From assembly GCA_024811115.1 (NCBI GenBank), contig JAKOGH010000776.1:186001-250000 (forward strand): 64,000 bases of DNA. Direction: 5' to 3'. The stretch's first letter is position 1. Each line of letters opens with the position of its first letter. The notes beneath the pieces are model-generated. The model worked only from the letters and a program-made list of their open reading frames with translations, did no database searches and had not been told where the DNA came from. This document shows, in pieces, positions 1-64,000 of this stretch. The stretch comes from Terana coerulea (taxonomy: Eukaryota; Basidiomycota; Agaricomycetes; Polyporales; Phanerochaetaceae). A program made the position numbers and the translations under genes.

Positions 1-892
1 GACCAGACCCTGAATGTCATCTCCCTCGCCACAGGCGAGCGCGTGCGCAGGCTGCGTGCCCACCGAGGCATTGTGAACAGTTTGGACCGGACTGTGAGTG
101 GTGTTGCGGGCGGGGAGCTGATTGTGTCAGGGAGCGACGACGGCACGGTCAGGGTGTGGGAGGGAGGCGAGGATGGGGGCAAGGCCCCAGTGAAGGTTTG
201 GGAGGTTGGGTGTCCGATTACTGCGGTGTGTTGGAGTGCAGATGGGAGTGTCGTGTATGCTGGCGCGGTGGACAACGAAATCCATGTGCGTATGCCTTGT
301 TATTAACTTTGGGCCTGCACTAAAGACAGCTTAGGTACTTGACATCCGCTCGCCTTCCTCGCCTCTCCCGTCACTCACCGGGCACACGGACACCCCAACG
401 TCACTGGCAATCTCGCCGAACGGCAACTTTCTTCTATCGCCTTCTCTGTCAAGCCAAACTATCATACACGACGTCCGGCCGTTCTCGCCGTCGCCATCCC
501 GCATACACCGAGTCCTGACCGGTGCTCCGGCGGGCTTTGAGAATACCCTGCTGAGAGGCGCGTGGAGCAGGGACGACGAGGGCAAGCGCGTGGCCGTCGG
601 AGGCGCAGACAGGACGGTGTGCATATGGGATGTCGAGAGCGGGCAAGTCCAGTACAAGGTGCGTTAGCCTTTCCACGAGCTTCAAGCTGTCGATGGAGAC
701 TCATGCTGTATGTTCAGTTGCCTGGACATAAAGGGACAGTCACTGCAGTTGACTTCCATCCAACAGAGCCAATTGGTGAGCAAGCTCACACTTTATCATC
801 CACTTGTACTGACCAGTCTGCGCTCAGTTCTTACGGGGAGCAAGGACGGCACTATGCTCTTGGGTGAGATTGAACCAACCATCAAGGTCTAA
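1..892 (+). CDS. U5 snRNP 40 kDa WD40 protein (SNRNP40/Spf38-like), 5'-truncated by the window
   Basis: C-terminal part of a WD40 beta-propeller protein of the U5 small nuclear ribonucleoprotein, a core spliceosome component. Four exons can be read: 1-285, 335-658, 718-775 and 828-892, with introns of 49-59 nt. Visible blades include GSDDGTVRVWEG, an LTGHTDTPTSLAISPNG stretch, GGADRTVCIWDVESG and a last blade LPGHKGTVTAVDFHPTEPI ending TGSKDGTMLLGEIE. The final blade, with its MLLGEI ending, resembles the SNRNP40 C-terminus, which is why I prefer this to a generic WD40 call. The start codon lies upstream of the window. The reading frame is intact across all joins. Confidence 0.85.
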
Positions 893-1039
893 AGCTCTGC
901 GAGCACATCAGTGCCGACTTGGAGCACAAGGGCTGATGCCCTTACTATTGACCTTTCATTGGCTGTTAGCCCTGCTGCGGCTGCTATGCATGAGATAGGA
1001 TCTTTCGACTGCTTTGCCCATACTTCCAACTATTTGCAC

Positions 1040-1210
1040 ACTGTGCAGGGGTCGAACCTGGAATATAAGCCTTCGATTCTTTACGAAAAGTAGTTTGAGC
1101 AAAATGCAGGGGTCGAACCTGCAATGTGAGCCTCTTGATGGTTCACGGAAAGCAGAGTGCGCAAAACGCAGGGGTCGAATTCGAACCTGCAATTTGGTGC
1201 CTTGTTGACA
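1040..1210 (-). repeat. Three tandem tRNA T-arm-like relics
   Basis: Three copies of a GCAGGGGTCGAACCTG-type motif lie about 61 nt apart, near 1046, 1106 and 1168. Read on the minus strand each is a T-arm: a 5-bp stem closing a TTCGACC loop, which is also the B-box core. The last copy carries a short internal duplication. The intervening sequence is divergent and no full cloverleaf can be folded by eye. The real tRNA-Arg at 1834-1914 ends in the same T-arm, so these look like decayed tRNA 3' halves or tRNA-derived repeats. Confidence 0.5.
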
Positions 1211-1319
1211 GCTGTTAGGATCGGAGGCCTCTGCTTGCCATACCGGGAGCACACACAAGGACGTTCAGTCTGCAGGCACAGATTATGTAACACCATTTGC
1301 ATGAGCTACAAGTGTTTAG

Positions 1320-1338
1320 AATATATATATATATATAT
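1320..1338. repeat. AT dinucleotide microsatellite
   Basis: A short run of about nine AT units. The rest of 893-1833 outside the T-arm relics shows no credible gene: it has only short, unsupported frames and a small palindrome (TACTACAGTAGTA) near 1490. Confidence 0.8.
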
Positions 1339-1833
1339 GTTTCATCCACAAGCGTGGAACACATTTTGAAGAAACCGTTGCTTGACTCGTGGACACATTC
1401 CGCTCAGATGTAGACTCGGAGCACCTGGTGCATCCGCACCGTTAAAGTAAGTAGTGACCTGTGATTAACGAGTGAAGTCGTACTACCATACTACAGTAGT
1501 AGTGCAGTATGCAGCCTTCCTACTATTTCTTTGATTCTTTTACGGATTGCGAGTAGCACCGGGCGAGAGGTAAGACTTTAATGCATAGCAGGGTATACCC
1601 TTGGGTGGCTGAGTGACTACCCTTACCCTTACCCCTGAAAACCCCCGGTTAGACCCATAAACACCGTAAACAGCACAATAGCCATACTCACATGACATAA
1701 AATAAGCAGAAATACTGCTTAAAGCCTTAAATACACTGTGCAGGGGCTGCGAGCAGCAGAGCGGTCTGGGTGGCTTAACAGTAAATAATAACAATAATGC
1801 AAGGGGCAAAAGTACATTTACCCGTTATATTAT

Positions 1834-1914
1834 GACCACCGCAGGGGTCGAACCTGCAATCTCCTGATGACGATCAAATCGTAGTCAGACGCGATGCCAT
1901 TTCGCCAGGCGGCC
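1834..1914 (-). tRNA. tRNA-Arg (anticodon ACG) with a 10-nt intron
   Basis: On the minus strand the acceptor arm pairs GGCCGCC with GGTGGTC, using some G-U pairs. The T-arm is GCAGG-TTCGACC-CCTGC. The anticodon stem TCTGA/TCAGG closes a loop CTACGA..A in which ACG is the anticodon. Ten extra bases follow position 37, the standard place for a nuclear tRNA intron. Without the intron the molecule is 71 nt. It reads CGU codons (and CGC/CGA after A-to-I editing). Confidence 0.85.
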
Positions 1915-2089
1915 ATGTGATAAGGCAAGATGGTATAATATATCATAGTTGATCACCGAGCTTCATCCACAGGGCTGTCCGCTTTCAATGGTACAAAATT
2001 TTAATCTGAAAAGTATGAACTTATTCCGAGCAGCATGTAGCTGGCAGAACTCAGGTCAAATGGAACTGGCAGGACGGAAACGTCCTAGC

Positions 2090-2260
2090 TTCTTCTCACA
2101 TGGATGAAGGACTTGTGTGGGATAGGAGAGTGAGGCGGGATCCGCGAGGGTTCCGCACGTAAACTCATGAGGACCTGCAGAAAGGTTCATTGCCGGTAAA
2201 AACTATCAAAGCTCACGACGCCAAGATATATGGCATTGACTGGGCTCATGATTAGAACTA
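2090..2260 (+). pseudogene. Relic of a WD40 gene (WDR59-like)
   Basis: Translation gives a WD40-like stretch, LPVKTIKAHDAKIYGIDWAH, near 2195-2250, preceded by GLVWDRRV near 2108. Stop codons fall between and directly after these stretches, so no open gene remains. The motif order resembles the propeller of WDR59-type GATOR2 proteins, but the identification rests on about 30 residues. The remainder of 1915-2871 contains a 65-codon frame at 2339-2536 with no recognisable domain; nothing else can be supported. Confidence 0.4.
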
Positions 2261-2871
2261 TCTATGATGCGGCATGTTTGTATTTGAGGTTGAGTGCCAG
2301 ACTATGAGAATAACCCCTCCTAGAATATTAACGGCCTTGTGTTGATGGATGTACGCATCGATATCTACTTATACAAACTTGCGACAGACGATTACCCCAT
2401 CGCATTGCGCACAGAGCTGGTGAGTAGTATCGAAAACCAGAAGGCGATGTACGTCCAAGTTCATGCGCGTAACGGCGTTCTGGTTGGGAGCTTGCGACTT
2501 TCCCCTGTTTCTGGTGCGTCCCGTGCTAATAAATAGAGGTGAACAAGAAGTACAGCGGGCACCCTCACCGGAAAGCCCGTGGTGGTGTGGACAGAGAGGG
2601 TGGTCTGAGAGCCACAGCTGGTCGGCGATAGAGTAGTTGGAACTGAGAGATGCGAGAGAGATGAACTATTGGGGTACTGATGAGTGATGTTGTATGGCAG
2701 ACCACAAAGCGAAAACCAAAACAACTGAGTAGGCCTCCAAGAATGAAGCTCCCACGGTCTGGGTGCGGGACCGGATTGATTGCAGGGCGACATACGGTTT
2801 TGTGCCATGGCTGTGAGCGCCGTGCAGAGATTCGAACGACACAGGTGGAGGTGAAATTTTGAAAAATGTAT

Positions 2872-4236
2872 CTAAAATGAAGAGCAAGGCCACGTAGAGG
2901 GAGCGAAGGAGCTGAGTGGTCGAGAGCAGATCAAAGGAATTGTCTCATTATGGATAGCCTGGACGGAAACGCGCGCGCGGGGGGCAATGGCAAGAATTCC
3001 TCGAAGATGGGTGGATGGCAACATGGCTATTAACGCGTCATCATCCACATCGGATTGCGCACCAGTGTTGATATTGATAACCGCAGTCCTGAGCTTGCGA
3101 AGGTTGGTTTCGGAGAAGGCCTCATCCAGCGCTCTCCACCAATCAACCTCAAGCTTGAGAGGACCTGGACCTGACATAGAAAGGTGCACAATTTCTATGG
3201 TTGCTGCTGTCCGGCATAATAACCGGGTCAGGGATGGAACCCAACCATGCTCGCATTCCACATAGAGTGTTTGTAGCTGATGATTATTGGGAAGATCGAG
3301 GCTGTATAGCATAGAGCCAATGAATTACTTCGTTCGGATGATTAAATCATAGAAAAACTTACCGAGCAAATAGTTGTCTGCCGCGCCTGGGAAAGAGGAG
3401 AGTTGAAGGCATATTTCCACGAGATTAGAGGACTTTGCAAGCAGATCCTGCAGCTGAGGCTCGCGCGGACTTTCCTGCGCTGTACCGAAAGAGATATACC
3501 GTATGGATGGCGCAGCATGACATAGCCAGAGCAACAAAGGCGCAAGTCCCGGAGTGTTTCTAAATATCACGGAGCGTAGCCTGGGTGGTGTGTTGCGCAG
3601 TTTGGTCGTAGGCGTTGGTTTGCATGAGTCAAATGTACGCCGGCGATGGTCAAATCTCGTAGTGCCGAAAGTGAAGAGAGAATAGTGATTATCTGTCCTG
3701 GCCGCCCGAAAGCAAGGCCGTGTATCCACAGGGTGGTTACTGTCCTCGCAAACCTCGATATCACAAACCGAAAAGGATGCATGGAGATAGCGCCAGTTGA
3801 GATCGGCCAAGACTAGCTTGTCTAGGCAAGGCAATAATCCGTACAATCGTAATGGAACCAAGTGGCTCCATTGGGTAAAGCGTTGGTCGTTGTTCTCCGG
3901 GAGGTACGGTCGTGGAGGAGAGCAAACGTATAGGAATCGTACACGAGAGGATCGCTTGGGAGATTCTTGCAATTTTCGTTTCAAACGGTCAAGTTTGGAT
4001 CGACTGTTGACCATCAAGCGAGACGAGAGGTGCCACAGACTGCGGGGGAGCCAAGCACGGCAAGCCAAGGCGCAGGCAACCAAGTCTAGATGCCACTGCC
4101 CGAGTTGATACTGTGGTGCAAGCCCGGAAGGCTCGTACACTAAGCTCCCAATTGCAACGAAGTCGATGATAACTTCGCAGACTTCGGTCGGTAGTAAAGG
4201 GTACGGGCCCGTCGTGGCAGTCCGTGGGACTGTCAT
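2872..4236 (-). CDS. F-box protein of the basidiomycete LRR-like family
   Basis: Starts at 4236 with a short leader, then an F-box (LPTEVCEVIIDFVA, followed by ALACRAWLPRSLW, a spacing typical of fungal F-box domains) at about residues 15-70. Leucine-rich, irregular sequence follows, as in substrate-binding parts of basidiomycete SCF adaptors. The expected role is recruiting unknown targets to an SCF ubiquitin ligase. A donor GGTAAGTT lies at about 3359-3364 and the next open stretch runs 3312-2872, rich in LRR-like LRKLRTAVI and LRGILAI segments. None of the simple donor/acceptor pairs I tried joins the two parts in frame, so the gene may contain a one-base error or be newly broken. Confidence 0.6.
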
Positions 4237-4759
4237 CTAGTTGCGTAGATTAGCGCGATACAGTAGCTGGACAGGGACTACCCACATACTCTTCTGTTTT
4301 TGCCCAACAGGTATTGATGGGGCTCTTATTTAGACCACATGTGCTGTCCTATAGTACAAAGAGCTTGCGGTAAGTACTTAGTACTTGGTCACGGTCAACA
4401 AGGTCGGAGGGAATAGGAAGAGCGTCCAGCGCTTTGGTGGAGATTTCGATAGACCGTGTGAATCAAGCAACCAAACCTTGCCGGGGGTGGACCCACAACG
4501 TTCAACAATTTCCTCGCCCGCAACCCCACTCTTGTTCCTCTTCCCCCAGTTGTCCTCGGATTCGTCTCGTGTTGTACTGCAATGACAGCTCCGGGCGAAA
4601 AGTCAAGCGGTTCCTCGGCGGCTTTCTTCTGTATAAGACGGTCGTTGTCGCCGTGAACGAATATTCAAAGCCAACTTTCCCCGACCGCGGTTCTCGAAGC
4701 TCGACCAAAGAAAGCACCTGCAGCCTGGACTGCGAAAACGATTGTTTCTTGCAGTAATC
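4237..4759. other. Divergent intergenic region
   Basis: Lies between the minus-strand F-box gene and the plus-strand WW-like gene. No coding potential is supported on either strand; the longest frames are low-complexity shadows. It presumably carries both promoters. Confidence 0.5.
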
Positions 4760-6888
4760 ATGGACCCATGCGCATCTTCGTCTGCTCAGCCGCGTCTTCC
4801 CGTCTCTCCTCCACCCCCGCTTGCTCCAGCTGCCGTCCAGGGTCCACGGACTTCTCAGGGACTACCGTCGTCAGGCTCGACATCACTGCCATTACCTCCG
4901 AGTAACGCTGCACCGCTCATTCCTGCTCCAGGTATGCCTCTTAAGTTCATTCTGTCACCCCAAGCGACTCATATGTAGCAAGTAGCACCTTCTTGGCAGG
5001 CGCAGGCGGGCCAGGCGGTGTTAGGGTCCATACGTAGTCCTTATCAAGCACGAATGAGTAACAACAAGCCATCGGAGCGCATTGGCGGTACCCCCATCGT
5101 AGCTTGCATTTCTTTCGCGCCTCATCTGCCGTGAGTACATCTTGCCTGGTTCTCAGAGTCTGCTTAACCTCTCCCGTCCGCAGAAAGGAATGGGTGCGCT
5201 GCCGACACTTCGACGGTAGCGCATACTATTACAACACTTCGCTGCGCGTGGTGACCACAGAAGACATAACCCAACAGGAGACCTTCAACGAGTTTTCAAC
5301 TGCACTGACAAGATGGAAGTTGAAGTCAACGCTAAAACCCCGGGCGAACGCAGACGTCTTGTTCAGCATTGACGGCAATCCCGATACACCCTCGGTATCC
5401 TACGTGGACTTCGACGATTGCATCCACACAACGAAGGTAACCCAAGGTGGAAGTGCGCAAGGTCAGAACGAGTCTCCCCATCACATGCGGAGTGCTTCAC
5501 TAATTACGCTTTTGTCTCAAGACTTCAAAACTGTGAACTTTTGGTCGTTTCTCGAAGCTTATCCCATGCACCTTACCAAGCTACCGAGAAGCATTGAAGC
5601 TGACTTCTTGGAAGCGTTGAGCTTTGGAGCAACCGGTGAGTCGCCTTCTTCTCATTTTGGACGCAACACCTTACGTGTGGCATAGAGCTAATTTTGGAGT
5701 GGAGAGACACTGCTTTTCCATTCACAGAAGAGCAAGCCCGCAAGTTGATACAGGTTTATCGGGAACTGAAGAGTAATGTTACGTTTTATCCTTGTTTTCT
5801 GCCCTCGCACTGACACTCGCCAACCTTTCTGCAGCTGCGCATCGTCAAGGATCAGACGTTGTTCCTGCAATTTGTTGGCACATTGCGCGGGTGATGACCA
5901 AAATTGAGATCGAACGGTGCAAGTCGAACTTCGGGATGCCGGCGCCCACAGCATCCGTTTCCGAACAAGTCGGTTGGACGATCAGAGTTGCGGACGCTTT
6001 TCTGTCCGTCTTCTTGCTCGGCGCGCACCGCATGTATAGGACCCGGTTGCAGAGCGCAAGGGTTAAAGGCGTCATCTACCTGGCAGATTTCAGGGAGTTG
6101 CTCAGTAACTTCTTGGCAGAGTGGTCAGGTTAGTGGTCACGTCCTTCTCTCTGCTGAAAACGCTCTAATCTGCGCACTAGATTCCAACCTATTGGTGCGT
6201 TCGTTCTAACCCCTTGGGACATAACAATTGCTGAACAACAACACCTCCTTAGGCTACCGTGTTTGTGGGGTGAGTGTATCCCGTACTGGCTAGGTTCGTG
6301 TGCTTACAACCACTTCACAGTGCCAATATTGCATTTCTCGCAGTCCCGGTACGTCAATGGTACAATATTCATCCCAATAAGCTAACCAACTCGCCTAGAA
6401 TATCAACGGCCTGCAACAAACCGCTTCGCTGGCCTCCACCGTCTTCTCAATTGTCAGCGTCGCCTCCGGCGTACATCACACGTGGCAACACCGTACAAAG
6501 ATTGACGCGAGCTACGAGGAAGCCGTATGTATAACTTTCAATAGTGCTACACGTTGTCTGAAATTGAATCGCCACATAGAACGAGTATATGTCCCACTTC
6601 CAAGCCCCGAATCCAGCGAAACGCGACCTGGAGCTCACCATAACTGCCTGCTTCCTCTCGATCCCCATTGTCGCTCTTCTCTATGCAGTCCTCAGCTTCT
6701 CCATCGCACTCGCCGCCTTCTGCGTCCAAAACACAGATGCCCGCGGACGGATCCTGCTTGCAGTGATCCTTGGCATCGTTGGTATCACGGGCTGCGGTAT
6801 GCTGCTGTTCTTCTGGCACATCTGGCAGGAGCAGGGACAAAACGATGCGGCTAGGCGGGGTGGCGCATGCAATCGCTCGAGCAGATGA
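4760..6888 (+). CDS. WW-like domain, multi-pass membrane protein, copy 1
   Basis: Eleven exons can be followed: 4760-4931, 5025-5130, 5184-5446, 5522-5635, 5686-5772, 5835-6128, 6181-6194, 6253-6269, 6321-6348, 6399-6524 and 6580-6888. The N-terminus is Pro/Ser-rich. A WW-like segment follows (EWVRCRHFDGSAYYYN), with the first Trp and the Tyr block but no clear second Trp. A middle domain contains ADFRELLSNFLAEW. The C-terminal third has four hydrophobic stretches, including LSIPIVALLYAVLSFSIALA and ILLAVILGIVGITG, so the protein is likely membrane-anchored. Exons of 17, 28 and 126 nt are identical in size to those of the copy at 12070. The frame stops at 6888; another frame continues to 6986 with a charged helix resembling the tail of copy 2, so the true C-terminus may be shifted. 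Function unknown. Confidence 0.75.
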
Positions 6889-7019
6889 AGAAAGCATTCG
6901 AGGAACAGTTGGCGAGTATCTGGAAGAGGAGAGAGAAGAACACAACGCTTGTTGGCTCGCATGCCGACGCGAGTAGCAAGGTTTAAGAGTGCTCCGGATG
7001 GGATTTTTCGCACACTATC

Positions 7020-7430
7020 ACAGACAATGGACTCGGTTTCGACCAGCGGTATGACATTCAGGGACTCGAGATGAGCCTTCGCATTGACAATATTGTATCC
7101 ATCCATCGACTGATAATCGTTCTTCTGCTTCCTATCCATAAACAACAGATTTTTTGAGTCACCTGGACGGCCACTCCATGACTTCGATATGAAAGCCGGT
7201 AAGCGATGCTCGGCTGCCAGCCTATATGAAGTCTCGGCGTTCAGGTTCTGTTGCACGTTGACTCCAACCCCATCCTCCTCTCACAGCACCGTGCCCAACG
7301 TTCGCAGAGGAGACAGCCAGCAGAGACGACGTCTCGCCCTTTATTTGAATGTGAGCTGGTCCTTAATGTGTTTCACGCTTGCCTCGGTTGACTTCTGCGT
7401 AGCATTGCCGCCAGTATACTATACGCCGAC
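7020..7430. repeat. Upstream flank of tandem duplication, unit 1
   Basis: This stretch matches 9180-9540 in order and sequence, including a shared segment around CACGTTGACTCC and AGAGGAGACA. It is the former promoter region of the F-box copy that follows. No gene is supported in it. Confidence 0.6.
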
Positions 7431-8409
7431 GTGGCTGTCCCTACTGCGCCCGTCCACTCCATCCCTGCGGAGATACTGGAGAAGATCTTCCTATACGACA
7501 CTTCTCCTCGAGACGAACTCGAATGCTGGTGGTCTGCAAAATCGGTCAATTTTACAGATCCTTGGGCTCCTCCGCCTGACCGCTCTCGGGCAAATCCCTT
7601 CCGAGCCGTCGAACTGTCCGGAGTATGCCGCTCATGGCGTGCGGTCGCTTTGGATCTCTCTCGGTTATGGAGTAACGCCATCATTGTTTCTCCGCACTGG
7701 ATTCATTGCCGACACGCTCCTCCAGTTCCGCCCCAACCCTTGGAAACGCAGGCTGTCAATGCTGGCCGCGATGAGCAACGTCGACACATTGATGATATAT
7801 GGCAGAAATACAGTACTGAATCTACGCATTTTCCTCAATATCTCAGACACGCCTGATGAGCCGGTGGACCTCTTCTTCCCCCAGCTGCGCAAATTGCGTC
7901 TTCGAGGAACAGTATTCGAAGGCCGTGACAAAACCCTCTACGAACATGATTCTACCACCGAAGAAGATTGTTCTGAGTTTCTCTGTACTGAACAGCGTGG
8001 GTTTGCGCTTCCTTTATTCGCGTTTATTCTCACTCTAATATGTCATGTAGATGCGCCTGCGGGATATTTTGAGACGTGGTTCCGAGAATGCTTCCAAAGC
8101 TGCAAGGACGCAGGTATTGGCATCAGCCACCTGACCATTCTGGGCTCGCCTTCACTCAACCCAGCCGACATGGTTGAGCTTCGAAAGCTTGTACCTATCG
8201 TTCATTGGGACGGCTTGTCGAATTTAGACCCACCCCAACCCGGTAAGCTTAACATTAATTCTAGGTATGTACAAATGTTATAACGGTGTGTTGGATTGTT
8301 AGGTATGATCTACGCCGTTCCAGAGGACCTCAACGGGCCTTGGAACATTGTCCGCGACGAAGATAGCATTCATTGGGTCGAGGTCCCTCCGTGGAGTGAT
8401 GGCAAGTAG
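7431..8409 (+). pseudogene. F-box pseudogene, internally deleted, unit 1
   Basis: Begins with an F-box (HSIPAEILEKIFLYDTSPRD, then ELSGVCRSWRAVALDLSRLW) but has no ATG in frame: the position of the start codon in the sister copy reads ACG here. At about 7700 the F-box frame is joined out of frame to sequence that in the sister gene lies some 950 bases further on (DTLLQFRPNP onward), so the leucine-rich middle is lost. The 3' part is still readable (NTVLNLRIFLN, LRLRGTVFEGRDKTLYE, HLTILGSPSLNPADMVELRK) and keeps two introns and the terminal exon ending WSDGK at 8409. Lost start, large deletion and frameshift together make this a pseudogene. Confidence 0.75.
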
Positions 8410-8940
8410 CTTTCTTGTACCCTTCATCCTTGTGTCATGACTGCTCCCTGTAGCTTCAAATTTCGACTGGCCAACTTCTTAAAGAGCTACGCGGAACGGA
8501 TGCAGATGGTCGTGGAACTTGCAGAAAGGCATCCGCAGCTCCAAGCCTCATTGAACACATTTGTAACAATATTGAGATGGCTATTATGAAATAGGAGCAT
8601 AGGGAAGTACTGATTGTCTAATTCCAAGCTGCGTTTCCCCCTCCGTTCCGTTTTTCGTTCGCATGCGTCGAACTTGTTTGTTCCATGTTCGCTCAGTACG
8701 CGTGGGAAAGTTGTAGTCCTCAAAGCGCCCATCACCCGAATTCGATTTCCCGATCTTTGTTTGAACCTCGTTCTACAAACGACGTGGCACTCGGCGAGCC
8801 TTGCTTCTTGCTGAAATCTGCATACATGGCAATAGGAATATTGTGAATTTTGCGATAACAATTAACACTGGACTGCCCTCTTAGGCGAGCGTATACTTGC
8901 TTTTGATGATCTTCGAATGCTGAACCCGTTTCATTACAGT
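8410..8940. repeat. 3' flank of F-box unit 1, matching 11525-12060
   Basis: The segment parallels the flank of the second F-box copy: shared ATATTGAGAT, GCTGCGTTTC, a GGCGAGTGTAT/GGCGAGCGTAT element and TACAGTTCRCCGG just before the WW-like start. No gene is visible. It is the duplicated spacer plus the former promoter of a WW-like gene. Confidence 0.6.
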
Positions 8941-9115
8941 TCACCGGTCGTCTAGCCGCAACACAGACAAGACTATGAGTCTTGGCAGACTGTGATGTTA
9001 ATCTGCATCAAGTTCCGGTGCGAGCCAGAGGCCAGGCATTTTGGCACTGAAACCCGACTGGTCCCTTTGCATGAGCTGGAAGTCGCGATCGGCAAGTAGC
9101 AAGCTACAGATTTAG
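8941..9115 (+). pseudogene. Remnant of the first exon of a WW-like membrane gene
   Basis: Directly after the duplicated promoter the sequence still resembles the first exon of the gene at 12070: GGCACTGAAACCCGACTGGTCC and TGGAAGTCGCGATCGG correspond to the ACCCTGACTGGTTCC and TGGAAGCCGCCGTCGG part of copy 2. The start codon is lost and the similarity stops near 9115, where the next F-box promoter begins. This is the truncated end of the first duplication unit. Confidence 0.5.
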
Positions 9116-9540
9116 GAAGCCGATGGTAGCAATGAGGGATACGTGCAGATGCTATAGACGATGTAATACAAGCTGCATGGCATACAAGGAAGCACGAGCT
9201 GAGCCTTCGCCTTCTGATACTTCACCAATTACAGATACTGATACCTCTTCTGCCGGCCCCTGCCCACAAACAGCAGGTTTATTGTGTCACCTGGCGTGTC
9301 ACTCGATGGCTCTAATATAAAGCCCGTTAAACGAAGTTCGGCTGGCATCTTGTATGTAACTCCGGCGTCTATGTTCTCTCACACGTTGACTCCGACTCCC
9401 ATCCTCTTCTCTCAGCACGATGGGCGACGTTCTCAGAGGAGACAACGAGCAGAGAGAACGGGCCAACTGTGAGCGCGTTCTCGTCTCACGCTGAGGGCAT
9501 TGAGGTAACATCTGCGCAGCATTTCCGGCGAGCACTGACA

Positions 9541-11524
9541 TGACCAACCGCACTCCCACTGTTTCAATGACCATCCCTGCCACGTCGATCTATTCCATCC
9601 CCGCGGAAGTACTTGAGAAGGTATTCTTTGCGACACTACTCCTCGAGAAGAACTTGACAAGTGGTGGTCTGCTCAAAAGGACTTCAGTACGCTTCGGGGG
9701 ACTTCCACCGCTCAAGGGAATCCTTACCGGGCTGTTGAGTTGTCGGGAGTATGCCGTTCGTGGCGGGCCGTCTGTCTTAACCTGTCTCGGTTATGGAGCA
9801 ACGCAATCATTGTTTCTCCGACGTGGACAGAACATATTGTACGTCGCTCGAAGTGACGCCCGCTAGACGTTGTGTGTTTCTATTGCTTTGCGCATTGATA
9901 CAACACCACAGCTGCTACAAAGCCTTCTAGAACATTCAACTGTCGGCCGCATTCGAAGCCTCAAGATTTCTGTACCGCTGTACAGCCACTCGCGATGGCC
10001 CCCATATTCACTTTCCCGCTCACTATCCCTCTCCTAGAATCCCTTCAGCTCTACCAATGCTGGAGCGAGGTTGGAAGAAACTGGGGCGCACCACGCCTGA
10101 CCAACTATGAAGTCAGTGAGGACTATGGAATTCTTTTGATACAATTCCCTTTGATACGTCCTATGCCGACGCCCATCTGCCCTACCCTGACATGTTTCGT
10201 ATGGCGCCCATTTCCATCCGATCACTCTGAAACGCTCCCCCTTGTGCGCGATGTTCTGTTGGTCTTGCAGAAGCTCCCGCTCCTGGAAAGCGTGGAGATG
10301 ACGGTGGCGAAAGACCACGTCTATCAAGTAGGCATTGTGCCAATCGTCCCTCTACCTCATCTACGACAACTTTGGCTCATGGGCGGTGTCTACGCATGCG
10401 CTGACATCTTTATCCACCTGGAGTCTGGACTATCCCCGAAGAAAGACACAGATTACCATCGAGGTTCACTCGCAGGATCGCTATGAGCACGCCGGACATT
10501 TACCTAGTATCTTGGCCATTTTGGCCCGTCAGGAACAGCAGGCCCGTCGACAAGATGAAGCTGGCGTTGCGGCGCCACCTGAAAGGCTACTCACCGTCGC
10601 GTTCCGCCGTGGTGGACTCCTTCGTCACCCTCGGCTGGCATCGTCGCGAATCCCCCGAACGCTTCCCCGCCCCCGGCCGCTGGGAGTCCTCTGTGAAGAG
10701 AACGAAGTTTGATGTGGACGTGCACTTGGATATGCCCGATCGGTCCTCTGGACGAATCACCAGTGACATTTTCTCCTGCTTCACCCTGCGCTACAAAGAG
10801 GTCCTCAACATGCATGCGGACACGCTCCTGACGTTCCGTCGCGACCCTGACAGACACGAACCGTTGATACTGGGCGCCATGACCAATGTCCATACGTTGA
10901 TGGTAGACGACAGGAATACCGTGCTGAATTTACGCGCATTCCTCAATGCCTCGGGTGCTTCCGAAGAGCCGACAGATTGCTTCTTCCCTAACCTTCGGAC
11001 GTTGCGTCTGCGAGGAACAGTGTTCGAAGGCCGCGATAAAACCCTTTACACTCCTACCACCATCGATTATGATGAAGAAGACCTTAGTGATCTATACTCT
11101 GTCCCGACTCAGCAGCGTGAGTTTGTGTCTCATCTACTCGCATTCGTGCTCAATCTGAAAGGGTGTGTAGGTGAGCCCATGGGATCCTTCGAAACGTGGT
11201 TCCTCGAATGCTTCCAAAGCCGCAAGGACGCAGGCATCGGCATTAATCACCTGACTATTCTCGGCTCGCCCTCGCTGAACCAAGCGGACATGGTCGAGCT
11301 CCGAAAGCTTGTACCTGCCGTTTATTGTGACGGTTTGTCCGACCTGGATCCGCCCCAACCTGGTAAGCCTGGCATGATTCCAAGGCATGTATAGTCGAAT
11401 CAATGGGTCATTGTCGTTGGTAGGCATGGTCTACTCTGTGCCGGAGAGTATTGACGGGCCGTGGGAGATTGTTCCCGACGAAGACAGTATTCTTTGGGTC
11501 GATAGTGGGCACTCTGTCGCGTGA
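9541..11524 (+). pseudogene. F-box pseudogene with several frame breaks, unit 2
   Basis: Starts with ATG at 9541 and an F-box (SIYSIPAEVLEKVFF). One base is missing near 9627 relative to the sister copy, after which the frame reads DTTPREELDKWWSAQ and ELSGVCRSWRAVCLNLSRLW. An intron of about 70 nt follows from about 9840. The leucine-rich part then uses different frames: RIRSLKISVPL, IPLLESLQLYQCW (from 9995), EVHSQDRYEHAGHLPS (near 10455) and KFDVDVHLDMPDRSSG (from 10483). The 3' end is intact and parallels unit 1 (TVFEGRDKTLY, HLTILGSPSLNQADMVELRK), ending at 11524. At least three frame changes without splice sites indicate decay, although single-base assembly errors are frequent in this window and could account for some. 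Confidence 0.6.
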
Positions 11525-12069
11525 GGGTGGGTAGCCCTTCCGTGCCTTTGGGAGTCGTGTAATGACTTCATTCCTCTGTAGGCTGGTTCACTGAAAACTG
11601 TGCACCGGGCAGCAAGGCTCCACAGTTTCAAGCCTCGTCGAACTCGTTGGTAGCAATATTGAGATACTAATGCCAAATAAATGCCTGTGGAAGATAACTT
11701 CTGACTCTTACTAGCTGCGTTTCTCCGTCTACTGTTTCTATCACTCGCACACGTCGGATTGGCGTTGCTCGCGTGTGTAGGCTCTTCTTCTACGTTCGCA
11801 CGGGGGGAGCTGTACGAAGAGCACCCAAGCGCCAATCAACAGGCGCGACTTCCCATCTCGAGAGTCTTTGTTCTGCGATCGTTGTATTCGCCCTGCTTTG
11901 TTTCTCATTGACAGCTGCATGCATAACAACAGGAACGGCATGACTCTAGCGAGGAGATATAACACTGAACTGTGCTCATGGGCGAGTGTATCCTTCCTTT
12001 CGACAGCCCTCGCGCGTTAACTCCTTTTCCTACAGTTCGCCGGCCACTGAGCCAAGCCCGTAAATCATC
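11525..12069. other. Spacer and promoter of WW-like copy 2
   Basis: No gene. It is homologous to 8410-8940. A GGCGAGTGTATCC element and TACAGTTCGCCGG stand just upstream of the ATG at 12070 and are kept in the remnant unit, so they may be promoter or leader elements. Confidence 0.45.
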
Positions 12070-14328
12070 ATGGCACAATCTGGCACTACTCTTGCATCGA
12101 GCTCTGGTGCCGGTCAGACACCAGGTGGCTTGGTACCGAACCCTGACTGGTTCCTTCGCACGGAGTGGAAGCCGCCGTCGGGACCAATCGACTTTCTAGG
12201 AGTTGGTAGAGCAGTCTCCGAGCCTCCGCCATCGCCTGCACCCACGCCTTCACTTCCGCCTTCATCATCGGCCCCTGCTACCTCCCCGTCGCCCCAGCCA
12301 TCACTCAACCCAAGTACGAACCCCGAGAGTCGCTTTCAAAGTGCCGCCGGCGATGTGAAATACCATGCAGGCGGGCCAGGCAGCGTAGCGGCACCGGGGC
12401 TATCTGATAATACCGCCACCGAGACTCTGCCGTATGTCGTCCTTCGCGTACCATGCCGTAATTGGAGCTAATAATCTGACTCCTCCAAGGCAAGGCTGGA
12501 CTCGCGCTGTGCACTTCAACGGGTCTACCCAATATTTCTACCATAAGGAGCTGCGCTTCGTCACACCTGAGGATATCACTGTACCCACAACGTTTGCGTG
12601 GCTGCATTCCGCGATTCTGAAAATTCAGGTATTTTTACCTCATTTCACGAACGCAAAGCTATGGGGGAACCCGTGGCAGTTTCTTCACTTCGAAGACTTG
12701 ACCGAGCAAGGCGCGGCGACGGCGTACATCGTCGACCAATGGCAGCGTCTGCTCGTCAACCTCACTCCGAAGAACGGAGGCTCAAAAGGTAGGCGTCAGA
12801 CCCCTTCCAAAAATATGTCGCTTACGCCATGCCCTAGTTCCTGTCGAGGTCAGGACGGAAGTGTTCTGGGCGGCGATAGAGAAATATCCGAAACATCTGA
12901 AATATTTGCCTCGCGGAGCAGAACGAGACCTAAAGGCCGCGCTCATTTTTGGAGCGACTGGTGAGACTGCCGGCTCCAAAAATGCTGGTTCGTTTGGCTA
13001 ATGAAATGCAGAGAGGATGACAGGATGGGACGCCGACACGTCCTTCCCCTTCACAAATGATCAAATATGGAGCATGATCCAGCTTTTACGGCCGATGACA
13101 GGTACGTATCGTTTCCCTCGTCATATCGCGTGCAGCCGACCCACTGCCTCCTACTCTGTCAACAGACGGGATCCACCAAGACCGCATTTACACACCAGCG
13201 AGCTATTGGCTCATAGCCCGCACAATGGTCAAGATCGAGCGCGCCCGGCAAAAACACAAGTTCGGCACGCTGGACGTGCAGCTGTACAGGAGCGTAGTTA
13301 ACGGGCCCGTCGGCTGGAAGGTCCGGGTCGCGGACGTTTGCCTGGCAGTGGTGTTCTTTGGCGTGCATCGGGCGTATCGGATACGCTTGCAGGCTACCAG
13401 GGTGAAGGGTGTTGTGTATCTGGCAGACTTCCGGGTTCTGCTGCAGGAGTTTCTGACGGAGTGGTCCGACTCCAATCTGTTGGTACGTATGTTGTGGATG
13501 TCTGGAAGAACACGAGACTGACGAGGCTCCGTACTCAGGCCGCCGTTTTCGTTGCGTAGGTGGTCGTCTAGTTCTTCACGGCGTCATAAACTCATCCTAA
13601 GCCGTAGTGCCAATATCGCATTCCTCGCAATCCCTGTAAGTCCAAATTTGGAAGCAACGATTGACACTCACTCTTGGGCCTCATTGTGAAATAGGGTATC
13701 ACTGGCTTCCAGCAGACCGCTTCCGTAGCTTCCACCATATTCTCCGTCCTCAGCTTGAGTTCAGGGGTCCATCACACGTGGAAGCACCGTGCAAACGTCG
13801 ACGCAAATTTGGAAGATGCAGTAAGCACTGCGCCACGTACTCATTCCCAGCTTGGCCCAACCCGCGTTTTGACAGCACAAGTACATGTCCCGCTACAAGG
13901 CGAAGTCCGATGGCGCCGACCGCGACGCCGACCTCGCGATCACGGCGTACTTCCTCTCCATCCCGCTCGTCGCGCTGCTCTACGCCGTCCTGAGCTTCTC
14001 ACTCGCCCTCGCCGCGTTCTGCATCCAGAACACGGATGTACACGGGCGCATCCTGCTGGCCGTGGTGATCGGGGTGCTGGGCGCGGCGGGGCTGGGGACC
14101 GTGCTGTTCTTCTGGTACGTCTGGCGAGGGCCCAGAACCGAGGAAGTGGAAGATGAATGGATACCGGAGGACGGATGGCAGCTGAAGGCGAAGCGGGCGG
14201 CCGAGAAGACGAAAGCAGCTGCACGCAAGGCGAAGAGGGTGATAAGAAAAGAGTTTGAAGCATTGCGTAAAAAGAGGAAAGAGAATGGCGGGAATGCAGC
14301 AGCAGCAACTTCCAATGTTCCACCCTAG
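12070..14328 (+). CDS. WW-like domain, multi-pass membrane protein, copy 2
   Basis: Nine exons join in frame to a 602-residue protein: 12070-12431, 12490-12788, 12838-12960, 13012-13101, 13166-13482, 13539-13555, 13608-13635, 13695-13820 and 13882-14328. Residues 1-120 are Pro/Ser-rich and probably disordered. A WW-like segment follows (LPQGWTRAVHFNGSTQYFYH). The middle domain includes VWLADFR-like VVYLADFRVLLQEFLTEW. The C-terminal membrane domain has AVFVA..NIAFLAIP, a second segment VASTIFSVLSLSS, then YFLSIPLVALLYAVLSFSLA and ILLAVVIGVLGAAGLGTVLF, and ends in a Lys/Arg/Ala-rich helix. Gene structure and sequence match the copies at 4760 and 27487. I do not recognise a characterised homologue; a membrane-tethered adaptor binding proline-rich motifs is only a guess from the WW-like part. 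Confidence 0.8.
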
Positions 14329-14396
14329 GCTATGATATCATACAGTAATCATTTATAACGAGCGTACATACTTCATGGATGCTGTAACTGGGAGTT

Positions 14397-16067
14397 TTAC
14401 GACGACGTGACATTCGCAAAACACTTTTCGAAGTCTCCATTGCCATTGTTCCGCGCAAACGACTGGCTCTCGACGAAAGCGTCGAGCGTGCACAGTCCAT
14501 CCGCGTCGCCCCCGCAGAACTCCAGCGGCTGCACCGCGTCCTGCACCAAGATGCGCACCTTGTCCACGTTTGCACCATTCTCTGCACAGCTCAGCCGCTC
14601 GACGACCATACGCGCTGAGAACGGCGTGATGCTGTTCGTGACCCACGTCCGGTTGGGGTCCGGCTGCGTCGTGCTCAGCGGCGCGGCCTGGCGGAAGAGG
14701 CCCATCGCGGCGTAGATCGCGGCCATCTGGTTGTCGTGCGAGAAGTCGGCGTAGAGCGTGCGGTTGAGTGGGAAGGTCTCGGGCGCCGCGTCCAGCGTGC
14801 GGTTCGTCTGCGTGCTGTCCTGCACGGCGGAGTTCGTGAGGCGCGCGAGGAGCTCGTTGACGTAGCCGACGCCCTGCACGGGCCCGAGTGCCTGGCCGTA
14901 GCCGGTGCCGTAGAACTTGTCCAGGTCTCCGGCGTATTGGAAGCCTGGGAATGACTCCGGGATCTGCTCGAAGAGGTCGCAGAACTTGCTCTTCTCGAGT
15001 TTGGCGACGGTCTCGAACGGGCACAGACTGATGAGATTGACGGTGTCGGCGTCGGTGAGGTTCGCTCCGGGTGCGGCGTTGTTCAGGAACGCTGTAATAG
15101 GAGGAGCAAAGGTTGCGGTCCACTCGTCTACCTGAGCATCCGAGGTCCCTGCTGCCGGGCACATGGCGTCGTCCAAAGTGTCATTCCCCTAGCGAACGAA
15201 CTCTACATCAGTCCACGAACGGCCTGGGAGAAGATGGGACACACAGTGGACGGGATGATCACAGAAAGTTTGGGGATGAAAGCATTTCGGCTGGCGGCAG
15301 CGAAGCCTGCGGTCCAATTGTTCGCCGTGGCTACGACGCGCTCGCTATCATCCGAACGCACGAATGGCAAGTTGTCCTGGCTGATCAGTTTGTTGTACCG
15401 TTCAAATGCCTCTTGGCCAGCATCGACAGACCTGAGGAGCTACAGTGAGCTGTAGTGTGTATCATCTACAACGGTAATGCATACTGATCCGCGCCGAACT
15501 GGACTAAGTCACTTGTACCTAAGTCGTATGTAAACGTCTTCAAGAAGTCGAAGGTAGGGTTCGTGTACTCCGTGACGGATTGCAGTTTATTCAGCGCCGA
15601 GACAATACGAGTCGATGCGCCTCCTGTAGGAAAGCGGGCGCCGTGGCGTTGAATCTGGGTATCCAGTTAACAATGTTGCATAGGATCTGTATCAAGGGTT
15701 CACATACAATGTTGACCTGCACATACAGATATCAGTACCAAAAAGAACGGAAAGTATGGCATTTACTCACTTGTGTGGTTTCACAGCCAGCTCGGGGTGA
15801 CTCGTAGGTTGCGTGAGGGAAATATGGTGAATATTGCCCCCAGTTCAACTGTTCGCTCAACGGTATGGGAAAGGTCGGTGTGACAGCCCTAGGAATTGAA
15901 GCGGCGAAAGTTGAAGAAAGAAAGGCACCGCCAGCGGTGAGAGCAACCAAGGTGAAGACCATGTTCCTCCTAGAACACTTGACGGGTTTTAAGGACCGGC
16001 CAAGTTTGTGTGTACCGGAAAGCAGGCCCTCCTCGAGGTCGTCCTCTTTATACAGACCGCCAGACAT
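14397..16067 (-). CDS. Histidine acid phosphatase, phytase-type, with N-terminal signal anchor
   Basis: Five exons (16067-15771, 15716-15708, 15654-15485, 15431-15245, 15188-14397) give 484 residues. The active-site motif RHGARFP lies at about residues 105-111 and the proton-donor motif SHDNQM in the last third, so both halves of the histidine acid phosphatase site are intact. The enzyme should release phosphate from phytate or other organophosphates outside the cell or at its surface. Several N-linked glycosylation sites (NRT, NWT, NLT) fit secretion. The first ATG gives a charged 35-residue N-terminus before the hydrophobic stretch VFTLVALTAGGAFLSSTFAA, which suggests a type II anchor; initiation at the Met at 15962 would give an ordinary signal peptide. 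Exon 2 is only 9 nt (Val-Asn-Ile) and sits just before the active site. Confidence 0.85.
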
Positions 16068-16846
16068 GGCTTCGAGACGAGACCAGCAGGGATAATCCGA
16101 AGATGCCGTCCGAGGGAAAGTTGGCGGCTATGAGGAAGGTCTTGGGTGTAGTTACACGCACGTTCTCCCACTCATAACCGAGAGTTCTAGCATGAACCCA
16201 CGTGGATGCATTGGTTGGCCGTACACCGACGCTCGCTCCAAGAGGACTGAGAAGGTACTTTAGTGGGGATACGTCGGTCTGGGCAGCGACGGTTACGAGG
16301 TGGTGGGAGGCAAGAGCCAAGAAGACACCAGCCAAGGCGAGAAGGCGTACTCAACGCTGGCGCTTAACAGATTGAGAAGTAGGCGCATCAATATCCCACG
16401 GGCCCTCCTCCCGACGATCCCGCCACTATAATCAGTGTTGAGTACTTTAATAACCTCGTTTCTCTAAACCAAAGAATTTACATAAGCTGATCAGTGAGGT
16501 TGCTGTAGGTACAGAATGCTAATGGATTGCTGTTCAACGGCACTGCGATCTGCAAATCCTTCCAGCTTTTCTATGTTCAGGGATTCGAGTAGCACGCCAG
16601 TCATAAGTATCCTTGGTGTTCCATTGTCAGCAATCGAATTGAGATATTCAACGAGTGTTTATAGTAAGAAAATATTCAAGTTTGGAGCGCATGTGTTAAG
16701 CAGCTCAAAAGTGATTAAGCGTGGTGACTGTAAGTGAAGAGCAGGTCATCGAAAATGAGAAGTGTAAACAATACTAACAGATCAGATATGAAGACGAAAT
16801 GAAGAGACCCCGGGTCCTAGGTAAATCCAGTGCGCCAATAGGTTGC
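16068..16846. other. Intergenic region without a supported gene
   Basis: A 95-codon minus-strand frame (16335-16048) overlaps the phytase start in another frame and resembles nothing I know. The rest has AT-richer, non-coding character. It separates two genes on the same strand. Confidence 0.5.
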
Positions 16847-18914
16847 TCACGCGTCGTACATGGTCGCAGATCCTGACCCTCTCGCCGTGTTCGAAATGGG
16901 TGACACCGGCGGTGACAGCAGCAACGACGACTCCGCCGCGTGCCTCGCCGCGAGCGTTGCCTTCTCGCCTCGCGCCGTCGGGAGCGCAGCGTTCGACGCC
17001 ATGGACCGCCTGTCAACCTCGGACATCTCGTAGCTCGGCGGCGCGACCTCGATGCTGAAGTGGTCGTGCGGGTGCCCAAGCATCGGCAGCGAGCTCCCGG
17101 GCGTGAGCAGGTCCGAGCCGATGGTCGACTCGGGCACGTGCGCGAACTGGACCGTCGTCGGTGTCGTCGCGGAGAGCGGGAACGGGTGTACGGTGCCGTC
17201 AGACTTCTCGATCTCCTGCGCGTGGTCGTACTGCGCGCGCGTGACACGGTACGCCTGCTGGCGGTGGCGGTAGCAGAAGAAGAAGACGGCGAAGCCGACG
17301 ATGACGAGGAAGGCGACGCCGCCGATGACACCGCCGACGATCGCGCCTGTGTGATTGGGGCTGCCAGCAACTGTGCGCGGTGCAATGCCCATGGTGTTGG
17401 AGCCGTCGCGCGGGATGTTGAAAATGCTGGCACAGCAATACGGTTCAGTGTATCACAAATGACGGAATGGACGGGCTGACGTACAGGTAAACGGCGCTGA
17501 GGAACCGGGCGCCGAAGACATAGGTGGCTTGCGAGGTGTCTGTCCATGCCTCGATGCTGCTCACGCACGTGCCGTCAGGCTGCTGGATGACAAGCGTATT
17601 CTCGTCCAAGGTGAATGTTTGGTCGCCCACGACGATGCCGTAGCTGAACGACGAGTCGCATGGGATAGTCCACGCCTGCGAGAGCGTGCCGAGAGAAGAG
17701 AGGTCGGGGCGGAGGTTGGATCCCGGGATTGCATCATCTGGCATAGGATAAATCAACATTGAGGCAGTGTCACAGCGGGGGATAAGCAGGAATACCCACG
17801 TATCAGCTTGGCCTGGTCCAGCGGCAAGTACAAGTCGGAGTAGAGAGGATCAATGGTGGCGACCACGGACTTGGTGTTTGAGAGATGGTTGTCGCCCGCG
17901 TTGAGCACCCAGCCGTCCAGGCTCACGTACCAGTCCCCAGTCGAGTTCGTGAACGGCGTTTGAACCGACGCAACTGTTGCATTCAGCCATTGCACCTTCG
18001 TAGTGTCGTACGCCGTTGTGTCAGGCTGCAGCCAGTGAAGTACACCAGGGTCACCAGCACCGGTGCCTACCGCAGGTCCCGTACTTGAGTTCCCGCGAGG
18101 GATGTTCAACGGCTTTCCCAGCTGCATTCCGAAAGTAAAGTTCAGCGCCGTCGGGTGCATTTGCAGCCATTGGCCGCCGATAGAATCTTCAAACGACGCC
18201 GTGTACTCGGAGGGGCTGCTGGTGGCCGGTTGCCTGTTGGTTCCCAGCCCGATAAGGCCTGCAAGCCCGTTCCCAACTTGAGCATCGGAGGCCTGCGCAA
18301 GTTGACCTTCAGCAGGCTGGTTGACGACAACGACTGTTTCCTAATCAACGTTGATCGAACGGGAAGAATAATTCCACATACTGGTCTGGTTGGGATATAC
18401 CCATTGCGACCCATTCGCAGTTCGAAGCTGACAATTCTCTTTGATGACCGAAGTGTTGGCGGTCTGACCCAGCAAATTAGCGGCATTGGCAGCGTTGAAA
18501 GGTTGAGCGGTGGGTGACTGGTCCTGATTGTACCTTACGCAGACAGGATTAGCTATCCAGTGGTCGTGGAAACCAAACATACCAGGGGAACTTACAAAGG
18601 AACCCCGCTACAGCTGCTGCAGTGCGAGCCAGCCACGTATGTAAGGCCAGTCTGAGTTGTCATCGTGAAGTTGAAATGCTGGTTGGGGTCATTGGTGGAT
18701 CCCTAGTGCGTTGGTGAGTATTTGCTTGAGCATGTTTCTTGGAGGGGCTTACCATCGACACTGTCGCGACATAACGTCCCTGGGAGTCAAAGGACAGGGG
18801 GATGTTGACTCTCTGAGGGATGAACGGCGCATCTCGTTTCTCCAAAACCCCCATCCGTGCAGCAGCTATGGCCTGTGCAAAGAAGAGCGTGTACACTGTC
18901 GATCTCAGTGACAT
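16847..18914 (-). CDS. Membrane-anchored aspartic-protease-fold protein lacking the first catalytic Asp
   Basis: Start chosen at 18914 because it gives a signal peptide (SLRSTVYTLFFAQAIAAA) followed by a LEKR site; upstream in-frame ATGs exist. Exons join in frame through introns near 18753-18705, 18596-18540, 18380-18330, 17799-17740 and 17487-17428. The order resembles pepsin-like proteins: RYVATVSMGSTNDPNQHFNF, then FTMTTQTGLTYVAGS where family A1 proteases have the DTGS motif, a GLAGLIGLG stretch, and VVATIDPLYSDLYLP where the second DTG/DSG motif is expected. The first catalytic Asp is replaced by Gln and the second motif is degenerate, so proteolysis is unlikely. One C-terminal membrane helix (IVGGVIGGVAFLVIVGFAVF) is followed by a cytosolic tail of about 130 residues. 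A cell-surface or vacuolar binding role is conceivable but unproven. Confidence 0.7.
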
Positions 18915-19747
18915 GTTGGATAGGGGATAGGTGTTGGGGGTCATCCGCGGGTTCCTAGGTTTCAGTACGAGCACTATATACAAACCCGCTGGGCGCCGAA
19001 CCCTACGATCGAGATGACAGGGCCCATGGTCGGTTCAAAGTGCGTGCGATTGCCTCCCGCTCTGGCCAATCACAGGGTACAGTGAGGCGATAGTGATCCT
19101 TTCTGGGCGCACTACTGTCGGGGCCGGGCCTATGGCGCCTGTGTCAGAAGTGATCAGGGGGCCAGGGGCACACCTCCGAACCTTGAAACTCGGCAGCTTC
19201 ATCCCAACAGCGCCGGCTTTGCTGGGCATGAGGCTGCAGCCTGCATATAGAACATGCATGGCCAACGCCCCAAAGCCGCTGGGGACTTGGTCCGTTTGGG
19301 TTTGGTCTATAGAATCTTCTTGCATACCGTGTATTGCGGGATTGGGCCCTGCAGAGCCCAGACGACTTCGCTAGGCTGAAGTACGACATCCTGTGGAATA
19401 CGATGTCAGTGTCTCGAGGCACAGCGGAAGATCTGAGGCGTCGCTTACGCCGTAGATAAAAGATAATGAATTGGTCGAGCTACCCGCTCAATTGACTGCT
19501 GAGCAGAAAAATGTCGTCCAAGCCATTCTGTGCGTCGCCGGGGTCGACGAGCTCCGGCGTTTTATAATGTTTAGAGAGAGGGCCGAGGACGTGAACGTGA
19601 CTTTAAGCGCGTACGCGCGAAGACCAGGGGGAGAAGCGCGGGAGCCAGCTGTCCCGAAAAGAGAAGCGCCATCAGTTCCAACCCTAACCTCCGCAAGCCT
19701 CATTACGGAGCTCGCGGGCTTCAAGCGACTTGCACAGAACATTGACC
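18915..19747. other. Divergent promoter region
   Basis: Separates the minus-strand aspartic-protease-like gene from TMA22. Open frames on both strands (for example 19471-19764 plus, overlapping the TMA22 start) have no recognisable similarity and are not called. Confidence 0.5.
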
Positions 19748-20661
19748 ATGGCCTCGACATCTGAAGACACGTCTGCTGCGCCGGCGACACAACCAACGCC
19801 ACCTGTTCATGTGTTCTACTGCGAAGGTGCCAGGAACAGTCTCTCTTGACGTACGCTGCGATCTCATTCTGGAACGCGGGACAATGTCGTACACCACCCC
19901 CAGTTTGCTCGTTTCCCCTCGAGTACTGCGAGTTTGGATCAAGCCTTTCGAAGTGCAAGGAGTGGCTGCAGCAAGAGGATCAGGATCTGTACGATAGATA
20001 CTACTCAGAAGGTGCGCTTTACTATCATGAGACGGAACCCGTGTGCATACTCATGGGAAACATATAGAGGCACTACAGGCGAAGCTGGGCACCCTGAGTC
20101 TGGATGCACAGGCCAAGCTGGATAAGGATGCGGCAAAGAAGGAGGCGAAAGCTGTGGCTAAGGCCGATGCAGCCCTGAAGAAAAAGATGGTGTGTACACG
20201 ATGCTGTGAACGCCCCCACATATCTATCAAAGCTAACTCTGGTTCAACTGTCAGGCCTCACAAGTATGCGTCACCATATGCGCACGCGTCCAGCTGATAA
20301 CACCCTGTACAGGTGACTATCAAACGTATAGAACGGAACAAGCGGAAACATGTCACCGCTATACATGGTTTAGAGACCTTCGGTGCGTGGCGTAATCACT
20401 GCTCTGATTATGACATCTGTTCACACTGTATCGAATCTGTTAGGCGTTGATCTCAAGAAGGTGGCGAAGCAGTTCGCCCAAAAGTTTGCTACGGGTGCAT
20501 CAGTTACGAAGAACGCGCAGGGGCAGGACGAGATAGTCATCCAGGGCGATGTCAGCGCGGACATTGTCGAAATGATCGAAGAGGGTCAAGGGCTGCTGAA
20601 GGGCATACCCAAGGAGAATGTGGTGGAGGTCGAGGACAAGAAGAAGAAGGGCGGGGACTAG
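19748..20661 (+). CDS. TMA22: Translation machinery-associated protein 22 (DENR-like, SUI1 domain)
   Basis: Six exons (19748-19826, 19904-20011, 20068-20189, 20255-20263, 20313-20382, 20444-20661) give 201 residues with an uninterrupted frame. The N-terminal zinc-binding-like part reads HVFYCEVCSFPLEYCEFG, as in DENR/Tma22. A Lys/Ala-rich linker follows, then a C-terminal SUI1 domain: VTIKRIERNKRKHVTAIHGL, GVDLKKVAKQFAQKFATGAS and IVIQGDVSADIVEMI. The DENR family works with MCT-1/Tma20 in recycling post-termination 40S subunits and in reinitiation. Exon 4 is a 9-nt micro-exon encoding Ala-Ser-Gln immediately before the SUI1 domain. The length matches family members of about 190-210 residues. 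Confidence 0.92.
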
Positions 20662-21801
20662 GATTGCACTCTTCTGTTCTTCGTGCGCAGTGAGTACGCG
20701 CAGTATGTCTACTGATTGCTCACTCGTGTGGCTGGCATGGCCAAATGTTGACATCCCGTTGTTCCCAGTATGACGAAGCCCTGTATTCATAGATATCGAA
20801 CACAAACCTAAATGTACCATACACTGCTGATATCGCGGATTACTCTCACGTTTCGGTCCGATGCTTTGCGGGCGGGCGAAATAGAAAGTCGGGCGATGGA
20901 TACAACATAACGCTAGGCGAATGGTAATGATGCAACCGTAGTGGTTATGCACTGACTGGCTGTATGCTGCACCAGATACAGACCATCCAGGACGCGGAAA
21001 GAGAGTAAAGTGGAATGGAGTGAGTGGGTCTGAGGGTCCTTGCGATTGAATACATAATGACCGCGATCCCAGGCTGTGAGTCCGTACGCCCAGAGCATCG
21101 TGGTGTTGAAGAAGATACTCCGGGTATCCTCACAGGCTCGACACGCCGTGGCACGCAGTACTACCTTCCAGACTTCGTCAACCAGCCGCCAACTTGAATG
21201 CGCTGAGCTCGGCGAATACGTAAATGGGTATGCCTGCTTTGCACGGACCCTTCATATCGGAACAGCAGCCTTCCTACTCCCAGAGCTGAGTCTGGACGAA
21301 GACGTCTTCGGCTACGGCTTGTCGTGCGAGGGCCCTTGGAGTGTTTGTACGGGAGCGACTTTTGGTGTGGCGTAGTGCAGGGGGCTACGTACATGATATC
21401 ATCAGGACGCGGCTATGTGGCGGCGGCGGCGAGCTGATGTTGATTGGCAGAATCCCAGGACGCATATTTTGTTCGCAAGTATGAAGCGGATGCCAGGCCC
21501 TGGAGACCGCAAAGCAGGAGAAGGGGTATGGGAGCGCCACAGCTCAGGTCGATCTTGTGGGCGCAGACCATCGTGCCCTATACGAAATCAATACCTCATC
21601 GCGAGGATCCTAAAATGCACATAAAATGAGACCCCAGCCATTGAACGGCTTCGCTATATCACACCACGCCTCGTTGAAGTGCCTGTGCCTCGTTTGGCGA
21701 CTTCGTCAAAAGGCTCGTCACGAGGTAAATAGATATGAAGACAAAAATATGACTTTATATTCTCTTTCGGAATGGCATGATAAAAGATCACAGTCGAGCT
21801 T
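20662..21801 (-). other. Unresolved region, possible minus-strand gene
   Basis: On the minus strand between about 21560 and 20913 several short open stretches could be exons, for example TTMLWAYGLTAWDRGHYVFN near 21100 and CKAGIPIYVFAELSAFK near 21210. I could not join them into one frame with convincing splice sites, and I recognise no family. It may be a small membrane protein gene or a relic. The part from 21600 to 21801 shows nothing. Confidence 0.2.
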
Positions 21802-23903
21802 CTACTTCGTCTGTGCTTGACTTTGAGGTACCTCGAAGAGTCGTACTCCAGTGGTTACAACTCCTACATGGCCGCGACCAAGAGCAGCGTGCGCAGCAGT
21901 ACGTTGTTCCACGGGAATACCAAGAGCATCCAGAAGGAGTGTGGCTTTGCCCGGAATGAATGGCTGAAGCAAGATACCGCATACACGGAGCGTCTCCAGC
22001 ACGGCGGCGTGGACTTGAACCAGGGTTTGAGCTGACGTCTTCTTCGCCCAAGGCTCAGTGTCCGTCATCACTTGGTTCGCCTACGTCTCCTGTTCAGAAC
22101 TTTTATTTAGAAGGAGAGAGGACCTCAGTTCACCTTCTGCAGCGCCGCCATGATATCCTCGAGCGCGTCAGCGAGAAGTAGTCCGGCCATCTTGCGGTCG
22201 ACCACTGGACTTAGGCTTGCTACTGCACGAATGAGGCCATGGACGGGGCTACCTCTCATCACAGCTCTTGGCGATGTCAGCGGCGGTGACAGGCTCTTCG
22301 CTGTTCACTCGTTCTTGAATCTTCTTGCTCGTTATCCGTTGGTAGGTATTGCCAAGCATGGACATGAGTTCTCTAAAATGCTTGTCTAATTCGTCATGGG
22401 ACCAGTCTGGGCAGATTTGAGGCGAGGAACGAGGAAGCATCAAAAGTAAAGCTCACCGACGTCCTCCTTGAAACGACCACCGATTCGCGCGAGATAATAT
22501 CGAACAACGTCGAGGCCGAACTCGTCGATAGCTTCAAGTGGATCAGCCACATTCCCGACCGACTTCGACATTTTGCGTTGATCAACCGTCCAATGGGAAT
22601 GCGTGAGTAGGGTCTGAGTTAGCGGCAATCCCAACGCATAAAGCATGGCTGGGAAATAGATCGCATGGAAGCTGAGCAGAGGATGGTCAATCTATGAATG
22701 GTAAGCACATACTCAGCATACAACATACCGAAGAATGTCTTTGCCGATGATCTGTACGTTGGGCGACCAAAACGCTTTCGTTTTCATCCCTTCCGGCGTA
22801 GTCCATGGATAACCAGTGGCAGATAGATACACAGTCAGCGCGTCAATCCACACGTACATGGTATGTTCAGGGTCATTCGGTACCGGTATACCCCATGACA
22901 GCCGAGAACGTGGTCTAGAAATCGACAAGTCTTCAAGTGAACCAGACAGAGTAGCCATCACCTCTGCGTGGAACCGCTCCGGGAAGACAGCGTTGGGATG
23001 TTGGCCAAAATGAGCCAATAACGGTTCACGGAAGGCGGACAGTCGGAACTTATAATTCTCTTCTTGCGTCCACTCTACTCTTGAGCGAGTTTCCGTCGAG
23101 ATATAATGCTCCTCCCCTGTTACAGGCGACGCCTCCACTCGCGTAATTTGCGAGTCCGTGTAGAAACACTCATCCGATATCGAGTACCAGCCTTCGTGAC
23201 TGCCTTTATAAATGAGGCCTTTTGCATCCAGTTCACGCTAGAATGACAATTGATGTACTGCAGACAACGGTAATAGTGAAGTACGTACCCAGAGATGTAC
23301 CACTGCGTCATGATGGTCCTTTTCTGTCGTACGCGAGAACCGCGTGTGGCTAATGTTTGCTTTCTCCGCTAGGTTCTGTAATCCACGATTGAACAGAACT
23401 ATGATTACAAATGCCATAGATGCTTACGCGAAAATGCTGAGACAGCTGGTCACAGAATGCCAGAGGTTCTAGACCCTTCTCCTTCGCAGCTTTCTGAATC
23501 TTCAAGCCATGCTCGTCCGTCCCAGTCATGAAGTGTACAGGTCTGTCAGGCCGAGACAGCCTAGCATAGCGAGCAAGAATATCCGCTATGACGATCGAAT
23601 GCAAATGACCTATATGAGGGACTGGGAGAGTATGGTCAGTTCGCCGGTATCTGAATACTAAGTGAGGGGATAGTATGCTGTTGTCACACGCTTTAAAAGC
23701 ACAAGACGTACTGCTTCTTACTTCACTTCAAAGCAGTACATACCTGAGTTTGGGTAAAATATGGGAGTCGTGATGTAATAGGGCTTCTCAGTCCCTACGG
23801 TTGTGGACAGTGGGCGGCGGTGAAGACCAGGTACATTGGCCCAGCGGAGGTTGCCAGGTGGTCGAAACTTCACGGAGAGTCTGCCATGCCTCACAGCCAA
23901 CAT
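21802..23903 (-). CDS. MSM1: Methionyl-tRNA synthetase, mitochondrial type
   Basis: Class I synthetase that attaches methionine to tRNA-Met. The start at 23903 gives an Arg-rich, basic leader of about 35 residues that looks like a mitochondrial presequence, followed by [14 protein letters not shown]. The HIGH-type signature is split by an intron just before [55 protein letters not shown] and [16 protein letters not shown] follow, then the KMSKS loop ([20 protein letters not shown]). The C-terminal helical anticodon-binding domain ends near [20 protein letters not shown] at about 21990. The zinc insert cysteines of cytosolic enzymes are not seen, which supports the mitochondrial/bacterial form. 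Exons lie near 23903-23750, 23610-23430, 23370-23300, 23230-22730, 22690-22460, 22420-22130 and 22090-21802, with borders partly approximate. Confidence 0.88.
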
Positions 23904-24238
23904 TCAAGCTCAGAGAAGGCTGAACGACACGATACAAGAAATAACCTGTGAGATGGTTGGGATCAAGCGTTGGCAGGTCTGGCCGAGGCAAATGCCAGTA
24001 AGCATCTGTTGTGACCTGGTAAGCGTTGAGTGAAGCGCGGCCAGTACGTTTGCTGCCTCAGTACAATTACTGCTGACCGCAGTAAGAAGCAATGCTTACT
24101 CGACATCATTTCAGACACTTCCTCAGACACTTCATTACCTTCGACACGACAACGATCCCCGCACTCTTATTTCTTGCATTATCATTATACCCTCTGCATG
24201 CACTCGTAGACTGTTAAGATCTTGCCACATTTTCTATC
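23904..24238. promoter_or_regulatory. Divergent promoter between MSM1 and the SWA2-like gene
   Basis: Head-to-head spacer of 335 nt. The last 100 nt before the plus-strand ATG are pyrimidine-rich, as in many basidiomycete leaders. No TATA box stands out. Confidence 0.4.
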
Positions 24239-27074
24239 ATGTCTGACTCTTTCGCTGATCTCTGGAATAACTCCACGGCGAGCAAGCCAGCTCAGCAGCC
24301 TCGTACTCTGGGTTCCATAAATCCAGCGACGTCCGGGCAGCAGCGCAAACCTCAGAACGATGTCTTCTCGATGCTTGCTGCCCCAAGCCCGGCTAACTCA
24401 CGCTCCATATCACCATCGTATTCTCCTCAGCCGCTTCAGAAAGCTACTAGCCTAGGACCTGCCTCTACAAATGGCGGACCCAAGCCGGTGCACAAGACGG
24501 TCAGCACAGGAGGGGATGCGTTTGGCGAACTCTGGGGAGGTGCAGGCTCAGGGACATCGGTGAACAACGCGAACTTGACGATAGCTGAACGGGCTGCCCT
24601 GGCCGAGAGGCAGAAGCAGCAGCAAACCGGCGCGCACAAGCCTACTACTACTACTCAGTCGTCTGCCTGGGCTGGCCTTGATGCCCTTGGCGCATCTTCC
24701 TTTGGCGCATCGAAGCCTACTTCCAAACCCTCTAGTTCAGCATTAGAAGACGACTGGAATTTGACTTTCGATGAACCAGCCAAGCCAGCGGCAGTTACGG
24801 TCGCTCCGGTTAAGGTAACAGCACCGGCAGACGATGGCTGGGGACTGGACGACTTCGTCTCCAAACCTGCGCCGAGTAAGCCTGCATCATCTCAGAAGCC
24901 CACACCGTCCGGCTCACTTTGGGCTTTGGACGACTTCTCGTACGACCATGCTCCGAGCTCTCGTCGTTCATCTCCTGCCCCAGCAAATGCTAGGGTGTCT
25001 ACGCCGGGGAGCTTCGACTTTGGGGATCGTGAAGATGGGTTGTTAGACGATCGGTCGGACGATGAAGACGATGTTCTTGGTGTGCTAGGGAAACCAGTAC
25101 AGTCGAAGCCCACACGACCGGTAAGTACAATTGGTCGCGACTGCTGCTGATATTGAAGGATCCTCAATTGCCAGACTTCGTCGGCCGGTGCGAGGGCGAC
25201 CCCATCTCCTCAACCTCAGGCCCCTGCCTCGCGTTCGCGAGCCGTTTCTCCTCCCCCACATATAGTTGGTCAAATCGTCGAAATGGGTTTCACTCCTCAA
25301 CAGGCCCGCGTAGCACTAGCGGCGACGGATAGCGGGCTAGACGTGCAAGCTGCGCTGGAAACGCTCTTGTCTAACGGAGCCGCTTCGGGATCGTCTTCAC
25401 CTCCCGAAGCACGCAATGTTCCTCGCAATGGTGGACGTTTCCGGGATACTGCGGACCATGCAGATGAGGAACCGCCGAGACAGCACATACATCCACGACG
25501 TGACAGGCAGCGCGAACCTCCATCTCGGGAAGGGTCCGCGCCTGTCGAGAAGAATTACAAGAGCAAGCCGACAAGCTGATCGCGCAAGCCAGTGAGATTG
25601 GTCTCAGCATGTTCAGCAAGGCGAGCACTTTCTGGAGCCAGAGTAAGGAGAAGGTGCAACGCGCCTACGAGGAGCGTCAAGCTGCACCGACCGTTTCCGC
25701 CGGATCCGGGTCCAGAGGTGCAAAGAGAGATACGAGACCGAAGTGGATGCAGGAGGATGGAGAGGAAAATGAAGTTCACAATGACGGTTGGGGTGACCCT
25801 AGTGAATTCCGAGATGACCACGAAGATGATGTTTTGCCACCGAAGCCTACCCAGTCTCGCCGACCGAAGCCCGCTGAACCCACTCCTTCACCAGCACAGC
25901 GATTGAAGCAGGAGCAAAGTAGTCGCGTTCCTACCGGCGACCTCTTTTCTACAGATGCTCCCGTTGCTTATGTCTCGCCGTTCCGTCGAAAGACTCCTTC
26001 TCGCTCTCAGGCACCTGCGGCTGAACCTCCACGGAAACAGACACCAGTGAACGCCGCCTCACCGGCCCCACTCGTCCAGCGGAAAGCCGTACCCGCCTCA
26101 CCGGCAGAAATTGCTACGTCTGCCAAGCATAAAGCCGCTGGCACGGAGATGTTCAAGCTGGGTCGCTACGCCGAAGCGGAAACCTCGTATTCATATGCTA
26201 TCGCCGCCCTTCCCGAGTCACACCTTTTGCTCGTACCCCTTCACAATAATCGCGCGTTGACTCGGATTAAAACCGGTGACACAACTGGCGCGGTTGACGA
26301 TTGTACTGTAGTCTTGAAGATCATTGGCCCGGGGTATCATCCCGCTCGAGAAGCGAAGGTGACCAACGAGAACGAGGGCGCGGGCGTTGATCTCGCCGAT
26401 GCTTGGGTGAAGGCTCTGCGCAGACGTGCCGAGGCTTACGAAGGGAGGGAGAAGTGGGATGATGCCCGGAAGATTGGGAGGCCATATCTGGCCTTGACTG
26501 GGCTGGGAAGGCGCGGATGGAAGCAGCGCAAGGAGCTGGACGGTGTCGGCGCATGCTCACGGTCAACCAGGACACACCAGCTGCACCGAAACCAACCGCC
26601 GCCGCCTCCAAGCCAAAACCGAAACCGAAACCGAGGCCTGTGCAGCGAGGACCAACGCCCCCCTCAGAAGCTCTCAATCGAGTACGAGAAGCGAACCAGG
26701 CAGCAGAGGCCGAGGATGCGGAGAGACACGCGTTGAAGGACAGCGTCGACGAGCGGCTGTTGGCGTGGAAAGGCGGCAAGGAGAACAACATCCGGGCTCT
26801 CATCGCCAGCCTTGACACAGTGCTGTGGCCCGAGCTTGGCTGGCAGAAAGTGGGCATGCATGAGCTTGTGACTCCTTCCCAGGTGAAAATCAGGTACACG
26901 AAGGCGATTGCCAAGCTTCATCCTGACAAGGTGCGTTTCCCTTTCTCGAACATCAGATAGTGATCTAACCCGCTTTCGTAGCTGAACGCTGGTAACACCA
27001 CAGTAGAACAACGAATGATCGCTAATGGGGTATTTGGATCGTTGAGCGATGCCTGGAACGCTTTCAAACCGTAG
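24239..27074 (+). CDS. SWA2/auxilin-like clathrin uncoating protein (UBA, TPR, J domain)
   Basis: Exons 24239-25120, 25175-26930 and 26982-27074. The N-terminal 300 residues are low-complexity with repeated FADLW/FGELWGG/DDWNL/DDGWGLDDF motifs of the kind that bind clathrin or adaptors. A UBA domain follows (IVEMGFTPQQARVALAATDS), then a linker, a TPR block (AAGTEMFKLGRYAEAETSYS, HNNRALTRIKTGDTTGAVDD) and a C-terminal J domain with the catalytic HPD (KIRYTKAIAKLHPDK). This order is that of yeast Swa2/auxilin, which recruits Hsp70 to strip clathrin from vesicles. Two single-base frame breaks, near 25547 and 26470, interrupt otherwise conserved sequence (a base appears missing at each) and are probably assembly errors. 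Confidence 0.85.
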
Positions 27075-27486
27075 AGAACTTGGACTGGGAAGTATTTATT
27101 GCGTGTAGCTCACTTTTGTTGTCTAGACAAGCTGTATCTCGTGCTATGTGATAATCAGCTGTACTGCACAACTTACACTACACGCTGAGGCAGAAAGACC
27201 ATGAGGCATCCAGCCATGAACCGTACGAAGTCTTGCGTCAATCTGCTTTGCTCTGGCGGCGCTTTGACGCCCGCAATGTGGACCCACAAACCTTTACACT
27301 GTGAGTTTACTCTTGTACTCACAACCGAAGCTGACATCTTTCCGCCTCTTCTTGCAACAGAATCCCACGTATGACTATGCAGAATGGTTCGCATTGTACT
27401 TCGGTAGACTACTTGAGTTTCGATAGTCCCTCCGCCGGCCTACAACCCACCCCTTCTTCCTTCCACCTTTCCTTCGCTCACAAACA
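27075..27486. other. Intergenic, no gene seen
   Basis: 412 nt between the SWA2-like gene and WW-like copy 3. The last 60 nt before the ATG are CT-rich (CCACCCCTTCTTCCTTCC), a usual leader composition here. Confidence 0.5.
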
Positions 27487-29325
27487 ATGACTCGGCAACG
27501 GACAGCACGCGACACACCAGCACGAGCAGGCCGTTCTGTCGAATTCGAGTACGTGTACGGAGGTACATCTACAATCCCGCTCGAAGATGGCTGGACGCGC
27601 TACGTCCGCTTCGACGGACAAGTCTATTACCACAACTCGGCCGAAGGTGTCATCACAGACCTCGATATGAGCAATTCGCACTACAGAGAAATCGTTCTAC
27701 AAGATCGAGAAGCAAATGACAGGCTGTGGCCACATTTTAGTATGCGCAGAACGGGCTCGGAGGTTATTCTGGAATACGACCCGGGCGTTGAGGATCTCTT
27801 TGACCCTGAAGATCCCAGTTTACACGTGGGACGAATGATACACTGGAGGAAGCTGGGAACGGCCGGGCAGGAATCACGTACGGGTGAGTCGATGTAATTA
27901 TTCCCATGCGGATTTGTCTGAAGTTCTTTAGAGCTTGACGTGGCATATGATACCGAAATCTTTTGGGACACCCTTTGCAATTTTTGCATGCATCTGGATG
28001 CGGACATTCTGCTACCTCAAGCACGTGCCGTATTCCTTGCCGCTATTGCATGCATCATGAATGGTGGACTACCTTTGGATTCTTCAGCTTGGGCTACACT
28101 CACATATGTTGTAACTTGACAGCAAGCATCTTGGGGAATAAACATCTGCTTCTCCCTTTCACATCCGAAGAAATCGACCGCATCATGGAAATTTACGAAG
28201 ATTTATCCGGTACGTATATGTCTGCTGTCGCAGCAGTGTCAATAGCTTATATCACCTTCATACCGCAGTGGCCTCAGCACGTAATCCGGCGATGAAGACC
28301 GTCTTTCTTTATTTCCTCGCACGAATCATTGCGCACGTTAAGGTCACACGAGCGGGGAAGGCATTCTCCTACGGAGTGTATACCAATACAGCACTCGACT
28401 ACTCCACTGGCTATATCTCCTTGGAGCGACGTCCCAGAGTTGCTAAAGCAGCACTCCCGCCGGATACGTGTCGGCCCCCGGAGGAGGTCCTCGAGACCTT
28501 CCCATGGCAATTGAGAGCGGCGGATTTCTTGTTTACCGTCGTGCTTTTTGGGACGCACTGGTCGTATCGCAGTCGGTTGCAGGAGACGCGGATCGCTGGC
28601 AGTGTGGATCTGGATGTCTTCAGGAATCTGTTGAAAGAACTGCTAGCGGAGTGGACGGACTCGAACCTTGTGGTGGGTCACGCGATTGTTGTTGGTGTAA
28701 ACGGGATCAATGACGAACATCACTCTTCAGGCTACAGTTTTCGTTGGGTATGTTCACAGTTTTTAGTAGTGGATCGACCCGTTTACTGATACGATTCGCA
28801 GAGCAAACGTCTCCGTGCTTGCCTTGCCGGATATTACGACCTTACAACGAACTGCAGCGTTGTCGTCTGCCGTGTTTTTCCCTCCTTAGCATCGGCTCAG
28901 GCCTGTACCACGTCTGGCATCATCGACCCAAGACGAATGTGGACGTATTGGAAGCGGTTGGTCTCGTAACACTGTCATCTCCTGACACGTACTGACGCAC
29001 GCATATATATTAGACGAAATATGTGTACCACCTGCAAGGCCCAGAAGGTGATGGGGAAATTGACATGATCGACCCCGTCTTCATGTCGTTTTTCCTCGCC
29101 ATGCCTGTCGCCGCGTTACTTTGGGCAGTCGTATGCTTTTCCATTTCCCTCATTTTGCTTTGCGTACAAGGGACAAGCTTCTCATCAAGCGTCTTGCTGG
29201 TGGTCGTTATGGCCGTTGCCGTCTTTATAGCAGGCGTAGCTGCGCTTGCATTCAGAGACGTTGGACGCACGAACCAGAAGCCGCCCTTGCCTCAACATGA
29301 AATCACGTCTCCAGGAAAGGCTTGA
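27487..29325 (+). CDS. WW-like domain, multi-pass membrane protein, copy 3
   Basis: Third and most divergent paralogue of the genes at 4760 and 12070. The WW-like part reads EDGWTRYVRFDGQVYYHN near residue 30, without the long proline-rich N-terminus of copy 2. The middle domain (DLDVFRNLLKELLAEWTDSN) and membrane part (ATVFVG, FLAMPVAALLWAVVCFSISL, VLLVVVMAVAVFIAGVAALA) are kept. The 17-nt exon is preserved; the 28- and 126-nt exons are fused here. A run of five T at 28875-28879 shifts the frame in the conserved AVFS.LLSIGSGLYHVWHH segment; one T fewer would keep it aligned with the paralogues, so I treat it as a probable sequence error. The last exon begins after an AG at about 29013 and ends at 29325. 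Confidence 0.7.
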
Positions 29326-29861
29326 CCAACATATCTCTCCGATTTCACTAGTAATCCCTAGAGCAATATCTTTGTATCTTGCACAGCATCGTGCAATTCC
29401 AGTGCAAGCCGCAAAGCCAGGCCAGCCAGTTACAACTATCTGACACTGGCATGAACCGATGTGCTAATGCTATTTACTATATACGCGTCGTTTTTGTGAA
29501 GAGTTCCGTTGAGTATCCACGCCTACTTGACATCTAATACTGGTATGATACCTCGCCTATCTGCGGTACGGGATGGACAATATGGGCGCTGCGTCTGAGG
29601 CGCACTCCCCATTCAAGGAATGATGCGCCACACTGGTTGAATCGGCGATCCCGGATCATCAACTCCTACTTTGACGTCATCCCCAGGTCATTTCCCCACG
29701 CCGGTTGATCCACTTTCGCTAAGGAGCCCAGCCTTGCCCCGTTCACTCAAAAGACGAGAATTCGCCACGACACCGTAAACAACAACTCGCCCTCTTGCTC
29801 ATCACCACGCATAGCGAGCTCGATACTTTTCGCGACATATACTTCACACGCACCCATCATA
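29326..29861. other. Intergenic, no gene seen
   Basis: Non-coding on both strands. Contains probable polyadenylation sequence for copy 3 and the leader of the next gene, with repeated CACGC/CACCA motifs just before its ATG. Confidence 0.5.
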
Positions 29862-31016
29862 ATGTTTTCCCGACAAGTCCTCCGTCTCTCGCAGACATCT
29901 CGTGCCACCGCGCGCATGGCGTCGGGCGTACGCTATATGGCCTTCTACAACAACCCCGAACAGAAAGGAGACGTACATTACGAAGCACACGAAGCCGGGC
30001 AGAAAGCGCAGGAGCACCCTGAGAAGGCCGCCCCTCTCGATGCTGCCAGCGGAGCGAAGGGCAAGCAGGCTTCTAATGACTTGAAGGGCAACCAGGAGGG
30101 TGTCGGCTTTGCCGACCAGGTGGGCGGGCAGAGCGCGGAGGGGTCAAAGGGTAGCGAAGGTGCAAATGTACAGGAAGACGTCACCCCGCCGTCGTTTATG
30201 GGCGCCGTGAAGAGCAAGCTCGGGTTCGATGTTACCTCGAACGAGGCGAAGCAAAACCGGGGTGGAGGCGTGACAGGTACCGGCAAGACGACGGCAGACC
30301 GGCGCACGTTCCACACTTCTGCGTGGCGGATGGCGGACCAGACGCAGGGACAGGCTCCGGCGGCGAGTCGCCAGCCCAAGGAGGAGGGCAACACGTACGA
30401 GGACCAGAATGCACATCTGATCCACAAGAATGCCAACAGCCCTGACACTGGAAAGGGTGCTGCCGCCCCGGACCCCGTCCTCCCTTCAAAACAGGTTCGT
30501 CTCTTTGCTTGCGAGTGGCTATTTGGTTGTTTTACGATGCAACGATAGGTCAATGGCACTACCAAGCCTTCGGTGAAGCCATTCCACCAAGGCAACCAGC
30601 GCGCATTCTCGACATCAACTCACGTGCTTGCCGAAGACTCCAAACACACGGCGGACTCGTACGCCAAGGAAGTTGACAGCGCCGAATCGGTGAATCCCAA
30701 GGTCCACCAGATAGACTCTTCAACGGGAGGTGCACCCGTCGCGCGCGCAAACGAGCAGGAGCCATCTGGAGACTTTTCCCGCGAAGGTTCGAAGACGTCT
30801 GCATATGACTCCGTGAGCAGCAATTTCGTATAAACTCAGTCTTCCCAGCGGCTCATAGTCCAACCACAGGCTGATAAAGGTGATCAGCCGTACGAGCCAA
30901 AGGCACCAGGCGCGAAGGATGAGAAGTTGGCGTACGGCGGACACACGGAGAAGGGTAAGACGGACAGCAGTCCGCATGATGGTCCCGCTGGAAAGGATGC
31001 AGGCGGAAGGTCTTGA
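29862..31016 (+). CDS. Hydrophilic, glycine/alanine-rich protein, probably mitochondrial
   Basis: Three exons (29862-30494, 30549-30812, 30870-31016). The N-terminus SRQVLRLSQTSRATARMASG is Arg/Ser-rich and free of acidic residues, as in mitochondrial targeting peptides. The remainder is strongly hydrophilic and low in aromatics: HEAGQKAQEHPEKAAPLDAA, DLKGNQEGVGFADQVGGQSA, then two RTFHTSAWR/RAFSTSTHV segments that themselves look like internal presequence-like boxes. Composition is reminiscent of LEA-like stress proteins, which are disordered until desiccation. No enzymatic domain is seen. I do not recognise an orthologue with known function, so this stays a hypothetical protein with a predicted mitochondrial location. 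Confidence 0.75.
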
Positions 31017-31109
31017 GAGTGCATAAATCTGGACAATACCGGTATAAGTAATGGTGTACCATAGCAATACTGTACGGTGAGCCTTGGAAAATTGTTAGTA
31101 ATAGCATAC

Positions 31110-31988
31110 CGTGGAGTTGTCTTTCGTTGTGCTGAAAGGAATACCTGATCCGTTGCGGCAGGGGGCATCGTGGTCTCCGGGGCGCTAGTCGTCGGCAAGA
31201 GCACCTTTCTTTCTTGCACCGTGCCTTCATGTTTCAAGTCGACAACGTTTTCAGCTTTCCCCACACCAGCCGCTGAGACTGTTCACCCAGTGTCCCTCAA
31301 TCAGAGATGCTCACCGCAACTCTTGAGCTTTAGTACGGATTCACACTTGGTTATTCAATCTGGTCAGTGATGTGTCCTGGATATGCATCAATGCGACTCG
31401 ACTGATACTTCTTCATTGCACGTAAGGTCGGCTCGGACTCGTAGTCGGAATAAAGGTGCAGGCATCCTCATGGCGAACATGTGAGTATTCGCCAAAGACT
31501 TTCGACATGGATGCTGTACAGGTGAGTCACGGCTGGTATCTGTGCGACACGCTCACACCAACATCGTTCTGTAGTACGATGCCGTGATGACATATGTCTA
31601 ACGTCAAGCCGTTGCCTGTCACTGCTTTTCTGTTGGCCCAGTAGGAGTAAATCGAGCCGAGCGAGGTGCACACACCCCGAAGTTCGAGGGGTCGATGGTG
31701 TTCTGTGCGTATATAAAGGCTTGCGATCCGCAAGCTGATACCCCAGCTCCTCAGTCTTTACTTTCGAGCCACTTCATTTTCTTTAGTCGGCACTGGCTGG
31801 TGAGTACTTGTCCTGTTATTCTTCACTGTTCGCGACGTTGATGAGCCTTGCCCGCATCAGCTTGACCATTGTTTATCTTTTCGCTTTTATTTTATTTTAC
31901 GACTTTTCAGTTCATTTCAAGCCACTCCTCTTGATTCACGACCATCCTCATTTTCGCGTTCAAACCCCGCTTAATTTCACATCTCAAG
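31110..31988 (+). promoter_or_regulatory. Promoter and 5' leader of repeat-peptide gene A, with TATA box and 5'-UTR intron
   Basis: TATAAA at 31712-31717, a CTCCTCAGTCTTT transcription-start-like motif near 31747, and a 5'-UTR intron at about 31800-31910 opening in GGCACTGGCTGGTGAGT and closing in TTTTCAG. The whole block from about 31110 is repeated upstream of gene B (from about 32995), which shows that gene and promoter were duplicated together. Confidence 0.6.
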
Positions 31989-32219
31989 ATGCACTCATCT
32001 GCCGTCCTCGCTCTCGCTGTCCTTGCCGCCGCCGGTCCCGCTCTTTCTGCATCCGCTGTTGGTCCTGACGCTGGGTGGGAGGGAGACAGCGAGGCTCTGA
32101 GCCTGAGCTCGATCTTGAAGGTTGGCGATGGCCTCGTTCACGGCGCAGAGGCACTCTTCGGCGGCAACAACCAGCAGCAGCAGCGCCGCGATCTGTCAGA
32201 GGTCTTGGCCCGGGAGTGA
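31989..32219 (+). CDS. Repeat-peptide precursor A (single-repeat secreted protein)
   Basis: A 76-residue protein. The signal peptide (MHSSAVLALAVLAAAGPALS) is nearly identical to that of gene B. One repeat follows: acidic DSEALSLSS, core SILKVGDGLVHGAEALFG, a GGNNQQQQRR linker and LSEVLARE at the end. It looks like a gene B-type precursor reduced to one unit, since the signal exon runs straight into the last-repeat sequence without introns. In gene B the equivalent CGGGA is followed by an intron and a tail exon ending NELD. Here the tail exon has been interrupted by a small transposon, so translation ends at the TGA at 32219; if the intron were spliced, the transposon junction would give TAA immediately. 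No known family is recognised. Confidence 0.7.
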   Translation: MHSSAVLALAVLAAAGPALSASAVGPDAGWEGDSEALSLSSILKVGDGLVHGAEALFGGNNQQQQRRDLSEVLARE

Positions 32220-32270
32220 ATTTCGTCACAAGTCCGTATTTGCGCTCTCGCTGACATGGTCATTCAGGTA

Positions 32271-32509
32271 AGATAGGGCTCTTGCACAACCCGCTATTAT
32301 CACGTGACATTCGGGAGGCTTGCGAACGGCATTTGCAAGCCCTTCTGCACACAAAATACCAAACAACTTTACTACATAGGTCAGTTCTAGCCTGTAGACC
32401 ATAGCTGAGACCGCCGTTTGTCCAATAGTCTGCACTCAAGGCGCAAACACGACGATGAAGTGGGCGCTAAGGTCATGTGATAGTAGCGGTTTGTGCAAGA
32501 GCCCTATCT
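32271..32509. mobile_element. 239-bp MITE with 38-bp inverted repeats and TA duplication
   Basis: The ends are imperfect inverted repeats starting AGATAGGGCTCTTGCACAA with about 3 mismatches over 38 bp. The element is flanked by TA on both sides (32269-32270 and 32510-32511), the signature of Tc1/mariner-type insertion. It has no coding capacity. Comparison with the intact tail exon of gene B (GTACCCCGCGTCG) shows the empty site GTACC, restored when the element and one TA are removed. Confidence 0.85.
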
Positions 32510-32511
32510 TA

Positions 32512-32695
32512 CCTCGCGCCGGAGTCCTACCACATTGAAGTTGCCAGGGCAAGTTCCACGGAGGCCGCCAGAATCAAGGCCCAGGAGAAGGAGCGCCAGG
32601 CAGAACGCGACCGTAAGCGCAAGGAGCAAGAGGCGAGGGCGAAGGCGCAGGCGGCGGCACAAAAGAGGCCCCGTTCGCTGGGTCAGTTGTGAGCA
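32512..32695 (+). pseudogene. Fragment encoding a charged coiled-coil-like segment
   Basis: After the MITE an open stretch reads ESYHIEVARASSTEAARIKA and then a Lys/Arg/Glu/Gln/Ala-rich helix (EKERQAERDRKRKEQEARAK) before a stop at 32692. It has no start codon, no matching partner and no homologue that I recognise. It is more likely a gene fragment, or sequence reshaped by rearrangement, than a complete gene. Confidence 0.3.
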
Positions 32696-32994
32696 GACGA
32701 GGTTGAATGATGTTGTTCTGGATCCGGCGCCTTCGAGCGAGATCCAACGCTTCGAACCGACTCTGACCGCGTTTGCGAGCCGGACTTTCCTCCGTGCTTG
32801 TCTTTCCTGTGTCCTCGGCCACAGATGTTGCCTTGGGCATCCTGCTATCATACACCTGTCCTTTCCTGTCCTGCTATAGCAATTCAGCCTGAGCGCATTT
32901 CGCAATTCTCTCGCAATGCCTGAGCTTATATACCACTGCGAGGACCTGTCACGGACCAGCTTGGATTTCATTACCAGCTTCTGTTAGTAAATAT

Positions 32995-34266
32995 GGGAGC
33001 TGGCTTTCGTTATGCAGAAAGGAATGACTGGATACCTTGCGGCAGTGCACAGGGGCATCGCTTTCGTCTTCTCCGGAGCGCTCGTTGTCGGGAGGTCGGT
33101 GAGAGTCGCCCGCAGCGCTTGCGCAGCGCCTTTCTTTCTTCCCCCCCTGCCTTCATGTTTCAAGTCGACCATGTTTTGAACTTTCTCCACACCAGACTCT
33201 CCCCTGCTTCTATACCAACCACTGATATATCGTTCACCTAGTGTCCCTCGCTTAGAAATGCTCGCCGCAATTTCTGAGTTCGAGTGCGAATTCACACTTG
33301 GTTATTTACAGTAATCTGGGTCAGTGACTTGCTATGAGCATGGATCAACTGAGACCTACTTGAGACGGGCTTGATTGCACTTAAGGCCGACTCGACGGAC
33401 TCCGTGGCCGGAATAAAGGTCCTATTTTCCGCGGGTGAACATGCGAATATCCGTCAAAACCTATCGACGTGGATGATCAGTTCATTTGAGGCTGTACAGG
33501 TGAGGAATTCAGGTCTATCGCACACTCATGTCAATATCCTTCTGCAGTACGCTACCGTGACAACATACGTCTACCGTCAAGTCGTTGCCTGTTGATCACA
33601 CATTGCGATCTCTACACTGCATGGCCAAGTTGCGTGGGCCACACATCCTGTCGTGGTGATGCCGTACGTTGATCACCTCTTGCCAACAAACTTGATGCCG
33701 CTTTGCCTGTGTTCCGTAACGGCCGGCATTATCACCAGCGCGACACGGCGTGTGTTGCAGAAGATGATGCTGTGCCCGTGTGCGTACCGACGCGCATTGT
33801 GGTAGGCTGGTCTGAAACAGTCTGTCTCTCAATCGCTTCCCCATCATTGATACGTGCCTCTCGAGCGCCGCACAGGACAGCATCTGCGCCGTTACGTTCT
33901 ATCTTGTCATTGCTTTTCTGTTGGCCGAGCAGGCGCGAACCGAGCCGAGCGATGTGCATGCATCCCGGAGCCCGAGGGGTCGGCGGTGTTGTGTCCGTAT
34001 AAAAGCACGCGATCTGCAAGATGGTACCTCAGCTCCTCAGTCTTCACTTTCGAGCCACTTCGTTTTCTTTAGTCGGCACTGGTTGGTGAGTGCCTGTCCT
34101 TTTACTCTGCACCGTTCGCGATGTTGACGAGTCTTGCTTGCCACAGCTTGACTATTGTTTATCTATTCGCTTTTTTACGACTTTTCAGTTCACTTCAAGC
34201 TACTCCTTTTAATTCACGACCATCCCCATTCTCACGTTTAAACTCCATTTCATTTTACATATCAAG
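32995..34266 (+). promoter_or_regulatory. Duplicated promoter and leader of repeat-peptide gene B
   Basis: Colinear with 31110-31988, including TATAAA at 33998-34003, the CTCCTCAGTCTT motif and the 5'-UTR intron (about 34086-34188, opening GGCACTGGTTGGTGAGT). Gene B carries about 310 nt (roughly 33594-33903) that the gene A promoter lacks, inserted between GTTGCCTG and TCATTGCTTTTCTG. Confidence 0.6.
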
Positions 34267-36236
34267 ATGCACTCCTCCGCCGTCCTCGCTCTCGCCATCC
34301 TCGCCGCCGCCGGCCCCGCTCTTTCCGCGCCTGCTGTCGGCCCCAACGCCAGGCGGGCTGCTTTCGACGCCTTCGCTCCCGCTGCTCAGCCCGCTCCTGC
34401 CGCGGCTGGCGGAGACGCGTACCCCTCCGCTCCCGCCGTGCCGTCTGCACCAGCTGCGCCATCCGCGCCATCTGCATCGGCTGCACCAGTTGCTCCCGCC
34501 TCCCCTGCCCCCCCTGCTGCCCCCGCATCGGTTCAGGCTCCGGTCATTCCCAGCACCACTGGTGATGTCGACTTGGGTTCGCTCTTCAAGGAAGTTGGAG
34601 GTGACCTGCTGAACGACCTCAAGGGAATCTTCAAGTGCGTATTCTATTCGGTTGGAAGTAATCTGATGCTAACCGATGCTTGCAGCGTCGATGATGGTGA
34701 CTCGCAGCACAAGCGCGAGCTTCTCGAGGTGTTTGCTCGTGAAGTTCAGGCCGACCCCGCCAACAGTGAGGCCCTTGGCCTGGGCTCCATCTTCAAGATT
34801 GGCGGTGCGATCCTGAACGGTGTCGAGGGTCTGTTTGGGTGCGTTTGGAGTTTTGCGCCGATTGTATGCGCTTGTCTGATTAGTTCCCACCAGCAACAAG
34901 CAACAGAGGGACTTCCTCGAGACCCTTGCCCGTCGTGCTGATGAAGGGGACAGCGAGGCTCTGAGCCTGAGCTCGATCTTTAAGATCGGCAGCGGCATCG
35001 TCCACGGTGCTGAGGCTCTGTTTGGGTAAGCATTCATGCGCGATATCGAATTATTCTTTGTCTAACTCTGCTATCAGTGGCAACAACAACAATCAGCAGG
35101 GAAAGCGTGAGATGCTCGAGATGATCGCTCGCGCCGCTCCGGAGGACGACAGCGAGGCCTTGAGCCTCAGCTCGATCTTCAAGATTGGCAGCGGCATCGT
35201 CCACGGTGCTGAAGCCCTGTTCGGGTAGGTTATCAGCGCAGGATTAATGCGATTGAATGCTGACATTTAGTTCAGTGGCAACAACAACAACCAGCAGAAG
35301 CAGAGGCGTGAGCTGTTCGAGATGATGGCTCGCGCTGACGCTGCTGCGGATGCCGACAGCCAGGCTTTCGGTCTGAGCACCATCTTCAAGATCGGCAGCG
35401 GTCTCCTGTCGCTCTTCCAGTGAGTCTGCAATGCAACCTTAGCATGTTGTCAGTCGCTAACGTGTACATCAGCGGCAACAGCAACCAGCGACGTGATGTC
35501 GAAGAACTCCTGGCGCGCGTCGATGCTCAGGCTCCCGACAGTGAGGCCATCAACTTCGGCTCTCTCTTGAAGATTGGTGGCTCGATCATCAACGGCATCT
35601 CCGGGCTCTTCAACAACAACAACCAGCAACAGCGCCGCGACTTCGAGGAGCTGCTTGCCCGTGCCGAGGCGGAAGATTCTGAGGCGCTCGGCCTCAGCAC
35701 AATCTTCAAGATTGGCAGCGGCCTGTTCCATGGTGCTGAGGCGCTTTTCGGCGGCAACAACCAGAAGCAGAGCCGCGAGCTCATGGAGATCCTCGCTCGC
35801 GCGGACGCAGAGGACTCTGAGGCGCTCGGTCTCGGCACGATCTTCAAGATTGGTGACGGCTTGTTCCACGGCGCCGAGGCCCTCTTCGGCGGCAACAACA
35901 ACAAGCAGAGCCGTGAGCTCATGGAGATCCTCGCCCGCGCAGACGCAGAGGACTCCGAGGCCCTCAACATTGGTTCCATCATCAAGGTCGGCGGCTCGAT
36001 CATCAACGGCATTGCTGGGCTGTTCAACAACAACAACAACCAGCAGCAGCGCCGCGAGCTGTTGGAGATCTTGGCCCGGGAGTGAGTGCGCTCACACGTG
36101 CATATATGCGCTCTCGCTGATATGGTTATCCAGGTACCCCGCGTCGAAGCCTTTGCAAGCAGGCCGCCCGCACGGTTTCCCCATGAACCACCACGAGTTC
36201 GTCAAGATCGCCAGGAGCCTGAACGAGCTCGACTAA
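34267..36236 (+). CDS. Repeat-peptide precursor B (nine-repeat secreted protein)
   Basis: Seven exons (34267-34634, 34686-34838, 34894-35025, 35078-35224, 35276-35419, 35473-36081, 36134-36236) give 551 residues in one frame. The signal peptide is MHSSAVLALAILAAAGPALS. It is followed by an Ala/Pro/Ser-rich pro-region of about 80 residues and nine related units. A typical unit is (K/R)R-x-LLEILAR, an acidic DSEAL box, an amphipathic core such as SIFKIGSGLFHGAEALFG, and an Asn/Gln-rich linker. Dibasic sites precede six of the units; the others have a single Arg. Exons 2-5 carry one unit each and are multiples of three in phase 2-2, whereas exon 6 carries four fused units. Three cores are of an alternative type (GGSIINGISGLFN). 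The layout is that of fungal precursors cleaved by Kex2; cleavage and the activity of the products are not shown. No known domain. Confidence 0.8.
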
Positions 36237-37066
36237 GCGGTGGTCGAGTGCATCTTTATTTTACGACTTTTAACGAGGATTTGGGGATATGAATGATGAC
36301 GCTCTTATTGTAGTAGCTTTAATAGTCGTAACTTGCGAATGGAATGGCTCTGACTGAGGGCTCACTTTCCTATACTTCTTGCGTGTGCGTTGCTTAAATT
36401 TTCGTTGACTTTCGGCTCAGAACAGTGATTTGGCTGTTGAAGTTCTGCTGTGAGTGATCGACATATGGCTGCGGATGTGTTGGCCTGCTCTATCCGGCAA
36501 GTTACTTAGTCTGTCTGTAAACGAATGTATGGACGCGTATGTACTCGGCGGCGTTTGGACTAAGTCTCGCAATGGTTTTCGATTTGATTCCGAGGCTACA
36601 GTCGTCTAGGGTCTTCTACAGTCAGCGTTTCACTGGCGCTTGAGCTTGTGAGTGAACGGCCGGCATCACGGCGCCGGCAACGGTGGTTGGTTCCAAACCA
36701 TCGTCGTCGTCCGACTTGTTGGTCTTGCGACTCGCGAGCAACCTTCGACCTCAACAAAAAACTCCTTAGGGCTCCTACACGCAACTTCGTAACGTCCTCC
36801 CTCCTCGAGAGAGCAATGTCTTGAGCATGGAAGAGTGCGCTGCGCTGTCTCAAACACGCCGGCGATAATCGCATTGAACCAGGTTCAAGCCAGCACTGCC
36901 TTCTTCAATCAGACACGCCAGATGACGCGGTTGACAACCCTGTGAAGCGTCTCGACTCTCAGACACGCCGAAGTCTGTACGGAGCTCCAGTCTCCTTCCC
37001 AGCGCTCCCTGCGAGTTGCTCTCAACCGTACGGACTCCGGCCCGCTTGGGCCGAACTCTCGGACGC
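36237..37066. other. Intergenic between gene B and MITE 2
   Basis: 3' flank of gene B followed by GC-rich sequence with CTCTC/GAGAG motifs. No gene is supported on either strand. Confidence 0.45.
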
Positions 37067-37568
37067 AACTCTCAGGGAGGCTGGCTCCAAACTTTAGCGC
37101 CAGATCAATCCGGCCACTCTCGGTCCCCGGGAGAGCCCAAATGGGGCAGGCGTCTCGGCGCAGAGGCTTGGCAGTTTGCTGCATTGTGCAAAGTTAGTGT
37201 ACTCTGCAGTATCATTTGGCAGCAAAACTACTTCCAATACTTATAGGACTTACTGGACAGAAAGTTAGCACATGTTTTGTGGCTAGAACTTATATGTAAC
37301 TCACTGAAAGCTTTGCTTTCCACCATCACTAACACATTTTGCAGCCCGAGAGCAGTTGTACCAGACCAATATGATTATTTTCTCACAAATAATGTCCATA
37401 AGATGAGTAGAGACTTTATTCACAGCTATTTCTACCATTTGAAGCAGATTGTGAAGAGCAATAGAGCAGAAAAGTCATAGGTGTCTACCTTACCACGGCC
37501 GAACCGGAGCTTCACCCGGGATGACATAATCAGGCGCTAAAGTTTGGAGCCAGCCGTCCCTGAGAGTT
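37067..37568. mobile_element. About 500-bp element with 35-36-bp terminal inverted repeats
   Basis: The left end AACTCTCAGGGAGGCTGGCT.. (37067-37101) is the inverse of the right end (37533-37568) over 35 bp, with one gap/mismatch; both inner edges read TTTAGCGCC. The interior from about 37190 to 37490 is clearly AT-richer than the surrounding DNA. It holds a 67-codon frame (37277-37480) without recognisable similarity. No target-site duplication is obvious. Probably a non-autonomous DNA transposon. Confidence 0.7.
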
Positions 37569-38467
37569 CTGGGAGACGTTCACGTCGGGCGTTTACGCCC
37601 TCCCAGCGGAAACTCGAAGGGGCGAGCTGAGGAAGGAGCCTGACGGAGCTCCGAGCATCGTCGCCGTTGAATGCAGGCGCGGCGGCATGAACAGTGCGCG
37701 CGCAGATTTGGCATAGGTTACGAGATCTTCTGATTTCGGGGTTGTCTCACAAGACGGCCTCGGACATAACTCCATGTAACCTGATGGACATCAGGGCGAG
37801 CCCGTTCCCAACATCTGGGCAATGCGGGCGTGCTCAAAGCGGTGCGCAGCACCGATCTGCAGTGCACCCTGGAGTGTTCCTGGTATGTACGCGCTGCGTG
37901 CTAGAGTCGGGGACGTCACTGATTTTGGCTGTGTACTCAGGAATCGAGATGGGATGCGATAGGACGTTGCCTATAGCCGTGGACTCTTCGCCAAGAGATT
38001 GTCTCAGAATGCGCATCGAGCAGCTGGCTAGCGTTGCATTTCTACTCCCGCTCGTACTTCTAGGCGCGTTATAACGTTTCAGGCCCAGGCGACCAACTGC
38101 GTCCCGTCGCACCGGAGTGACCGGACGTCCACTGGCCACGGGCCGCCTGTCTCGCATCTTCGAACGCCGTGTGCTTGGCACCACAGTTTGTCGGAAGGAT
38201 GATCAGAGCAGCGAAACATAACGCCGGGCCCGGTCAGGCAAATTTCCCCGAGAATAAATAGCTACCCCTCCACAGCTCGCATTCCTCAGGCTGGTCTCCT
38301 CCTTTCGCAAGCTCCTTCTTCATCCCGGCACTGGCTGGTGAGTTGCCTGGACCGGGCGTCACCCTCAGCGACAAGGCAGCTAACCATGCATCCAGCCCAT
38401 TTTTGCATCTCTTTTTCAGACTTTTCACGAACCACCAACCCTTACGCCTATTTTTTCCACGTGCAAA
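37569..38467 (+). promoter_or_regulatory. Upstream region, promoter and 5'-UTR intron of repeat-peptide gene C
   Basis: No gene in 37569-38230. Closer to gene C an AGAATAAATA box (38251-38260) stands in the TATA position, followed by CATTCCTCAGGCTGG. A 5'-UTR intron (about 38338-38419) opens with GGCACTGGCTGGTGAGT, the same junction as in genes A and B, although the rest of the promoter has diverged. Confidence 0.5.
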
Positions 38468-39814
38468 ATGCGTTCTTCCACCCTCCTCGCAGTCGGTCTT
38501 GCCACCGTCACTCCTGCGTCCCTCGCCGCTCCGTTGATGCCCATTCGGTCGAGCCTGTGCGAACGTTTCCCCCAGGTGTGCCGCGCGTGAGTTTTTGCTA
38601 TTCCTGAGAAAATGCTCGGTGCTTAGCCAATTCCGACCAGCCCTATGACCTTATATCCCGAAGGTGCCGGCCCTGTTCAACCGCGGGAGGTTGCGGACCT
38701 TCTCGCTCGTGCCGCTGACGACGAGAGTGGTGCCCTCAACTGGAAGACTATCGCCAAGGTTGGCGCCACTGTCATTCCTGCTCTGGGCAGCGTCGTCGGC
38801 AGCCTCTTCCACCAGTGAGTGCATACGCGCTCGTGCTTGTTCGGCGCTGACGATTTTGTAAATACAGCGACAGCAACAGCACGCAGTCCAGGCGTGACTT
38901 TGAGGAGCTTATGCTCCGTGCTGCGGAAGACGACGAGAGCGGCGCTATCAAACTTGGCAAGCTCGTCAAGTGGGGTGCCGCCCTGATTCCCCCGGCCCTG
39001 GCTGGCGTTGACCAGCTGCTCCACGAGCAGTAAGAGTTTTTATTTTATTTACTTGCGACGAAGGGCGTCGAAGTTCATACCGCCTGCATTAGACAAGAAC
39101 CTGAACAGCCTGCCCCCTCCAAGCGAGAGTTTGAGGAGCTTATGCTTCCGTGCTGCGGAAGACGACGAGAGCGGCGCTATCAAACTTGGCAAGCTCGTCA
39201 AGTGGGGTGCCACCCTGATTCCTCCGGCCCTGGCTGGCGTTGACCAGCTGCTCCACGAGAACCAGTAAGCATATCTGCCTGTAGACTGATACGTAACATA
39301 TATTCATATCGGCGTTAGAGAACAGCAGCCTGCCCCCTCGAGGCGCGAGTTTGAGGAGCTCCTCCTTCGCGCAGTTGACGACGAAAGCGGCGCCTTCGAC
39401 GTCAAGGACGCTGTGCACTGGGGTGCAACTATCCTCCCTGGCGTGCTCGAGGGTGTCCACAGCCTGGCCGAGGAGCAGTATGTCCACGCACTCTCGAATG
39501 GCCGAATAGCATCTCACTTGTTTTCTTTTAGCGAGGCCAGCAAGGCTCCTCGTGACTTCGAGGAGCTCTTCCTTCGCGCGGACGATGAGAGCGGCGCTTT
39601 TGGCGTGAAGGACGCTGTGCACTGGGGTGCGACTATCCTCCCTGGCGTGCTCGAGGGCGTCCACACCCTGGCCCAGGAACAGTACGTTGATGCCCTTCAT
39701 GCCATGGAACCGCCGCTCATGTGTTTATTTAGCGAGTACAACAAGGCTTCTCGCGACTTCCAGGATATCATCGCTCGCGAACTCTACGCTCGGGAGTTCT
39801 ATGACCTCGACTAA
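38468..39814 (+). CDS. Repeat-peptide precursor C (five-repeat secreted protein)
   Basis: Seven exons (38468-38586, 38641-38814, 38868-39029, 39093-39264, 39319-39477, 39532-39681, 39733-39814). The signal peptide is RSSTLLAVGLATVTPASLA. Five units follow, one per exon: (R/K)RxFEELxLRA, then DDESGA, then an amphipathic core of about 20 residues (LVKWGATLIPPALAGVDQLL in the second and third; AVHWGATILPGVLEGVHSLA-like in the fourth and fifth). The spacer box is clearly related to that of gene B (RRDFEELLARAEAEDSEAL), but the cores differ. All introns between units are phase 2, and the protein ends YDLD, like the NELD of gene B. Exon 4 contains an extra T at 39146-39147 compared with exon 3 and breaks the frame; it is either a recent lesion or a read error. 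Function unknown. Confidence 0.75.
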
Positions 39815-40398
39815 GCGGACTGGTTTCGGCTCGCATTCCACGGACCCACCAGGATGAGCGTAATGGTTATCAACTGATAGGTTTATATAATGTCTTACAC
39901 GAGATGCTACTGTATCAGTATCCGGGATGAATATAGCTTAGCTCGCCTCCATATATTGTCGTGGGTCGTCGAGAGAAACCTGAGGTTCGCTTCAAGTTTG
40001 CTCTTCGGAGCACAACGTAGCGATTTAGCGCAATGTTCGCCTTCCAACTTGAATGTTGGTTCCCCCTCCGCCGTTTGTATGGAGCCCTTTGGCGTTTTGT
40101 CTGACACTCTAGCTGGGATTAAGAAGGATAATACAACTTGTTGCAACCTATAGTAACCCCGCCCCTACATTTGACAAAGCACCAGTGACCAAATACACCT
40201 TCACCGACAATCCAAGCGGCTACATTAATCAAAACATTCTCAGCTGTTTTTACCTCTGCAAGCTACGTGACATGCTTCTGACCATGGTATTCTTTGTATT
40301 CAGTTAGAGGAGAATACAGACGCAAAGCATTCGATAAAAACCTGTAAACTAGTGAGATGCGAAAGAGAAAATACGAGGCCGCCGCGGAAAAACGTCTA
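39815..40398. other. Intergenic, no gene seen
   Basis: 3' flank of gene C, moderately AT-rich, with no supported reading frame. Confidence 0.5.
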
Positions 40399-40505
40399 GC
40401 CCACCGCGAGGGTCGAACTCGCAGCCTTCAGATCGCAGGATCATTATCAGCTTATCACCCGCACTCATAAGAGTCTGACGCTCTATCCGATTGAGCTAGG
40501 CGGGC
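40399..40505 (-). tRNA. tRNA-Lys (anticodon CTT) with a 34-nt intron
   Basis: On the minus strand GCCCGCC pairs with GGTGGGC. The D arm is GCTC..GAGC, the anticodon stem TCAGA/TCTGA closes CTCTTA..A with anticodon CTT, and the T-arm is GCGAG-TTCGACC-CTCGC. A 34-nt intron follows position 37; the mature length is 73 nt. It lies 153 bp from the left end of the CACTA-like transposon. Confidence 0.92.
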
Positions 40506-41117
40506 GGTGTGGAGGTCCGCAGTTACTTTTTCATGAGGCTCGCTGTCAGCTATGTCGTCTTCAAGCACCCTAATTGGCCAAAGGTGTTGTTCACTGTTGC
40601 AAACGATACCCTCAGCACGGTACTGTATATGCTGTGGGGGCCACACGGAAGCATATTCACTGCGTGCCAGGCCTTGCTACCTGGCGCCTGTATAAGTCGA
40701 GCTAGCGCGCCTACGTAGACCTAAACAGACCGTCGTGGTCGGTAGCATACAAGGACGGTGCATTCATCCTTATAGGTAATTAGTGACCAGACTCTACAGA
40801 CCTACCGCAAACTATAAGGATCCGTATCAATTAAATAGCAATTATGCATGATTAGTGGCATAGCCTTACCCAGACAGACCTTGATGCGAGCGGCGCGGAC
40901 AGAGATAGACAGGTGGACGGTAGTCGATGCATTCGGACATATAAGGAGGTATACAAGGCCTAAATAGGCAGGCCAATATTATTCAGAATCTAATTACATT
41001 AATTGGTCCCCAATTCTCCTCGCCGCGACTGCGTCTTGCTGCCGTCCTCTCGCGTTCCCTGCCCTAGCATCCTGTGCAGAACATATAGGAGTTAGTACTC
41101 AGCATACCCGAGCCACG

Positions 41118-42815
41118 ATGAGCCGTGCTGGACACCAGAACATACCGCAGGCGCCACAGCACAACGGCTTTCCGACCTCCCCAAATGACCCCGGACCCGT
41201 CGCCTCGTTTGCCGAGATGCGTGCCTTCATGCAGTTTCAACAGGAGCAGATGCAGCGGCATCCGCATATAGCTCCTCCAACCTATCCCGAGTATGTTCAG
41301 TATCAACAATTCAATGCAGCGGTGGTACAGTACCATGCTCAACACATACCTCAACCGCATACATTCACACCACCTCCGCATGCCGCCCCCTGGGCCACTC
41401 CCTCCATCGGCCAATCCACAGAGCATGGTCCTGGGCAAGCGCAGTCGCACAGCTCGTGCATCCGATGGTCCTGAGAGTGAAGACGAGGGGAAAGAGGCAG
41501 ATGAGTCCTCGGATGAAGAAGCCGGCCGTGAACGAGCAAAGACTGCTCGTATACTCACAGAACCTAAAGCCAAGCTCAGTAAGGACCAGAAGAACGTCAA
41601 GAATGAATTAAAGGCACGTACCATGTGTATACATTCGCATATACCTGCATACACCCTGTGTATATGCATGCTAATATTTGGGTTCAACAGAAAGCAGTTG
41701 AGGCGGAGGTCCGCACACTCACCGGTATCAAAAAGAACCCATTCATGATGAAGAAGGGCAACCCGGAGCCGGTCACCCCAACCCCGTCAATTGGGCACCT
41801 CCCAATCTCATGGAACGATGATATCACGCAGAGCGACAACGCTCTCGTGATTACTCGAGCAGCAAATCAAATCTACGCGAGGGAAACAGTGAGTACAGAG
41901 ACAGAGCCAGCTGAGCAAGTACTCACCCTGTGTGCCTGCAGAACCATGCTACCTGGAGTATCAGTGTCAAGACAGTCAAATTTACGAAGGGAGACTTACA
42001 AGAGTTTGCGAAAGGCATATTGCGCACATGGAAGACTTCGTATCAAGCCAAGAAAGATCCCATCAAGGCCGGGCGGCGCTACAAGCATGTCGATAACCAT
42101 CGTCGTAGTTCACGGCAGCGTGCTGTGAGTCTCTGACTGTACAAAAGTGGGTGTTTACTCACCTATAACCAGATCAAGAAACGGCGAGAAGATGCAGTTC
42201 CGGTGTACCTCAAGAGGCATCCTGGCGAGGACCCGACGCCACTGCTCAAGACTCCGTGGATGACCGCAGAGGAGAGCGAACCCGATGGTGACCTTGGCGA
42301 GGAGCAGCGTAAGGCTATCATCGAAGCGAAAAATGAAAAGGCGGGGCTCACCGAAGAAGAAATCAACCGTGGAGTGAAAGTCTTGGAGGAACGGTCACTT
42401 GCCTGGCGTTCACGCAAGGTAAGTTTGGTATTCACCGGATCTGTGCTAAGGTCACTCACCAGCTAATCAATGTAGCTTCGTCAGGTGTACGGCGAGCTTG
42501 ACGACATTCACTTTGCCACACAGAAGCAGAGTGGACAACCTGCGAAGGCAACCTGGCGTCGGGCAAATATCGGGCGTCCAGCGCACTGATCAACCGACAA
42601 TGAAGGTTTACCCATTTGCTGTAAGCTCGAACTGGTCAAAGGTGAACCACGGTGCAAAGATCTGTTGGCGTACCAAGAATCCTGAGGGGTTTGACGGCGA
42701 CCATACAACGGACGGGTCTTCCGGAGGGAGTTCTGAAGAGGAGGCACCCGAGCCCGATTCTTCTGCTGGAGCTGAGGCATCTGAGCCTGGTTTTTCTGCT
42801 GGAGGTGAGCTGTGA
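41118..42815 (+). CDS. Accessory protein gene of the CACTA-like transposon
   Basis: Starts MSRAGHQNIPQAPQHNGFPT. A Pro/Gln/His-rich N-terminus (QFQQEQMQRHPHIAPPTYPE) is followed by an acidic/basic stretch (VLGKRSRTARASDGPESEDE). The central part spans several exons (NEVRTLTGIKK-like VRTLTGIKKNPFMMKKG; WSISVKTVKFTKGDLQEFAK; AVPVYLKRHPGEDPTPLLKT) and the C-terminal part contains MKVYPFAVSSNWSKVNHGAK and ends in an acidic Ser/Glu-rich tail. Some joins (near 41420 and 42590) are not resolved in frame. Such second genes accompany transposases in this transposon group; the role is unknown, and DNA binding is possible from the basic segments. Confidence 0.6.
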
Positions 42816-43018
42816 GAATGTACAGTTAGTTGAGTCCAACACATACCGGCATCTGGGACTGCACTCGCATGTTGTCTTGACCATTCCCCATTTGCCCATA
42901 TACCCTTTCGTTACGATGCTTCACAAGGCCCTGTAGCTGCTTAGATACATATACCAGTTAGTAGAATCATGTACCGCAGAAGACACTTTGTGCAAATAAA
43001 ATAATGTTCACAAGTTGC

Positions 43019-46000
43019 TGTTCACATCATAGTATGATGACGTCCTGCAGAACAGATATTAGCCGCAGCCTGTTATATGTTTCACAGGTACTCACGCGCG
43101 TAAGCCCACATGTTATCCATATCATCTTTTCCGGCTCGCACGAGCAGGTCCTCCTCTCCATCATTGTCGTTGTCGTCATGCGGCGACGGTACACAGTAGG
43201 CAAGTCGGCAGGCTTGCGAGAGGATATCTTGAACCGGAACAAAGAACGGTGGACCCTCTTGAGACGGGTCGAGATAGGTGTTGTGTTCCCAAAACATCAC
43301 CTCGAGCTCAGGGCTATGCATTCAATCAGCAACGGCACACATAAGAAAATATCACGTACTAGGGATCCCATATGCCCCCATCAAATGACATGTTGCGCTT
43401 GAACCATCGGACACCGAGAAGGCGCTGGCAGATGGTGTCTTGTCCTTCGAGAGGCTGGACGTGAGATAAAATTATTGCCACCTCACCAACGTATCGCTGC
43501 CCATTACGGAGTAGTTGAACGATTGAATTTGGTGATTGGCCATCAAAACGAGAGGCGGTTATGCGTCGGCCCCGTAGGATTGTATGTTCGTGAAGCATTG
43601 CACTCGAGTTGATGAAAGTCTTGCCGAAAGCTCGCCGGCGATGTGTCGTTGAGATGAGAGAGGCCTCGGGGTGTGCGAGTGCATAGTGCTCGGCAGGTCG
43701 TTTTGTTGGGGAATTGTCAGTGATGATCGGATTCCTGGACCCATGGCAAGGGTGTATTCACTGCAACATCCACGCTATCAGCCATCTCGAGGTGGTGATG
43801 GAACGGACAGGTACATACTCTCCTGTGAAAGCGCTGCTGCTTCCTGTGCTAGGTCAGCTACAGTACCGCGCGTTTCATTGTCTTGTCCGAGAAGAAGTCG
43901 GGCTGTAATTGGAATGGTGGCGTCTTCCTCATTGAAGTCATCATCTTACGTGAGAGAATCAAGCTGAAGAAGCGTTCCATGAGTTCTTTGGTTATGAGAG
44001 AGAACTGCAGATTCTCACCATGCTGCGTAATTTGACCTCACGGGAAAATTCACGCATGAATGTGACCTCGATTTCTCCACCAGCGTGGTTATTGCCCGAG
44101 TACCCCTTTAGAAGTTTGTTGAGACGTTCAAAAAGATATGTCCAAAAGCCGTATACCGGTCCGTAGTCCTTGATTTGCTCGATGAGGTGGGTGATGTAAT
44201 GGAAGTTCGGCTTAATGTCCTCGGGATGCATCTGTGTGACGGCGTGGGCATAACAGACATTTTGGAGCTAATGATGTCAGCGTACCTTATAGAAAGCATG
44301 CAGGAAGTCCTGAAGGAGCTCCTGCGCTCTTGATAGGTCAGTGATGGTGATAGAACGCACGAGCAAGAGCTTCATTCGCGGCAGCAAAGCTCAGGAAACT
44401 GTCGGCATCCTGCTCATGCATACGGGCGCTTTGGCTTCAAAGCTTGAGGCTTTTCATTAGCACCATCTGACTTCGTGTTACCATCAGCCGTCCGCTTTTT
44501 CCCTTGCTTCTTACTCCAGGTAGCAACCTTCTTTTGATATGCAGTTTCGGCGGCTGGTGCCCACTCATCCCAAATCAAGGGGATCTGCAGAACTGGTTGG
44601 TACCAAGCGAGCAAGATGCATGGATGAATGGTACGCACAATGATAGGCCCATATGATAACATAATGGCCTTCCACTCGTCAGACGTGAGCGAGCCTCCAG
44701 CAGGATATCCCACGTCTCGTGGAAGACGTGTGACCCACCCCGGCATTTCAAACTGAGCGATGTCAATAGACGTCAAGATGATTACAAGCATAGAGTAATA
44801 CATACCGCCCTTGAGATACGCATGGATGGAATCAAGCTCTCTGGGTACTCGGTTTGGGCTAGTGCGCTGTCGCAAGGCATCTTGTTTGATCCACACTTCA
44901 TACCACTGAGTCTTCATGACACCTGCATGAATTTAAGGCTTAAGGTTGGTATAAAATTGCAACAGTACCACTTACCGAGGAGTATAGAGTGCATTGGGTC
45001 GACGACGGTCATCCGCACAGGGTTCCAATACGGCAGGCGGTTAAGTTCGGACCCACGAACTCCATACTTCTGACAGAACGCATCACGTTCTGCCTTTGTC
45101 TCAAGGCGCTCGTATTCTTCGGCGAGCCTGCGATGCTCGTCTCCGTCTCGTGATGGAAAAGCTTAAAATTACAAGTGAGGCTTCTCTCTAAAGATATTGC
45201 ATGACACACGTACCTCCGATTGTAATGCCTTCCTTCGTTTTCAGCTTCTCCAGAGGCAATCCGCAGCGGGTGCAGCAAAAGGATTTTGTCGCATGATCAC
45301 CAAATCCGCTAGACGCGACACATGGCAGGATGATCGCACGATACGGCAATGAGGATTACCCGCACTCGACGGCCTGGTAGAGCTATTTAGTCCCAAAATA
45401 TTTAGTATACTGTACAGGTACACACCATCTGCATGATTCCGGTCTTGACTACAACGCCCGTGGTCGTAAAGGTAGAGTAGATCATCGATGAACGCCTTCA
45501 TGAAAAACTGTAGAGCATCAGCGCTGAGCTCGTGAGGACCGGGGTAAGACCACAGAGGAGGAGATTTTCCGGACGGTACCTAGTGCACCAGAGTGTTAGT
45601 AATATATTAGAGCTCATTATGATAACATAGTGTACGTACTTCAGATGAGTATCCAGATTTTGGACACAAAGCGATAGTTGGCCAGTACTGTGTTTCGCGA
45701 GCGTAGTTTGAGCGCGCAAAGCCAAACCTATTCAGGAGACGATGTGAGACTATACCACCATACTGACAGTGGAAGCACCTACCCGTCGAATCCAAGGCTG
45801 ACGCCAATACGCAGTTCAGACTCGTTGGTACGGGACGGACCGTTCTCGAAGAAGGGTTCGCCATCCGTCCCCTTGATGGTACGCCATATCTCACCGTCTT
45901 GTATCCGTCGGAGAGTCTTGCCATCGAACGCTGGAGCCTTGCGCCACTTGTCTAGTTCGTCCTCCATTTTGGGGCGTGCTATTGATCAGGTCAGCGACAA

Positions 46001-47451
46001 TCTGTGATGGAAGTCGCATTGGCGTTTGCAACACAGGAGTGCGTGTCTTCTTTGCAGCACGCCGTGTCTCCCCAGTTGAGCGAGGAAGTCAGAAGTGGAC
46101 CAGATGGGATCACGGCGTCCTTGAAAAGTGGGGTCTTGCAATGAACGCAGCACAAATCAAGGTCAGACTCCGGCCGGATAGACACGGAAACAAGACGGAC
46201 ACATCGGGACGACCATGAACGAGTCCTGTAGGTTGAGCCGGCGAAAGACAGTCTTGAGTGTCTGGGGTGCATCTGAGTTGCGGTCGAGAACCCGGAGATG
46301 CACAAAAATTGCCTGTAGGACCACCAGAGTAAAAGGCCCACGGCCCGGTGGGATACCTGATATTGGAGATGCAGCCACGCGCATAGCAACATAACGGGGC
46401 GCCAGAACCATGCACTGCTAGACTCAGTGATAGCCTCCCGCACTGACGGCGGCCGTTCAAAGGGCTGGGAGTGAATTGGAAAGGTAAATGGCGCGGGCGC
46501 CGCTGGAGTACCACCAGATGTATCAGCATCTGCACATTTTGCAAAGTAAGCATCCAACAGATATTGTTAGCAGAAGTAATAGGAGGAACTCACGAGATGG
46601 CAAATCGTCGGAAAGCGGATTGGCCTGTGCTGCGCCCGCTGTGCCCATAGAACTATTGGTGTCTTCACCAGAGAGCTGCGAGACGACAGGACCTAGGTGC
46701 CGCAACTCAATCGGCTCTCCAGCAAATTGTATTGCTGCGTCCAGAGGAAGGGGATGGGCACCTGTAGAGGCAGGTATGGGAGGAGGTGGCGGGTCGGTAT
46801 AGTCCAGAAACGGCGAGGCCTCGCGCGTAGATAAAGCAGGTGGATCGACGTAGTCGAGGAACGGCGAATCCTCGCGAGCATCTGAAGTACCTGGCGCAGA
46901 TAAAGTCAGTGACACGTTGGATGAAACGGTTGGTGCTTCATCCGACCTACACAGCTCTGGTCCAAGTAGCTGGTTGTCCGACGCGACTTCAGCGCTGGTA
47001 CTGTATGCCGGCTTGCGCTTCAACTGGCTTCAGCGGAGATGCCAGACCCGGAAGCTAGATTCAAGGCAGGTGGAGGAGATACTGTGTGGCCACTGTTGCC
47101 AGTAGGTTCCGGCTCGGTGGGTGGTAGTGGACCTTTGGCTCCAGCTCCTGCGGCGGACTTCTTGGTGCGGCTGACGACGACGGACTGGCTCACCTGTGCC
47201 CAGTACGCCAACTACTCCGACCTCTTCATCTGACTCTGGCTTTTCTCCCTTATTGCGCCTTGCATGGTTCCGCGCAGTGTATGCTGGTACCAGTGCTCCA
47301 TTACACTCTATACACCAGCATTCTACCTGTTTCTTTGCATACTCGTGCTGAGACTGTTAAATATAAGTATGAGTTGGTTTTCGATCACATCACAGAGTAA
47401 AATACGCACCTTTCGACTGCCTGTGCTTTTCGGTACATTGGAGTCTGACAT
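43019..47451 (-). CDS. Plavaka/CACTA-type transposase
   Basis: Start at 47451 (MSDSNVPKSTGSRK), followed after an intron by a Cys/His cluster (VECWCIECNGALVPAYTARN with a downstream HAR), a likely N-terminal zinc finger. A Pro/Ser-rich region comes next (46,500-47,050), then conserved blocks of this transposase group: WKAPAFDGKTL-like near 45930, ELRIGVSLGFDGFGFARSNY near 45790, AFIDDLLYLYDHG near 45480, FEMPGWVTRLPRDVGYPAGG near 44730 and IKDYGPVYGFWTYLFERLNK near 44150. The C-terminal part continues to about 43019. Most exons read openly with plausible introns, so the element may be recent. I have not verified every junction; catalytic acidic residues cannot be assigned by eye. Confidence 0.7.
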
Positions 47452-47850
47452 GGTGATGTTGACGCACACAGCACACAAAGCTGAGGAAGGTGGGTGGTTA
47501 AGAGATATATTAAAAGCGCTGCGTACGCAAGCCTGCAGGTTCAAAGTCCGGCGTGGCTGCAGGCCATGACAGCCAACGTATGATGATGGGTGGTCGGTCG
47601 TAGTAGCTGGACAGGCGGGAGACGAAGAGAGATCAGCGTCGGTCGCGCGCCATCACGCGTCTAGGTCCGTACAGTCAAACTAGCGCCAACTAGACGAACT
47701 CGGCACAAGTCATCCCTTCAGACTCGACATAGTGTATGTACATGGACCTCACAACCCTTGTCTGATATCTGTGCTAAACGGACCGTCTGTCTAGCTACCG
47801 GTAACCCACCCTCACAAGGCCGCTCTATCAGGGCCTGGCACGCAGTGATT

Positions 47851-48576
47851 CCGCTTAGTAACGGACATTGGAGCTCCAGGAGCAAAATAGAACTGAACAA
47901 CTGAACCCATTCTCACTATTAACGGAAACAGCCTAAAGGAGGCATTTCAATACAAGAAGAGGGATACTTCAAATCCACAATAGTCAGAGATCGCTTGTCA
48001 GTGTGCTGCAGGTTATAGAGGCGGATGCAAATCTGAAGCAAAATTGACTACGGGTGATGCCGCGCCACAAAGCCCCTGCTTGGCGCCCACATGAAGGTAC
48101 TTAGTCTCGCCTGACGCTTTCAGGCTCGTGGAGTCATATGGAAGTTCTAACTCACTTGCAGTCTGCAAGAACGGCAACAATATCCCGCAATAAGTTAATG
48201 TATGTTTTGAAATTTTCATCTCACTGCAGGGTGTACGGACGAACTTGAACTCAGTCAGAAGTAAATACTGGGCAGTACTTAGTCTGAATTCAGCGACATA
48301 GTACGGTGACCATCATACATACCACCAAAGCGCTGAAGGCATAACCATAGAAAGGCGTACCGCCTTGTGAGCCGTCGCCACGGTCTGAAGAAAATACAAC
48401 ACTATCCTATTAACAATAAAGTACATCCAATTGTAGCTAGCGTACAATAATGCAGTCTGCTCTTACAATGCATGTCCTTTCTATATTTACATCGTTTACA
48501 TGGTGCGCAGGAGAGGGAGGTATTCGCTCTGAGGAGAAGTAGGTGAAAGATATGATGTCGAATAGCAAAACGGCTA
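47851..48576. other. Intergenic, no gene seen
   Basis: Flank of the transposon insertion and 3' region of the WBP2-like gene. Short frames only, with no recognisable product. Confidence 0.5.
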
Positions 48577-49316
48577 TTACGCGTCATAGGCTGGAGGTGC
48601 GTCAGACGGTGTTTCGACAGGAGCGGGCGTGGATGAGAGGGATGGTCCGGCGGGTGTGGTGTACGAAGCTGTTACGACAAAATGGGTCAGCATGATGAGA
48701 TTCGTTACGTACATTCTTGCACTCACGAAGCCCTTCCTCTTCATCAGCACCCTGCCGTCGCATGTAGATCGACCGCTCCCGAGTCTTCTCCAGTGCGCTA
48801 ACAAATTCAAATAGACCCTTGTCCTTGAATCGCACCTCGGCCTTCGTCCCCTCTGCTAAGCCTCCATCGGGAGATGGTTTGACCTCAAGCACGAGAAAGT
48901 TTGAGCCAAAGAAGGGCTGCTCGAATTTGCTCGATAGTATGGATGTCAGAGGGACAGAGATGGAGTCAACAGCAGGTGTCTTGGAAGGTTCGGAGACAAA
49001 TATGAGCTGTTGATAAGACCAGCGGCGGTAGAGGAAAGTGCGATGATGGTTTGTGTGTGACATTCGCTGGATGGTAAGTGACGGTCGTCAGCAGATGTCG
49101 GAGCACGCACGCGTTGGTCTGTCAGCCACAGCCCCCCGTTGCAATAATCTTCTTCTCCCCGCCTGACCCTCCTGATGTCGAGGAGCTGGACGGTGGGGCG
49201 TCAGGGATGCTGAGTGTTACGTCGACACCAGGAGACTCTATACTGCGGATGGTAAGCTCATGCGGTAGGGGGATTGGCGAGCGGTCCGGGGCAAGCATCG
49301 TCCAGTTGAGAGCCAT
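48577..49316 (-). CDS. WBP2-like GRAM-domain protein with C-terminal PPxY motif
   Basis: Start MALNWTMLAPDRSPIPLP at 49316, the MALN beginning being typical of the family. The GRAM domain spans two exons: LWLTDQR before the intron, then LIFVSEPSKTPAVDSISVPL, SKFEQPFFGSNFLVLEVKPS and KDKGLFEFVSALEKTRER. A last exon gives a Pro/Ser-rich tail ending SDAPPAYDA, in which PPAY is a PY motif that can bind WW domains such as those of Rsp5/Nedd4 ubiquitin ligases. GRAM domains bind membranes or phosphoinositides, so an adaptor role is likely. A run of six C (six G on the coding strand) at 49132-49137 breaks the frame just before LWLTDQR; seven would keep it, so this is a probable sequence error. Confidence 0.8.
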
Positions 49317-49475
49317 GACTGAGCTGCAACCTAGCTTCAAGGATGTGTGTACAAGATGGTAGACGTTATGTGGAGAGGTGGGGTGGTGGAAGATTCAGAA
49401 TCAAGTCAAGGCACTGCACAAGGACTACGGGACGCCTATTAATGGTCAATACATTTTGCTGCGCAACACGTTGAA

Positions 49476-49572
49476 GGCTACCTGGCGCAATGGTAGCGCG
49501 TTTGGCTTCGATTGCTTAACGAGAGTGCCCGTATGGGACCAAAAGGTTGCAGGTTCGAGTCCTGCGGTGGTC
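49476..49572 (+). tRNA. tRNA-Arg (anticodon TCG) with a 26-nt intron
   Basis: GGCTACC pairs with GGTGGTC (with G-U pairs). The anticodon stem TTTGG/CCAAA closes CTTCGA..A, so the anticodon is TCG, and the T-arm is GCAGG-TTCGAGT-CCTGC. The intron is 49512-49537. The gene is nearly identical to 53293-53389 on the other strand. A short T run after the 3' end is a weak Pol III terminator. Confidence 0.9.
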
Positions 49573-50056
49573 ATTTTATTTTGATGCATTTCTTTTCCTT
49601 TTGTTTTGTTTTTGGTCTCCTTTGTTTTACGTCCGTCAGGGATATCCCTATGGTGGACGATCTACATGTACATGCGTTTACCGTGCTGCTACTTCCGTCT
49701 GAATGCGAGTTGGTCTTGTATGCAATGGCTTCTTTTCCTTGATACAGTGCTGAGTTCAGATGGATATTTGTACACCTTATATGGTGCTTGTAGTCATTTT
49801 TTCGAGAAAGTTCAAGTAGCTTGCCGTGCGGTACTTCTAAGTTCACGCTCAAGCTGCAACTCTTAGTTCACATGTGTAACTGTCACATGCACGTGATGGT
49901 CACGAACGCGCACGGCTTTGGGCGCGTGAGCTCGGTTCTGTTCTTCCTTTGACGGTTCCTTGTCTTTCTTCCGTTTCATTCTCAGAATTTACGTATATTT
50001 CTTGTCTTAATCAGCCTTGTAGCCTCTTCCTGTACGGCTCCGCGCCTTCGCCGCTC
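49573..50056. other. Spacer and 5' leader of the CDC7-like gene
   Basis: T-rich just after the tRNA, then leader sequence. An in-frame ATG at 49949 would add 36 unconserved residues; the ATG at 50057 is preferred. Confidence 0.5.
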
Positions 50057-52919
50057 ATGTCCACAGCCTACCTGCTTTCGACACACTCGTCAAACCCGCT
50101 CGAAGCGCCGTCCTCGGACCCACGCAATCGTGCCTTTGTGCGACAGTATAACCACGCAAAGGCGCAGCCCGACATCGAGTCCGACTCCTCTGAGGACGAG
50201 GCTAAAGGCGAGGCAAAGGCTGGAGGTGCTCACGAGTATCAGCAGCACCTAGCCAACCTGTACCCGGAGCACAGCAAACCACAAGCTGAAGAACGGGGCG
50301 CTCGTGACCAGCGCGGAGGGCAATCTAGCCAGCTACGGCCAAGGAGTTTGGATAAAGGCAACCCCCGAGCCGAGGGCGCGACGCGCGCCGGTCCGACGAA
50401 GGAAGGTCTCATGCGGAAGAGCGACTTGAAGGGGAAAGCTAGAGCTACAGCAGAGGATGCGGAGAAACCGAGAGCAGTCCCGAAGTTTGTGGACTTGGAC
50501 GAAGACATGAGCGACGAAGGTGTGCCGGGTGTTGGGGAGATTCAGATGGTCCTTGGGGATGAAGAAGAACAGCAGGAGGACGGAGACGTAGCAGGGAGTG
50601 GCCTTGAAGGGGAAGAGGACATGAATGCGGACGAGGACGAGGACGAGGACGAGGACGCAATACCAGATGAAGAAGACGACCTAGACTTATCATCTCAGCC
50701 CGTGGATTCTGGCTCCTCCTCGTCTTCACACCTCGCCTCTTCCTCTCTCGACCTGCTCACCAAACCACCCGACGAGCAGCATGATATTCAAATTGAAATT
50801 GCTGAACTCGAACAGGCTGTTCCCGACCTGGCGGAAAACTATCGACTTGTGGACAGACTGGGCTCAGGGACTTTCTCTAGCGTATACAAAGCAGTCGATG
50901 TCAATTACGGGGCCTACCACAACAATCTGTGGGAACACGTCCATCTTGCATCTCTTGCCCCACCTGGCCCGCCATTATCCGGTTCCTCGAGCACATCTCA
51001 GCCGTTGCCATCTGTAATGGCTCTCGCACGCGGAGACGCGAAGAAACGTAAATCAGGAAATATATACGTCGCGGTCAAGCGCATATATGTGACCAGCGGG
51101 CCTGAACGCGTGCGGAATGAGCTTGCGATCATGGGAGATTGCCTTGGTTGTAGGCACACGAGCCAGCTTATAACCGCGTTCAGAAACCGTGACCAGGTTG
51201 TAGCGATCATGCCATACTGTCGAAACGAAGACTTTCGGGTGCGTGTATCGCTCTTCTTATTTCGTCTGCGCACCTTATAGAGACCCTGTGAACTGAACAG
51301 TCATCTACAGTCGTACTTCCGCACGCTATCGCTCTCTGCCGTAAAGCAGTACTTCCGGTGTATGTTCCGTGCATTGCATGATATACATGCTAGAGGAATC
51401 ATCCACCGAGATGTTAAACCCGCCAACTTCTTGTATGACCCAAGGACGGGTGTGGGGACATTGTGCGATTTTGGGTTAGCTAGTGTGAGTACTCATCAAT
51501 TGATTGCGTTTATGTACCCCATACGGTTCCATGTTGGCCCAGATAGCTAACCTTGTTTTCATCTCACTGTTCCAGCGCATGGACCGTGACCGCACATCTA
51601 CGCTCGGCCTCTGTCTTCATACAGGCGCAACGCGGATGCATCCTCACGGCCGCCTCCGGAATTCGGAAGAGATTGATGCATCGTACGTTAAGCAGATGCA
51701 GCGCGAAGGACGGTTGAAATCCTCGATGGCGAGCGAAAAAGTTGGATACCCGGAACGGGACCCTCGACCACACTCCAAGGCGAATCGCGCTGGAACACGA
51801 GGCTTTCGCGCTCCGGAGGTGCTGTTGAAGTGTGGCCTGCAGACTGGTGGTGCGTGTATACTCTGTTCTTTTACCTTCTTGCATATGCTCAGCTGGGTAT
51901 ATCCGCACGCAGCTATAGATGTTTGGGCAGCTGGTATTATCCTGATCTTCTTCCTAACAAAGAAGTTCCCTATTTTCCAAGCGAGTGACGACGTCGAGGC
52001 CTTAATGGAGATAGCTTCCATTATTGGCAAGCGGCGGATGGAAAAGACCGCCACTCTGCACAGTAAGCCTCTCCGTCTGTATGGCATCGCACAGTCCCTC
52101 ACTCGCGCTTCATCCTGCAGGCCGAGTCTTTCAAACAAATGTGCCTTCGATAACGCAGGAGGGCATGACATGGCGGGACTTCATTGAGCGTCTCAACCCG
52201 GATATCCATGAGCGGCCCACAAATCCCGACACCAGGTTTTGGCCATACTTTTCTGGCGATGCGACTCTGAGCTGCAAGCCTCGCCGATCCGACCCGACCC
52301 TGGAGCTTCTACCCCAACCACAGCCTCCGAACTCCTCCTCGCCAACCTCGAAGCGTTTCTCCTCCTCTCGATCACCATCCCCTATGCCCGCGGTGTCGAG
52401 CGCGACGTCGGCTGCCGAACAGCTTTCCGCAGCACACGCGCAAGACGTGGAAGACGCGCTTTCGCTCGCGCAGGGCCTGCTGGACCACGATTCTGTGAAG
52501 CGCCTCACGCCCGCACAGGCCCTCGCACACCCTTTTTGCGAGACTCCGCCTTGGAGGACGTGGGTCTGGCGGAGGCCGACCTCGTGCCACATCCGTTCGG
52601 GCGCGGTGTGTGCAGTGAGTTGCACAAACTCACCCAGCACAGCCGTCACTATGTGTACGTCTGGGACCCGACCCGGCAGGCAGCGACGGGTAAGCGAAAA
52701 CGTGCGGACTCGGTTGCCGGCGCGCGCAAGCTTGCGAGAGGCCCCGTGGGTGCGGAGGCACATGCTATCGACTTAGACGAGGAGGAAGACGACGAAGACG
52801 ATGGAAATGGAAAACTGAAGGGGATGATCGCACGGGAGGTGCTTCCTGGTGAGGGTATCGCGGTGGGCGAAAAACCATGCGAGTTCCACGGGGCGGATCA
52901 GGGGTATTGGTTTGGATAA
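50057..52919 (+). CDS. CDC7: CDC7-type serine/threonine kinase
   Basis: Exons 50057-51238, 51311-51484, 51576-51849, 51913-52061 and about 52121-52919. A long acidic, disordered N-terminus (about 270 residues, with a DEDEDEDED run) precedes the kinase domain: [19 protein letters not shown] (catalytic Lys), [32 protein letters not shown] and DVWAAGIIL. Kinase inserts between HRD/DFG and APE are long, as in Cdc7, which with Dbf4 phosphorylates MCM proteins to fire replication origins. The C-terminus carries [11 protein letters not shown] and [12 protein letters not shown], then a basic/acidic tail ending GADQGYWFG, as in fungal Cdc7. A run of five T at 52533-52537 shifts the frame between these two blocks; one more T would join them, so I take it as a probable error. 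Confidence 0.85.
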
Positions 52920-53292
52920 GGTGTTGATTTTATGTAGCATAGCAAGCAATGAGCATGAGATATAGCAATATGCATAATGCACAGCCGTCTGCCGAGTTGG
53001 TAGGTTGTGCAACTTGTGCTGCAAGAGACGCATTCCCTTGCAAATAGGTCTGAATATGAAATTTTGACAGCTTAGAACAGGCTTAGAATTCAAACTTAGA
53101 GGTGTGTTTGAGCAACATTTATTATCCAGCACAACACCGGAAGCTAATATTATGCTATCGGCCCCGCGTGAGACTCTAGTTTCTGGGCCTCGCAGCCCGG
53201 GCTTGCACTAATGTTGACTAGGTGTACCATATAATGCGTACAGATATCCACCTGAACTGAACCAAGAAAAGAGAAACGCACTGAAAAAATAT
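52920..53292. other. Intergenic, no gene seen
   Basis: 3' flank of the kinase gene and of the minus-strand tRNA. The six-T run just beyond the tRNA 3' end (53286-53291 on the complement) is a likely Pol III terminator. Confidence 0.5.
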
Positions 53293-53389
53293 GACCACCG
53301 CAGGACTCGAACCTGCAACCTTTTGGTCCCATACGGGCACTTTCGTTAAGCAATCGAAGCCAAACGCGCTACCATTGCGCCAGGTAGCC
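53293..53389 (-). tRNA. tRNA-Arg (anticodon TCG), second copy, inverted
   Basis: Same tRNA as 49476-49572, with one base difference inside the 26-nt intron (GAAAG instead of GAGAG) and an identical mature part. The two copies lie in opposite orientation on either side of the CDC7-type gene. Confidence 0.9.
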
Positions 53390-53696
53390 ACCTTCACTGG
53401 TCATTGACAGCTGATATCAAGCTCGTGTGTGGCTCAATCTTAGTGTACTTACATAGATTGATGTCTTAGGCCACTATATAATATTTGACACAGCTATTTA
53501 AGAATTTCAGAACTTAGAGCTGATTAAACAGCTATAAAGTCAGACATACCCGGGTAGACACTGCGCCTGTCTGTCACTGGTTCCGCCCAATGAGAATGCT
53601 TAGCGCTCAGCGCTCAGCATTCAACAAAGTATCTTTAGCGCTTCGCTCTTCACTTTTCTCAAGCTTACACTCGAGTAAATTACTCGAACAAAAATT

Positions 53697-55178
53697 ATGG
53701 TGGTCGCCGTTGCGCTCTGGTACATCCACAAACTCATTCTATCACTTTTCGAGGCACTTAAGTACCGCTGGAATCTCTAGGAGTCTCGAACTCAAACCTG
53801 GACAACAAGAGTCGGTCATTCCACCCAGTGACCTGAGGATCACCAACGTCGCTCTTGGAGATGAACTTGCGGATGAGAAGGGACGTTCGTCAGTGAAGCT
53901 GACTTATCTCAGGCCCCAAATCTGCTTCCGACGAGGATGAGGATGAAGAGGATGAAGAGGACGAGGAGGAGGATGACAACTCCGAGCCTGTCACCACCGT
54001 CCTCTGCTCGCTGACCCCCGGAAAGGTTCGGCATCTCACTTTCTCTCCTGTTTCCTGATACCATAATATATTTTGTAGATTGAGCAAGGTACCGTTGATA
54101 TTGTCCTGGAAGAGGATGGGGAAGTTCTTTTGAGGCAACAGGAAAAAAGTGAGTGTGCTTCCCAGCGTCCCCTCCGTTTATAATTGACGTACAAAAGCAC
54201 CATCTATTTGACCGGAAACTACATCGGTACGTTATACACCCCGCTTCACAGAAACGACTTTGCTGACTGCTTTTAGACCAACTCCCTCGTGATCCATACG
54301 CCGACGAGGAGGAATTTGACTCTGAAGATGAAGAGGCGTACCGGTTAGAGGATGTTAGTTCTGATGTAGAGGTTGACGCGGACGAGCTTGACGACGACGA
54401 GCTCGAGGGCGACTCCCAGTATGTGTACTATTTACGTACTCTCAGGCCTCTGTCTGAGACGATTATAGCCGTTTCGAAGAGATCACCGAGGAGCCCAAGG
54501 GAAAGAAGGCGGACTCCAAAAAGCGTGCTCGCGACTCAGACGTGATGGAGACAGACGAGCCCAAACTCTCCAAGGCTGAACAAAAGAAACAGAACAAGAA
54601 GCAGAAGGCTGAGGGCGGCAAGGCCGTGCCTACCGGTTCTGAGACGAAGGAAGCCGAGAAGCCCAAGAAGGAGAAAGGCGAAGAAGGAGGAAAAGGCTAA
54701 GGAGGTCGAGAAGCCCAAAGGCGAAAGTCGGCGGTGAGCCTAAGACCTTGGAGGGCGGCCTGAAGGTGCAGGACCACAAAGTCGGCAGCGGGCCCACCGC
54801 CAAGAGCGGAAATCTGGTCAGGGTTCGCTACGTCGGCAAGCTCCAGAATGGCAAGATCTTTCGATTCGAATACCAAGGGCGATCCTGTATGTATTTGGTC
54901 TGTGGTTTACAGACGAGAACTAACAGAAATGTCTTCAGTTCAAGTTCAAGCTTGGCAAGGGCGAGGTTATCAAGGGCTGGGACATGGGTATCGCTGGCAT
55001 GCAGGTCGGCGGCGAGCGTTTGCTTACTATTCCTGCCCCTCTCGCGTACGGTAAGCGGGCCCAGCCAGGTATTCCTGCCAACTCCACTCTCATCTTCGGT
55101 GAGTACATATAAAATACACATAGCTCGGTGGCTGACTGGCGGCACTTTGTAGAGGTCAAGCTCCTCGGTATCATCTAA
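53697..55178 (+). CDS. Nucleolar FKBP-type peptidyl-prolyl isomerase (FPR3/FPR4-like)
   Basis: The first exon is only 23 nt (53697-53719) and joins 53781 to read [16 protein letters not shown], the usual beginning of this family. The nucleoplasmin-like N-terminal part ([33 protein letters not shown]) is followed by acidic tracts, a Lys/Glu-rich linker and the FKBP domain: [35 protein letters not shown] and [18 protein letters not shown], ending EVKLLGII at 55178. The protein is expected to isomerise prolines in histones and act as a histone chaperone. Four homopolymers (CCCC near 53918, AAA near 54674 and 54717, TTT near 54859) each appear one base too long to keep the conserved frame, consistent with assembly error rather than loss of an essential-looking gene. 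Confidence 0.85.
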
Positions 55179-55405
55179 AACGCTCTCAGTTGAGGGCCTC
55201 CGCATATGTTATTATCTATCCGCATACAGTCGATGTTTGCTATTCATTTGCTTTCGTGACTTGTCTCCAGCTGCTAACCTCATGGTGTGAATGTAAATCT
55301 TATTGCATGTCTGAAGGTAATGTGCAAAAAATAAGCCACTTAAAGCCGTCGCCGTGCAATATTCTAGGTAGATCTAGGGTCGGTGATATAAGGTGATATA
55401 GGTCT

Positions 55406-56644
55406 TCATGACTTCCTGCTCCGTGTGGATCGCCTCAGCGCAGGGGCCTCAGCTGCAACGTCCTCGGTAACAGCTTTACGCTTCTTTCCGGTCGCTTTCT
55501 GTGGCAGCTCTGCCGCTTGGTCATCATCCGTTTGCCCTGCCGTTTCTCCCTTGCTCGTACTGCTTTTCTTGCTTGTGCTCTTCGGCGCCGACCTGGCAGC
55601 GTTCCTTTCATCCTTGGTCTTCTTTGGTTTCATCATACTGTCTACCCAGCCACCCGACTCGGTTAGTGTTTGGATAACGCGCCATGTCTCCTCTTCTACC
55701 CTCTGGACGCTCAAACGGCCGCGATTGATCAGAGCCATGTCTATTGAGGCAGTGATCAGTCCGCTAGTAAAGCCACTCGACTGCAACACACCTTTGATTG
55801 CTTTCGTTCCGTTTTTCTCCAATGTATGCGACGTCCGAAGGAGGATCCGAGCCAGAAACGGAGGCTATCTGCTTCAATAGAGATAGCGGTACAAAATGTG
55901 CCGCGCGAGTTTTGAATACCAGATCGACCATGTACCATTTGGGATTTGCCTCGTCTGTTTTCTGGGAGTGACCTACAATGACTATTCAGCGATTCGCCTT
56001 GCAGAATAGAGTACTTACTGCGTCATAGTACGGATGTGTCCTGGCACGAAGGTTAGCGGAAATTGAGCGTCCAATAAGATGAATCAAACTGACATATCCC
56101 ATGCGGTATCTGCAAGGTTTCTACATAAGTTCATGAGAACATGATGCAGATGGACAGATGTAATGCTGGACATACAGTCAGGATATGCTTCCTTCGACAC
56201 CTGTGAGACCAGATGAACAACGGCAGGATGCTTACTGCACAGGTATGATTCATACCTCCGCAAATGCAGCAATGCCTTTGAAGGTGTATTAGAAGGAAGC
56301 AAACCTAACTCAGATGCATGAGCTTACCAGGGTTCTTGCAATTTGAGTGATAGAACAATACCTACCGGGTGGGTTATGCTGAGAACGGGTTAGGTAACGA
56401 AGAACACCACTCGCGCACCTTGTCTCCTATCCGCATCTCCTTCATGATGTTCCTGGCCTCTGCGTTCCGGACACCCTCCCACGGCGTGGTCTTGATAGCC
56501 TCAAAGTCATCCACGCTGAACTGTAGCCATGCGTTATGATTCGGAGCTTGTGAGCGGCAAGTGAGGAGCTGCAGTTGGTACCTTCACATCCTTTCCCTTC
56601 ACAACCCGGGAATCAGGCTCAGCTTTCATCAGCCAGTACTTCAT
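55406..56644 (-). CDS. EVE-domain protein (thymocyte nuclear protein 1-like)
   Basis: Starts MKYWLMKAEPDSRVVKGKDVK at 56644; an upstream in-frame ATG at 56731 would add 29 residues. Short exons then encode FSVDDFEAIKTTPWEGVRNA, EARNIMKEMRIGDK, LFYHSNCKNPGIAAFAE, VSKEAYPD, THPYYDA, DEANPKWYMVDLVFKTRAAH and LINRGRLSVQ, the full order of an EVE domain, which binds modified bases in nucleic acids. A basic Lys/Ser/Thr-rich tail of about 90 residues ends RRSTRSRKS, probably a nuclear localisation region. Five A (coding strand, 55812-55816) shift the frame between PSDVAYIGE and NGTKAIK, where four would keep it. The cellular role of fungal THYN1-like proteins is not established. Confidence 0.82.
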
Positions 56645-56871
56645 GACTGCTCGAGACGTTCTCGAGAGCGTTGTTGCCACTGTCCGCACGGTGTTGTCGT
56701 TGAATGTGGTGGTGAGGATAGGGTTTCCCAAAACGGAAATATTGGCGGCGGAGGGGAAACCGGCAAACGCGACTCAAACCTCGACTCCCACGTCTCTCAA
56801 ACGCATTCTCCCAAAAATCCCATTAAATCCCCACCGCCACCTACGACATCCAAGGCGGGCTTGACACTGTC

Positions 56872-59800
56872 ATGAGCAGCGTCCATGCTGCGGGCACCGA
56901 AACCGTCGTTCTCGGCGAGAGCTCCCGTCCGCCCCAACAAGCACTGCCGCAACCAGATTCGCCATCCAAGGAAGACGTGCGCGAGTTCGACGGCCTCCCC
57001 AGCGTAGATGGACGCAGCAGTGACCCCGACAAGATGCTCGACTCGGCGGGCGTGCTCCTCGACGTGGATGTTGGAGAGGGGGATTCAGCCGGACCCGAGA
57101 CTATCGACGCGTCTGAGCAGGGTCCCTCCGGAAGGAGCGCAGGCGGCGGAAGATACGCAGCAGTGGACAGACGAAGACACGCATGACCTCAAGCGAGTCA
57201 AGGTCTATGAACTTATCGGTGCACGCTGGATTGATCAGGGCACCGCGTTCTGCTTTGGCGACGTTCATGAGAATGAGGCGTTCCTGATCGCACGTGCCGA
57301 GAGTGACTTCAACACGGTCATCCTTACGACCACTATACGGGCCAGCGACGTGTATCAGCGGCAGCAAGGTGGGTCTTGTCCATCAGCCCACCAACATGCC
57401 ATTAATTATAACCATCCGCTAGATACTTTAATAGTGTGGACCGAACCAGACGGGATTGACTATGCGCTCAGTTTCCAGGACCCGGAGGGCTGCGCAGAGG
57501 TGTGGAGCTTCATTCAGGATGTGCAGAGACATTTTGCTGGTGGTGAGCGTTCTTTCAATTCGACTACTCTTGGTTCTCAGAGTAGGGCAGCTGCAGGCAT
57601 GTCGTCTTCCCCCCTTATTGGCCCAGAGCCTGCCCTCTCGACCACAGCCTTGTTCCGTTCCGGTCAACTGCATCTGCCAAAACCTGCGCTTGGAAATGTG
57701 GTCGACATTGACAGGGCCTTCAAGTTACTGAGCCGGGGGCAGCCAGCTCTGAAGGAGCGCATTTGTGAATACATCCAGAACGAGGTAGGCCAAATGCTCC
57801 TCAATAGAGGCCCTCTGTTGATCTCTCCATAGAACTACATCAAAGCCCTTGTTGAGGTGTTCAGCCAAGCGGAAGATCTCGAGAGTGTCGACAACCTCCA
57901 TCTGCTTTGTAGTTGTATGCAGTCAATACGTACGTCGTTTTGCAGAAGGTTATGCGTCGTCGTGCTCAAACTTCCCTCTAGTCATGTTGAACGATCATAC
58001 AATGTACGAACACATCCTGGACGACGACATCTTCTTCGGAGTCGTCGGCATGCTCGAATGTCCGTCGCGCAAATTCGTCTCTATCAGTAAGAATTCTCTG
58101 ATCTTGTGCCACAGACGACCCGGAGTTCCCCACCCACAAAGCGAACTACCGCGAATTCCTCCGACAAACTTCCCGCTTCCACCAACCTGTACCAATCCGC
58201 GACGAGAGCATTCAGAAGAAAATTCACCACACATATCGACTTCAGTTCCTCAAAGATGTCGTCCTCGCCCGTGCTATCGATGACTCTACCTTCAATGTCC
58301 TCAACTCGTGCATCCTCTTCAACCAGATTGACATCATCAATCACGTGCAAACCGACCAGGCCTTCCTACGAGAAGTAGTCGGGATCTTCCTGAACGAGGA
58401 CATGCTGAAGGGATTGGTGACGAAGGGAAAGGAGCCCGAGCGTCCGAAAGCCGATGGAGACAGTATGCAGACGGACGAGCTAGAAAAGGCCGCAGGCGCA
58501 CCGCAGGCCAACGGAACGACAAAACGGCAGCTGTCCGAGGCTGAGCTCAAGCGGCGACGAGAAGTTCTCTTGCTGATCCAGCAGCTTTGCGTCATGGGAA
58601 AGAACGTGCAGTTACCCGCGCGAATGTCCCTGTTTCGGGCGCTCTCGGACCGCGGCGTGCTCTTCTCTGTTCAATGGGGTCTCGGCGAGGCGGAAGACGA
58701 CGCAGAAGGGCTGCAGATGATCTGCTCCTCGGGAGAGATTCTGACTGCGTTGTTGGACCATGATCTCAACGGTGTGCGAGGACACGTGTTGAAGCAGATA
58801 GGTCCACCGGACGACAAGGGCGGAACGCGCAAGATTGACCACGACACTGTGGTCTCCGTCATGTGTCGCGTGCTGGTCCGCAGCAAGGATTTGGCCGTGC
58901 AGACCCAACTCGCCGAGTCGCTGAGGTCGCTGTTGGAGATTCCGAACGAGGCGACGGACGTGCATGTAGGTCCATCCCGTTCATTCTAATTTCCGTGCTA
59001 ATGCTCATCGATCATCTTCCCAGCCCTTGGGCGCCAAGCTATTCGCGCGCGCGAAAGATGATCCTGGAACGGAGAAGTTCTTGGACTACTTTTACAAGCA
59101 CTGCATTGATGTCCTATTCAATCCTTTCTTTGACCTTCCGGAGTTCAAGAATGTCACCGGTAAGTTACATTCAACGCTATCACCGGCGTCCATTCAATTG
59201 AAGTCCGCTCAGACCGCAGACTCTCCCTATCCCGTGAACGGACTAACCTTTTCTTACATCTGTGCGACCTGCTAGCCAGTTTCGCCCTACAACACTCCTT
59301 CCGCAGTCATTTCTACATGCTATCATCTTCCATTGCGTCCCGTGTGGCGTCCCTGTTGAGAGCCAAGGATAAACACCTGAGATTGGGTACGTATCCCTGC
59401 GCGTTCCGCTTCACGCATTTCAAACATGCATTTACGGTAATCTTGTCATACCAGCCGCCTTCCGATACTTCAGGGTCCTACTGCGGCTCAATAACCGCAA
59501 TCTCTTCCAGCACCTCGTGAAGCTTGATGTCTTCAGCCCTATCTTGGACCTTACTCTGCGAGAGTCACGCAGGGACAACCTCCTCAGCTCCACATGCCAG
59601 GAGTATTTCGAGCATATGCGCAAGGTGCGTCCTCGTTTGTACTAGTGTGACCCGGACGCTGATATTGCCACGTGCAGGAGAACATGAAGGATCTCATCCA
59701 TCACTGCATGACGAAGCACGAGGTCAAGCTGAAGGAGTTGGCTGCTACTCCGCTCGGCGGCCCTCGCTTCACAGCCTTCATACGGCGGTGGGAGATCAAC

Positions 59801-60622
59801 ATCGAGCCCCCGCCGAAGGAGGACGAGAAGGTCGAGAAGTGAGTTGACAGTTCTCCTTGAAGACTGAGCGTTTGGCTGATAAATGCAGACTTATGCCTGG
59901 CGGTCCGCGTCGATGGGGCCAGGGCCGCCTCCTCGAGGCCGAAGAAGAGGACTACTTCAACGCGGATGATGACGAAGACGAGCCCTTCGGTGCGGCCTTG
60001 TTCCCGGGCAACGGCAAGGGCAACCTCAAGCGGAAGCGGTCACGGGCGTCGAGCATCCCATCAATGCGAGCGCAGCAAACGCCGCTGATGAGGATGCCTG
60101 CGCTCGGTAGTCTATTGGACTACGATGATGGAGATGACAACACGGTCTTCATCGAGGAGGCCCCTTCCGCAGTGGTTCCAGGCTCGTCGCCAGGGCCAAC
60201 AAGGGACGTGCCTGACAGCCCGCGGATTGCACACCGGCAGATTGTGATCGGCAAGCCCCTCGCGGACGTCCCGGAGGACCCGGAGGACAACCTGCTGGAG
60301 AGCCTCGTGGCAGCAGGCAACCCGCCGCCGTCCGCCGTCGCCGACACGAAGCCGGGTGAGCCAGGCATCGGTGTGAAGCGGCGGCGCGAGGCCGAGGAGG
60401 ACGAGGGGTTCGAGCGGCTGGCGAATAAGTCGAAGAAGGGCGCGGCGGACGCGAGCCCCGCGAAGGACGCGAAGCCAGCGGGCAGCGGGGTCGTGTTCAA
60501 GCTCGGTGGGGAACAAAACGCCCGAGGAGGGCCCGAAGAAGATCAAGCTGAAGCTGTCGTCGCCCACCTCACAGACTACGTCTCCGTCAAGTCCTGGCGC
60601 GAAGGACGGAGATACGGGATAA
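56872..60622 (+). CDS. PSY2: Protein phosphatase 4 regulatory subunit 3 (Psy2/SMEK family)
   Basis: The N-terminus is acidic. An EVH1/PH-like domain follows (LKRVKVYELIGARWIDQGTA, FLIARAESDFNTVILTTTIR, LIVWTEPDGIDYALSFQDPE, CAEVWSFIQDVQ). The SMK-1 domain reads through several exons (NYIKALVEVFSQAEDLESVD, NDHTMYEHILDDDIFFGVVG, DPEFPTHKANYREFL, FLKDVVLARAIDDSTFNVLN), then armadillo-like helices and a Lys/Glu/Asp-rich C-terminus with KRKRSRASS. PP4R3 targets PP4 to substrates in DNA damage response and recovery; the C-terminal basic blocks suggest nuclear location. Two G runs (57120-57122 and 60508-60511) each appear one base too long; with the second as given the frame runs to 60648, otherwise it stops at 60622. 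About ten introns of 50-70 nt. Confidence 0.88.
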
Positions 60623-60816
60623 TGTTATTTAATTATCTGTTTCCTTAATTGTATCCCTTTGTTGTCGCACATATATCATCCATGGTAGAATTCATGCATT
60701 ACTACTCGAGCAGACCTGCACAGAATCCTTATATGCTTCTTGAGACGATTTCGTCTGCTCCAAGAATGGCTGGACAGGGACAGCTGCCCGGGGATATGAC
60801 CTCAGCTCGCAGCCGC

Positions 60817-62910
60817 TCAGCTGAAGCAATACCGCTCCAAGCAACTCGCACACACGCCCGTCCTCCGCTCGCCCAGCCGTGCCCGCGTCCTGTCCACCAC
60901 GGCACACGCCAGGCACACGGGCCACTCCGGGTCCTTCGCCACGCCGCCGACGGGGATGCCCTGCGTCGCGATGTCGAACGTCTGGTCGAGGAAGGCCTGG
61001 ACCTGCGGCGGCGTGAGCGTGTCTGTGAAGGTCGAGAGGTTCGTGCGCGGGGGCTGGCCGAGCGGCGCGCCGCCGTTGGCGAGGTAGACGACGAGCGGCG
61101 CGGCGGGCGCGCTGTTGCACCCGAAGAACGTCGGCCGCTTCGTCAGGTTGCGGGACGTGAAGCCGAGGGCGGTGGAGGGGATAGGCGGGAAGGCGTAGGT
61201 GCCGGGGAACAACGCGGCGCGCGCGGCAGTTACCTGCGGGGCGAGTGAGCTGGGAATGAGAGGTGGGGAGTCAGCGGAGAGGACGCACCAGCATGGAACT
61301 TCCGTTTGTGAAGTTATCATCCGTATCCGCCGGCTGTTAGGGCAATGTTAATGGGTATCATGGTCTCGACGCAAGTGAGATTATCTTACCGCATCGATCA
61401 CGACCAAGGTGTCGACACCTCTCGCTTTCACGAGCAACGGCTGGATCGGCGAGACTTCACCGTCCTCGCCTCCATCCACGAGCGCGAGCATCGTCTCATT
61501 GGTGTCCAAGAACGTCTTTGGTGCAACGCCCTTGAACGGGTTCGGGACGATGGCGGTGTCGAGGCGAATACCAGGTTGCGGGAAGGTCGTGTTGATTGCC
61601 GCAATCATAGGGCCAATGAGGGACCCCGCCAGTGCAGAAGGCTATCGAGCTTGCTCAGCACATAATTTCGCTATACAAATAAACATATGCTTACCGTTGA
61701 GTTGAACTCGTTCCACAGGCTAGACGACATGCCTGCGATGAAAGATAGCTGATCGAAGCCCGTGACGCAAGTCCCATTGTGTGAGCCTAGCAGACGGGTC
61801 GGCACGAAAGAGGCAAGAATGGGATCGAATGAGCCGCTCTCAACTGCGTTATGTCAGCCGACGCGACCATAGTCGTGTTGGTTTTACTATGCTTACATGG
61901 ATTGAACTCGAACACCGGATTGGTGATCGGCACGATGTCACCCGGAATATCCGCAGACCGATTCTGTTTCTGCGACACGGTGTCGACGACGACGATCGGA
62001 AACGGCTGCTCATGTCTCCGGAACGTGGGTCTTGCAATCATCGGGTGAGGACGGATAATTGTGCTGAAAAGGGCACTCACAAGTTGACTATACCGGAAAA
62101 TGTCACCCCAGCCCCATGGGTGAGGTTTGTCTCGAAGAAGTTGCTGGCCGTTGTTCCGTTGACGAAATGGCGGGCCAGCGACCGGGCCCACAAGTCTGTT
62201 ATGCTGACTGGGAAGCCAGCAGCACGTTTGCCTGCCGCTTCTTGCAACAGTAGCCCCACGAACTCCGCCTCCACGGTAGCGTTTGTAGATACGGATAAAA
62301 GCCCAAGCTCAGTCAACCATCCGCCGAACGAGCTGTTGGTATTTGGGCTCGAGCTGAGGCCAAAGATGAGGTCCGGCAGAAGCGGGAAATTCGCCTGGGC
62401 CAGCGATGTGACGAGCCACGAGCCTCCAGACAGCCCGGCGAGGTACGACGCAGTCTGCAGCAGGCCGCCGGTTCCTGCGTGGACCGAGGTGGTGTTGCGG
62501 CCGTCGAATGCGCTGAGCACAGCGCTTCCGAACAGGGCGGCCCTGGTGCCTCCGCCGCTCGTCGCGATTCCCAGCGTCGGGGATTCATATTCCCTGTGTC
62601 CCATGATCCGGGAGACGTACGTTGGCAGGATGATGTGCTGCGTGTGCGCGCTGCTCTCTACCGTCGAGAGGTAGGCGTCCCAGGCTTTCGGCAGCACCTC
62701 TGCCTTGCGGGTAGCGACGTAGCGAGCTTCTTCGTGTCCAAGCGTAGGGTGTTTCGTTCCAGTCGACCTGACCAGCTCGAATGCCTCCGGACACGGCGAG
62801 CTTTTGGGCGTGTAGGCGATCGCGGCCGGCGGGAGCGCAGCGGGCTGCGCAGACAGCGCACAGCCGGCGACGGCGAGGAGCACCGCACAATGTGTCAGGG
62901 TACGAGCCAT
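60817..62910 (-). CDS. Secreted lysophospholipase / phospholipase B
   Basis: Start at 62910 gives a signal peptide (ARTLTHCAVLLAVAGCALS). The catalytic nucleophile motif GLSGGS lies at residues 159-164, preceded by the oxyanion-forming SGGGTRAAL at 118-126. The acid/Gly-rich motif LVDGGEDGE near 61495 carries the expected catalytic Asp. Other conserved blocks are RRHEQPFPIVVVDTV, FDQLSFIAGMSSSLWNEFNS and, at the C-terminus, CLACAVVDRTRARLGERRTG with the last cysteines. Numerous NxS/T sites fit secretion or GPI-less cell-wall location. The enzyme should remove both fatty acids from phospholipids. Introns near 62091-62042, 61895-61840, 61694-61630, 61390-61330 and 61292-61235. The 5' frame upstream of 62910 (to 63009) is hydrophilic and is not taken. 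Confidence 0.88.
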
Positions 62911-64000
62911 GGCGGGGGGAGATGCTCTGTTTGCAGCGTCTGCGCGAGCGGTGGACCACACTTGAACTTTGCGGGTGTCGCTTCGGTCGTGGTCGCGGGT
63001 GTGTCCCACATTTATAGGTGTGGGACGACCGCTCCAGAACCCGGCATGCTATCACCAGGCCCGCCAATCAAAACCAATCAGGTGCCTGCAGAGGGCGTAC
63101 ATGACAATGTGAACGCCAGCAGAAAGCACCGTCCGACTCCAGTTCCTTACTCACGGGTGTCAGCGCATGTGCTCGCGTGCCTAAATGCGCTAGCATTCCG
63201 CCCTAAATCCTTGTGATCCAGTGCGTCCGCTGGCGACTGCTGCGGTCGATTCTTCTCGCACTGCAGATCTTCCAACGTTTGTGAGCAGTCATTAGCAACC
63301 TGTTCTTCGGGGGGACCCCATGAGACCGACTTACAGCTAGCTACGCTTGCCATGAGCATGGTTGATGTCGTCGACAATTGAAGTCAGTTACGCAGTTGTC
63401 AACTATGACCAACACACTTTCACAACGGTTTTCAAATCTCACACCGAACTTACGACTTACTCGTCACCCGTCATCCTATAACCACCACTCAACCCACACC
63501 CGCTGGAGATATACTTCGCCATGACGAGGTTTCATGGACAGTCCTCGGACCTTGACTCGGACTCGGAGCCTTTACTGAAGCAAAACGGTATCGGCAAATT
63601 ATGGAGAGGCGATTTTTGAGGTGTCCCGCCGCATTTGAGGTTTCAAACAACTCATCTACAAGTAGAGCACTGATTCTGTGCGGCCGCCACCTTACGAGAG
63701 GGAGAAAGGCGATGGCAGTCAGGGTTTAGATGGAAGTTGGATGGAAGGGTGAAGCGCTACGTAGAGCGTCTGCGAACCGTGCCGTCTCGGCAATGCGATC
63801 AGCGCCGCGGCAGCGGTTCGAAATTTCTTCCTTCAACAACTTTGCCACCAACCGACCTCGACGTGTAGGCAATCCAGGACCAGTTGAAATAGTACTGTAT
63901 TCTACAGCGTTATCTATTGTGCTGCCCAGGTAGGCCTGCATTACAACTCAAAACCCTAAACTGACTTCATTGATATTGGTGTCACGTATACCAGCCCTTT
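62911..64000. other. End of window, no complete gene
   Basis: Promoter region of the phospholipase gene up to about 63200. A short plus-strand frame begins at 63521 (MTRFHGQSSDLDSDSEPLLK) after a plausible leader and stops after 32 codons at about 63619. It could be the first exon of a gene continuing past 64000, but no splice join is convincing. A 67-codon frame at 63730-63933 has no similarity I know. Confidence 0.4.

Follow-up and report, generated by a model that had tools for sequence, protein, structure and literature searches.

With modest confidence, we interpret genes B and C of Terana coerulea as encoding predicted secreted tandem-repeat precursors, from which Kex2-type cuts would free amphipathic, predicted helical peptides expected to work extracellularly, on surfaces or membranes. 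Together with a third gene, A, they lie within the window analyzed here, a stretch of 64,000 nucleotides (contig JAKOGH010000776.1, positions 186,001 to 250,000; coordinates below are those of the window). A first-pass annotation had proposed that the three genes are related, and this was borne out: all are on the plus strand, their starts are alike (MHSSAVLALA.. or MRSSTLLAVG..), and they share a repeated head, (K/R)R-E-h-x-E-L-L-A-R, followed by an acidic DSEA or DESGA box. Its reading of the products as processed-repeat precursors was also the best supported, by the fragments of B found under our version of the rule for Kex2-processed repeat proteins (KEPs), by PF01483 matches in the genome and by the absence of UstYa matches from the contigs involved.

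Gene B (34267-36236) has seven predicted exons and encodes 551 residues, with 0 Cys and only 2 Tyr. Exon 1 (34267-34634) contains a signal-peptide-like start, a Pro/Ala-rich region and a first helix-like stretch without the spacer. Units 1-4 occupy exons 2-5 (34686-34838, 34894-35025, 35078-35224 and 35276-35419; 153, 132, 147 and 144 nt, respectively), and exon 6 (35473-36081), with a 138-nt tandem repeat, holds units 5-8 and a terminal spacer. The earlier gene model ended at LARE and lacked the last exon, which was an error: a canonical donor at 36082, paired with an acceptor whose last base is 36133, gives exon 7 (36134-36236), whose product ends in ..ARSLNELD and matches the tag pattern discussed below (RSLNELD and stop, 36213-36236). 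Upstream are a TATA-like box at 33998, 78 nt ahead of a 5'-UTR motif shared by the three genes, and a predicted 5'-UTR intron (34086-34188). This and the other 5'-UTR introns were placed by the donor motif, with the acceptor assigned by reading.

Gene C (38468-39814) is built similarly, with an AATAAATA at 38253 (75 nt upstream of the shared motif) and a predicted 5'-UTR intron at 38338-38419. Its exon 1 (38468-38586) encodes a signal-peptide-like start and a CERFPQVC stretch, exons 2-6 (38641-38814, 38868-39029, 39093-39264, 39319-39477 and 39532-39681) encode units 1-5, and exon 7 (39733-39814) encodes a terminal spacer and a variant tag, ..AREFYDLD. Exon 4 (172 nt) is shifted in frame relative to its neighbors, so that four of the five units are in frame. 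Introns are GT-AG, and the exons carrying a single unit in frame (B exons 2-5; C exons 2, 3, 5 and 6) have lengths that are multiples of three. Copy numbers of 1, 9 and 5 had been given for A, B and C; the five of C stand with the above frame break, while B has eight units with an SxA box and a ninth, terminal spacer that lacks a core. A frame break is also present in contig C659, and a copy of B on C597 stops in unit 2. By eye, frame breaks differ between paired contigs, and some may therefore be assembly errors.

Gene A (31989-32219) encodes 76 residues: a signal-peptide-like start, one core without a dibasic site ahead of it, and a terminal spacer, with no C-terminal tag. Its TATA-like box (31710-31717) lies 80 nt upstream of the shared motif, and the donor context of its predicted 5'-UTR intron (31800-31910), GCACTGGCTGGTGAGT, is also present in C; that of B differs by one change. 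Similarity between A and B ends only a few bases from the last acceptor of B, and at this point, where A's last exon would start, a 249-bp inverted-repeat, MITE-like element begins (32266-32514). It has 46-nt terminal inverted repeats that are 91% complementary, and two more near-full copies with 95% identity are found in the genome. Judged from these sequences, A is likely a collapsed, broken copy of B that lacks the last exon. None of the three genes had a Pfam match over the cut-off. A scan for tailoring genes covered 20 of 72 open segments (at least 150 aa each) near the locus; the matches over cut-off were to TPR_2, methionyl-tRNA synthetase and PP4R3/EVH1, and a protein kinase match fell below it.

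The repeats are real and far above chance: the pattern of the unit head occurs 8 times in B and twice in C, as compared with means of 0.003 and 0.002 in 2000 shuffles of each. Each unit runs from a basic site through an acidic helix of eight residues (E-h-x-E-L-L-A-R), a D-x-S-[G/E]-A box and an amphipathic core to a tail rich in N, Q, G and S. The distance from one dibasic site to the next is mostly about 45-55 aa, and the core has a median length of 24 residues (5th-95th percentile, 18-32). In 153 units from 46 proteins, mean charge was -1.85 for the leader, -3.03 for link and box, and +0.28 for the core, and the core moment was 0.407 versus 0.231 after shuffling (mean z 2.2), peaking at 100-110 degrees. 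A low-confidence model of one unit (mean pLDDT 65, 11-row alignment) placed helices at residues 2-15 and 20-42, separated by a hinge (16-19) and followed by coil; four units modeled together from an 11-row alignment, also at low confidence (pLDDT 40), gave no stable fold. A profile search of solved structures returned three matches (best E 0.19), with no peptide of this kind among them.

Basic cleavage-like sites had been ascribed to all three genes. This holds for B, which has 8 dibasic sites versus 2.19 expected (2 of 2000 shuffles reach 8), and it fails for C, in which 2 sites are at chance level (896 of 2000 shuffles reach 2), and for the single core of A. The KEP rule of Umemura 2020 specifies at least three tandem repeats, each of at least 8 aa and none longer than 100 aa, between KR, KK, RK or RR; our version asks that three or more fragments between dibasic sites bear the SxA box. 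Such fragments number 5 in B and only 1 in C, so that B passes and C fails. In the family set of 67 proteins (65 relatives, B and C), 39 passed and 28 failed, some of the latter being fragments. A loose pattern for signal-peptide-like starts matched 53 of the 67, several of these spuriously, and signal peptides were otherwise judged by eye. A single Arg replaces the dibasic end in 41 of 153 units, 37 of which have no basic residue at P4. As for the machinery, P-domain (PF01483) matches at three places suggest a kexin in this genome, and four DPPIV_N matches are found on two contigs. The first-pass annotation had seen no UstYa-like (DUF3328) oxidase nearby, and we agree: the genome has 22 UstYa matches (21 over cut-off), none of them on C604 or on further contigs carrying such genes, some of which are short. 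A UstYa-modified RiPP was rejected on this ground.

The acidic helix and hinge may act as a pro-part that holds the core soluble and inactive, and the N/Q/G-rich tails would present the basic sites to the protease. A second cut, behind the single Arg of L-A-R, would separate the core from the acidic helix; some products described by Vogt 2022 (PMC9769878) apparently arise from cuts after a single Arg. The tag R-S-L-N-E-L-D might be a common handling signal for the precursor.

The spacer had been thought to belong to no known family, yet it is found beyond the window in at least 65 related proteins and is thus not peculiar to this locus. Four of the six species checked are Polyporales and two are Agaricales. 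Two weak matches in the genome (C579 and C815; E 0.05 and 0.10) were rejected as sequences without such repeats. The proposal that the spacer is conserved while cores differ applies across the family, with between-protein identities of 0.51 for the leader, 0.70 for the box and 0.21 for the core (11283 unit pairs), the first two being inflated because the search pattern itself requires the S and A residues in the box as well as the leader's R. For B versus C alone the identities are 0.42 for the leader, 0.43 for the box and 0.25 for the core (21 pairs, the pattern having caught 7 of 8 B units and 3 C units). Elsewhere in the genome, the spacer also stands beside cores that differ markedly from these (17 matches in L055, 5 in L062). 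Going by these sequences, the contrast between a constant spacer and changing cores is stronger than could be seen from the window.

That the products themselves diversify was a further claim, and B itself gave no sign of diversifying selection: dN/dS is 0.33 for cores (28 pairs) and 0.26 for leaders (36 pairs). This weakly suggests that the cores of B vary under purifying constraint, the weakness being due to the possibility that the repeats are homogenized. Proteins P0001 and P0014 of Phanerochaete sordida, the closest to B and C respectively, are the likely counterparts; they are listed with different longest contigs, and clustering of B-like and C-like genes may not be general. For C and P0014, where cores match at 0.26 and leaders at 0.78, change in the cores has been strong and may be diversifying.

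Many of these proteins also end alike. The C-terminus is [DEG]LD in 40 of 67, and in 25 of these 40 it is RSLN[DE]LD. In the T. coerulea genome, a strict tag pattern gave 7 matches versus 0 in the reversed control, and the looser R-S-[LI]-[NDE]-[DE]-L-D-stop gave 22 versus 5. By reading, all 22 are preceded by spacer-and-core units (a single unit in one allelic pair), and 16 of 22 passed an objective repeat test; they represent about 18 loci. The variant FYD(E)LD, with 3 matches (C and C769 being two of them) versus 5 in the control, has no statistical support. Among the tagged genes at least four kinds of core occur, with spacer and tag unchanged. NW-type cores, which have this spacer and tag too, are not amphipathic (z 0.6 and 0.1), and one core of C is only weakly so (z 1.1); amphipathicity is thus not the purpose of the format. 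We tentatively suggest, as an idea with perhaps a minority chance of being right, that the fungus has one modular system for peptide release. It would combine a signal peptide with an acidic L-L-A-R spacer that is universal and is cleaved at basic sites of two kinds, and with an equally universal tag, R-S-[LI]-[NDE]-[DE]-L-D, read by a dedicated sorting or maturation factor, by which any core (amphipathic, NW-, FW- or GSLGQS-type) could be delivered and released. If true, eukaryotes would have an equivalent of the peptide biosynthesis that is guided by a leader.

As for the function of the freed cores, a lytic or antagonistic role like that of candidalysin, directed at competitors, grazers or host cells and inhibited by the acidic spacer, is unlikely. 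Short hydrophobic amphipathic cores between acidic pro-segments and basic sites would fit it, and several paralogues with differing cores would suit an arsenal. However, the cores are near neutral (mean +0.28) and not cationic, and synthetic Coprinopsis KEP peptides are described as lacking antibacterial activity (PMC9769878), which bears on our proteins by analogy only. We give rather little credence to the idea that the products are the fungus's own pheromone- or hormone-like signals. Alpha-type pheromones are classically built as processed tandem repeats (PMC6339444), and two of the seven cores of B have a match in P0001, at 0.78 and 0.72, but the other five reach only 0.22-0.56. Moreover, the units are long (mostly about 45-55 aa), many and non-identical within a gene, there are about 18 tagged loci, and inspection of B by eye showed no STE13-type XA/XP run after its basic sites.

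EF-hand annotations on some relatives raised another explanation, that the proteins are secreted uncut and are structural or calcium-binding, with spacer and box forming an EF-hand-like helix-loop. Among 10 relatives scanned, P0005 exceeded four EF-hand cut-offs and P0003 a calpain-type one. However, E/D stands at loop position 12 in only 26 of 383 boxes. The full set (D/N at 1, D/N/S at 3, G at 6, E/D at 12) occurs in 5 of 383 and in 0 of the 12 from B and C, two C boxes having D at 12. Neither the Pfam scan of A, B and C nor the fold prediction lends support; the EF-hand reading was rejected on loop position 12, and we regard uncut secretion as very improbable. Least probable of all is that the repeat array is in decay and mostly silent. 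This would explain the missing last exon of A beside the MITE-like element and the interrupted frames in C exon 4, C659 and the C597 copy of B, some of them possibly assembly errors. Against it, B keeps an open frame through seven predicted exons, shows purifying change between units, has a correspondingly spaced TATA-like box and 5'-UTR intron, and has a likely counterpart in P. sordida.

Basidiomycete B-locus pheromone precursors are short with a C-terminal CaaX (PMC5473757); B ends in SLNELD and C in FYDLD, neither of which fits. Precursors of dikaritin-type RiPPs (ustiloxin and others) likewise have repeated cores between Kex2 sites, but no UstYa (DUF3328) is present on our contigs and B offers no Cys and 2 Tyr in 551 residues. 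From the secreted Ece1 precursor of Candida albicans, cleavage at basic sites yields several peptides, among them an amphipathic 31-mer (PMC5784256); by its description Ece1 has seven KR sites and one peptide that is the toxin, whereas units of one gene here are alike. Rep1 and Hum3 of Ustilago maydis consist of tandem, imperfect amphipathic repeats of 31-55 aa with Kex2 sites between them, those of Rep1 being 34-55 aa and cut at these sites (PMC4617103). B fits this build, with amphipathic cores and units mostly of about 45-55 aa, and C lacks enriched dibasic sites. The passage on which this comparison rests does not mention the spacer, the D-x-S-x-A hinge or the tag. Because of the similar unit length, the amphipathic, low-charge cores and the absence of Cys in B, we prefer, with moderate confidence, a surface-active role like that of Rep1 repellents over a lytic one.

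The closest likeness is to the KEPs of Agaricomycetes (Le Marquer 2019, Umemura 2020, Vogt 2022), whose functions are described as largely unknown (PMC9769878). Like them, B has a signal-peptide-like start and at least three similar fragments between dibasic sites; UstYa matches are absent from the same contigs, and linear products are expected. However, units here are mostly about 45-55 aa versus the 6-20 residue peptides of Vogt 2022, and each has two types of site, dibasic and L-A-R. Kex2-processed repeat precursors are known, but a modular format in which precursors with unrelated cores share a similar spacer and C-terminal tag was not found in the portions of the KEP papers and other literature covered. 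A literature search for the tag letters, outside figures and supplements, gave PMC5473757 as the sole basidiomycete match (inside pheromone precursors, not at their end), other matches being judged by title; among the matches listed for box and spacer strings, titles look unrelated. As described, the Le Marquer pipeline at first omitted the C-terminal part, revisiting it only for motifs already found, so that an end common to many proteins could have escaped notice. A tag common to unrelated cores would mean that KEPs could be found by their ends and not by their repeats, even when dibasic sites are few, and the tag offers a simple handle for finding and testing a class of mushroom peptides that is still little understood.

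Gene B (34267–36236) was predicted to have seven exons and to encode 551 aa. The first-pass annotation had ended this protein at ..LEILARE, an end that had to be replaced: a splice donor is located there (36082), and continuing from the next acceptor (36133) gives the end ..YPASKPLQAGRPHGFPMNHHEFVKIARSLNELD. Gene C (38468–39814) also has seven predicted exons; exon 4 is out of frame relative to the others, and an open frame of 281 aa is obtained when it is omitted. Gene A (31989–32219) is one open frame. The 5'-UTR junction GCACTGG[CT]TGGTGAGT is common to all three genes and is preceded, 75–80 nt upstream, by a TATA-like box (reading AATAAATA in C). Exons 2–5 of B and exons 2, 3, 5 and 6 of C each contain one unit and have lengths that are multiples of three, so that units could be gained, lost or skipped with the frame intact. 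Three tRNA matches (Rfam) were found in the window (40398–40505, 49476–49573 and 53292–53389), which corresponds to C604:186001-250000 in an assembly of 48.4 Mb and 896 contigs.

The unit-head pattern occurred 8 times in B and 2 times in C, versus averages of 0.003 and 0.002 when each was shuffled 2000 times. Dibasic pairs were enriched in B (8 versus 2.19 expected, reached by 2 of 2000 shuffles); in C they were not (2 versus 1.50, reached by 896 of 2000), and thus the dibasic sites of C are by themselves no evidence. When 147 units were cut at basic sites (the first Arg being imposed by the pattern, and six units coming from P0024, a Hohenbuehelia grisea protein, without the box), they aligned as E-h-x-E-L-L-A-R, linker, D-E-S-G-A, core, L-F-G-G and an N/S/Q tail, with conserved hydrophobic spacing of the cores and a leader of 8 residues in 115 units. 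A second pattern yielded 153 units from 46 proteins, with mean charges of -1.85 (leader), -3.03 (link and box), +0.28 (core) and -0.20 (tail). The cores were thus near-neutral, and they were amphipathic, with a moment of 0.407 versus 0.231 in shuffled sequences (z > 1.64 in 74%); the units ended in RR (71), KR (41), QR (28), SR (12) or NR (1). AlphaFold, run on 11-row alignments in both cases, modeled one unit as helix-hinge-helix (pLDDT 65) and gave no confident fold for four units together (pLDDT 40).

The proposal that the spacer is conserved while the cores differ held up: between proteins, identity was 0.51 for the leader and 0.70 for the box (some residues of both being pattern-imposed), versus 0.21 for the core, where the hydrophobic pattern was kept at 0.72. 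Within B, the cores had a dN/dS of 0.33, i.e., they change under constraint. The seven pattern-caught cores of B matched the best units of P0001, its likely counterpart in Phanerochaete sordida, at 0.22–0.78 (mean 0.52), and the leaders at 0.68; for C and P0014, its likely P. sordida counterpart, the values were 0.26 and 0.78. In both likely counterpart pairs, and more strongly for C, the leader thus outlasts the core.

Three protein searches, each scoring ~8000 candidates, gave 24, 21 and 36 matches, corresponding to at least 65 distinct relatives. Their sources included Phanerochaete, Trametopsis, Irpex, Hermanssonia, Antrodiella, Steccherinum, Phlebiopsis, Cristinia, Laetiporus, Cerrena, Cytidiella and, as a weak match, Hohenbuehelia. 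Among six species checked in the NCBI taxonomy, four belong to Polyporales, and Cristinia and Hohenbuehelia to Agaricales. P0001 was 59% identical to the N-terminal part of B over 74 columns, and P0014 matched the start of C, including C-E-R-x-P-x-V-C. P0024 combines a similar L-L-A-R spacer with a different core (GLGSFLKPALPILKKVAPFAPLL) and terminates in SLDELD, suggesting a format that extends beyond Polyporales. Related units in the T. coerulea genome itself were located on contigs C597, C19, C769, C659 and C822, the last two being weak matches (E 0.02 and 0.03) confirmed by frame reading.

Many of these proteins share a C-terminal tag. Among 67 family proteins (the relatives plus B and C), 40 end in [DEG]LD, including 25 with the full RSLN[DE]LD. 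At the DNA level, RSLN[DE]LD-stop had 7 matches in the whole T. coerulea genome versus 0 for the reversed pattern, and a looser pattern had 22 versus 5 in the control; one match has Ser in place of Arg. By eye, all 22 places were preceded by spacer-and-core unit frames and basic sites, although in the C113/C591 pair a single unit was visible and the C591 side was judged via alignment to C113. In a count of repeated 5-mers, 16 places lay above the 99th percentile (3) obtained from 1000 random window positions; the remaining six, with one to three units by eye, scored 0. Subtracting four allelic-looking pairs (C113/C591, aligned at 93–99%, and C434/C779, C486/C487 and C779/C780, judged by like frames and identical tails) leaves 18 loci; at the DNA level, 18 different sequences are present among the 22 tails. 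Directly before the tag, at a position left free by the pattern, 13 of the 18 loci have Ala, which reproduces the A-R of the spacer.

Besides the D-x-S-x-A type, unrelated cores are present in some tagged genes. NW-type cores occur twice on C526 and three times on C486 (..PKNGINWGNIENGEILKSLYH.., ..QTQLNWGDITNEKVLNGLF..); such precursors were seen at L055 (G000:C526:121001-131000), L059 and L060 (C486) and L061 (C487), with cores NGINWGNIENGEILKSLYH and QTQLNWGDITNEKVLNGLF. An FW-type core (SFASDFWGGFKKGFVGTLETVGPVVASFL) is present on C526, and a GSLGQS type is mixed with D-x-S-G-A units at C604:45274. The latter locus (L065, G000:C604:44801-50500) shares its contig with the window and lies ~175 kb away from gene B. 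By the moment test, NW cores were not amphipathic (z 0.6 and 0.1) and the FW core weakly so (z 1.6). On C526 the spacers beside these cores read R-R-x-D-D-E-L-L-A-R or K-R-E-D-L-E-L-L-A-R (17 and 5 pattern matches); spacers of this kind are less frequent in the C486 genes (R-R-E-E-E-L-F-L-R). The strongest argument from sequence for genuine cutting at the Arg of L-A-R is that, in the NW genes of C526, the core starts directly after it. In the tagged precursors at L056, L064, L058, L066, L041 and L040, the units are preceded by extended runs rich in His (such as HGHKHHGHK), which might bind metal.

In the 5' part, gene A was 83% identical to B along 431 nt, and a second match (84%) ended 3 nt beyond the last acceptor of B, where the likeness stops. 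A MITE-like inverted-repeat element (32266–32514; 46-nt arms, 91% complementary), with two other near-full genomic copies at 95% identity, is placed where the last exon of A would start. Since the likeness ends near that acceptor, where the element sits, A is best read as a collapsed copy without the tag exon. Another copy of B, on the minus strand of C597 (L009, G000:C597:198001-208000; 85% identity over ~1.2 kb), ends within the second unit and then runs into an unrelated frame. By eye, the repeat regions of some allelic-looking contig pairs are shifted in frame relative to each other, and therefore some broken frames, including exon 4 of gene C, may be assembly errors.

We propose that B/C-type precursors would be secreted and cut to release peptides, the acidic helix being a putative pro-part and the cores probably acting at surfaces. 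The genome has P-domain matches at three places and DPPIV_N matches on two contigs. UstYa had 22 genomic matches, none on contigs carrying these genes, in agreement with the absence of UstYa nearby noted in the first-pass annotation. The spacer and tag are not named in the sections of the Kex2-processed repeat protein (KEP) literature covered here, and the literal tag string gave no relevant match in a paper text search; Umemura's table may well list some family proteins. The likeness to Rep1 is drawn from its description in part of a review (PMC4617103) and not from sequence. Cutting after a single Arg might occur in these precursors; for KEPs produced in P. pastoris, such cuts were suggested in the part of a published study considered here (PMC9769878).
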